Shown piece after piece: positions 1 through 37,344 of a stretch of DNA of 37,344 nt. Below the pieces are notes generated by a model, which saw nothing but the letters and a program-made list of their open reading frames with translations, did no database searches and was not told where the DNA came from. Both the position numbers and the translations under genes were made by a program. How positions within the stretch are numbered: position 1 is the first letter of the stretch; every line of letters begins with the position of its first letter. The DNA comes from a virus, in the IMG/VR virus record IMGVR_UViG_3300025133_000311, positions 1 to 37,344 of that record; one strand, written 5' to 3'.

Positions 1-1
1 A

Positions 2-142
2 GCATACCTCGCCCCCGAAGAAGATGAGTCAATACTCAATAGCGAGAACCCACTAATTTCACACTTGAACACTTGGGGTAGAAAGTCATTGAACTCGGCT
101 ATCGTGGGTTATTGGAAACAAGATAGGAAGGTGATTGAATGA
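2..142 (+). CDS. Family-B DNA polymerase, C-terminal end of the N-terminal fragment (partial)
   Basis: An open frame enters from the left edge and stops at TGA 140-142, giving 46 residues. The tail reads ISHLNTWGRKSLNSAI and then ends KQDRKVIE. In family-B polymerases the helix after motif B carries a T-x-GR(K/E) signature (for example TAWGRK in Thermococcales enzymes), followed by a strand of the KVVY type leading into motif C. This ORF has that helix and stops exactly where the strand into motif C begins. The next polymerase piece, at 701, starts with that strand and motif C. I therefore infer that this is the end of the palm-containing fragment of a split PolB. Motifs A and B and any exonuclease domain would lie outside the window. 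The stop overlaps the next start as ATGA. The assignment rests on a short alignment done by eye. Confidence 0.6.
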   Translation, partial: AYLAPEEDESILNSENPLISHLNTWGRKSLNSAIVGYWKQDRKVIE

Positions 143-462
143 TAGGAACAAGAAAATACAATGGAAAAACATGGGAAGAATGGGATGAAACAGAATACGA
201 TTGCCCTCAAGAGGGGTGTGGAGGTGAAACTTCTCATGTTGAAGAAGGATATTTTCAATGTAACTGTGGTTGGTTCGGACAACCTATTTCAATTATTGAA
301 GATTTGAAAAAAGAAGTCAAGCGTTTTCGCCATGAATTACTGCTTATACTTAACGATTTTCAAACGAAGGGGCCAAACTATCCTTACATGAAACATGATA
401 TGTATAAAATGAGAAACCGCATTGAAACTATACTCAAAGGTGAGAAGGAGATGATTAAATGA
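139..462 (+). CDS. Small putative zinc-binding protein lying between the two polB fragments
   Basis: This 107-residue protein has four cysteines near its N-terminus (C22, C27, C41, C43) arranged C-x4-C and C-x-C, which suggests a small zinc-binding knuckle. A charged helical C-terminal half follows (residues about 55 to 105). The ATG at 139 overlaps the upstream TGA by 4 nt, and AGGAAGGTGATT just upstream is a good ribosome-binding site. I do not recognise a family. The first residues (IGTRKY) resemble the start of the next gene (IGTKKY), and the DNA matches at 18 of 21 positions over 142-162 versus 465-485, so a small local duplication is possible. The position inside the polB break suggests an inserted gene or a polymerase-associated factor; neither is shown. 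Confidence 0.7.
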   Translation: MIGTRKYNGKTWEEWDETEYDCPQEGCGGETSHVEEGYFQCNCGWFGQPISIIEDLKKEVKRFRHELLLILNDFQTKGPNYPYMKHDMYKMRNRIETILKGEKEMIK

Positions 463-704
463 GAATAGGAACTAAAAAATACATTATAGATAACAGACAT
501 AGAGAATTGCTAACCCTTTCAAATGGAATAAAGGCTTGGGGCGTATGGTTACATAAAGCATACACCTTCCGAGAAACGGCAAGATTCATTAGTGAACATG
601 AACATGAATGGAAGTACATAGTATATCAAGAATCACCACACACATTAAACTTACCACATAAAGAAAAAACATGGTTGGTATATGGAATAGGTGAATTAAA
701 GTGA
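459..704 (+). CDS. Small protein of unknown function between the polB fragments
   Basis: This 81-residue protein starts at ATG 459 behind a clear GAAGGAG site at about 444-450 and overlaps the previous stop by 4 nt. It is rich in aromatic and basic residues (W27, W30, several histidines around 47-50 and 60-67) and has no cysteine, signal peptide or membrane segment. It begins IGTKKY like its upstream neighbour but then diverges. It ends with a GTGA overlap into the C-terminal polymerase fragment, so translation of the two is probably coupled. No family recognised. Confidence 0.65.
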   Translation: MRIGTKKYIIDNRHRELLTLSNGIKAWGVWLHKAYTFRETARFISEHEHEWKYIVYQESPHTLNLPHKEKTWLVYGIGELK

Positions 705-1573
705 AGGTTGTTTATGGACATACAGATTCAATATATGTCAAAATACCATCAATAGAAAAAGCAAAAGAAGTAGTAAAGGAGATTAATACACATGTGCAAA
801 AAATATTCCCGAATGTTCTTAGACTCAAACACCATCCTGTTGAATTGGAGTTTGAAAAATATTATTCTTCGCTTGGCGTTGGCACTACAAAGAATCGTAA
901 TGCGGGGATTGTATCGTGGGAAGATGGAATAACTCTTGAAGAACCTAAGTTTGTAATGACAGGTTTTACTGCAAAGCGCATTAGTGAAACTCAATTTGCT
1001 AAGAGGGTTCAACTGACCCTTCTTAAACAATGGGTAAATGGCAAGTCTTTAAGTGAAATTATTTCTTATCTTAATGGTGAGTATAAAACTATGATTAGTG
1101 GTAATGCGCCCCTATTAGACATAATTAAAAGAAGTAGATTGAAACCAGAAAGGTTTAAAGTAAAATGTTCTTGTAAAAAACACTATACCATAAATCAATG
1201 TAGGGAAATGAAACATTGTAAAGGGTGTGGGAAGAATAAGACACAATTCACAACATTAGAAGGTAAGAAACCTACTTTTGGTGGGGGTGTTGCTGGTATT
1301 TTATATGGGCAGGAAAAATTGAGTGTTGAATATGACGATTCTTACCTTTTTTTGAAGGTAAAACTAAATGATAGTTTTACTCATCCTTTAACTGATGAAA
1401 TTAAGAAGGTTGATTATGTAGCATTTAATAAATATGTAGATTTTGATAATTATATTCCTAATTGGGAATATTATGCGAACCAAGTAATTAAAAAGGCAAC
1501 TCCTGTATTCAATGCAATGGGTTGGGACACATCAACAATAAGAACAGGAAGAATAGTAAGCGAGTGGTGGTAA
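701..1573 (+). CDS. polB: Family-B DNA polymerase, C-terminal fragment (motif C and thumb)
   Basis: This 290-residue protein starts at GTG 701 behind AGGTGAATT. Residues 2-14 are the catalytic palm strand with motif C as YGHTDS (residues 5-10). The essential second Asp of the usual YGDTDS is present (D9), and the first is replaced by His (H7). The KxRY-like segment TTKNRNAG follows at about 62-69, then the thumb entry GFTAKRISETQFAKRVQ (88-104). The usual C-terminal helix around NYIPNWEYYANQVIKKATPVF (about 250-270) is also there. An inserted cysteine cluster lies at C156, C158, C167, C173 and C176, probably a zinc ribbon in the thumb. The exonuclease domain and motifs A and B are absent, so it must work with the fragment ending at 142. 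Methanothermobacter PolB is split into two polypeptides with motif C on the smaller one, a useful precedent. Confidence in the family is high. Confidence 0.88.
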   Translation: MKVVYGHTDSIYVKIPSIEKAKEVVKEINTHVQKIFPNVLRLKHHPVELEFEKYYSSLGVGTTKNRNAGIVSWEDGITLEEPKFVMTGFTAKRISETQFAKRVQLTLLKQWVNGKSLSEIISYLNGEYKTMISGNAPLLDIIKRSRLKPERFKVKCSCKKHYTINQCREMKHCKGCGKNKTQFTTLEGKKPTFGGGVAGILYGQEKLSVEYDDSYLFLKVKLNDSFTHPLTDEIKKVDYVAFNKYVDFDNYIPNWEYYANQVIKKATPVFNAMGWDTSTIRTGRIVSEWW

Positions 1574-1576
1574 AAA

Positions 1577-2467
1577 ATGTATGAAAAAGAAATAAAAGAA
1601 ATGGATGAATATACCTATCAATGGCAACCCCAAAATTATGATAAAGAAGATGAGCCTATTTTGAAGATAACTAAATCTTCATTAGGGTCTTTTAATTGGT
1701 GTGCTAAGAAATATCAATATAATTATCTTGAACGAAAACCTCAAGACCAAAGCGAAGCAATGCGTAAGGGAACAGTTATGCATAATGTAAGAGAAGATTT
1801 TTTTAATACTTTTGATATTAAAAAGGCTGAGAGTTTATCACATAACGAGTTAGTTGAATATTGTAATAGTCTTTTCCCTCTTGATGAATACTTTGATGAT
1901 TATTTAACCATAGCGGCTTTTGAAGCACAAAGATTTACAGAAGCGAAGGCTGAAAATAAAATAGATGAGTATTTACCTGTTTGTAATGAAGGCAAGTTTG
2001 ATTGTGAAATCACAATACCCGCAGATACTAACCCTAAGTTTCTTCTTAGGCGTGATTATAAAATACACCTACAAGGTATTATTGACCGTATATTTCAAGA
2101 AGGTAATGGCTACATTCCTATGGAGTTTAAGACAGGGGCATGGAAAGACTACAAAACAACTTCTATGAGAAAGGAAATGGCTTTCTATAAACTAATGATT
2201 GACAATTGTAGTGAAGCAGTATTGAAACAAGCAGGGTTAGAAGCAGGTATTCCCGTTACACATTGGGCTTGGTATTACCCAATATCAAATTATTTCTATG
2301 TTGAACCTGTAAAGAAAACCTCTCATAATTCTATGATAAAAAGTATTGCTAAGTTAATTCATTCTTACGAAAATGAATCATTCCCTGCAAAGTTTTACTA
2401 TAAAACATGTGCTCATTGTTCTTACTTTGGTATATGTGAAGCGGCACAGGATGACACATGGTTGTGA
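1577..2467 (+). CDS. Cas4/RecB-like PD-(D/E)XK nuclease with a likely iron-sulfur cluster
   Basis: This 296-residue protein carries the RecB/Cas4 nuclease signature. The first cluster cysteine C42 lies in a SLGSFNWC segment, and the GTVMH motif gives H69. GIIDRI holds D170, and MEFKTG holds E183 and K185. Three C-terminal cysteines (C278, C281, C287, pattern C-x2-C-x5-C) complete a four-cysteine set that in Cas4 and AddB binds a 4Fe-4S cluster. The Q-x3-Y motif usual after the core appears changed, with E200 near Y204. Related enzymes are DNA exonucleases or endonucleases acting on single-stranded ends. No cas1/cas2 or CRISPR array is nearby, so a role in viral replication or recombination is more likely than spacer acquisition. 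It sits 3 nt after the polymerase fragment in the same operon. Confidence 0.85.
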   Translation: MYEKEIKEMDEYTYQWQPQNYDKEDEPILKITKSSLGSFNWCAKKYQYNYLERKPQDQSEAMRKGTVMHNVREDFFNTFDIKKAESLSHNELVEYCNSLFPLDEYFDDYLTIAAFEAQRFTEAKAENKIDEYLPVCNEGKFDCEITIPADTNPKFLLRRDYKIHLQGIIDRIFQEGNGYIPMEFKTGAWKDYKTTSMRKEMAFYKLMIDNCSEAVLKQAGLEAGIPVTHWAWYYPISNYFYVEPVKKTSHNSMIKSIAKLIHSYENESFPAKFYYKTCAHCSYFGICEAAQDDTWL

Positions 2468-2471
2468 TAAT

Positions 2472-2744
2472 ATGAATGATAAAATAATAGGTTGTAAAAT
2501 ATGCGATAAAGAGATGAAGGAATATGAAGGTAATAACCCTCAACCTCTTTTAGAAAACTTTGATGATAGAGTGTGTATAGATTGTAATGATTTTCTAACT
2601 GCAAGTAGAATCTTACTAAAAGAGGAACATGTATGTGATGCGTTAGTAAATGTAATGCGATTGGCCTTTACTCTTAAAAGAAGTAGAGAAGCATTTCTTA
2701 CTTTACAAAAAGAAGGGAAAATAGTGTTGGTGGAAGAAGAATGA
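2472..2744 (+). CDS. Small CxxC...CxxC protein, unknown
   Basis: The frame is open from 2373, but the ATG at 2472 just after the nuclease stop is the sensible start, giving 90 residues. Residues 8-11 (CKIC) and a second pair (CIDC, about residues 34-37) form a CxxC...CxxC set typical of a small zinc ribbon. The rest is helical and charged. It overlaps the next start by 4 nt (ATGA at 2741). No family recognised; DNA or protein binding within the replication operon is a guess. Confidence 0.65.
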   Translation: MNDKIIGCKICDKEMKEYEGNNPQPLLENFDDRVCIDCNDFLTASRILLKEEHVCDALVNVMRLAFTLKRSREAFLTLQKEGKIVLVEEE

Positions 2745-3115
2745 ATGACGATATAATAAAAAACAAGGTATTAGCAAGGAGTTGGACATTTACAGAAATA
2801 TCTAATTTGAAAGAAACAATAGATAAATTATGTAATGAGATTTATTCCGAATCTAAGTTAACCGAAAGGTTTGATTTGATTAGAGAAATAAGAATAAATG
2901 AAAGTTATGTAGGTTATGTTTTTGAAGATGTAATGAGGGAAGCAGTTAATACAAAACTATCCGGCGAGATTGCCGGTGTAATAAGAGATATGTTAAGTAA
3001 TGCAACAATAGATTTTGGAGGAAATAAAAATGAAATATCCGAGGGAAGTATGGGCGGGAAGCCACATAAAGAACGCACCACAGATGAAAAGAAAGATAGT
3101 AAGAACAAAAAATGA
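2741..3115 (+). CDS. Hypothetical protein, mostly helical
   Basis: This 124-residue protein starts at ATG 2741 and is translationally coupled to its neighbour by a 4-nt overlap. It is predicted mostly helical by composition and has a lysine- and glycine-rich tail (SMGGKPHKERTTDEKKDSKNKK region). Its last 86 bases overlap the start of the primase gene in another frame, because the best primase start is at 3030. No motif recognised. Confidence 0.55.
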   Translation: MNDDIIKNKVLARSWTFTEISNLKETIDKLCNEIYSESKLTERFDLIREIRINESYVGYVFEDVMREAVNTKLSGEIAGVIRDMLSNATIDFGGNKNEISEGSMGGKPHKERTTDEKKDSKNKK

Positions 3116-4049
3116 ATATGTTAATTTTATCAAGTTGCAAAATAACCGCACAAATCTATATACAACAGTATATGATTTTGGGGAGTTTGCTGAATTTGCT
3201 AAGATTGATTCAAGTGTTGTTCTAAATAGAATCTTTTTGGATTTTGATGCACATGGTGATAATTTAATCCATGCGCTAACAGATTTAAAAATTGTATTGG
3301 ATTATGTATATGAAAGAAATATAGAACATACCTGTTTCTTTTCGGGAAGGGGGTTTCATTTATTTTTAGAGGGGGAGCAGATTGATAATATCCGACCAAT
3401 ACAATTCTTTTTTAGGCAAATCAAAGAACATCTTGAAAGTAATATCTTACATAAGAGCACACTTGATGAAAGGGTAGGGCAAAGCACAAGACTAAGAAGA
3501 ATACCAAACACAGTTAATATGAATAGCCTAAAATATTGTATTCCTATATTCAAAGAAGATATTGAAAAAGGATTAGATGAAATTTTAATTCTTGCTGATA
3601 AACCAAGAAATACCATATATAGAACCACAGGCAATGTAAAAATAGTATGGCCCGAAGTGCCTTCTATTGAAGCAGTAGAAGGTGAAGTTGTAGCCGTGAT
3701 AGAACAAGGGCGGCTACCATTATTGCCTTGTTTGCGTAGTGCGATTATGGTTGAGAATCCAAGCCATATAGCAAGAGCATATCTTGTTTCATGGTATCGT
3801 GATGTTTTAACGGCACGAACTACTCTCATATCAAATGAGAAAAAGAACGAAGTATTAGAAAAAATAGTTGAAGAAATAAAACACATTGCAGAAAACAATG
3901 AAGAAGTATGGTTGGATTGGAGTGAAAGCGAAACAAGAAAACATGCTCGCTATACAGTCTTTAATAACTATAAAACTCCATTTTGTGAGAAATTAATATC
4001 GGAAGGATATTGTATAGGCAAATGTTGGAGATACCCAAAGGAGAAATGA
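3030..4049 (+). CDS. Archaeo-eukaryotic primase (AEP) family protein
   Basis: A TTG at 3015 is in frame, but GGAGG at 3017-3021 places the start at ATG 3030, giving 339 residues. The AEP catalytic pattern is visible. Motif I is LDFD (D71, D73), motif II is SGRGFH (S105 to H110, the S/G-x-H phosphate-binding strand), and RLRRIPNTVN follows at about 156-165, a common AEP segment. The C-terminus has cysteines in an FC...YC...KCW arrangement that may bind metal. The protein would make primers for the split PolB. Its length is near that of archaeal PriS, but whether it is a true PriS or a viral PrimPol branch cannot be settled by eye. No large subunit was seen. Confidence 0.8.
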   Translation: MKYPREVWAGSHIKNAPQMKRKIVRTKNEYVNFIKLQNNRTNLYTTVYDFGEFAEFAKIDSSVVLNRIFLDFDAHGDNLIHALTDLKIVLDYVYERNIEHTCFFSGRGFHLFLEGEQIDNIRPIQFFFRQIKEHLESNILHKSTLDERVGQSTRLRRIPNTVNMNSLKYCIPIFKEDIEKGLDEILILADKPRNTIYRTTGNVKIVWPEVPSIEAVEGEVVAVIEQGRLPLLPCLRSAIMVENPSHIARAYLVSWYRDVLTARTTLISNEKKNEVLEKIVEEIKHIAENNEEVWLDWSESETRKHARYTVFNNYKTPFCEKLISEGYCIGKCWRYPKEK

Positions 4050-4051
4050 AC

Positions 4052-4327
4052 ATGAAAATAAATGAAAATGAATGGAATAAATGGATGGCGAATCTTTTTG
4101 AAGATGACACAATAGTATTGAAAGCGATTAAGGAACAGGAACATAGAATATATGTAGTGGTGTATAATTATAAATATTATATTTATTGGAGAAATTGCCT
4201 ACACATGGGTAATTTTGAATTACACATTAAACCTACTTTAAAGAATACTGTGGTTGATGAGCATTTCCCTCAATGGGCATCATCAATGATAATGAGAGAG
4301 TTTGGTGTTAAATATGTTAATAATTGA
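4052..4327 (+). CDS. Small hypothetical protein
   Basis: The frame opens at TTG 4010, but AAAGGAG at 4037-4043 sits 8 nt before ATG 4052, so I use that start (91 residues). A second ATG at 4046 is too close to the site. The protein is aromatic-rich (several YYIYW-type stretches around residues 30-45) and without cysteine clusters or membrane segments. It overlaps the ERCC4 nuclease start by 14 nt. No family recognised. Confidence 0.6.
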   Translation: MKINENEWNKWMANLFEDDTIVLKAIKEQEHRIYVVVYNYKYYIYWRNCLHMGNFELHIKPTLKNTVVDEHFPQWASSMIMREFGVKYVNN

Positions 4328-5009
4328 TAGTAGGGAAAAACAAGGCTCAAAATTAGTTGGGATGGTGGAAACACATGCTCGCAATTTGAATATATCATTT
4401 GAGAAGAAGTGGCTTGAAATAGGAGATTATGTTTTTGATGATGTTTGTTTTGAGGCGAAAAGCACAATTGATTTTTTGGGCTCGGTTCTTTCTAAGCGTA
4501 TTTATACTCAAATAGATAACATAGACCGCCACTATGAGCATAGCATTTTATTGGTCTATGGTAGTCTTGATGATGCAATTAGGCAGGTAATGAAACATAG
4601 TAAAAGTAAGTTGCCTACTGCCTCACGCATAGTAATGTTTAAGAACAAGTTTCTCGGAGCACTATCAAGGATAACCCTTGATACCGACTGTAAGGTATTT
4701 TGGACTCCAACTGAAAAAGAAGCCGCATTAATATTAACCGCAATATGTAAAATAAAACCAATACAAAGAGATGTAATAAGACCCGAAGTATTTAAGAGAA
4801 TAACAACGGATGATTTAAGATTAGATTTACTAACAACAATAAAAGGTGTATCAATAAATAAGGCTAAGGCTCTAATAAAGAAGTTTGGTTCTCTTATGGA
4901 AATAGGAGAACAAGAGCCGAAAGACCTAACTTGCATTGACGGCATAGGCACAGTCGTTTCTGCACGAATAATTAATGTGCTCAATTCCGAAAGGAAGGTG
5001 AAAATATGA
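4314..5009 (+). CDS. ERCC4/XPF-type structure-specific nuclease with C-terminal helix-hairpin-helix repeats
   Basis: I place the start at ATG 4314 (231 residues); TTG and GTG codons at 4302 and 4305 are alternatives. The nuclease core shows IIDSREKQ (D5, E8), then GDY (37-39) and FEAKSTIDF (46-54). This is the XPF GDx(n)ERKx3D signature, with A48 in place of the usual Arg and with E47, K49 and D53 kept. The last 75 residues contain two helix-hairpin-helix motifs (around TIKGVSINKAKAL and CIDGIGTVVSARI), which bind branched DNA in XPF/Mus81/Hef proteins. The SF2 helicase domain of full-length archaeal Hef is missing. A role in resolving forks or recombination intermediates of viral DNA is expected. 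It overlaps the next start by 4 nt. Confidence 0.87.
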   Translation: MLIIDSREKQGSKLVGMVETHARNLNISFEKKWLEIGDYVFDDVCFEAKSTIDFLGSVLSKRIYTQIDNIDRHYEHSILLVYGSLDDAIRQVMKHSKSKLPTASRIVMFKNKFLGALSRITLDTDCKVFWTPTEKEAALILTAICKIKPIQRDVIRPEVFKRITTDDLRLDLLTTIKGVSINKAKALIKKFGSLMEIGEQEPKDLTCIDGIGTVVSARIINVLNSERKVKI

Positions 5010-6493
5010 CTGACGATATAAATGAATATATAGATGATGCCTACGAGTTTGAAGATGAAAACTTGGAAGAACCTGTAACCGAAATAAAAAGAGAAAACTT
5101 ACCTTATGCGGCCCAAAGATGGGCTAAAGATTGTTTGAATGTTTCTCATGGTAATGATATTCCCGCAGAAATATCATTTTTTGTTTTATTAGGACAGGTA
5201 GTTAAAGACTTTATTAGAATACCAAATGGAACTAATACCGAAGATACGAGAATTCATTTTTGTTGGATTCAAACTTCGGGAACAGGTAAATCAACAATAT
5301 GGAATTTTCTAAAGCCTATTACAGATGGAGTGAATGAAAGGATAAATGCTTTTGAAGGAACTACACAAGGTGCAATAACTATTGAGGAAGAAGGCAGAAC
5401 AATGACTGTTCCTAAATATGACATATTTAGTATTACTGAATATACAGATGCGGCCCTAATAGGTTATTATGAAAAGGTGGAAGATGTTGATGGTATGCCT
5501 TCACCTTCTATTCGCCATGCGGGTGCATTAGAAGGGAGTGGTTTGGCTCATTGGGATGAGTTTGAATCATCGGGTATTTTTGCTCAAACTACACATAAGC
5601 AAAATGCAGTTGTATATCTTCAAACTTTTATGAATACTTTAGAAGGTGAAAATTGGATAATTAAGAAGAAGTTGAAAGAGGGAGATGTAATGGAATGTAG
5701 ATGTGAACGGTCTGTTTTTGCTACAACATATGTGCCTAAACACCTTAAAGATGTTATTGCTGAGAAGGGTGTATTACAAAGAATGTTGTGCTATGTAAGA
5801 GCCGTTCCTTCCGCCGACCAAGATAAAATGAGAAGAATGCAATTAAGTAGGGCTGGTAAAAGAGAAGATAATTCTATACCAAGTGCTATACATGCAGATA
5901 CTATATTTACAATTTATAAAAAGGTTAAAGAGCAATTTATTGCTAATGGTTCAAACCCCTTTAATACTGTTAAATATAGTAGGTATTGGGCTGGTGCTTT
6001 AGAATTAGAATATGATAGAATGCTAAATAGAAGTGCTGACTGTCCTCCGTATGTAAGAGAAACTGCTGAGAATTTTATGACCCGTATGCTTAAGATTTTA
6101 CAAAAGTTGTCTGTATTATGTTGTATTGCAAGCCCACCAACAATTAATGGAGGCGAAGAACATTATATAGTTGGGCCAAAACATGTAAGACAAGCCTATA
6201 AATTGACCCAACAATGTTATAATACATTGGTGGATTGGCTTGAATTGAGCCTAAAGGGGGGCGGAGTGCCTCTTGCTCAACAAAAGAAGGAATTGATTTG
6301 GGCAAAAGTAATAAAGGGTATGGAAACAGATGCCGAGGGATATGTCTTGAAAAGTGCTTTAACTTCGGAAGTTTTGAAAACAAAAGTAGTGGGGAAGTCG
6401 CAAGCATATACTTATTTTAATAAGGTAAAACATCTATTTGATATTGACAGAAATAGGCTCAAACTTAAACAAGCAAAAGGATTCGGGAAGTGA
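5006..6493 (+). CDS. P-loop ATPase, putative replicative helicase
   Basis: This 495-residue protein starts at ATG 5006 behind AAGGAAGGTGA. A Walker A motif SGTGKST lies at 91-97 and a Walker B-like AHWDEFE at about 181-187 (D184, E185). The N-terminal about 80 residues are acidic and then helical, and the C-terminal third is helical and basic (wHTH-like sequence around 430-490). The layout resembles the DUF3987/primase-associated and MCM-like ATPases of viruses, but I cannot assign a family with certainty. Position between primase, nuclease and exonuclease genes supports a replication fork helicase. Sensor and arginine finger residues were not identified. Confidence 0.65.
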   Translation: MTDDINEYIDDAYEFEDENLEEPVTEIKRENLPYAAQRWAKDCLNVSHGNDIPAEISFFVLLGQVVKDFIRIPNGTNTEDTRIHFCWIQTSGTGKSTIWNFLKPITDGVNERINAFEGTTQGAITIEEEGRTMTVPKYDIFSITEYTDAALIGYYEKVEDVDGMPSPSIRHAGALEGSGLAHWDEFESSGIFAQTTHKQNAVVYLQTFMNTLEGENWIIKKKLKEGDVMECRCERSVFATTYVPKHLKDVIAEKGVLQRMLCYVRAVPSADQDKMRRMQLSRAGKREDNSIPSAIHADTIFTIYKKVKEQFIANGSNPFNTVKYSRYWAGALELEYDRMLNRSADCPPYVRETAENFMTRMLKILQKLSVLCCIASPPTINGGEEHYIVGPKHVRQAYKLTQQCYNTLVDWLELSLKGGGVPLAQQKKELIWAKVIKGMETDAEGYVLKSALTSEVLKTKVVGKSQAYTYFNKVKHLFDIDRNRLKLKQAKGFGK

Positions 6494-6498
6494 AAAAA

Positions 6499-6729
6499 AT
6501 GAATTGGGAAAATATGTATTTAGTGTTTGATGTAACAAAAGGGCCGAAAGTAATTATTGAGGCTTTAGATACTTATGGAGAGCAAGGTTGGGAATGTGGT
6601 TCAATGCTTAGTGTAGCAAACACAAACATTGTTGCATTCTTAAAGCGAAGAACTGATGAAGATGAAATAGTCATTATTGATGAAAACGCTGAAAAACTTG
6701 CTAAACTTTGGGGTAATGAAAAGAAGTGA
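6499..6729 (+). CDS. Small DUF4177-like protein
   Basis: GTG 6490 is in frame, but GGGAAG at 6485-6490 fits ATG 6499 better, giving 76 residues. The order is an initial beta strand, then IIEALDTYGEQGWECGSM, a strand, then AFLKRR (about 50-55). That is the pattern of DUF4177-type small proteins (an LNxLGxxGWELVS core followed by a strand ending in FKR) common in phages and bacteria. Function is unknown. An acidic tail follows. It ends 4 nt before the exonuclease ATG. Confidence 0.6.
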   Translation: MNWENMYLVFDVTKGPKVIIEALDTYGEQGWECGSMLSVANTNIVAFLKRRTDEDEIVIIDENAEKLAKLWGNEKK

Positions 6730-6733
6730 TAGT

Positions 6734-7327
6734 ATGTCTGTATTAGCCATAGACCTTGAAACTAAAAATATGTCCTATGAAATAGGCGGGTTTCAAAATA
6801 CTCATATGTTTATGGTTTCTACTGTTTCAACTTGGAATGGTAATACAGGAACGGTCTATGTGGATGAACCAATAGATACTTTTGCTAAGGCAGGAGTTGA
6901 AGTTAAACCACTATCACAACTTAAATATGACTTAGATGAACAATTTGAAAAGGGAGTCAAACTGCTCGGACATAACATTCGGGCGTTTGACCTTCCCGTT
7001 CTCCGTGATTCTATGGATATATATTGTATTCAAAAATATATCAATGCAGAACAATATATAGATACATCAAAAATATTAGTTAAGGCAAATGGAGAAAGAC
7101 TACAATTAAAAAATTTAGTCAAGTGTTCTCTTGACGATAGTAAGTTAATGGAAAGTGCCGATGCGCCTAGACTTTGGAAACAAGGTGATTATACGGCAGT
7201 AGCGGAATATTGTCTTAAAGATACCCAATTGGTTTATGACCTTTGGCGGTATGGGCAAGACAAGGGAATGGTGAAAGCCTTTTCTACAAAAGAAGAAAAA
7301 TTTATTGAGATAGGAGTGGAATGGTAA
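6734..7327 (+). CDS. DEDDy-family 3'-5' exonuclease (DnaQ/RNase H-like fold)
   Basis: The first ATG close to the ribosome-binding region is 6734 (197 residues); the longer frame from 6677 overlaps the previous gene. Exo I is AIDLET (D7, E9), Exo II is GHNIRAFD (79-86, D86), and Exo III is YCLKD (Y159, D163), the Y-x3-D form typical of DEDDy proofreading exonucleases. It is a stand-alone exonuclease of minimal length. It may proofread for the split polymerase or process ends together with the Cas4-like nuclease. Whether the upstream PolB fragment keeps its own exonuclease domain is outside the window. Confidence 0.85.
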   Translation: MSVLAIDLETKNMSYEIGGFQNTHMFMVSTVSTWNGNTGTVYVDEPIDTFAKAGVEVKPLSQLKYDLDEQFEKGVKLLGHNIRAFDLPVLRDSMDIYCIQKYINAEQYIDTSKILVKANGERLQLKNLVKCSLDDSKLMESADAPRLWKQGDYTAVAEYCLKDTQLVYDLWRYGQDKGMVKAFSTKEEKFIEIGVEW

Positions 7328-7328
7328 A

Positions 7329-7487
7329 ATGTCAACTGCGGAATGGTTCGGAATGCTTTTGTTTTTAATTATATTGTCGTTGCTTTTCTTTGCGGCGTTT
7401 GGTGGTTCAACAATCACCGAACAAACAGTAGAGGAGTATATGACAAGATTAATGAAAGATGAAGGTTCAGACAATGGGCCTAAATAA
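7329..7487 (+). CDS. Small single-span membrane protein
   Basis: This short ORF encodes 52 residues from ATG 7329. Residues 7-25 are almost wholly hydrophobic (GMLLFLIILSLLFFAAF), followed by a polar and acidic C-terminus. It starts 2 nt after the exonuclease stop and its end overlaps the next ORF by 14 nt. The arrangement could fit a holin-like or membrane-tether protein, but nothing specific was recognised. Confidence comes from the tight operon packing and a coherent hydrophobic helix. Confidence 0.55.
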   Translation: MSTAEWFGMLLFLIILSLLFFAAFGGSTITEQTVEEYMTRLMKDEGSDNGPK

Positions 7488-7617
7488 AACATGTCGGTTT
7501 TGTAATAAACCAACAATAGCAAAAAGAATAAGAGGCTACTATGTAGGCTCGGAAAGTACGATTAAACTTTGGGAATGTAGGAATTGCTTCGCCATTTGGT
7601 CGGACAAATACATTTGA
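7474..7617 (+). CDS. Small zinc-ribbon protein
   Basis: This ORF encodes 47 residues from ATG 7474. CRFC (C7, C10) and CRNC (C35, C38) form a CxxC...CxxC pair spaced as in a zinc ribbon, with a basic segment (AKRIRGYY) between them. It is the last gene before the terminator of the left operon. Such mini-ribbons are often DNA- or RNA-binding regulators in archaeal viruses; its target here is unknown. The start overlaps the previous gene, and no strong ribosome-binding site is visible apart from GAAGG at 7460-7465. Confidence 0.6.
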   Translation: MGLNKTCRFCNKPTIAKRIRGYYVGSESTIKLWECRNCFAIWSDKYI

Positions 7618-7623
7618 TACCTT

Positions 7624-7673
7624 CGGGGTCGGATAACTCACTTAACGGTGGGCTATCCGGCCCCGTTTTTTTT
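7624..7673 (+). terminator. Hairpin plus U-tract terminator of the replication operon
   Basis: A 12-bp stem pairs 7624-7635 with 7654-7665 with a single G-U wobble. An inner extension of five pairs (7637-7641 with 7648-7652) brackets the loop TTAACG. Eight T residues (7666-7673) follow directly on the + strand. It lies between the convergent left and right operons. On the - strand the hairpin is not followed by a T-run, so efficient termination is expected mainly for the + strand. Confidence 0.85.
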
Positions 7674-7677
7674 ATTT

Positions 7678-9690
7678 TTAATTTTCTTTCCAAATCATCC
7701 ATTGGGTTGAGGCATTGCAAACGATGTGATATACTTTACCGGCAGTAAGCGCATAGGGTGTAGTTTCAGTAGCCTGTTTGGTATCAACTAAAATATCTGT
7801 ACCTGTCATAGCAATGCTAATGGTAGTAGTCGCACTAATAGCCTTTGCAATTACTTTGAATGTATGTCCTACTACTGTTGCGGAAGCGGCGGGTAAAGTT
7901 ATTGTTACTGTGGGGTTTGAAGCGGGGGTAGTATCAACCCAAAGAGTATAATCATCTGTTAAACTTAAAGGATAATCCGCAGATGCAGGTGGAGGAGGAA
8001 AAGAATAATTGACAAACTTTGGCCTAAATCCTTGTGTTCTAATTGCTCCTCCAACATCTAACATAGTTTCGGGTGCTAGTGCTTGACCTATACCTATTCT
8101 ATCTAAACCTGCATCTAATACTAACATTCTGTCATTACCTGTGCTTTCCATTCTAATATCGGTATCTAACGCAGAATCATTAAAAACTATATCACTATCT
8201 TTAATGCGTAACATTTGTCGGGCACTACCCGCAACAAGTATTCCAAAATCTAATCTACTACTTTCACTACCGGCGGTGAAAGAATCTATTTGTCCTTTGA
8301 CTGTGCAATATGTTGTATCTGAACCTGCACTATTTGTTCCTATAAAATCAATCTTACCTATATTATCCCACGCCGCTACTGTGGCACTATTTCTAACTAG
8401 TTGTAAATTAGGTGATGAGGAACTTGTACCATCTGTGCTTTCTATAATTACTAATGGGTTTGTCCCTGTCCCCGAAACATGAAGTGGTGCTTGGGGGGAA
8501 GATTCACAAATGCCTACGGCATCTAAACCTGCATCTACAAATAAAGCATGGGTTTCATTACCTGTTTCTACTCTAAAATCAAGATAGTTTGCCGAATCGT
8601 CATTAATTACAATCCCATCTTGCCTTCCAATACGCATTAATTCTACTTCAATTGAATTAGAAAGACCATAAATAATAAGGCTCCCATCTGCACTATGCTC
8701 AGTAATATCTCTTATTTCAGTAGTTAGTCTAATGTAATCCTTATCCTTATCGCCATCATCTTTTCCTCTAAATTTAATTGAACCTATTTCATCTCCGTTT
8801 GCAGGGGAACTTGAGTTTCTATATAATACTAAATCGGGCGAAACGGTTGCTCCCCCATCTTGTGATGCTATCATAACGGTTCCTAATCCATCAACTGAAA
8901 ATACAGTAGTATCTCCTTCATCCCCATCGGAATCATCATCAGTTAAAATTTCAAATTTTTCGTCAACAGTATTATCTGCTAATATAAATCTAATATCTGC
9001 ATTTGCTATTTTATTTTTAAATGTGGTTCTATTAGCATCTCCTTTGATAGACATTGTTTCAGTATAAACATCACTATTATCATAAGCAACACTAACAGAA
9101 TTACTTTGAACATCAGTAGTTAAATATTGAAGGTGTCTAGCCGTTGGCGTTTCGCTATTTTGCACTCTTAAAATAGCAATTGGAATATCACCAACCTCTA
9201 AATCTACAACTTTATCTTTAGCGGAAGGATTTCTAATATAAATTTGATTTGCTGTTTCTAGCGTTGAAGGGTTGGCAATAGTCGCCGCCGTTCCATCTGC
9301 AACGACAATTACATGATAGAAATTTTCACCAGCAGAACCTTGCTCAACAAATTCTCTATCAGAAGGACTACCACTTGCTATTTCAGTAATAGCCTGTTGT
9401 GGAACACTAACCAATACTCCTTCTCTAATTATGGTTCCTGCTCTAACCGTTATTGTGGTATAAGTGCTACTTGTAGTATCATCCATGTCCATATTGAAAT
9501 TCTTAGAACCCGAACCGATACTTCCATCTAAAACAGTATGTCCTGTGCTCGCCATAATATTTAGTGCTTTGATTAAACCACTATGAGGATAATCTATATC
9601 ATCAACCGGCCTTCCTGCCGTTCCGTCATGGGTGAGTGAATCGCCCATCTTTGTAATATATCCTGAATTAATATAATTGGTTGTTGTCAT
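7678..9690 (-). CDS. Tail fibre-like protein
   Basis: This 670-residue protein is rich in Thr, Ser, Asp and Gly with alternating short strands. Two internal repeats of the type LDAGLDxxGI (around residues 390 and 550) are followed by PLHVSG or MLDVGG segments, a pattern common in trimeric beta-stranded phage fibres. A C-terminal domain of about 90 residues (ITLPAASATVVGHTFKVIAK and on) resembles the tip modules of marine phage fibres. It is the last gene of the late operon and the most likely receptor-binding protein. No intramolecular chaperone domain was recognised. Confidence 0.7.
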   Translation of the reverse strand: MTTTNYINSGYITKMGDSLTHDGTAGRPVDDIDYPHSGLIKALNIMASTGHTVLDGSIGSGSKNFNMDMDDTTSSTYTTITVRAGTIIREGVLVSVPQQAITEIASGSPSDREFVEQGSAGENFYHVIVVADGTAATIANPSTLETANQIYIRNPSAKDKVVDLEVGDIPIAILRVQNSETPTARHLQYLTTDVQSNSVSVAYDNSDVYTETMSIKGDANRTTFKNKIANADIRFILADNTVDEKFEILTDDDSDGDEGDTTVFSVDGLGTVMIASQDGGATVSPDLVLYRNSSSPANGDEIGSIKFRGKDDGDKDKDYIRLTTEIRDITEHSADGSLIIYGLSNSIEVELMRIGRQDGIVINDDSANYLDFRVETGNETHALFVDAGLDAVGICESSPQAPLHVSGTGTNPLVIIESTDGTSSSSPNLQLVRNSATVAAWDNIGKIDFIGTNSAGSDTTYCTVKGQIDSFTAGSESSRLDFGILVAGSARQMLRIKDSDIVFNDSALDTDIRMESTGNDRMLVLDAGLDRIGIGQALAPETMLDVGGAIRTQGFRPKFVNYSFPPPPASADYPLSLTDDYTLWVDTTPASNPTVTITLPAASATVVGHTFKVIAKAISATTTISIAMTGTDILVDTKQATETTPYALTAGKVYHIVCNASTQWMIWKEN

Positions 9691-10100
9691 TACTCCACCT
9701 CCACACTAATAAAAAACTCTACTTCTTCACTTGAACTAAATGGGCCAAGAGCATCAAAGTTTAACCTTGTGAATAGTGCTTCTGTCCATGTTGCACCTGC
9801 GGCGGTGCATGTGCTTTCTGTTGAATAACTACTATTACTACAAGAGCCACTATCAAAAATACCAACTTCCCTTAAACTTCTGCCGGAAATATCAGCACTA
9901 CTTCCCGCAATGGTTATCTTAAAGTCTATTACATTTTCATCTGATTTAGTAGGAGTTGCAGTAATTTTACTAGTTAACAAAGGCACATCTAAATCTAATT
10001 GAGTAGGGTTTGTAGTATTGCCTCCTGCCCCCACATTTGCCTTTGTGAAGGTGCTTACTATATGGTCGGCCAACATTGATTTTGCTTTATCACTTATCAT
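9690..10100 (-). CDS. Small baseplate/fibre-adaptor-like protein with a Cys-bearing insert
   Basis: This 136-residue beta-rich protein has a segment GRSLREVGIFDSG, a sequence type frequent in phage baseplate or fibre-attachment proteins. Between that segment and the closing strands lies a short insert of the form C-x(9)-C-x2-AGATW (about residues 84-103). The gene overlaps the hub by 4 nt and abuts the fibre gene by a shared base, which suggests it links the two. Function is inferred from position. Confidence 0.55.
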   Translation of the reverse strand: MISDKAKSMLADHIVSTFTKANVGAGGNTTNPTQLDLDVPLLTSKITATPTKSDENVIDFKITIAGSSADISGRSLREVGIFDSGSCSNSSYSTESTCTAAGATWTEALFTRLNFDALGPFSSSEEVEFFISVEVE

Positions 10101-13100
10101 AATTCTTCCTCTATTAAATCCACATATGTTATTGTACTACCGCCACTAAATCCCATTTTTGTAGTGAGGCCCATTGCGCTACCGAATCCCAAAGTCGCCC
10201 CACTACCACTTGAAGTACGCTTCCTTATCTTTAGGCGTATCTCCTTAATCTTAAAGGATTCGTAGAAATCGGATGATTTGCTTGGTTCTTTGAATGTCTT
10301 GGGGCGAATGCTTGAGTTGATTTTTTTATTTTCGGAAAGTAATTCTGCAAACCTATCTTCTAATCCTTTACTATATTCGCCTAGAACAAGTTTGGTAAAA
10401 CCATCAATAGTATATTCTTGCTCCAATACTAAATATTCACTACGGGCAATATGTTGGCTTGGTATTTCAAGTGTGATAATATCGGCTGGTTTAATTAAAT
10501 ATATTTCATCACCGAGCACTTCTATTACTATCTTTTCACTTTGGCGAGAATGAAGGCGAAGTAATTTTGAAGCCCTTCGTTCTGCATCGTATTGAGTATA
10601 TAGGTTATTGTCCACCAATTCCAAAGACTTCTTACCTATTTTCTTTATTGATTTTAGGTTCTTTCTTATTGCCTTTACATTACGCCCATATACAATAATT
10701 TCATTAAAGGTATCAAATATATTTTCCCCCTTCTCAACTGATTTAATATTATAATTAGTGTTTTGTTCATCTATGAAAACATTTGGTCTATGTAGGGCTG
10801 AATCATCATCACGGATAAAGAAGCCATTATCATATAATAGGCGTTTATTCTTTCTCTCAAGGAGGAAGTTAGCCGCCGACATTAAATCTGTGCCTTTGTA
10901 TTCCGGTGAAACAAACAGGGGATATTCTGTGCTATCTTGTGTGGTGTATGTTAGCCCTTCATCTTCAAATAAATCATTAAGTAATTCCTCAGTTTCATAA
11001 CATATGTTTACTGTATTGCCTATGTTTGCTTTAGTATATTTTCCTTTAATGTTCTCAGTAGTTGTAATGGTAAAGATTTCTCCTGCACTTACAACTCCAA
11101 CTAAATTATCTAATTTACTAAAGTTTAATTCTCCTATGTTATTAGTGTTATCATATTCTATTCCCATTTGTGTTTTGATAGTTGTTTCATTTGAGGAAAG
11201 AGCCATAGAGAAAGAATCACCATCTGTAAATTGCCCAAAGAAAGCAGTTGGATTTCTATATACGAGGTAGTTGCCCGTTCCCCTGTTATCTGTATCTGCA
11301 ATAACATACATAGAAGAAATGCCTTCATTGAAGCCTGTTTCCGAATAAGTTTTGAGGTCAACCGGCGTTGTTGTCCCTCTTTTTTGTTCTTCAATATCTC
11401 TTGGCCCTTTAGAATTTTTAAAGCGATAACTTTTCAAGTCAGAATACATTTCATCACTATATGACTGTTTAGTATAATCTGCACTTGGAGTATATAATTT
11501 AATATTTGTTGGAGTATTAGCATAGAAAGTATTTTCAGCAACTCTCATTACTTTATATACTTTAGATATTGAAGAAGCATTATCTATTACTATTTCATGT
11601 ATGGTTATAGATGCTACTCTTGTAATTGTATGGGAAACTACATAATGTATATTTTTTGGTATTTGGTCTGCAAAACTTCTTAATGATGTATGTGCCCCTG
11701 TATCGGTGCTTTCATAATCATCTTTATTAGTTGTGGTATTAACCCCATATGATATGCCTTCACATGAAACTAAATATGTTCCTGTTAAGTTTGGTGCAAA
11801 GTTTAGCCACATGTTTGTTGTTTGGGCGGTACTTGTTCCGTTTTTAGTATCTACTTCAAAGGTGTATTTTTTTAAATCTCCTCCGCTTGCACTAATAGTA
11901 GTTGTACTAGTATAGATGGTAGTGGATATTTTATCTGTAAAAACTAAATATGGTTTGAAAGCCATATATGCTCCGTCTGCAAGATAAGGAGTTGCGCCAT
12001 CACCGCTTAAACTTTGAGCAGGAGAAGTATAATTAGCGAACCCACAATAATCTTGACGGCGAAGCATTATTTTATTGGGTTGAGTAGAATTAAAATTAGC
12101 ACCAACTTGTATTGCTTCTTCTATTTGAGAAGAAACTAAACCTTTACTTACTGATGCTTGCCCACCATTTTCTATACTATATCTATCTAACATTACACAA
12201 AGAGTTTCATTGTAAAGGTTGCGTTTTGTTCTTTTGGCTAAGGTGCGAATTACTTCGGAAATGTGAGTATTGCCGTATGTTGTAATTAAAGAAATCTTTG
12301 GAGTAGGAGAAAATCGTATGTGTGTTTTTCCTCCCGCCGCAGGAATAAGACCTCCTTCCGCCGCTTCTGTTTTATAATAATTAGTTTCCATAGTAATATA
12401 ATCATTATTGTATGTTTGCGGTACTGCGGTTCTGCCCAAATAAAACCCCCTTTCAGTATATAATTCATATTGAACATCTTGTAACATATTATTTGGAGTA
12501 GGGTCAAATATTAACGCAACATATAGGTTTATTGTGGATGAACCTTCTGTGCTTGCTTTTAATAATATATCATCACCAAAGATGTTTTCAGCAGTAGTTA
12601 ATGACAAATCATCAATGTTTTGAAAAATAGGAGGGATTGCAATGTCAACAGTATGCTTATATGAAAGGAATTGTTGTCTAATGCTTGAATCGCCATCTTC
12701 TAAAAAAGCCAAATTATATTCATCTGTTAAATCACCGCCATACCCTTCATCAAATTGATTATTCATTACACTACCTTTTAGGAAATTCAATTTGCCTAAT
12801 TCCTTATCAACAATACTATCTGTAACATGAGAGCCTAATGTTATGTTTTCGGTATCTGTTGTTTTAATAGCATATATTTCAATACCTGTGGTCTGAGCAT
12901 ATGCTTCATTATTGTTTGGTGCGGCGACAAGATTTATTGGGCTTGTCCAACCAGCATTATTTCCTATCAACGCCTGTCCTATTAAAAAACCACTTTCACT
13001 ATAAATATCATAATCTACTGCTTCTAAAACAGCAGTTGCACTAATACCTATTTGGTATAGTACGGGAGGAGTTGGAGATGAAGTATATGAAGTAATAGTA

Positions 13101-16100
13101 ATAGCACTACCACTACTATCAAGAACTTTAGAAATAGTGTTAATTTTATTATATCCTATTAAGTCAATAGTTTTATCTTTGGGTGGGGGGTGCTCTACAT
13201 CAAAAGAATTGAAATGCCAATCTACTGTCATTTCAATTAATCGTAAAATACTAAATCTTTTTAATGTTGAAATGTCGGGGGCGGAAGATATTTGAGCAAA
13301 TGTAATATTATCATCATTGGTGCTAATTGATGTTCCTCCACCTAAGTATTTTGTTTGGGCTTGACTTATATTAGATTCACTACCATTACCACTTAACATT
13401 ATATTAAAATCAGTTAAATCTCTATTAGTTTTTTGTAGGCTATCCTTTCTTAAACTTGAATAAGGTAGTAAATCACTTCCAATAAATAAGAAATTCCTAC
13501 TAACTTTGCTATCTTGTTGATGTATGGCTTTTTCCCAAAGCCTATTATCACTTGAGGTATGTAAGTGAATAGAACCTTCATCTGTATCGCCTGTTAAATA
13601 ATAATCATGGAAGTTTGTTCCTCTTGATGGTAAATTACCCCTCTTTTCAAACATACCTTGTTTAGAAGGCAAAGTAGTAAAATCATCTTCGTCTGCATTT
13701 GTAATATCTATTGTGCTAATATAACCTAAATTAAATCTACTACTTGTAGCAAAATAATTAGTTTTACTATTCTTATTGTAATACATTGCATCACTTTGCT
13801 CAGTTGTAGTACTCAATCTTGGTTTTTCATTGAAATAATCATATTGTCCCTTTTCTAAATCAACTATATGATAGTAAGAAGCCCCATAGCGAGAAAGATA
13901 ATCTGCATCGGCAGTTGAAGTAGCGGTATCGTGAATATTCGGATTGAATGGTATTGTTCCCCATTGGTCGTCAATTTGAGAGTTTGCTAATTGTATTAAG
14001 TGGTTTGGTTTATTAATGAAATACATACCTGTTCTTGTTTGGGTGTTTAATTTATAGATTCCATCACCCATTGTAACTGAAACAGGTCTATCTAAATATA
14101 TTCTATGGTCTGAGCCTGTTGGGTCGGGTGTGCCTCTAATGAAATATCCTAAAAAAGAAACACTACCATCTGGAAAGCCTCTTTCAATAAATACAGGGTC
14201 ATTCCTTTTGAAATGAGTATCAATTGTTGTAGTAATAGGTAATTGAAACTCAGTTGTGAAGTAATTACTATTGTTTGAATCATCGGAAATAAGGGCAGTA
14301 ATATAAGTAGTGGTAACATCATTACCGTGATAATCCTCAACCCTACCTAAAAATAAAGGTTGTTTTGTTGCTAATTCTATTGTTGTTTGAGTATCTTCTG
14401 TATTAATAGACACTACATTAAAATCCACAAGTGCATTAACCATTGTATCGGATAAAACATTTCCTCCGAATTCATCTTTAAGATTAGCAATAAAACCTTT
14501 ATCTGCTATTTTATTTATTGAATTGAGGTGATAACCTACTGCATTTTCATTAGTGTTACTTGAAGAACCTGTAAGTAGGGTGTTTTTATTACCCGCACTA
14601 TCTAAAGTAATTCCACTTGTAAAGAAAACTCCCTTATTAGAAGCACCATCTAAAGAACTGTATGTTTGAGAATTAAGAGCACTCGCTTGCGAAGCCTTTA
14701 GGAAAGAATATGTAGTTGGGGATTGTTTGTAAAAAACATCTGCAACCACAACTCTTGCTACACTACCAAATGTAAAAGTAATATTGTTAGTAGAAATGTA
14801 TTCTACTTCCCCAACTAATTTCCCATCAGCAGTAAAAATAAAATCCCCAATACTCACATTAGTAGGGGCATTATTAGTTATAATAATATCAGCATTGGGA
14901 GCATATGTCCCTATGGGGCTAACATCTCCTCCTCCACTTTCTGTAACCTTAGTTAGTTTTTGAACAGGGCTTTTAGAACTTAAAATCATATCTTGTGCGA
15001 ACAAAGTATTTTTATTTACTATTGGAGAAATTAACTTAGCAAAATTATCCCGACCCGCCACCTCAAAAATAGGTTGTCCGTTATCCAAATACATTTGAAT
15101 ATCTTCAATCGTGCCGGTGAAAATCTCCATCTCCAAAACATAACTACTAAAGGCATAGTCAAATGATGTTCTACTATCTGCTACTGAGCGATAGTGGGCT
15201 CTCGGAGGCTCTAATCTTAAACAAGAATGCACCTTGTCGTCAAATGCTACCCTTGACTCAACCACTTCATAATTTTTCGCCCCAAACACTACATATGAAT
15301 TATAGAGCCTTGATTGAGTATAACTGCCCAAAGTAATATCATTGACTTTGAAAGTAGGGGCATCAACACTTATTGGGTGGTCTGTAATTGCACTAATAGA
15401 ATAGGTAACTTCTGTTTGAAGGGGGAAGGTTGTCATTAATGTTCTTGTTGCTGGCGACCATGCTCTCCGATACACTTTATCATCAGCAGAAACAAACGAT
15501 AGAGTGGGGTAAAAAGTATAAGTTGAATCGGTTGCTAACCTCCAATTATTATCTAATGTGAGTAATTGGAGTTTAGTAGAATAGTTTGGTGCTCCGACTC
15601 CTGTAATTGTGCCTATGTAATCACCAATTTTTATTTCTTCGTATTGGCCGAATAAAACTCTTGCATCATATCCTTCTTCAATTGTAACATAAACAGTTAT
15701 TGTTCCGCTTGTTGAATCTACTAACATTGGTAATTCAAACCAATCTTCTAAATTATTTTCATGTAGTTTTTCTCGTATTGCTAAACGGTCTTGTGTGTTA
15801 AACTTACTACTGAAATGTCGTGAAGGCTCAACTAATTTTGCTTGGGCATAGCCACCCCTTCCTCCTATTGAATTAAATACTTTAGAATAAAATAGACCTT
15901 CGGGATTATTCATTTTTTGGGGTGAGTTTTCGTAATGGATATATTGATACTCTCCATTAAATTCTTCGGCAGAAGAATCATCATTTGATTCTCTTTTACT
16001 ATTTCTAAAAACTCCATCATAGTCAGCAATATTAAAGGTTGCTATATTATCATAGACATTATAAAATGTTGAATGTAGTCGGGGGTCGTCATTGCTTCTT

Positions 16101-16879
16101 CTATTATCTGTTATGGATATGTTGAGCCCATATTTGCTTCCATCTTTAAGTTTTAAGCCAAAGTCTTGACTTGTAATAAAAGTAGAAATTGTGTTAAGAG
16201 CAAAAGTGGCTCCCGTACCTTCATTATAACATAATTTGTATTTTTTGTTATGGTCTAATTCATTCGGTTTATCTAATCTATCATTATAGAAATAGAATAA
16301 TGGTCTTGCACAAACAAGTGAATCAAAATGAATAGTATTAGAATCCACTAACATGCCCAAACTAATTGCAACTACATCGGTGTAGTCGGGGTCGCTAACA
16401 GTCGGCCCTTGAAACACACTAAACTTTGTTCCTTTGGGGATTTCATTACCTAACTTTGGTTCAAATTCTAATGCATCTCCTAAAACATCATCCGTTTTGA
16501 CCTCAGTAATTTTAGCAAAATGATGTTGAGTATTATCATCTGCATATAAAAGAATGAAATGGTCGTGTGTTGCTAAATCGCAATTGTGTAATTGCCCATC
16601 ACCATTTGCATTATAGCACTTTACTCTATATCCGGCAGTAGTTTCTAAATTTTCATTATATGTATCGTAGGCTCCTGTTGTTTTTTTTATAATGGTTGTA
16701 GGGGTGCTATCTCCACTTCGTATTTCAGCACAAACATATCCATCCGTAGCACTTACACTATTATGAATAAAAGGATTAGTAGGACAATTAAAATTAATAT
16801 TATTAGAAGATGTTCCTGTTGTCGCCACTACTGCAACTGAATTTGGGTTAGACCCTTCTCTCATAACATATACAGTCAT
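10097..16879 (-). CDS. Giant tail hub/baseplate protein
   Basis: At 2260 residues this is the largest gene in the window. Most of it is beta-rich with many Thr, Asn and Asp residues. Two related segments (VDYDIYSESGFLIGQA and VQYELYTERGFYLGRT) suggest an internal duplication about 180 residues apart in the middle of the protein. Residues about 1900-2150 look like a siphovirus hub. They run from an NEIIVYGRNVKA segment through DAERRASKLLRLHS and then an IKPADIITLEIP strand before a EQEYT segment, which recalls gp27/Tal-type tail hub domains. The extreme C-terminus is Gly/Ser-rich. It follows the tape measure, distal tail and LamG-like genes in transcription order, where the hub/tip protein is expected. 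No peptidase motif was found. Confidence 0.65.
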   Translation of the reverse strand: MTVYVMREGSNPNSVAVVATTGTSSNNINFNCPTNPFIHNSVSATDGYVCAEIRSGDSTPTTIIKKTTGAYDTYNENLETTAGYRVKCYNANGDGQLHNCDLATHDHFILLYADDNTQHHFAKITEVKTDDVLGDALEFEPKLGNEIPKGTKFSVFQGPTVSDPDYTDVVAISLGMLVDSNTIHFDSLVCARPLFYFYNDRLDKPNELDHNKKYKLCYNEGTGATFALNTISTFITSQDFGLKLKDGSKYGLNISITDNRRSNDDPRLHSTFYNVYDNIATFNIADYDGVFRNSKRESNDDSSAEEFNGEYQYIHYENSPQKMNNPEGLFYSKVFNSIGGRGGYAQAKLVEPSRHFSSKFNTQDRLAIREKLHENNLEDWFELPMLVDSTSGTITVYVTIEEGYDARVLFGQYEEIKIGDYIGTITGVGAPNYSTKLQLLTLDNNWRLATDSTYTFYPTLSFVSADDKVYRRAWSPATRTLMTTFPLQTEVTYSISAITDHPISVDAPTFKVNDITLGSYTQSRLYNSYVVFGAKNYEVVESRVAFDDKVHSCLRLEPPRAHYRSVADSRTSFDYAFSSYVLEMEIFTGTIEDIQMYLDNGQPIFEVAGRDNFAKLISPIVNKNTLFAQDMILSSKSPVQKLTKVTESGGGDVSPIGTYAPNADIIITNNAPTNVSIGDFIFTADGKLVGEVEYISTNNITFTFGSVARVVVADVFYKQSPTTYSFLKASQASALNSQTYSSLDGASNKGVFFTSGITLDSAGNKNTLLTGSSSNTNENAVGYHLNSINKIADKGFIANLKDEFGGNVLSDTMVNALVDFNVVSINTEDTQTTIELATKQPLFLGRVEDYHGNDVTTTYITALISDDSNNSNYFTTEFQLPITTTIDTHFKRNDPVFIERGFPDGSVSFLGYFIRGTPDPTGSDHRIYLDRPVSVTMGDGIYKLNTQTRTGMYFINKPNHLIQLANSQIDDQWGTIPFNPNIHDTATSTADADYLSRYGASYYHIVDLEKGQYDYFNEKPRLSTTTEQSDAMYYNKNSKTNYFATSSRFNLGYISTIDITNADEDDFTTLPSKQGMFEKRGNLPSRGTNFHDYYLTGDTDEGSIHLHTSSDNRLWEKAIHQQDSKVSRNFLFIGSDLLPYSSLRKDSLQKTNRDLTDFNIMLSGNGSESNISQAQTKYLGGGTSISTNDDNITFAQISSAPDISTLKRFSILRLIEMTVDWHFNSFDVEHPPPKDKTIDLIGYNKINTISKVLDSSGSAITITSYTSSPTPPVLYQIGISATAVLEAVDYDIYSESGFLIGQALIGNNAGWTSPINLVAAPNNNEAYAQTTGIEIYAIKTTDTENITLGSHVTDSIVDKELGKLNFLKGSVMNNQFDEGYGGDLTDEYNLAFLEDGDSSIRQQFLSYKHTVDIAIPPIFQNIDDLSLTTAENIFGDDILLKASTEGSSTINLYVALIFDPTPNNMLQDVQYELYTERGFYLGRTAVPQTYNNDYITMETNYYKTEAAEGGLIPAAGGKTHIRFSPTPKISLITTYGNTHISEVIRTLAKRTKRNLYNETLCVMLDRYSIENGGQASVSKGLVSSQIEEAIQVGANFNSTQPNKIMLRRQDYCGFANYTSPAQSLSGDGATPYLADGAYMAFKPYLVFTDKISTTIYTSTTTISASGGDLKKYTFEVDTKNGTSTAQTTNMWLNFAPNLTGTYLVSCEGISYGVNTTTNKDDYESTDTGAHTSLRSFADQIPKNIHYVVSHTITRVASITIHEIVIDNASSISKVYKVMRVAENTFYANTPTNIKLYTPSADYTKQSYSDEMYSDLKSYRFKNSKGPRDIEEQKRGTTTPVDLKTYSETGFNEGISSMYVIADTDNRGTGNYLVYRNPTAFFGQFTDGDSFSMALSSNETTIKTQMGIEYDNTNNIGELNFSKLDNLVGVVSAGEIFTITTTENIKGKYTKANIGNTVNICYETEELLNDLFEDEGLTYTTQDSTEYPLFVSPEYKGTDLMSAANFLLERKNKRLLYDNGFFIRDDDSALHRPNVFIDEQNTNYNIKSVEKGENIFDTFNEIIVYGRNVKAIRKNLKSIKKIGKKSLELVDNNLYTQYDAERRASKLLRLHSRQSEKIVIEVLGDEIYLIKPADIITLEIPSQHIARSEYLVLEQEYTIDGFTKLVLGEYSKGLEDRFAELLSENKKINSSIRPKTFKEPSKSSDFYESFKIKEIRLKIRKRTSSGSGATLGFGSAMGLTTKMGFSGGSTITYVDLIEEEL

Positions 16880-18015
16880 GCATCCACTTCCTCAAATGTC
16901 AAATATAATAATGTATCGCTATACTTAGGATTTAGAGTATGGGTTGAGAAAGTAGGGGCGTTTCCTTTAACAAAACTTAACTCATGTAATACTCCCATAA
17001 ATTGATTGTTAAGAGAGGCTTCACTAATCTTTGTTCCACTAACACTATTATGGTGGTTTTCTCCATTAGCCCCAATATACAAATCTTCACTAGCAAGAGA
17101 AAAGGAAGTAGTGCCTGAATGTGTCCCTTCTTTAACAACTTTATTATTAAAAAAGATATTAATTCTTTTCATAGCATCATTATAAGTTATTCCAACATGG
17201 TATGAATTATTAACATATGGTGTATCTTGAGGTGCATAACTAAACACATCATCACCTGTTAAATTATTGGCTGGAACGGCACTAAGAGTAACTGTTGTAC
17301 TAACAATACTACTTACTGTTCCTAATGAATTGAAAGTAAAACCACTTTTCTCAAACAATTCTTGCCCTACAAAATAATCTGTTATGCTTGTAGCGGTAAA
17401 GTAATTATTTCCTGCACTATGACTAGCCACAGTATCTATCTTATCTCTAATGTATTGGCCCTTAACATTTATCCCACCAGCGATAAAGTCTGTATTGGTT
17501 CTTGCGGGTTGGGCATGAGAAGGGAATATTACTGCATCCGATGTTAAAGTAGTGGTGGTATCAGTAGTTATTTCTACTTCAAGTTTATATTTTGCCGGAT
17601 TATTCTTAGTTGTTGTTTTCCAAAGGCCCGAATCTAACACGCTTAATGTATCATTAACTAAGAATAGTTTTAAGTTAGTGCTATGAAAAATAGCCATTTT
17701 ATGATTTGCTCTTATTAATGTGCTACTTGCGTTATTAGGTGCAAGATAATATCCTCCGTAAAGCCCCCCGATAGGTAGGGTTTTTTTTGAATCTACTATG
17801 TTCGCATTTTCGTTTCCATTTATTTCATAAGGAGTAATAATTGCATCTAAACTAAAAGAACCTTCGTGCCCCCAAATGCCGTAAGGGTGGTCTGTTGAAG
17901 TTAGACTATCACTTTCTACATCGGGGATATTATCACTATAATCAATTTTAATATTTGCATTACACATTACAGGGAAAACCAAACCTCTTTGTTGCCCAAG
18001 TAATAGTCTTTGCAT
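16876..18015 (-). CDS. LamG/concanavalin A-like domain tail protein
   Basis: This protein has 379 residues. The C-terminal half has the LamG-like order: YHVGITYND, then INIFFNNKVV, then EDLYIGANG, and FMGVLHELSFVKG (about residues 270-355). This matches laminin G/ConA-like jelly rolls that bind glycans. The N-terminal part also has a beta-sandwich look (GSFSLDAIITPYE, about 50-65) and may form the first half of a split sandwich. It probably decorates the tail tip and binds the host surface. It overlaps the hub start by 4 nt (ATGA) and shares one base with the distal-tail gene. Confidence 0.65.
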   Translation of the reverse strand: MQRLLLGQQRGLVFPVMCNANIKIDYSDNIPDVESDSLTSTDHPYGIWGHEGSFSLDAIITPYEINGNENANIVDSKKTLPIGGLYGGYYLAPNNASSTLIRANHKMAIFHSTNLKLFLVNDTLSVLDSGLWKTTTKNNPAKYKLEVEITTDTTTTLTSDAVIFPSHAQPARTNTDFIAGGINVKGQYIRDKIDTVASHSAGNNYFTATSITDYFVGQELFEKSGFTFNSLGTVSSIVSTTVTLSAVPANNLTGDDVFSYAPQDTPYVNNSYHVGITYNDAMKRINIFFNNKVVKEGTHSGTTSFSLASEDLYIGANGENHHNSVSGTKISEASLNNQFMGVLHELSFVKGNAPTFSTHTLNPKYSDTLLYLTFEEVDA

Positions 18016-18653
18016 TATAACACCATAGCCACTTCAAACTCTAAAGAGAATTCAACTTCTATTGTATCGGAAGTATGCGTAGTGTTAAAAGACCTCACAA
18101 ACCCTTTTACTCCCTCATCATACATTGAATCGGGAAAGGGGCTTACCAATAGAAATGCTCTATGATTATCTAATTCATTTGCTTCTCCTCTTGCGGCAAA
18201 GGTAAATGGAACTAAGTCAGCACTTTCATCTACATTACGATATTCATAATTACTATCTACTTTAGATTCCATTAAAAATATTAACTCATTCATATTTTGT
18301 AAATCTTGTAAAGTAGTGCCGTCTGCGCTATTATGAATAAGTTGCGCTATTTCAGTAGCGGTCATTTTAACGGCTATTGGAGAAGATTTTTCTTTAAATT
18401 CCCTTGTTATTAATTGGTCGGTAATAATACCCGAAAGACTAACTGTTTTTGAAGCCATACCTAAGTTAAGAGCGAGTGTGCGAGATTCCCCACTAAATAA
18501 ACCGGAAAGAGGCACATCAAATGAGGGAACTGTTTTAGTTGTTGCTATTGTAACTGAAACTGATTTTAATGCAATTACATTTGTAACCAAATCATTATCT
18601 TTACTAGCACCTAATTTTAAGAAAGTATAGTGGAGGTCATCGGGGCTTACCAT
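18015..18653 (-). CDS. Putative distal tail protein
   Basis: This 212-residue protein is beta-rich and has no cysteine or membrane segment. It lies directly after the tape measure gene in transcription order, the usual place of a distal tail (Dit) protein. I see no diagnostic motif. The last residues (TIEVEFSLEFEVAMVL) look like an edge strand. The assignment is from gene order only. Confidence 0.5.
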   Translation of the reverse strand: MVSPDDLHYTFLKLGASKDNDLVTNVIALKSVSVTIATTKTVPSFDVPLSGLFSGESRTLALNLGMASKTVSLSGIITDQLITREFKEKSSPIAVKMTATEIAQLIHNSADGTTLQDLQNMNELIFLMESKVDSNYEYRNVDESADLVPFTFAARGEANELDNHRAFLLVSPFPDSMYDEGVKGFVRSFNTTHTSDTIEVEFSLEFEVAMVL

Positions 18654-18654
18654 T

Positions 18655-20058
18655 TTACATCACCGTTCTTGAACTTGTGCTTCTATTAACTTCACGATTA
18701 ACCATCTGCCCTACTTTTTGGGCAACCTTTCTCAAATCATTATCTGCTAAACTGTTTGCATTAACTGTAATGTTGAAAGTGTTGCCTCCTCCTTTACTAA
18801 CCATTTTCTTAGATTGTGTATTAGTATGTACTCTTGAACCTCTTGGTAATGAAACTAATTCCGGCCCACCTTCACCAACAAGTTGCATATTAGAATTAAC
18901 AATCCCTCCACCTGCATGTTTGCTAAAGAAACCCTTACCTGAAAACATATTCTTAAGTTTTTTTATCAAAAACCATGCTCCTAATATTATTGCCGCAGTA
19001 AGAATTAGAGGTAGGCCATATATAGCAATCACAATTAAACCAATCAGCCCAAATATACTATACACTATTCCCTTTTTACCCATATTGGTTATTTTTTTCA
19101 CCAATCTAGCAATGCTACTTTTGATAAATATAATTACAAACTTCCAAATGGGCAAAATTATACCTGTTATAATGCCCCATAATACTGTAAGTAGGCCCAA
19201 ACCTATTTTCAAAATACCATCCATCATACCTTCTAATTTACCTTTGCCGAAGGGGTCTTTAAGAAAAGACCATATTTGACTAAAACCATCTTTAAATAAT
19301 TTTCCTCCTTTCTTAATAAATCCCCAAGCCGTACTAAAACCATCTTTCGCCGCATCCCACGCCTTTCCTAATTGGGGCTTAAATGCTTGAAGTGCTACTG
19401 CTATAATAGCAATATAAAAAGATGCTAACAATAAAAACTTTAGTCCTCCTTTGATAAATTTTAATGAGTTACCTAAAAATTGAATTGTCTTACCTTTTAT
19501 CTTATTAAAAAACTTAGTTCTTTTCTTTGAATCTCTAAAGAAAGATACAAAACCTTGTGCTTTAGTTATTCCTCCTTTTATTCCTCCTCCTATTTTATCT
19601 CTTATTCTTTGTGGCTTAACAATGGTTGAGTTTTCATTTAATGTCCCACTATCCGCCATATCAAATAAATTGCTAAAGCCTCCTACATCACTTTGTTCCT
19701 TCTTATTAGCAAATATTTTCATGAAGCCTTTGGGTCTAATTTTATTCAATGTTTCAAATACTTTACCTGTGGCTCTTAGACTAACATTGAATTTATTTAT
19801 TATTTTATATCCACCCGCCGCATAGAGTAATCTTCTAAAAAATACAGTTGCTCCCTCACCTTTGGACATAAAGTTTTCTATCCTATCAGCCGCCCTATGA
19901 AAAACATTTCTGTTTTTCTCTATTTGTTTTTCTACTTCTTTTTCTACTTTAATTGTTTCTTTAGCAACATCATTAGCCCTGCCCATTAGGTCAATTATTG
20001 TTTGTAAATGAACCTCCATTGCCTTCAATTTTTTATATTCGCCTCCGCCAACCATCAT
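18655..20058 (-). CDS. Tail tape measure protein (short)
   Basis: This 467-residue protein has a helical N-terminal coiled coil (residues about 10-65) and basic amphipathic segments. Three strongly hydrophobic stretches follow (about 207-226, 292-316, 333-367). Near the C-terminus there is a segment GGGIVNSNMQLVGEGGPELV followed by LPRGSRV (about 386-411). The GGxV...VGExGPE motif is a hallmark of phage tape measure C-termini. The protein is short for the family, predicting a tail of only several tens of nanometres if the usual length relation holds. Position right after the tail assembly chaperones supports the call. Confidence 0.85.
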   Translation of the reverse strand: MMVGGGEYKKLKAMEVHLQTIIDLMGRANDVAKETIKVEKEVEKQIEKNRNVFHRAADRIENFMSKGEGATVFFRRLLYAAGGYKIINKFNVSLRATGKVFETLNKIRPKGFMKIFANKKEQSDVGGFSNLFDMADSGTLNENSTIVKPQRIRDKIGGGIKGGITKAQGFVSFFRDSKKRTKFFNKIKGKTIQFLGNSLKFIKGGLKFLLLASFYIAIIAVALQAFKPQLGKAWDAAKDGFSTAWGFIKKGGKLFKDGFSQIWSFLKDPFGKGKLEGMMDGILKIGLGLLTVLWGIITGIILPIWKFVIIFIKSSIARLVKKITNMGKKGIVYSIFGLIGLIVIAIYGLPLILTAAIILGAWFLIKKLKNMFSGKGFFSKHAGGGIVNSNMQLVGEGGPELVSLPRGSRVHTNTQSKKMVSKGGGNTFNITVNANSLADNDLRKVAQKVGQMVNREVNRSTSSRTVM

Positions 20059-20261
20059 TTCACACTCCGTTTAATCTTATCCATTTCATCGGCTTTCATT
20101 TGTTCAACTATTCCATGTATTGTTAATAAATCCATAACCATTTGTGCTGGCATTTTATATATTTCAAGTGGGCTTATTGATAGTGCTTTTGCTAAAGTGT
20201 AGGCTATTATGAGGCTACCCGTTGAAGGGTCTGCTTTCCCTTGCTTTATGGCTCGCCTCAA
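20055..20261 (-). CDS. Tail assembly chaperone, T-like segment (read by -1 frameshift)
   Basis: This 68-codon frame opens at TTG 20261 and lies in the -1 frame relative to the upstream chaperone. It has no ATG or GTG of its own near the overlap. It is helical (AYTLAKALSISPLEIYKM). In lambda-like siphoviruses the second chaperone segment (T) is made only as a G-T fusion through a -1 frameshift. A slippery A AAA AAG sits just upstream in the right place, so I interpret this as the T half of a 192-residue fusion. Independent initiation at TTG remains possible. Its stop overlaps the tape measure start. Confidence 0.7.
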   Translation of the reverse strand: MRRAIKQGKADPSTGSLIIAYTLAKALSISPLEIYKMPAQMVMDLLTIHGIVEQMKADEMDKIKRSVK

Positions 20262-20632
20262 CTTTCCTTTTTTTCTTCATCCTCCGACATCATATCAAAA
20301 GGATTAGGTAATATTTCTTTAATTTGGTTTCCTACAAAGGGGGTTAATCTAAGTAAATCTACTGATGATAAAGAAGGTTCTGTTTTAGTAATAAAATTAT
20401 CAACCATGTATCTATACATGGTATTCAAGTCAAGATTAAAAGATTGAGTTTTAGCATCAATATCCATTAGGCTATTCATTGCTTGTTCTACTTCTAACCA
20501 AGTGGGTTCTTTAACCCAAACTTTAAGGTATTCTTCTGTTTCCGGTGCAACTTTAACATGATGCATCTTCGCTTCCGTTAGCGCAAATAAAACGCTTTTG
20601 TTCTGTGTAATTTTTTTCTCCATATTTTCCAC
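20258..20632 (-). CDS. Tail assembly chaperone, G-like
   Basis: This 124-residue helical protein starts at ATG 20632 behind AGAAGGTGG. It lies between the major tail protein and the tape measure gene, where lambda gpG-type tail assembly chaperones are coded. It has an acidic C-terminus (MSEDEEKKES). Its reading frame holds a -1 frameshift signal that would replace the last two residues with the T-like segment. Sequence similarity to gpG families cannot be judged by eye; the call rests on position, size and the frameshift signal. Confidence 0.7.
   Translation of the reverse strand: MENMEKKITQNKSVLFALTEAKMHHVKVAPETEEYLKVWVKEPTWLEVEQAMNSLMDIDAKTQSFNLDLNTMYRYMVDNFITKTEPSLSSVDLLRLTPFVGNQIKEILPNPFDMMSEDEEKKES
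20267..20285 (-). other. dnaX-type -1 programmed ribosomal frameshift site
   Basis: On the - strand the heptamer A AAA AAG (20273 to 20267) is in the zero frame of the first chaperone gene, with codons AAA and AAG next to each other. GGAGG (20285 to 20281) lies 7 nt upstream, as a Shine-Dalgarno-like stimulator does in bacterial dnaX. The zero frame stops at TGA 20260-20258, two codons after the slip site, and the -1 frame continues open to 20055. A downstream stem was not identified with confidence. Confidence 0.75.
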
Positions 20633-20642
20633 CTTCTAACCA

Positions 20643-20654
20643 ACATACATACAA
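20643..20654. repeat. 12-nt repeat copy 1 (ACATACATACAA)
   Basis: The same 12 bases recur at 22337-22348. Both copies lie in the short leaders just upstream, on the - strand, of a ribosome-binding site for a tail gene. This copy is also the arm of an imperfect 9-bp hairpin with GTGTGTTGG at about 20658-20666. Confidence 0.5.
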
Positions 20655-20673
20655 ACGGTGTGTTGGTGGAATA

Positions 20674-20787
20674 TCATTTCTTTTTAGATGCCCCCTTTGG
20701 GCTCTTAGGCTTTTTAGTTTCTTTCTTTGCTTTAGCCTGTTCTGCCTGTCTTGCTAATTTTTCCCTGTAAGAAATTCCCTTACCCAA
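20674..20787 (-). CDS. Very small Lys/Ala-rich basic protein
   Basis: The ORF encodes 37 residues from TTG 20787, behind AGGGGTGA about 6 nt upstream; an in-frame GTG at 20796 would add three residues but has no site. The protein is almost entirely charged and ends in a lysine-rich tail (KKETKKPKSPKGASKKK). It overlaps the end of the major tail gene by 7 nt. It may be a small tail or nucleic acid-binding protein; no family recognised. Confidence 0.5.
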   Translation of the reverse strand: MGKGISYREKLARQAEQAKAKKETKKPKSPKGASKKK

Positions 20788-20792
20788 GAAAA

Positions 20793-22322
20793 TCACCCCT
20801 GTAAAATCCAATGACTAATAACTTCGCAAGTGTCTAAAGAGCGAGCCTGTATTGTTGCTTCAACATCAATTGGCCCTTTATCATCGGGAATGTTCCAATT
20901 ATTAGAGGTGATAAAGTAATCATCTAATTTAATAGTAATCTTTTCATTGTTAGCCTTAGTAAAAATAAGTTCAATTAATGAACCCGAAGTTTCTGTTAAG
21001 TTTCTAAATTCTTCAAATAGCATATTATCAGTAACATGCGCAGTAAAAGTTAATTCGTATGTCCTTTGTGCAGGAATACCGTCTTTAACTTCTCTACTAC
21101 TGATTCCTATATATCTCTTATCTGCAATGTTATTATTTATTGTTAAAGTAAATTGAGTAATCTTTAGGAAGTTTTGCCCAAACATCTTAATTGTTCCTTC
21201 ATGGAAAAAGAAAGGTTCAAGGAAACTATCGTTGCTATTATAGTTAAAGAAAGAAGTTTCTGTTTCCACACCATTTCTTGCTTCATATGCTTCTGTTTGT
21301 CCTAATGCATGAACGGCTCTTGTATTCAAGTCTAAATTCATCTTTATAGGGTCTTGTTCACTACCTGTTATAGTAAGTGAATTTACTCGGTTTCCTCTTG
21401 CTACAGTAACAAAGTTTTCTGTTTCGGAGGCCGCACCTGTTTCTGTTAAATATGTATCAGTAGCAGAACTAAGTTTAGAATATGTTCTCTCTAATGCAAA
21501 TGAAGGTAATTCATGTCCACTTGCTTCTTCAAAAGTATAGGTAATTAAATGTGAATTAGTGGTTGGATTTGTAATAGTGTCCATACTTCCAAAGGCATCA
21601 GTAGGCATTAATGGTGGTACTAAATCTGTCCCTACTGAACGATAAAAAATTGGGCCTGTTTCAAGATGGGCGGCATTATCAATAAAAATACCATCACTTG
21701 TAGCGGTAAAGGAATCTGTTACCCCACTATTTGCGGCGGCGATACTTGCTGAGGTTGCACCCGTACATTTACCAAGAGTATAATAAAGCCAAGCCCCATG
21801 ATTAGCCGCTACCTCAAAAGACCCACCACTTGCAGTTTCTAATCCTTTATATTGGAATGTAAGGTTTCTACTTCCACCAATGAAAAGATTATGTTGTTTC
21901 ATGTCTATTTCAATATTTGGGAATGTTGCTGAATCAACAATACCTAGCCATTCATCGGAAAGTAGTCTTGCTATTGACGATGTTTTTGGTGCAGGGCAAG
22001 GGCTTCCATATCCTTTTAGAATAAAATAATCGGATGATGAATAAGTGGCGGCAGTAATAGCAGGATGAAAAGTAAAAGTATCATAAGTATTACCTGTTAC
22101 TCTATGTGTTGAAATTAATAGACCTGTTGATGTGTCCCAAAATTCAATAATAGAACCAACATACATATCTACTACAAGTCTAAACTGCCCCATATCAGTA
22201 GTATGTATTCTAACAGTTGTATCAGCCGTTACAGGAGTTGCTAATGGTTTAATATAAAAATCAACTTCCGGTATGAAAGTTAAACTCGTTCCGCTTCCTA
22301 CAAATATATCGTTATTTACCAT
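20793..22322 (-). CDS. Major tail (tube) protein
   Basis: This 509-residue protein starts at ATG 22322 behind AAGGAG. It is beta-rich throughout, with late segments such as VNSLTITGSEQDPIKMNLDL (about residues 311-330) and FLKITQFTLTINNNI (about 383-397). Both are typical of siphovirus tail-tube subunits, where a long beta strand pair mediates ring contacts. The size is large for a tube subunit, so extra surface domains are likely in the first 300 residues. It lies between the tail terminator and chaperone genes, as expected. Confidence 0.7.
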   Translation of the reverse strand: MVNNDIFVGSGTSLTFIPEVDFYIKPLATPVTADTTVRIHTTDMGQFRLVVDMYVGSIIEFWDTSTGLLISTHRVTGNTYDTFTFHPAITAATYSSSDYFILKGYGSPCPAPKTSSIARLLSDEWLGIVDSATFPNIEIDMKQHNLFIGGSRNLTFQYKGLETASGGSFEVAANHGAWLYYTLGKCTGATSASIAAANSGVTDSFTATSDGIFIDNAAHLETGPIFYRSVGTDLVPPLMPTDAFGSMDTITNPTTNSHLITYTFEEASGHELPSFALERTYSKLSSATDTYLTETGAASETENFVTVARGNRVNSLTITGSEQDPIKMNLDLNTRAVHALGQTEAYEARNGVETETSFFNYNSNDSFLEPFFFHEGTIKMFGQNFLKITQFTLTINNNIADKRYIGISSREVKDGIPAQRTYELTFTAHVTDNMLFEEFRNLTETSGSLIELIFTKANNEKITIKLDDYFITSNNWNIPDDKGPIDVEATIQARSLDTCEVISHWILQG

Positions 22323-22336
22323 GCTTTTCTCTCCTT

Positions 22337-22348
22337 ACATACATACAA
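22337..22348. repeat. 12-nt repeat copy 2 (ACATACATACAA)
   Basis: This copy is identical to 20643-20654. It begins right after the stop codon of the tail terminator gene (in the - direction) and ends just before the AAGGAG site of the major tail gene. Two copies flanking one gene could be a leader element or chance; see findings. Confidence 0.5.
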
Positions 22349-22858
22349 TCAAGGGATTGAGAGCGCAAATCTTTTGGTTTCCACATTTATTTTATATCCA
22401 AATATTCGCTTTCTTCGGTCATTAGACTCACTTCTTGTTCCACAAAACACTTGATTGAATTTAGAACCATCAGCCGCAGTATAACCTTTGCGCTTCCCCT
22501 CAAGTATATGACGGCATATCAAGTATAAAGCCCTTAGCCTATCTTTGCCGTAATCTGCGTCTGTTCCTGCTCTTTCATCGTGAATGCATCTAATGTGTAT
22601 TGTAAATGTATATGACTCATTCCTAATATCAAAACCAATAGTAGGATAATCTATTGTTTGTCCATCTTCAAAAACAACAATTAAATCCTTAGAAGATAAA
22701 TCATACCTACTTCCTTTATTTGCTTCCATAGTGCGAATATCAACAATGTTTGGTTTTCCTATATGAGATGAGGTAATTGTTCCAGCACTTTGTAAAGTAG
22801 TTGCCGAAGTTGTCCAAACACTATCTAACATATCAATTAAAAGACTGACTTCATCCAT
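22349..22858 (-). CDS. Putative tail terminator/completion protein
   Basis: This 169-residue protein starts at ATG 22858 with AGGTGG upstream. It has an alpha/beta composition with strands DLIVVFEDGQ and TFTIHIRCIHD and a helix RLRALYLICRHILEGKRKG. Its place between the head-tail adaptor and major tail genes is that of gpU-like tail terminators, which cap the tube. No specific motif confirms it. Confidence 0.5.
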   Translation of the reverse strand: MDEVSLLIDMLDSVWTTSATTLQSAGTITSSHIGKPNIVDIRTMEANKGSRYDLSSKDLIVVFEDGQTIDYPTIGFDIRNESYTFTIHIRCIHDERAGTDADYGKDRLRALYLICRHILEGKRKGYTAADGSKFNQVFCGTRSESNDRRKRIFGYKINVETKRFALSIP

Positions 22859-23046
22859 TTTTCCACCTCACTTTCAACTTTCTTTTGAATTGCTTTCATA
22901 AACTGTTCTTCTGCATTGGCTATAATTTCTTCTTCGGAAAATGTAAAGTCTGCCCCTAATAATAGTGAAATTGCTTTCATTTCTTCATTTCTTTCTTTCT
23001 CTATAGCAATATACTTATTTATTTCATCAGTTGGTATTTTGAACAT
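22837..23046 (-). CDS. Small helical protein
   Basis: The frame opens at TTG 23055, but ATG 23046 (in a TAATATG overlap arrangement after the adaptor stop) is the more natural start, giving 69 residues. The protein is helical and highly charged with a hydrophobic centre. It overlaps the start of the next gene by 22 nt. Such small genes between adaptor and tail terminator are often head-tail joining or stopper proteins; there is no direct evidence here. Confidence 0.5.
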   Translation of the reverse strand: MFKIPTDEINKYIAIEKERNEEMKAISLLLGADFTFSEEEIIANAEEQFMKAIQKKVESEVEKWMKSVF

Positions 23047-23047
23047 A

Positions 23048-24175
23048 TTAATCAATAAAATAAATCATATCTTTCTTTCCATTAAGAATATCCATAGCCT
23101 CTTGTTTAAGAATATCGTATTTTTCTTTAGTGGTAATGTTTGCTCCTGTTTCAGCAATAAGAATGCTTTGGTCGTCATGTCTAATTATTTCAGCCGCAAC
23201 TAATTTTGTGGCGGCTTCATGTATGGATGAAGGAACACGGCTATCACCGGCAATATAAGAAACGATGACAGAATTATTATTATGATATGGATATTTCTTT
23301 AAGAAGAAAAGCCTACCCTCATGTCCTATTTTCCAAAAGTCGCCAATTCTTTTCATGTTTTGCTTATCGGTAAAACTCTCAACTGTTATTGCATCTGCAA
23401 CGGTTCCACTTGAAACAGTAGCACTAATAGTACAATCCGAGCCATCTTCTCCCATAAGCAAACTTGAAATATTAATTTTATAGCCATCTGTTTCATCAAT
23501 ACTTGCAAAGAAAAAATCACTAATGTTAAAATCTGTTCCACCATCTTCTGTTAAAGTTTTTTTATTATCTGCCTTAGTAAAAGGCACAGTATTAGAAGGA
23601 AACTGTTCATTGATTAAAGTTACAATTTCTTGAGCAGTAGTCTTAGCACCAAACTTCTTATTGAAATTAGCATCACTCAAACTTGACCCTACATTAGTGC
23701 TTGCGTTAAGAGTAAAGGTAGTGCTACCATCGGGCAATACCAAACTAATTGTAGCGAGTTTGTCATATTCACTACTATCTAAAACAATTGATGCTTGAGC
23801 AGAAGCCAATTCTCTATATGAATTACCTTCCCAAACCTGTAAAGAAACTATCTTCTTAACTTTCATATGGTTAAGTTGAACAAACCCTACATATCCACCA
23901 TAGTAAACATCGGAAGGATGGGTAGCAAATTCAAAATTATGAAATTCTTGGTTGTGTAAAATTGGCCTAAAGGAACGATTTATCTTATCGTCAATAATTC
24001 CCTCAACTCGTTTAATAATTGAACCAACTTGTGTATTAGTAGGGTTTGTTAAAGCACTAAAACTTGGTATTTGTAGTAAATCTGCAACTGCTTCTTCATC
24101 AGTATAATATCCTTTACCTGTTGAATAGTCTGCATTTATAGTGGTATAATCACTTGGGGAAAATGCAATAGGCAT
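23048..24175 (-). CDS. Head-tail adaptor/connector-like protein
   Basis: This protein has 375 residues. An N-terminal helical segment (DEEAVADLLQIPSF and VGSIIKRVEGIIDDKINRSF, about 25-70) and a C-terminal helical segment (SIHEAATKLVAAEIIRHDD and then ILKQEAMDIL) flank a large beta-rich insertion of about 230 residues. Helical ends of this kind are characteristic of HK97 gp6/SPP1 gp15-type adaptors bound below the portal. Most adaptors are only 100-150 residues, so the central insert is unusual. It starts in a TAATG overlap with the 418-residue gene. Confidence 0.65.
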   Translation of the reverse strand: MPIAFSPSDYTTINADYSTGKGYYTDEEAVADLLQIPSFSALTNPTNTQVGSIIKRVEGIIDDKINRSFRPILHNQEFHNFEFATHPSDVYYGGYVGFVQLNHMKVKKIVSLQVWEGNSYRELASAQASIVLDSSEYDKLATISLVLPDGSTTFTLNASTNVGSSLSDANFNKKFGAKTTAQEIVTLINEQFPSNTVPFTKADNKKTLTEDGGTDFNISDFFFASIDETDGYKINISSLLMGEDGSDCTISATVSSGTVADAITVESFTDKQNMKRIGDFWKIGHEGRLFFLKKYPYHNNNSVIVSYIAGDSRVPSSIHEAATKLVAAEIIRHDDQSILIAETGANITTKEKYDILKQEAMDILNGKKDMIYFID

Positions 24176-25431
24176 TATCTAACCTCCGCCAAATCTTCTG
24201 TCATTTCTTTTATACTTCCTACAATAGCATTTAATCTATCACTTAACTCCTCATCATATGGTAAAGAATCCTTTGCCTGTCTGCCTTCTTTCACGGCTTT
24301 TGGGACTACTTTATGTAGTGTAGGTACTAAATCATATAGTGGAGTCGCAAATATATTTATGAATATTGCTTGAGATGATATTATATATCCTTGTTCCGTT
24401 TTACTATAAGATATGGTGAATGGCTGGTGAGAGTGCATATCTTCTACCTTCTCGGCCCCCTCCCCGCTTAATGAAAACTCAATGTCGTATTGTATATATG
24501 GGGCTAAATATGGGCCTATTGCATTCCTAATACTCATATTTTCCATTAATTGACTATTCAAATAAGTTTCTATTTGGTTTTTAATAGCCTCGCTTATTTT
24601 TTTCTTGGGGTTATTTTTAATTAAAGGGATTGGTTTTGTGTGAAATATGGGTAATGGTGGTATTGGTGCATCCTTATAGTTTCCCGCACCTTCTGTTTCT
24701 TCCCAAATGTTATGCACCTTAGAGGCTTTTCCCTTGTTTTTTACCTTTCTTATATTATCTACATGGTATTTTCGTAAATGTGCTTCATAATCAATAACCA
24801 TCTGTCCTTTAACACTTATATCTATACTGTTGGCTTTTTTGGTATTCTCAAGTTTAACCTTTGTTTTTACCTTTACATGTGTAGGTAGTATGTTAGGAAC
24901 ACGCTTATATGTTTGTATTTCGTTTTTGGAGGCCGATTCGCTATCCTTTTGGGGGTTTTGTTCTTGTGATGAAGGAATAGTATATCCCACTAACCTGTTT
25001 TTAATTTCATCATTTTCTAAATCTTTTACTAGTAAAGGTTTAGTTTCATAATTTCTATTATCTAAGTTTGATTGGCCTGTTTCATATTCTGCGCCATCTT
25101 CTTGTCCGAAATGAAAGTATTTACCTAACCAACTTCGTGCTAATTTACCATAGTTGATAGGGTTTTTATTAGAATAGTTATCTAAAAAAGTTTCAAGGTT
25201 CATATCTCTTATTTCTGTAAGCATATCTTTGCCTTTTGACTTAAATTCATCTATATCAAAATCATCAGCCTCTATCTGCCCCGCTTCAATAAATTCCCTT
25301 GTGTCCTCAACAATAGCATCTATATCATAACTATCTCCGTTATATATTTTCTTTGCTAATAGAGGTAGGCAATCTTCCCATATGTGAATTTTCCCTTCTC
25401 TATCACGCCCTACACCTATTACAACATGCAT
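24175..25431 (-). CDS. Protein of unknown function in the neck region
   Basis: This 418-residue protein has an acidic, helical N-terminal third (EAGQIEADDFDIDEF, about 50-64), a basic middle part, and a C-terminal domain with strands FSLSGEGAEKV and YIISSQAIFINIFATPL. It resembles no family I know. It sits between the Gln-rich protein and the adaptor, so a minor head or neck protein is possible. Residues about 140-175 are Gln/Ser-rich and may be a linker. Confidence 0.6.
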   Translation of the reverse strand: MHVVIGVGRDREGKIHIWEDCLPLLAKKIYNGDSYDIDAIVEDTREFIEAGQIEADDFDIDEFKSKGKDMLTEIRDMNLETFLDNYSNKNPINYGKLARSWLGKYFHFGQEDGAEYETGQSNLDNRNYETKPLLVKDLENDEIKNRLVGYTIPSSQEQNPQKDSESASKNEIQTYKRVPNILPTHVKVKTKVKLENTKKANSIDISVKGQMVIDYEAHLRKYHVDNIRKVKNKGKASKVHNIWEETEGAGNYKDAPIPPLPIFHTKPIPLIKNNPKKKISEAIKNQIETYLNSQLMENMSIRNAIGPYLAPYIQYDIEFSLSGEGAEKVEDMHSHQPFTISYSKTEQGYIISSQAIFINIFATPLYDLVPTLHKVVPKAVKEGRQAKDSLPYDEELSDRLNAIVGSIKEMTEDLAEVR

Positions 25432-25443
25432 ATTACCAGCACC

Positions 25444-26103
25444 TTACATTAGCCATTTAGCCCAAGCCGCACCTTTTTGAATTGCACTACCTAAATGTAG
25501 GCCGCTTTGTGGTGGTTCATAACTCATTTGTCCTTGAGCATCCACCCAATATGGCCTACCATAATTATCTTGTCCACTTGGAGGAACAGGGTAGCCACTA
25601 TTATTATTCATGGCTACTTGTCCTTGTCCATACATTTGTTGTGCTTGTCCGTATTGTCCTTGTGCCTGTTGAACACCTTGCATACCATTAGGGTTTTGTC
25701 CACCTGTAAATCCTTGTGATTCTAAGTATTGTTGTTTAGCCATCTTACGCTGAGTAATTACTTCACTATCAATTGCTGAATTAAGTAAATTGATAATATC
25801 TAAATCTATATTCTCTTGGGTAATTTTTTCATAATCTTTCATAGCATCGGGATGAACTGACATTTTACCTGTTGTTGTATCTTGAACAAATTCTAATTTA
25901 GTAAGCATTTGACTAACCACTCTTTCAACAACATCTTCAATTAGTTTTTCCATTGAAGTGAAAAATTGCTGACCGTGATATTGGAAAAATTCTTCCACAT
26001 GGTTTTCTTGCAAAGAAAGCAAGTTATTCATCGTCTTAAATTGTGTATCGCTTTGTGCGCTTACCGCACCCATTATATCGTTTCTGTTTGGGCCAAATAC
26101 CAT
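25444..26103 (-). CDS. Protein with Gln/Gly/Tyr-rich low-complexity C-terminus
   Basis: The frame opens at GTG 26112, but AAGGTGAG upstream fits ATG 26103 (219 residues). The N-terminal about 130 residues are helical (SMEKLIEDVVERVVSQMLTK). From about residue 130 there is a low-complexity region with repeats of QGQ, QYGQAQ and MYGQGQ, then PVPPSGQDNYGRPYW. Such prion-like tails occur in some virion and membrane-tether proteins. No family recognised. It follows the zinc-binding protein with its start within 2 nt of that stop. Confidence 0.6.
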   Translation of the reverse strand: MVFGPNRNDIMGAVSAQSDTQFKTMNNLLSLQENHVEEFFQYHGQQFFTSMEKLIEDVVERVVSQMLTKLEFVQDTTTGKMSVHPDAMKDYEKITQENIDLDIINLLNSAIDSEVITQRKMAKQQYLESQGFTGGQNPNGMQGVQQAQGQYGQAQQMYGQGQVAMNNNSGYPVPPSGQDNYGRPYWVDAQGQMSYEPPQSGLHLGSAIQKGAAWAKWLM

Positions 26104-26104
26104 C

Positions 26105-26734
26105 TTACTCACCTTTTGCTCCTTCCATCAATGTATTAATTCTATCAGCCGCTATCTTCATTTCCATTGTTAATCTTACAACTTCTTCAAGTGGTTTTTC
26201 TTCTTTTTGTTGTGGGGGTTTTAGAATCCAACCTGCGGCGGATAGAGAAAATACATCTTCCTTATTTAATGACTGTAATGGCCCACGCTTTAACATTTGG
26301 GGTATTCTTGGCTTAGGAACAAAGGCTTTGAAATCTAAACCATGTTCATCTGCAAGTATTTGTTGTTGTAACATTTCTAATTGACGATGTAAACTTGCAT
26401 GTTTTTCACAGTATGTTCCTCTTAGTGGCCTACCTTTTACAACATCACTTAATGGTATGGGGGGTCTTAAATAATCCCCGCCCTGCCATACTTTATGAAC
26501 ACCACAGACTACACATCTATCTTTTAGGTTAAACTTCATTCCATATCGGATTATGAACTTTTTCTTTTCGGGGAGTAATACTAATTTAATTTCTTTAAGT
26601 TGTTTCTTTGGTTTGATTTGAGCAAACTTATATTCTTCAATTGGCCCACATGCTCTTGCTCTTTGTAAAGGGGGTAAGAACTTATTAGGGGCGTTTTGGC
26701 TAGCATCTATCAATAGATTTTGTTGGTTAAACAT
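26105..26734 (-). CDS. Putative zinc-binding protein next to the GTPase
   Basis: This 209-residue protein has CVVCGVHKVW (about 74-83) and, 29 residues on, YCEKHASLH, forming a C-x2-C...C-x2-H set consistent with one zinc site. The N-terminal part is basic, and the C-terminal third is rich in Lys, Glu and Met and probably helical. It begins 10 nt after the GTPase stop in the transcription direction. It might be a partner of the GTPase, but that is only proximity. Confidence 0.6.
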   Translation of the reverse strand: MFNQQNLLIDASQNAPNKFLPPLQRARACGPIEEYKFAQIKPKKQLKEIKLVLLPEKKKFIIRYGMKFNLKDRCVVCGVHKVWQGGDYLRPPIPLSDVVKGRPLRGTYCEKHASLHRQLEMLQQQILADEHGLDFKAFVPKPRIPQMLKRGPLQSLNKEDVFSLSAAGWILKPPQQKEEKPLEEVVRLTMEMKIAADRINTLMEGAKGE

Positions 26735-26744
26735 TTTACATTCC

Positions 26745-27431
26745 TCAATAATCCTTTATCATCGTGGTGATACCCCGATAAACCATCTCCGGTTGTGATT
26801 TAGCAGACACTATATATTTATAACATGGTATGCCTTTATCATTAAGTTTTTGCATACCATATTTGAAAGGTTCAAAGATAGGATGGTCTTTCATTTCCCC
26901 TTCATATGGGTGTTTTTCTTTCCAAATATCGTATTTATTAGCCCAAATACCTATGGCTAAAGGGTAGTCATGTTCTTTTTTCTTTTTGTTATTAGACCAT
27001 TTATTATTTTGTATAATATCAACTAAAAACTTCCAAGCAAGTTGATGGTCTAAATTAGCAGGTGAATCTAAATGTCTATGGTCTATCATAAAAATAACAT
27101 ATCTTACCTTTCTAAGCCTCATATCTTTTTCCCATTCTTTCCAATAATGAGCCTCACCACCAACATCAGCAGTTTTAAGAGTATGTGCTTCTCCATCTAT
27201 CTTTACAACTTTGCGAGAGCCTTTATGCAAACCAACAGTTCTATGTTTTATTTCGGGTACTTCGCCCCTTGTTCTAAGTTGATGATGTAAAGTAGTTTTA
27301 CCAACCATAGTAGAACCATAAACTCCAAACTGTATTGCATGTATTCTTTTATAAAAAGAGATAGCCATTTCACTTAATACTATGGCGAACCCTGCGAGAA
27401 CAGACACATTTAACCACCAATATGATGCCAT
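26745..27431 (-). CDS. Membrane-anchored Arf/SR-beta-like small GTPase
   Basis: This 228-residue protein has an N-terminal hydrophobic helix (about residues 6-26) followed directly by a small-GTPase domain. All five G motifs are recognisable: G1 GSTMVGKTT (39-47), G2 candidate T65 in HRTVG, G3 DVGGE (89-93), G4 NKYD (165-168) and G5 SAK (209-211). The DVGG form of G3 is typical of the Arf/Sar/SR-beta group, where the next residue is usually the catalytic Gln; here it is Glu (E93). A single N-terminal span plus an Arf-like domain is also the layout of SR-beta, the membrane subunit of the signal recognition particle receptor. The gene overlaps the upstream small membrane gene by 22 nt. I know no standard role for such a protein in tailed-virus virion operons. 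Confidence 0.85.
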   Translation of the reverse strand: MASYWWLNVSVLAGFAIVLSEMAISFYKRIHAIQFGVYGSTMVGKTTLHHQLRTRGEVPEIKHRTVGLHKGSRKVVKIDGEAHTLKTADVGGEAHYWKEWEKDMRLRKVRYVIFMIDHRHLDSPANLDHQLAWKFLVDIIQNNKWSNNKKKKEHDYPLAIGIWANKYDIWKEKHPYEGEMKDHPIFEPFKYGMQKLNDKGIPCYKYIVSAKSQPEMVYRGITTMIKDY

Positions 27432-27628
27432 AGGTTTCCTAATTGATTGAATATTTCACCCATGATATTAACACCAAACACTCCCATAATATTACCTACT
27501 AAGAAACCACACAAAGCCACACATGAACCCCAAAAATAGGCTCTAAACTTTAGAAACCAAATATCTGCACTATGAGCCCTTTGTAAATCGTAGGCCATTG
27601 CACCTTCATCAAATCCGGTGAATACCAT
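27410..27628 (-). CDS. Small Gly-rich membrane protein
   Basis: This 72-residue protein starts at ATG 27628 behind AGGTGATTAA. A hydrophobic stretch from about 29 to 57 (WGSCVALCGFLVGNIMGVFG) is likely one membrane span with glycine packing motifs. The N-terminal 28 residues are polar. Its 3' end overlaps the GTPase start, suggesting coupled translation. Function unknown; it could be a partner of the GTPase or a virion membrane-interacting protein. Confidence 0.6.
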   Translation of the reverse strand: MVFTGFDEGAMAYDLQRAHSADIWFLKFRAYFWGSCVALCGFLVGNIMGVFGVNIMGEIFNQLGNLWHHIGG

Positions 27629-27636
27629 TTAATCAC

Positions 27637-28035
27637 CTATGGTTGGAGGGCGGCTAAAAACTCATTACCTATGCCTTCTGTTTCATAAGTAGAAGTAATT
27701 TGAGTTTGGGGAATATTAAAAGTATTTGAATATTGTTTCATAGTATCTTTAAGTTTATTCCTTTGTTCTTCTTCCTTAGACATTCTTTCCCAATAATGTT
27801 TAATGCGCCTATCAAGCAAATACATTTCTATCCTATCATTAAGTGATAAATCAAACAATGCTTTCATTACCATAATTGAACCAACGGTAATCAGCCCAAA
27901 TAAAACCGCATGTTCTAATGCCCCATACGGGAATGATAAACCAAAGTTAGCATAAAAATACACATTTGCTCCGCTAACTGTCCCTACAAAAAGAATAGTC
28001 ATTACAAGGCGAGTATCGTGATTTAAGGCTGGCAT
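27637..28035 (-). CDS. Two-span membrane protein with charged C-terminal domain
   Basis: The frame opens at GTG 28053, but ATG 28035 follows the upstream stop in the TAATATG arrangement used elsewhere here (132 residues). Two hydrophobic spans lie at about 10-29 and 40-60, followed by a charged helical segment (RRIKHYWERMSKEEEQRNKLKDTM) and a polar tail. With the next two genes it forms a run of three membrane proteins in the virion operon. No family recognised. Confidence 0.6.
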   Translation of the reverse strand: MPALNHDTRLVMTILFVGTVSGANVYFYANFGLSFPYGALEHAVLFGLITVGSIMVMKALFDLSLNDRIEMYLLDRRIKHYWERMSKEEEQRNKLKDTMKQYSNTFNIPQTQITSTYETEGIGNEFLAALQP

Positions 28036-28036
28036 A

Positions 28037-28360
28037 TTAATTAAACTCCACACTTACTGCACAATGAGAACTAGGGTCTGGAGCGGCGGGAGCCGTTATT
28101 TCTAAATAAAGACCTTCTCTTGCTAATACACCATGACAATCATATTCTATATTTTGTGCTTGCATATTCCCATTAAACACCATTCTAATTAATTCTGTAT
28201 TTCCTGTTAATGTTGCATCTTTAGAATCATATATTTTGATAATATATTCATCTGCATTTGCCCCCCTACATGTAGCATGAACACTTTTCAACCTACATGG
28301 ATGGGCGGCAATAATACCTGTTGCTGATAAGACCCCGCTACTTCTGCTTGCATCTGCCAT
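28037..28360 (-). CDS. Small beta-sandwich virion protein (decoration-like)
   Basis: This 107-residue protein has the order SGVLSATGIIAA, LKSVHATCRGA, EYIIKIYDSKDA, then a NIEYDCHG turn and GLYLEITAP. Small proteins with this pattern are common downstream of capsid genes in marine tailed viruses and look like beta sandwiches. A decoration or head-fibre role is plausible but unproven. It has three cysteines (C22, C31, C74) plus one near the C-terminus. Confidence 0.55.
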   Translation of the reverse strand: MADASRSSGVLSATGIIAAHPCRLKSVHATCRGANADEYIIKIYDSKDATLTGNTELIRMVFNGNMQAQNIEYDCHGVLAREGLYLEITAPAAPDPSSHCAVSVEFN

Positions 28361-28405
28361 TTTCCCTCTCTCCTACCACATGGTAAGCAAGGTATTACTT
28401 GAACA

Positions 28406-28744
28406 TTACTCTTGTTCTTCGGTAGTAATAACTGACTTAACCGCTTCTTTTACCTTTTTAGTTGCCTTTTTAGCAACTGATTTCTTAGGTAAAATAGATG
28501 AAGGGCAATCTTCAACCTTAAAAGCCTCTAAAGCCATACTTCGTAGTTTCCCATCAAGGTTCTTTAATTCGGCTCTATCCTGTTCTTCAAAAGTAATTAG
28601 AAGGTTTGGGTCGCCATAATAAATCATTGCTTTGGTTGGGGAAAGAGAACAAGAATCATTGCGAGTAATTTCGCTCATCCCATTCCCTGTTTTTAACATT
28701 AGCCTATCCATTAGTGAATTTTCACTAAGACATACTTTAGCCAT
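28406..28744 (-). CDS. Small head-region protein with Lys/Ala-rich tail
   Basis: This 112-residue protein lies 4 nt after the decoration-like gene at 28749 in transcription order. The first 70 residues include YYGDPNLLITFEEQDRAEL, and the last 35 are rich in Lys, Ala, Val and Glu and probably helical. No family recognised. Position suggests a minor capsid or head-completion component. Confidence 0.5.
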   Translation of the reverse strand: MAKVCLSENSLMDRLMLKTGNGMSEITRNDSCSLSPTKAMIYYGDPNLLITFEEQDRAELKNLDGKLRSMALEAFKVEDCPSSILPKKSVAKKATKKVKEAVKSVITTEEQE

Positions 28745-28748
28745 TATA

Positions 28749-29033
28749 TCAAATCCCGTATGCTACCCAAAACCCTACATTATCTGCGGCAGTAACCAAT
28801 GTTACTGAAACGGTTGAAGTTGCACTAGTGTTGTGTAGGGGTAGTGTTTCGTTAATAGATGTAGTTTGGGCGGGAACTACTGCTCCTGTTGTTTGAGTGA
28901 ACATAATATCCACCTTTGAAAGGCCTGTATCTACTTCTCCTCCCGTACTGCCACTTGTATTAGTGTAAGTACCATAGGACATTCTCTTATTGCCCATCAC
29001 TACTGTTTCTGTTAATGTTGATGTAAATGCCAA
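28749..29033 (-). CDS. Small capsid-associated protein
   Basis: This 94-residue protein follows the major capsid gene by 10 nt. The pattern VVMGNKRMSYGTY, then a GGEVDTGLSKVDI loop and strand, then a Thr/Ser-rich strand region and the ending VGFWVAYGI, recalls small conserved proteins found next to capsid genes in marine phages. Probably a capsid decoration or stabilising protein, inferred from context. Confidence 0.6.
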   Translation of the reverse strand: MAFTSTLTETVVMGNKRMSYGTYTNTSGSTGGEVDTGLSKVDIMFTQTTGAVVPAQTTSINETLPLHNTSATSTVSVTLVTAADNVGFWVAYGI

Positions 29034-29043
29034 CTAAAACACC

Positions 29044-30387
29044 TCATTGAATGTTGGTAATTTTACCTTGACCCTTGAAGAAAGAACAACCTACTTCACC
29101 AATTGTTCGGTAAAGTGCTTGGTTTCCAAGACGACCAACACCAAATGGGTTTCCGTTGCCGATACCATCTTCAAAGTATTGAGTTGGTTTCATAACTGCG
29201 AGCCAAATGTGGTCTGTATCTAAGAATAGCATATCGCTTGTCTTTGAAGTTGCAGTTCCTGTGCTAGCCATATCCTTTACGGGGATTAGTGGTATGTCAT
29301 AGTATGTTGAAACTCGGAAGCCAACTTCTTGACCCTTTACTCCACGCACACCATTTACAGTAGGAATGATTTGCTTTCTATCCATAAAACGCTCTTGGCT
29401 TTGTAGTAAGTCTGCAATTGCTTGGATGGTATCATATCCGGTTAGAATAACCTTTGGTGAACCACCTGCAACACGGAGTCTGCGAATCATGTCATTTAGT
29501 AAAGTTAATGTTAAAGAACGAACTGCGGTACTTGCATAGGAAGCCCCATAATCAACTTCTGCATCTAAGAAAGATGCGGCGGTGAAACGCTCATCACCGT
29601 AAATCTTTCCAAGATTATTTGAGTTAGTTGCGGTATCAGTTGCAATAGCCCCACCGTCAATAGCAAGAATTTCTGCTCGGCTTGTTACAATCTTATTTAA
29701 TGAAGTATAGTTTCTTTCAATATCCCCTAAGTTTGTGCTTTCACCATAATGTTCCAAAGGCATAACAAGCATCATGTTTTGTGCTTCTGCATGTGCTATC
29801 CCCATATCTTTGCGAAGTTGTGCTCTAATGTCGCCAACTCCATCATCAATCTTAGCCATTTCCATAGCCAATTCCGAGAAGTCAAACTGATGCGCTACAA
29901 TCTTTGGGCTCATAAACAATTGTGCATATGTTGGAGCCATTGAACCAAGACCATCTGCCGCAGTAGAAAGACCTGCATTTTCAGGAACGCCACCAATTTC
30001 ATCAGCAAACGGTGTAGCACTACCTATTCCGCCTGTTCCACTTCCATCACCAACTGCTCCGGCTATAGTATTTCCACTACCACCAAAGGGTCGGGCTTTC
30101 AAAACTCTCCAACCACTTGAAGAATATGGCCTCTTTCCAATCATAGAAAGTGCATTAACTTCTCGGTTTAGCATAGACCAAACTTTTTGTCCGTAAAGAA
30201 CATTGTAAAGTCCGGCAGTTGTTCCTATTCCGGTAACACCGGAAGCCGCAGTTGCGGCGGTATCGTGTGCAGTATGTAATCCTTGAACAACACCTGCTTG
30301 TTTCAATACATCGTTTCCACCAAAAGCACTTGAAAAACCGTATGCTTCTGCTTCTAAATCTCTAATTGTGTTTATATATCCTGTCAT
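29044..30387 (-). CDS. HK97-fold major capsid protein
   Basis: This 447-residue protein starts at ATG 30387 behind GGGGTGATG. It follows the prohead protease/scaffold gene, as in HK97-type head modules. Segments such as YNVLYGQKVWSMLNREVNAL and GKRPYSSSGWRVLKARPF (about 60-100) look like the N-arm and E-loop region of archaeal tailed-virus capsid proteins. The C-terminal half (VILTGYDTIQAIADLLQ onward) fits the A-domain and P-domain. No separate delta domain is needed because scaffolding is supplied by the upstream gene. Confidence 0.8.
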   Translation of the reverse strand: MTGYINTIRDLEAEAYGFSSAFGGNDVLKQAGVVQGLHTAHDTAATAASGVTGIGTTAGLYNVLYGQKVWSMLNREVNALSMIGKRPYSSSGWRVLKARPFGGSGNTIAGAVGDGSGTGGIGSATPFADEIGGVPENAGLSTAADGLGSMAPTYAQLFMSPKIVAHQFDFSELAMEMAKIDDGVGDIRAQLRKDMGIAHAEAQNMMLVMPLEHYGESTNLGDIERNYTSLNKIVTSRAEILAIDGGAIATDTATNSNNLGKIYGDERFTAASFLDAEVDYGASYASTAVRSLTLTLLNDMIRRLRVAGGSPKVILTGYDTIQAIADLLQSQERFMDRKQIIPTVNGVRGVKGQEVGFRVSTYYDIPLIPVKDMASTGTATSKTSDMLFLDTDHIWLAVMKPTQYFEDGIGNGNPFGVGRLGNQALYRTIGEVGCSFFKGQGKITNIQ

Positions 30388-30404
30388 ATTTCATCACCCC
30401 TCAA

Positions 30405-31046
30405 TTAAACAAACCTTCCAATTTCATCCCAACTCATGTCTGCAATTGCATCCATTGTTGTAGGGAAGCCTTCGGGTAAAGCCGATGCTTCGGTCTGTGC
30501 CTTGAGAATAGTTTCTTTATCATTTGTAAAACTCTTTCGGAGTTCTGCTAGTTCGTTCTTTAGTGTAGCAACTTCGCTTTGAGCATCGTATTGGCTCTTT
30601 GCAAGAGTATCGTTTCGGCTTGAAACTTCTTCTTGAAAGCGAGCCTCAAAGGATTTCTTTAGGTTAGTGTAGGCCAACTTTTCAAGTTGTTCTTCACGGA
30701 ATTCCACATATGCCTTTTCAATATTTGAAGGGTTAAGATTCAAAGAACCTACTTCGCTATTTTCAAATGCTTTTACAACAGTTGTAGCGGCTTGCCCACT
30801 ATTAGTAGGGTTTCCGTTATTAACAACTACACGGTCTGCCGGTTCACCATCTTCAATAACGCCAGCGTCAAGAGATGTACGAGCCTTCATTTCCTCATCA
30901 TCATATTCAGTCTTTTCTTCTTCATCTTCTACGGCCATATCTTCTACGATTTCGGCAGTTTCCAAATCTTCTTCCTTTCTTAGAGTATTGACTTCCTCTA
31001 ATAGAGTGTCAAGTTCTTCTAATGCTTTTTCTAATTTATTAGTCAT
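30405..31046 (-). CDS. Nested scaffold protein from an internal in-frame start
   Basis: Inside the protease gene, AAGGTGA (31060 to 31054) lies 7 nt before ATG 31046, in the same reading frame. The product would be 213 residues, beginning MTNKLEKALEELD and covering exactly the coiled-coil scaffold. This is the arrangement of lambda C/Nu3, where the scaffold is made separately from the 3' part of the protease gene. The site matches the AGGTGA sites in front of other genes in this window, and the start coincides with the domain border. Confidence 0.65.
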   Translation of the reverse strand: MTNKLEKALEELDTLLEEVNTLRKEEDLETAEIVEDMAVEDEEEKTEYDDEEMKARTSLDAGVIEDGEPADRVVVNNGNPTNSGQAATTVVKAFENSEVGSLNLNPSNIEKAYVEFREEQLEKLAYTNLKKSFEARFQEEVSSRNDTLAKSQYDAQSEVATLKNELAELRKSFTNDKETILKAQTEASALPEGFPTTMDAIADMSWDEIGRFV

Positions 31047-31583
31047 TTTTTGTTCACCTTGTTCTTGTTTTAATATGTCAAATCTCGCTTCGGGGTTAAT
31101 TCCTTTTTCACAAATAGTTACTTCATGCAGTTCTAATTTACTGATTTCGCTATATTCTCCTAGTTCTTCGTGCTTTTTCTTTACTTTTTGTATTGCCTGT
31201 CCACCTATACTAAAAGACCTTAATGTTCCCTTGCGAATTCCTCTATTTATTTCCTTTGCTTTTTCTATATCATCTCTTAATTTTATTACTACAAAAAACC
31301 CTACATCATCCACATCTGTTTTCCATAGTTTTCCATTTTTATCTCTATAACTTGGTATTACTTCTCCTACTTGCACATTTGAATGGTTTGTCATTACATT
31401 TCTAAAATTGTCCTTCTCCATAAATTGATTAGCGGCGGATTTCAAGGCTTCAAGTGTGATTAAGTCGTTTTGCTTATCCACAATTTCTATGCTTGCATAT
31501 CCCCCTATCATTAGTTCTTCGCTTTTTAGTATTCTAAAGTCGCAATGTTGCCGAGTAAGAATAGCAGAAGTCATTCTTCTCAT
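30405..31583 (-). CDS. Prohead protease (S78-like) fused to scaffold
   Basis: This protein has 392 residues from ATG 31583. Residues about 20-170 form the HK97-type prohead protease: GGYASIEIVDKQND (27-40), NHS with H67, RSFSIGGQA with S125 and ELHEVTICE (151-159). H67 and S125 are the probable catalytic pair. From about residue 180 on the sequence is a long acidic coiled coil (ALEELDTLLEEVNTLRKEED) typical of a scaffold, followed by a helical region (residues about 270-370). A good ribosome-binding site and ATG inside the gene at 31046 would produce the scaffold alone. It matures the capsid protein of the next gene. Confidence 0.85.
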   Translation of the reverse strand: MRRMTSAILTRQHCDFRILKSEELMIGGYASIEIVDKQNDLITLEALKSAANQFMEKDNFRNVMTNHSNVQVGEVIPSYRDKNGKLWKTDVDDVGFFVVIKLRDDIEKAKEINRGIRKGTLRSFSIGGQAIQKVKKKHEELGEYSEISKLELHEVTICEKGINPEARFDILKQEQGEQKMTNKLEKALEELDTLLEEVNTLRKEEDLETAEIVEDMAVEDEEEKTEYDDEEMKARTSLDAGVIEDGEPADRVVVNNGNPTNSGQAATTVVKAFENSEVGSLNLNPSNIEKAYVEFREEQLEKLAYTNLKKSFEARFQEEVSSRNDTLAKSQYDAQSEVATLKNELAELRKSFTNDKETILKAQTEASALPEGFPTTMDAIADMSWDEIGRFV

Positions 31584-31602
31584 TATGTCCGTTCTTTAAT
31601 TG

Positions 31603-31617
31603 ACTATATAATACTTT
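31603..31617 (-). promoter_or_regulatory. Candidate archaeal TATA-box promoter before the protease gene
   Basis: On the - strand, GTAAAGTATTATATAG has the TATA-like core TTATATA at 31611-31605, centred 25 nt upstream of ATG 31583, with purine-rich sequence before it. Archaeal transcription starts about 25 nt after the TATA centre, so a start at or next to the ATG (leaderless mRNA) is predicted. No good ribosome-binding site precedes this ATG, unlike most neighbours. The call is tentative because AT-rich DNA makes TATA matches common. Confidence 0.4.
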
Positions 31618-34126
31618 ACCTTATTTTCAGTTTAGCATATTTATCTTGAGTAATATCCCAAATGCCTTCATCACCTTCTTGGTCTGCCGGTTCTTGTTTA
31701 TAGCCTGTCCAAGTTAGCCACATTTTTTTATCATCTACTTCAATTACTCTAAAATGCATTTTTGTTTCAAACTTATTTCCACTAAGCATGTATTCGTGAT
31801 ACCCACTTCGTTGTATTCCTAATTCAATATCGCCTTCATCTATTATCTTATCTTTAGAAACTTGGGTCGCTACTTCTGCGGGGAATTTGTTTGCTTTACC
31901 AAACAATGCAAATATATCATCATCATTATTTATATCTATATTCCAATATAAAGCCTCATCTGCTATCTTAATGGCTAAAACCAAATCATCATCTTTACGA
32001 GAATACACCTTAAAAGTGCCTTTGCGGTGTGTTTCAGGAGTTTCATACTTAATAATTGAATCAAGCATTATTTTATCTTCTTCCGCATATAGTTTATGAG
32101 TTGCTTCATCATATGAAATACCTTCTCTTTGCTTAAACCAATCTTTAACCTTACTCATATTACTTTCTAATATATCTTCATAGTGGTTAGGATATGTTTT
32201 AACTAATTGATTATGTATTTCTTTAATTGTTTTAGCCCCTTGATTTTTTAGATATTGAAACACTTTCAAAGTTAGTTCACTTTGTTTAGTTTTCATTATT
32301 TCTTCTGCTTGGTTTTTCCACAAATCTAAGTTAGCCATAGCATTCTTAGACATTAAATTGTTATCTTCAAATTCATAGAGAATAAAACCATCCATAGATT
32401 TTAGAATCGCTTCACCGTGAATATAGTCTGTAATACTAATGCCTTTTTCTAAAGCAGTAGCCTTATACTTAAGAGAAGGTTTAGTGTCCTTAGCCAATAA
32501 TTCCAATGTAATTATTTTTTCCGGTAGGGCTTCTTCGGGTATTTCAATTGGGTTAGCATTGTAAATAGTAAAGCGGTCTTTGGATTCTTTTACCTCATCA
32601 ACCTTTACTCTAAGTATTTCTCCAATATCAACTACAAGTTTGGTGTTGGTTGCTTTTCCAACATTAAGATAATTTATTCCATTAATCTCTTGATAGTATT
32701 TACCTTCTCCTTCGGCTGGCCCTGCACCTAAAGTATAACTAAACATATTAGATTTAGTTTTCTTCTTATCAAGAACAATCAAATCTAAATCAACAAACTT
32801 CTTCCATTTAATCCATTTAGGATTTTTCTTAGTACCGATGAAATAAGTAGATTCTATGTCTTTAATAACTACTCCTTCGCTTGTGGGCATTTCCATAATG
32901 GCTTTAGAATATTCTTCAACATCTTTTATTGTGTCTGCAATGCGAGTATCTTTCTTTGAAGGGAATGCAAGTAGTTCATCCGAATGTGCTGAGTAATTAT
33001 GAAAAAGAATGTTTATTCTGTCCCTCAATGGTTCTTCTAATAAGTTTCTATCTTCATGTCGCATAATATCAAATACATGTGCTTTTAGAATACCTTCTTT
33101 GTGTTGGTCTTTGAAAACATGCGAAATGGTGTCTGCTCTATGTAGGGCTTCATCTCCATCAAATAAAATTAATTCTGCATCTAAAATACAATTACCAAAA
33201 TGTTTTGCTTGTAGCACCTTTACTTGTTCCTTGCATTTTTCTGTAATGTCCTTTTCGTTATAAGAGAATATTTTTACTTTGTTGTCTATTTTGTGTATTT
33301 GTATTCTCATCCCATCATATTTTTCTTGCACTACATATTCACCGGAGAAACCTTTTAGTTCTTTTATGTCGTCTATTTCAAATATACGATACATTGGTTT
33401 ATTAGGAACAATAAAATCAATAATTGCCTTTTCCTCATTTGATTTCTGTGCCTTTTCAATTTTAATATCAAGAAGTTTATTCCATTCTTCTTCACTATGT
33501 TTAGACAAATAAATTAATTTTAATAGAGAAAGACCTCCCTTAAACTTACTCTCTACTTTTTTAGAGTCTTTCCCATCTCCATAATGTTCTATAATATAAA
33601 GAGGTATGTCTTTTAGCGATAAGTCCATACCCTTTAGATTATTAGTTAAGGTATCTTCTTCCATATCCTTAATCGCATATGCTTCTTTGGGTAAAGTATC
33701 TGTGTTGGCTCTAAGTGCATAATGGATAAACTTAGCCATGACTTCGGGAGAATCCAATAAATGTTCCAATACATTATCTTTGAATTCTTTTGCGAAGGGG
33801 TCTTGCACTTCATCCGAAGTGAACCTTAGATTTTTTATTCCTTCATATATGTTACTTGCAATACTACTCTCAACATTCATAGCATCTTTAGAAGTAATAT
33901 CTTCTTCTTGGAGGAATTGATGTAGTTGGTTTCCCATTGCATCTAAATCCTCATATTCGTTTTGAATATTTTCAATGGCTTTGCGCCACCTACCACTATA
34001 TGTTTTAGAGTCAGCCTTTGCTGAAAGATATGCTACTCTTGTTTTTTCAAAAAGATTAATTATATTGTTTGAAATAGGAGAATCTTTTTCAAGTAATAGG
34101 CCGGAAGTGGGCATACTATCACACAC
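31616..34126 (-). CDS. lig: ATP-dependent DNA ligase with long C-terminal extension
   Basis: This 836-residue protein starts at GTG 34126, with ATG 34114 as an alternative. An N-terminal helical DNA-binding-like domain (1-245) is followed by a nucleotidyltransferase core. Motif I is EKYDGMR with the adenylated K269, motif III ILDAELILFDG (314-324), motif IV EGVVIKD (417-423) and motif V WIKWKK (438-443). An OB-like domain follows to about 535. This is the archaeal/eukaryotic Lig1-type order. Residues about 540-836 are extra. They hold a region that looks like a winged helix (about 620-690) and a final domain from HRKGTFKVYS to KLKIR. I cannot assign the final domain; its general look faintly recalls phosphoesterase domains of LigD-type proteins, but that is weak. 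The gene lies among head genes, away from the replication operon. Confidence 0.85.
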   Translation of the reverse strand: MCDSMPTSGLLLEKDSPISNNIINLFEKTRVAYLSAKADSKTYSGRWRKAIENIQNEYEDLDAMGNQLHQFLQEEDITSKDAMNVESSIASNIYEGIKNLRFTSDEVQDPFAKEFKDNVLEHLLDSPEVMAKFIHYALRANTDTLPKEAYAIKDMEEDTLTNNLKGMDLSLKDIPLYIIEHYGDGKDSKKVESKFKGGLSLLKLIYLSKHSEEEWNKLLDIKIEKAQKSNEEKAIIDFIVPNKPMYRIFEIDDIKELKGFSGEYVVQEKYDGMRIQIHKIDNKVKIFSYNEKDITEKCKEQVKVLQAKHFGNCILDAELILFDGDEALHRADTISHVFKDQHKEGILKAHVFDIMRHEDRNLLEEPLRDRINILFHNYSAHSDELLAFPSKKDTRIADTIKDVEEYSKAIMEMPTSEGVVIKDIESTYFIGTKKNPKWIKWKKFVDLDLIVLDKKKTKSNMFSYTLGAGPAEGEGKYYQEINGINYLNVGKATNTKLVVDIGEILRVKVDEVKESKDRFTIYNANPIEIPEEALPEKIITLELLAKDTKPSLKYKATALEKGISITDYIHGEAILKSMDGFILYEFEDNNLMSKNAMANLDLWKNQAEEIMKTKQSELTLKVFQYLKNQGAKTIKEIHNQLVKTYPNHYEDILESNMSKVKDWFKQREGISYDEATHKLYAEEDKIMLDSIIKYETPETHRKGTFKVYSRKDDDLVLAIKIADEALYWNIDINNDDDIFALFGKANKFPAEVATQVSKDKIIDEGDIELGIQRSGYHEYMLSGNKFETKMHFRVIEVDDKKMWLTWTGYKQEPADQEGDEGIWDITQDKYAKLKIR

Positions 34127-34347
34127 TATTGGTTTCCAGCAAGACCGTAGCCCGAATGTGTCCCGTCATTGTTTTCAATTTTAGTAGTTACCTTTTCTAC
34201 TTTAGGCTTCTTAACCTTAACTTCTTCTTCTTCATTATCAAAGGGCAGTTGGTCTATATCAGCATCAATTAAATTCTGCTTCGCTACTCTTGCGGCTCTT
34301 ATTGCCCTTTGCACTAATGCTTCTTCTTTTGTCATTCTTTCTACCAT
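34126..34347 (-). CDS. Small Lys/Glu-rich protein
   Basis: This 73-residue protein has an N-terminal helix (KEEALVQRAIRAARVAKQNLIDADI) and a strongly charged middle (EEEEVKVKKPKVEKV). Its stop codon shares a base with the ligase start (TAGTG). No family recognised; it is probably an accessory of the head operon. Confidence 0.5.
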   Translation of the reverse strand: MVERMTKEEALVQRAIRAARVAKQNLIDADIDQLPFDNEEEEVKVKKPKVEKVTTKIENNDGTHSGYGLAGNQ

Positions 34348-34352
34348 TTATC

Positions 34353-34580
34353 TCACTCCATTTTTGAAATCATATCCGCCATATCATCAAATGACATTTT
34401 AGTAATATCATCCATACCTACTGTTCCTACTGAGTTCTGCATCTTTGGTGTAGGGCTATCCACTACAACAAAACCACTTTTCATTAAAAGGTTATCATTG
34501 TGGTATGCTACCTTTTCTAATTCTCTAACTCGGTTAACTAATTCTTTTAATAGCATAACTATTTCTGTATTTTCACTCAT
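34353..34580 (-). CDS. Small helical hypothetical protein
   Basis: This 75-residue protein overlaps the end of the gene upstream of it by 8 nt. The first 27 residues form a coiled-coil-like helix (VMLLKELVNRVRELEKV), followed by a short linker and an acidic Met-rich end. No motif recognised. Confidence 0.5.
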   Translation of the reverse strand: MSENTEIVMLLKELVNRVRELEKVAYHNDNLLMKSGFVVVDSPTPKMQNSVGTVGMDDITKMSFDDMADMISKME

Positions 34581-34923
34581 CTCTTAAATCCCCCTTTCTC
34601 TTTGGATATACTATTCCCCGAAGTTGCCTATACAAAGTTTCGTATTCCTTACGGAGTTTGCCAGCAGAAGCAACAATATCAAGGTTTGCCTCATCCATTA
34701 CTACTAACCTCTTGTTCATTTTCTTATCTGCTTTGATTAATTCTAAGTCTTTAAGCATATCAATCAATTCCCCAAGTTTAGTAAAATCCTGTCCAAAATA
34801 TTCACTTGGCTCGGCGGCTTGCATTGTTTTCTTTAATGTCTTTCGTTGTTTTACATCAAGGCTTTCAAGCACCTTGCTATTTTCCTTTTCTATTTTTTCT
34901 TTAAGTATTGTTTCCCAACTCAT
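34573..34923 (-). CDS. Small charged helical protein
   Basis: This 116-residue protein starts at ATG 34923, 3 nt after the coiled-coil gene stop. It is highly charged, with helical stretches (KQRKTLKKTMQAAEPSE and GKLRKEYETLYRQLRGIVY). The composition fits a terminase small subunit-like or portal-associated protein only loosely; I assign no function. Confidence 0.5.
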   Translation of the reverse strand: MSWETILKEKIEKENSKVLESLDVKQRKTLKKTMQAAEPSEYFGQDFTKLGELIDMLKDLELIKADKKMNKRLVVMDEANLDIVASAGKLRKEYETLYRQLRGIVYPKRKGDLRDE

Positions 34924-34925
34924 TG

Positions 34926-36797
34926 TTATTCCTCCATTGCTTCAAGTGCATATTTTATGCGCTTGTTAATTTTATCAATTTCTTTTTGTAATTTATCTGC
35001 ATCTGCATCTGCATCTGCAATTTGTTCTGTTATGGCAGTTAATCGTCTTATGTATCGGTGCAATTGTTCTGCATCATCTTCTGTTAGAGAAGGCTCCTTT
35101 AATTTTTCCGTGATTACCTCTTTAACTTTATCAACTGCATCAAAAACCTCTACTGACTTACCTCCATCTTCAAGCCTCAAAATTTTCTTCTTCTTGCCTT
35201 TCTGCCCTACATAACTTTCTTCAATAATACTAAAAGTATCTACTACTTCCGCAAATTGTTCGTTTTCTCGCTTTAGCAACCCAACAATCTTTCGTATTAT
35301 TTTAATATGTTGTGTTTTAAGTCTGTTGTTGTGCCTTTTGTGGTTTAATATTCTTTTATTAAGTCTTTCTATCTGAGCCATTAATGACTTATCACCAAGA
35401 TAAATGTTAACAATAACTTTAAATTCTTGATTAAAAACTTTTTTTGCCTGATTCTCTAATTCTAACTTCATATATTTTTGTTTCTTTTGTAAATAATCCA
35501 TAGTGCTTTGTGCATCTGCTAAAGCAATTTCTAAATCTTCACTTGGTGGCACTTGTCTTTCGTCTAATCTCTCAAGTTCATATTCCGCCCTACTAAGTTC
35601 CATCCCTAAAGATATGTAATATCCTCTTTCTTTATTTTCCTTCCCTTGTATGAAATCTTGAAATTCCTCCGGCTCCATGTGAGAAACAGGAGTTGGCATT
35701 TCTTCCTTAATTTGTTTAATTCTTGTTTTTAGGGCTGTTTTTGTTTCTTTAATATTAATTTTTTTTAACGCTTCTATTTGCTTAATGTTTTGTTTGAATC
35801 CTGTAATGGTTCTATTTAATGATTTCATATCCGCATTAAGTATTTCTTGTAATTTAGTATATTCCTCTATGTAAAGAACATCACTCATTTCTTCTTCTTC
35901 TTGTTGTTCTTCTTCTTGTTCTTCCTGTTCTTCTTCTTCTTCCTGTTCTTCTTCTTCTTCCTGTTCTTCTTCTTCTTCCTGTTCTTCTTTCTTTTTCCTT
36001 TCCTCTAGTTTTCGGGCTAGTTTTTTATGTTCTTTTAGTGCGTTTTCATATATTTTTATATTTTTTTTAGTTTTTAAGACTGATGGCACATCATATATTT
36101 CAAAATGAAGGTCAGACAAGAAACCCGACCCATCTCCATCAGGGGATAATAAAGGCACACCGTCTATTTCTATTTTTAGAATTTCTCTAATATCATTTTC
36201 CATTTTAGCAACATCTATGGTAGTACCGTTAAGTACCTTTTTCCCTTCTATTGCCCCTACTTTATCTTGGATAGTTCTTCTTCCCCTATTTATAGTATCT
36301 AAAGTCCATAAAAAACTATTTGATTGTTTTTTATTTTTTGATATTTTTACAATCAATTTTAGAATAGATTTTCTATTGTGGTGTTCAGGAGGAATAATTT
36401 CTTCAAGTAATTTAAAATAATTTAACCAATCCGCCATCCGTTTATCTTGCCATTCCACTTCCTTCAATTGTTTCTCCCTTTTTTCTTTTCCAGCCGCATC
36501 TGCCCTTGCATCATTTTCTTTGTCTGTTAATGGCTGTTCTTCATTAGGGTCTTTAATACTCTCCTTCCATTTATCATCTTCCTTTTTCCTTCTTTCTTCT
36601 TCATCTTCAACTTCTTTTTCTTCTGCGGCCTTTATCAATCTCTTATATTGAGTATAGTTGTCGGCATTAATATTTTCTTGAAGCGAATTAGAAATTACAT
36701 CTAAAGAGGCTTTATTTTTCACAAGTCGCATAGTATTTTCATCAAGGGTACTCATTTCTAATGTCTTTCTAATGTCCGATGAAATAATAGTAAGCAT
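34926..36797 (-). CDS. Large charged coiled-coil protein with Glu-rich repeat
   Basis: This 623-residue protein starts at ATG 36797 behind GAGGTGA. It consists mainly of long charged helices. A central low-complexity run of Glu with periodic Gln (encoded at about 35890-35992) separates two halves. The N-terminal half contains a possible small globular part around LLSPDGDGSGFLSDLHFEIYDVP (about 225-250). Near the C-terminus is an ADADADAD repeat. The profile suggests an elongated structural or scaffold-like protein. It could be an internal head protein or a minor capsid protein, but no family was recognised, and it lacks portal or terminase motifs. Confidence 0.6.
   Translation of the reverse strand: MLTIISSDIRKTLEMSTLDENTMRLVKNKASLDVISNSLQENINADNYTQYKRLIKAAEEKEVEDEEERRKKEDDKWKESIKDPNEEQPLTDKENDARADAAGKEKREKQLKEVEWQDKRMADWLNYFKLLEEIIPPEHHNRKSILKLIVKISKNKKQSNSFLWTLDTINRGRRTIQDKVGAIEGKKVLNGTTIDVAKMENDIREILKIEIDGVPLLSPDGDGSGFLSDLHFEIYDVPSVLKTKKNIKIYENALKEHKKLARKLEERKKKEEQEEEEEQEEEEEQEEEEEQEEQEEEQQEEEEMSDVLYIEEYTKLQEILNADMKSLNRTITGFKQNIKQIEALKKINIKETKTALKTRIKQIKEEMPTPVSHMEPEEFQDFIQGKENKERGYYISLGMELSRAEYELERLDERQVPPSEDLEIALADAQSTMDYLQKKQKYMKLELENQAKKVFNQEFKVIVNIYLGDKSLMAQIERLNKRILNHKRHNNRLKTQHIKIIRKIVGLLKRENEQFAEVVDTFSIIEESYVGQKGKKKKILRLEDGGKSVEVFDAVDKVKEVITEKLKEPSLTEDDAEQLHRYIRRLTAITEQIADADADADKLQKEIDKINKRIKYALEAMEE
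34997..35020. repeat. 6-nt tandem repeat ATCTGC x4
   Basis: Four perfect copies of ATCTGC within the large coiled-coil gene encode alternating Ala-Asp residues on the - strand. This in-frame microsatellite can change length without a frameshift. Confidence 0.85.
35890..35992. repeat. Glu/Gln-coding tandem repeat, about 18-nt period
   Basis: On the + strand the tract is CTTCTTCTTC...CTGTT repeated; read on the - strand it gives a unit of one Gln and about five Glu codons (QEEEEE), with three clear 18-nt units and several degenerate ones. It lies in the centre of the coiled-coil gene and is probably length-variable. Confidence 0.8.
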
Positions 36798-36806
36798 AGT
36801 TTCACC

Positions 36807-37034
36807 TCAAAATGGGCTTCGTGCAATTCGCTGAGTTTTTTTCTTGGGGAGTAATACTGCATCGGGAACATCGGCTGAACCATGTGTTGCCTTATGTGTT
36901 GTATTAGGGTCAATACCACCGAGAGAAAAATCTCTTTGTTTTGTAACCTTATTATCTTGTAGGGCTCTTGTCTGTTTTAGTTTTGCTAATTCTTTTACTA
37001 ATCGTATTTCTTTTTGTCTTGTATCTTCTGTCAT
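36807..37034 (-). CDS. Small basic hypothetical protein
   Basis: This 75-residue protein is rich in Lys, Arg and Gln. It has an N-terminal helix (RQKEIRLVKELAKLKQTRALQDNKVTKQ) and a more extended second half (GGIDPNTTHKATHGSADVPDAVLLPKKK). It overlaps the upstream gene by 4 nt and is followed 9 nt on by the coiled-coil gene. No family recognised. Confidence 0.5.
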   Translation of the reverse strand: MTEDTRQKEIRLVKELAKLKQTRALQDNKVTKQRDFSLGGIDPNTTHKATHGSADVPDAVLLPKKKTQRIARSPF

Positions 37035-37237
37035 TCTTCCACCATCTCCCTTGTAAACTGCGTTGTTAATTCTTCCAAACTCTCTACATCTTTTAATAAT
37101 TCATACAGTTTAATTTTAACTTTTTCAAAATCTTCAATCTTAACAAACTCATTTATAATATCCAAGTCCGACTTAAATTCTTTTTTTCTTTGTTCTATTA
37201 CTTGAGGCGATTTGTTCAATTGCTCTTTCCAACTCAT
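37031..37237 (-). CDS. Small helical hypothetical protein
   Basis: The frame opens at 37273, but ATG 37237 with AAGGTGAATA upstream is the likely start (68 residues). It is highly charged and helical (QRKKEFKSDLDIINEFVKIEDFEKVKIKL). It overlaps the next gene by 4 nt. The pattern of short charged coils here may reflect head-assembly accessory proteins. Confidence 0.5.
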   Translation of the reverse strand: MSWKEQLNKSPQVIEQRKKEFKSDLDIINEFVKIEDFEKVKIKLYELLKDVESLEELTTQFTREMVEE

Positions 37238-37253
37238 ATTATTCACCTTAATT

Positions 37254-37343
37254 TTAATTCTCCAATGGTTCACCTTGTTGGCGTAAAAACTCTATAAAGG
37301 CCGCATGAACACTACTGTTCATTTTAATTTTTTCCACAGACAT
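37254..37343 (-). CDS. Short ORF at the right edge (possibly the end of a larger gene)
   Basis: Read on the - strand, an ATG at 37343 opens a 29-codon frame ending at TAA 37256-37254 (MSVEKIKMNSSVHAAFIEFL...). The frame may continue past the edge, so this could be the C-terminus of a longer gene such as a portal or terminase. With only about 90 bases, no product can be assigned. Confidence 0.35.
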   Translation of the reverse strand: MSVEKIKMNSSVHAAFIEFLRQQGEPLEN

Positions 37344-37344
37344 T

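Follow-up and report, generated by a model that had tools for sequence, protein, structure and literature searches.

Discussion of GTP-controlled membrane switches has usually centered on eukaryotes, on Asgard archaea and on certain bacteria, and how archaeal tailed viruses handle the host membrane during assembly and release has been little described. In the literature searched, a GTP-controlled membrane step in other tailed viruses is not described, and we know of no core late GTP-dependent membrane function in tailed viruses. The described GTPases that invite comparison with the protein analyzed here are those of the Arf/Sar/G-alpha group, SR-beta, whose G3 motif usually reads DxPGH, the Ras- and Rab-like proteins of giant viruses, and group 1 MglA, in which an arginine next to the G2 threonine acts as an intrinsic arginine finger (PMC4316618). 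On the viral side, the major capsid proteins (MCPs) of Druskaviridae and of marine magroviruses form one clade (PMC8651126), and a chaperonin and an ATP-dependent ligase are among the features listed for Aoguangviridae/Magrovirales (PMC10768690).

The DNA under study, referred to as the window, corresponds to IMG/VR virus record IMGVR_UViG_3300025133_000311, which is 37 kb long (37,344 nucleotides). Its MCP (29044..30387, minus strand) is 23-25% identical to Druskaviridae MCPs and is preceded by a prohead protease of the Peptidase_S78 family (30405..31583, minus); in synteny comparison, a gene named from its sequence as an ATP-dependent ligase lies just upstream of these two. A chaperonin gene was found in 12 of 13 long relatives (64-97 kb), so that the features described for Magrovirales, namely a Druskaviridae-related marine MCP, a genome of about 90 kb, a chaperonin and an ATP-dependent ligase, are all represented, with contig sizes and the chaperonin taken from the long relatives. 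Based on the MCP kinship, the chaperonin and the ligase, the window virus is classed as magrovirus-like, by published group features rather than by direct comparison of records, and its host is presumed to be Poseidoniales archaea. A separate ORF at 701-1573 (plus) looks like a C-terminal portion of family B DNA polymerase (YGHTDSIYVK), which fits the listing of a split PolB among Aoguangviridae features (PMC10768690). A further contig, IMGVR_UViG_3300021958_000021 (184,733 bases), carries two differing copies of the whole virion operon (L036 and L065) and may for this reason represent two magrovirus-like genomes joined as an assembly chimera or a concatemer.

Within this operon, an ORF running from 27431 to 26745 on the minus strand, with the plus strand not open at the same coordinates, encodes a small GTPase of 228 amino acids, recognized by its motifs, homologues, structural model and dN/dS. 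The gene is flanked upstream by the protease and MCP genes and downstream by a head-completion or adaptor-like gene whose role is suggested by its position (g375, 23048..24175), a tail protein gene (PHROG 290, 20793..22322) and a tape measure-like gene (18655..20058), all on the virion (minus) strand. The G1, G3, G4 and G5 motifs that a first-pass annotation had reported, naming no strand, in a 228-residue protein are all present, as G1/P-loop GSTMVGKT (residues 39-46, G39-T46; 27294..27317), G3 DVGGE (residues 89-93; 27153..27167), G4 NKYD (residues 165-168; 26928..26939) and G5 SAK (residues 209-211; 26799..26807). G2, left unnamed there, is also present as R64-T65-V66-G67 (27231..27242), with the arginine adjoining the G2 threonine. 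A second in-frame start near codon 9-10 is conserved as well.

These motifs, including the G2 threonine, are retained in 45 non-redundant homologues with 69-79% identity, in which the invariant residues include T41, V43, G44, K45, T46, R64, T65, G67, D89, G91, G92, E93, W100, N165, K166, D168, S209, A210 and K211. They are also retained in a deeper group reached via the MCP (L179, L180, L182, L184, L186, L188 and L194; 62-64% identity), and on the strength of both sets the motifs are far beyond chance. The absence of G4 or G5 from homologues was specifically looked for, and both proved conserved throughout these sets. When every ORF in 80 MCP-anchored loci was scanned with a regular expression for the ordered G1-G3-G4 motifs, all matches belonged to this GTPase family. 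In one locus (L073, 8001-8669) the GTPase is split over two ORFs by a frameshift or sequencing error; it is intact in all other loci checked across the full gene.

The protein begins with a hydrophobic helix at residues 9-27 (27351..27407, minus), defined by hydropathy, alignment and model, with a Kyte-Doolittle value of 1.82; the N-terminal span reported by the first-pass annotation thus corresponds to a segment detected in 74 of 79 homologues. Its mean Eisenberg hydrophobicity of 0.67 and low moment of 0.18 point to a segment more transmembrane-like than surface-amphipathic. Since Glu21 is invariant inside the hydrophobic span, the helix alone is predicted to form a marginal membrane span; a simple, approximate apparent free-energy sum has a median of +2.6 kcal/mol. 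S10, G14 and E21, all invariant, fall together with A32 on one helix face (100-140 degrees on the wheel), and this conserved small and polar face suggests protein packing, putatively against one of two small membrane proteins encoded next to the GTPase, tm138 or tm72. The former has an invariant Lys64 within its second hydrophobic stretch, a possible partner of the N-terminal helix.

Both membrane proteins belong to a module of five genes (tm138, tm72, GTPase, zf209 and g222). In the window, tm138 (27637..28053, minus) has one or two hydrophobic spans followed by a charged tail ending EFLAxLQ, and the 72-residue tm72 (27410..27628, minus) overlaps the GTPase start by 22 bases. The other two are soluble: zf209 (26105..26734, minus) has conserved C74xxC77 and C109xxH112 pairs, a probable zinc site, and a C-terminal helix, and g222 (25444..26112, minus) carries a C-terminal GRPYWIDPxTGQMSYEPP stretch. 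Module presence was scored on loci spanning from g375 to d107 (28037..28360, minus), a gene just upstream of the block that occurs in viruses with and without it, using an MCP-anchored scan that yielded viruses both with and without the GTPase. The module was complete (5/5) in 70 loci, wholly absent in 25 and partial in none. Module-positive viruses form one clade of the MCP tree (support 97/100), and a sister magrovirus-like clade lacks the whole module. Because the 95 counted loci are related sequences, this pattern represents one or few evolutionary events rather than 95 independent ones, and co-inheritance within a single clade can also reflect linkage. Gene order was constant where covered in the first-scan loci (protease, MCP, small genes, tm138, tm72, GTPase, zf209, g222, g375, tail), with the tm72 and GTPase genes overlapping or lying within 50 bases of each other in 76 of 89 loci. 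HCTV-1 of the Druskaviridae shares with the window virus a related capsid protein and the order protease-MCP-small genes-adaptor, but lacks the GTPase and indeed all five module genes. The place of the block, between capsid-associated genes and the adaptor, is held in HCTV-1 by gp116 (L081, 14221-14550), a 109-residue one-span protein.

Profile searches with tm138, tm72, zf209 and g222 gave no match to a known family, and the tm138, zf209 and g222 profiles returned nothing usable against the PDB. The conserved GYGRPYWIDPxTGQMSYEPP in the C-terminal third of g222 is similar to the latter half of a WW-type domain; profile searches gave no match for it. We considered an ArfGAP-like role for zf209 and dropped it on cysteine spacing, which at about 31 residues between pairs differs from that of Arf GAPs. 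As for tm138 and tm72, their size would fit a holin or lysis function, and nothing else supports that assignment.

Taken with the position of the gene between the capsid and protease genes and the adaptor and tail genes on the virion strand, which argues for a late role, these features lead us to propose, tentatively and short of an even chance, that the virus makes a membrane G-protein complex which would work late, when particle morphogenesis or egress involves the membrane. The first-pass annotation, which could not show that the gene is one of five co-inherited ones, had put forward a membrane switch that may act in assembly, genome delivery or host interference. We infer a physical complex in which the GTPase would be the G-protein subunit of the five-protein module expressed from the late virion operon, its N-terminal helix meeting tm138 and tm72 within the membrane of the host. 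Binding of GTP to the exposed G domain would control whether the two soluble partners, zf209 and g222, are recruited, and through them the head/neck assembly or the membrane. The complex would then be reset by hydrolysis via Glu93 (or Gln), perhaps with Arg64. As the partners match no known family and the structure model of zf209 is poor (pTM 0.42), they lend this mechanism no confirmation, and the absence of the whole module from the sister clade suggests that the step would be dispensable there or done otherwise. On a broader and more doubtful view, an abundant clade of archaeal ocean viruses could possess its own membrane G-protein complex, built on a virus-only Arf-like branch and gating a GTP-dependent step of assembly or exit. 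Across hundreds of magrovirus-like genomes this GTPase is more tightly conserved than the MCP, and with its four obligate partners it offers a defined set of proteins for testing a viral GTP-driven membrane step.

The neighborhood of the gene bears on a different placement of the same proteins. In many of the loci, additional ORFs occupy the intervals on either side of the GTPase gene, tm72-GTPase and GTPase-zf209 (for example L001 8687-9857, L036 7056-7691 and L187 10843-12623). Of the 47 that exceed 80 residues, 46 begin with the tag M(S)WxxI[L/I]K or a near variant of it, and the 47th has VWKDILK behind an upstream start. The tag was seen in none of 253 ORFs from the MCP-d107 interval. Over all loci it occurs on 129 ORFs, compared with 0.6 in shuffled N-termini, and 128 of these lie on the virion strand. 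Exact DNA matches to the tag numbered 24 in 13 long contigs (reversed control, 0). The tagged bodies form 50 clusters without detectable mutual similarity, conservation stopping after the tag lysine; one is a PAP2 phosphatase (E 6e-12) and another is weakly GNAT-like. Tagged ORFs also follow g375, and the window has one at 34573-34923 (minus; MSWETILK). The tag occurs in viruses without the cassette too and so does not belong to the GTPase module. Our guess is that it is a capsid-targeting signal, for packaging or ejection, on variable cargo, by analogy with the capsid-targeting signal of T4 internal proteins. Such cargo-like neighbors, and the location among head genes, would suit an entry module in which the GTPase and its membrane partners reside in or on the virion and, at infection, insert into the host membrane, where they would dock the tail or control the entry of the genome. 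We regard this as unlikely, as members of the GTPase family do not carry the tag and the packaging of membrane-spanning proteins would be awkward.

Conservation of the family bears on the second of the two main alternatives. Pairwise identities were computed for nine virion-operon proteins over 32 representatives, among which the GTPase is the most conserved (mean 0.755), followed by g222 (0.719), MCP (0.694), protease (0.682), tm138 (0.649), tm72 (0.622), g375 (0.616), zf209 (0.603) and d107 (0.475). The GTPase is under strong purifying selection, with a median dN/dS of 0.066, compared with 0.058 for tm138 and 0.103 for the MCP. In IMG/VR viral contigs, 141 relatives were found with a single-protein scan and at least 275 with an alignment scan. 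A pattern scan of GTDB, which reaches only close relatives, gave as its sole match the 12-kb contig NZMJ01000024.1 in a Maricaulis MAG (L084); since it carries the virion operon, this contig from an alphaproteobacterial MAG is a stray virus contig. No relatives were retrieved by a PHROGs search with the GTPase, by tblastn of the window protein and the divergent L184 protein against 50,697 phage records, or by tblastn against plasmids. GTPase-negative contigs of up to 94 kb, several of which encode a chaperonin, contain no match to the viral GTPase profile anywhere; a Ras profile likewise found nothing in GTPase-negative marine contigs and one weak, partial, sub-cut-off match in HCTV-1. The literature searched includes no paper with both magrovirus and GTPase, and the main magrovirus genome papers may already annotate the gene. 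A Ras-superfamily G domain with full motifs could instead mimic or sequester a regulator that acts on the host's own small GTPases (membrane traffic, vesicles, polarity or motility), the module then remodeling the host membrane rather than serving assembly, and giant viruses of eukaryotes do carry Rab/Ras-like proteins. The constant order of a GTPase gene embedded in the virion operon and a conservation above that of the capsid protein, unusual for a host-interaction factor, leave this option with a low probability.

The catalytic position bears on whether GTP cycling has been preserved. Glu after DVGG in place of Gln, as pointed out in the first-pass annotation, applies to nearly all members, with Gln found in L184 and L186. 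Glu93 may slow hydrolysis, as was suggested there, but reports on Ras Q61E disagree, with slower hydrolysis reported (PMC6813200) and increased intrinsic activity cited (PMC2987813), and one clade has Gln; sequence does not decide the matter. The substitution in most members might indicate a structural relic, whose GTPase fold would serve the virion or its assembly as a scaffold after GTP cycling was lost. This is very unlikely, because every nucleotide-contact motif, the base-specificity motifs G4 and G5 among them, has persisted through deep divergence and one clade has the catalytic Gln.

To place the protein structurally, an AlphaFold model was generated (pLDDT 67, pTM 0.66, with the P-loop and switches under 50), which has the predicted small-GTPase topology aN-b1-a1-b2-b3-a2-b4-a3-b5-a4-b6-a5, with six strands and a b2-b3 hairpin. 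The best 50 PDB matches obtained with Foldseek are all G-alpha, Ras or Rab G domains (VIA-align Z near 10), and structure matches in BFVD are Rab/Ras-like proteins of giant viruses. The best profile match was NCBIfam small_GTP (E 3e-5), all small-GTPase matches in Pfam and NCBIfam being sub-threshold. By motifs and predicted fold, the protein is confirmed as a genuine small GTPase of the Ras superfamily rather than a packaging ATPase, and motifs, model and gene neighborhood together bear out the earlier description of a small GTPase that starts with a hydrophobic helix and is encoded in a tailed-virus virion operon. A P-loop within a virion operon might also mark a P-loop protein of another kind, for instance a terminase or a packaging ATPase, which the conserved G4 NKxD and G5 SAK, the predicted small-GTPase topology and the structure matches render extremely unlikely.

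The first-pass label "Arf/SR-beta-like" holds for the Arf/G-alpha-like switch region (DxGG and W100) and fails at the Pfam Arf and SRPRB cut-offs; DVGG is a sign of Arf/Sar and G-alpha, not of SR-beta. Like Arf, Sar and G-alpha, the viral protein has a helix that immediately precedes beta-1, a switch I with TxG, the G-domain fold, and DxGGx followed by a tryptophan seven residues past the catalytic position. Its switch II D-x-G-G-[E/Q]-x6-W aligns with ARL8-type chains and 8oun, and the same tryptophan position occurs in G-alpha. It differs from Arf in falling below the Pfam Arf cut-off (17.0 bits for the window protein against 22.3, with the deepest member L184 nearly there at 21.2, the best member scored singly), in having mostly Glu at the catalytic place, SAK instead of an Arf-type G5, no myristoylation-type start and about 50 extra residues. 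With SR-beta it shares an N-terminal hydrophobic helix followed by a small GTPase domain, but that identity is unsupported, as the SRPRB score is 14.6 of 25 bits (16.8 for L182 and 16.9 for L184), G3 is DxGGE, pointing to Arf/Sar/G-alpha, and no SR-alpha or longin partner was recognized. Group 1 MglA shares the arginine adjoining the G2 threonine, invariant as R64 in the viral GTPase, but has TVPGQ or GTPGQ at G3 (PMC4316618) rather than DxGG[E/Q], and no MglB/roadblock partner was recognized among the module genes. Given these mixed signatures and Pfam cut-offs not reached, the protein is best filed, on sequence grounds, as a distinct Ras-superfamily branch with an Arf-leaning switch II, so far virus-only, rather than being assigned to Arf, to SR-beta or to MglA; small GTPases would thereby gain a branch so far confined to viruses whose switch II has traits of Arf and G-alpha. 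The Ras/Rab-like proteins of giant viruses are likewise virus-encoded small GTPases, but their structural similarity is weak and their hosts are eukaryotes, whereas the present GTPase sits in the core late operon of archaeal tailed viruses.
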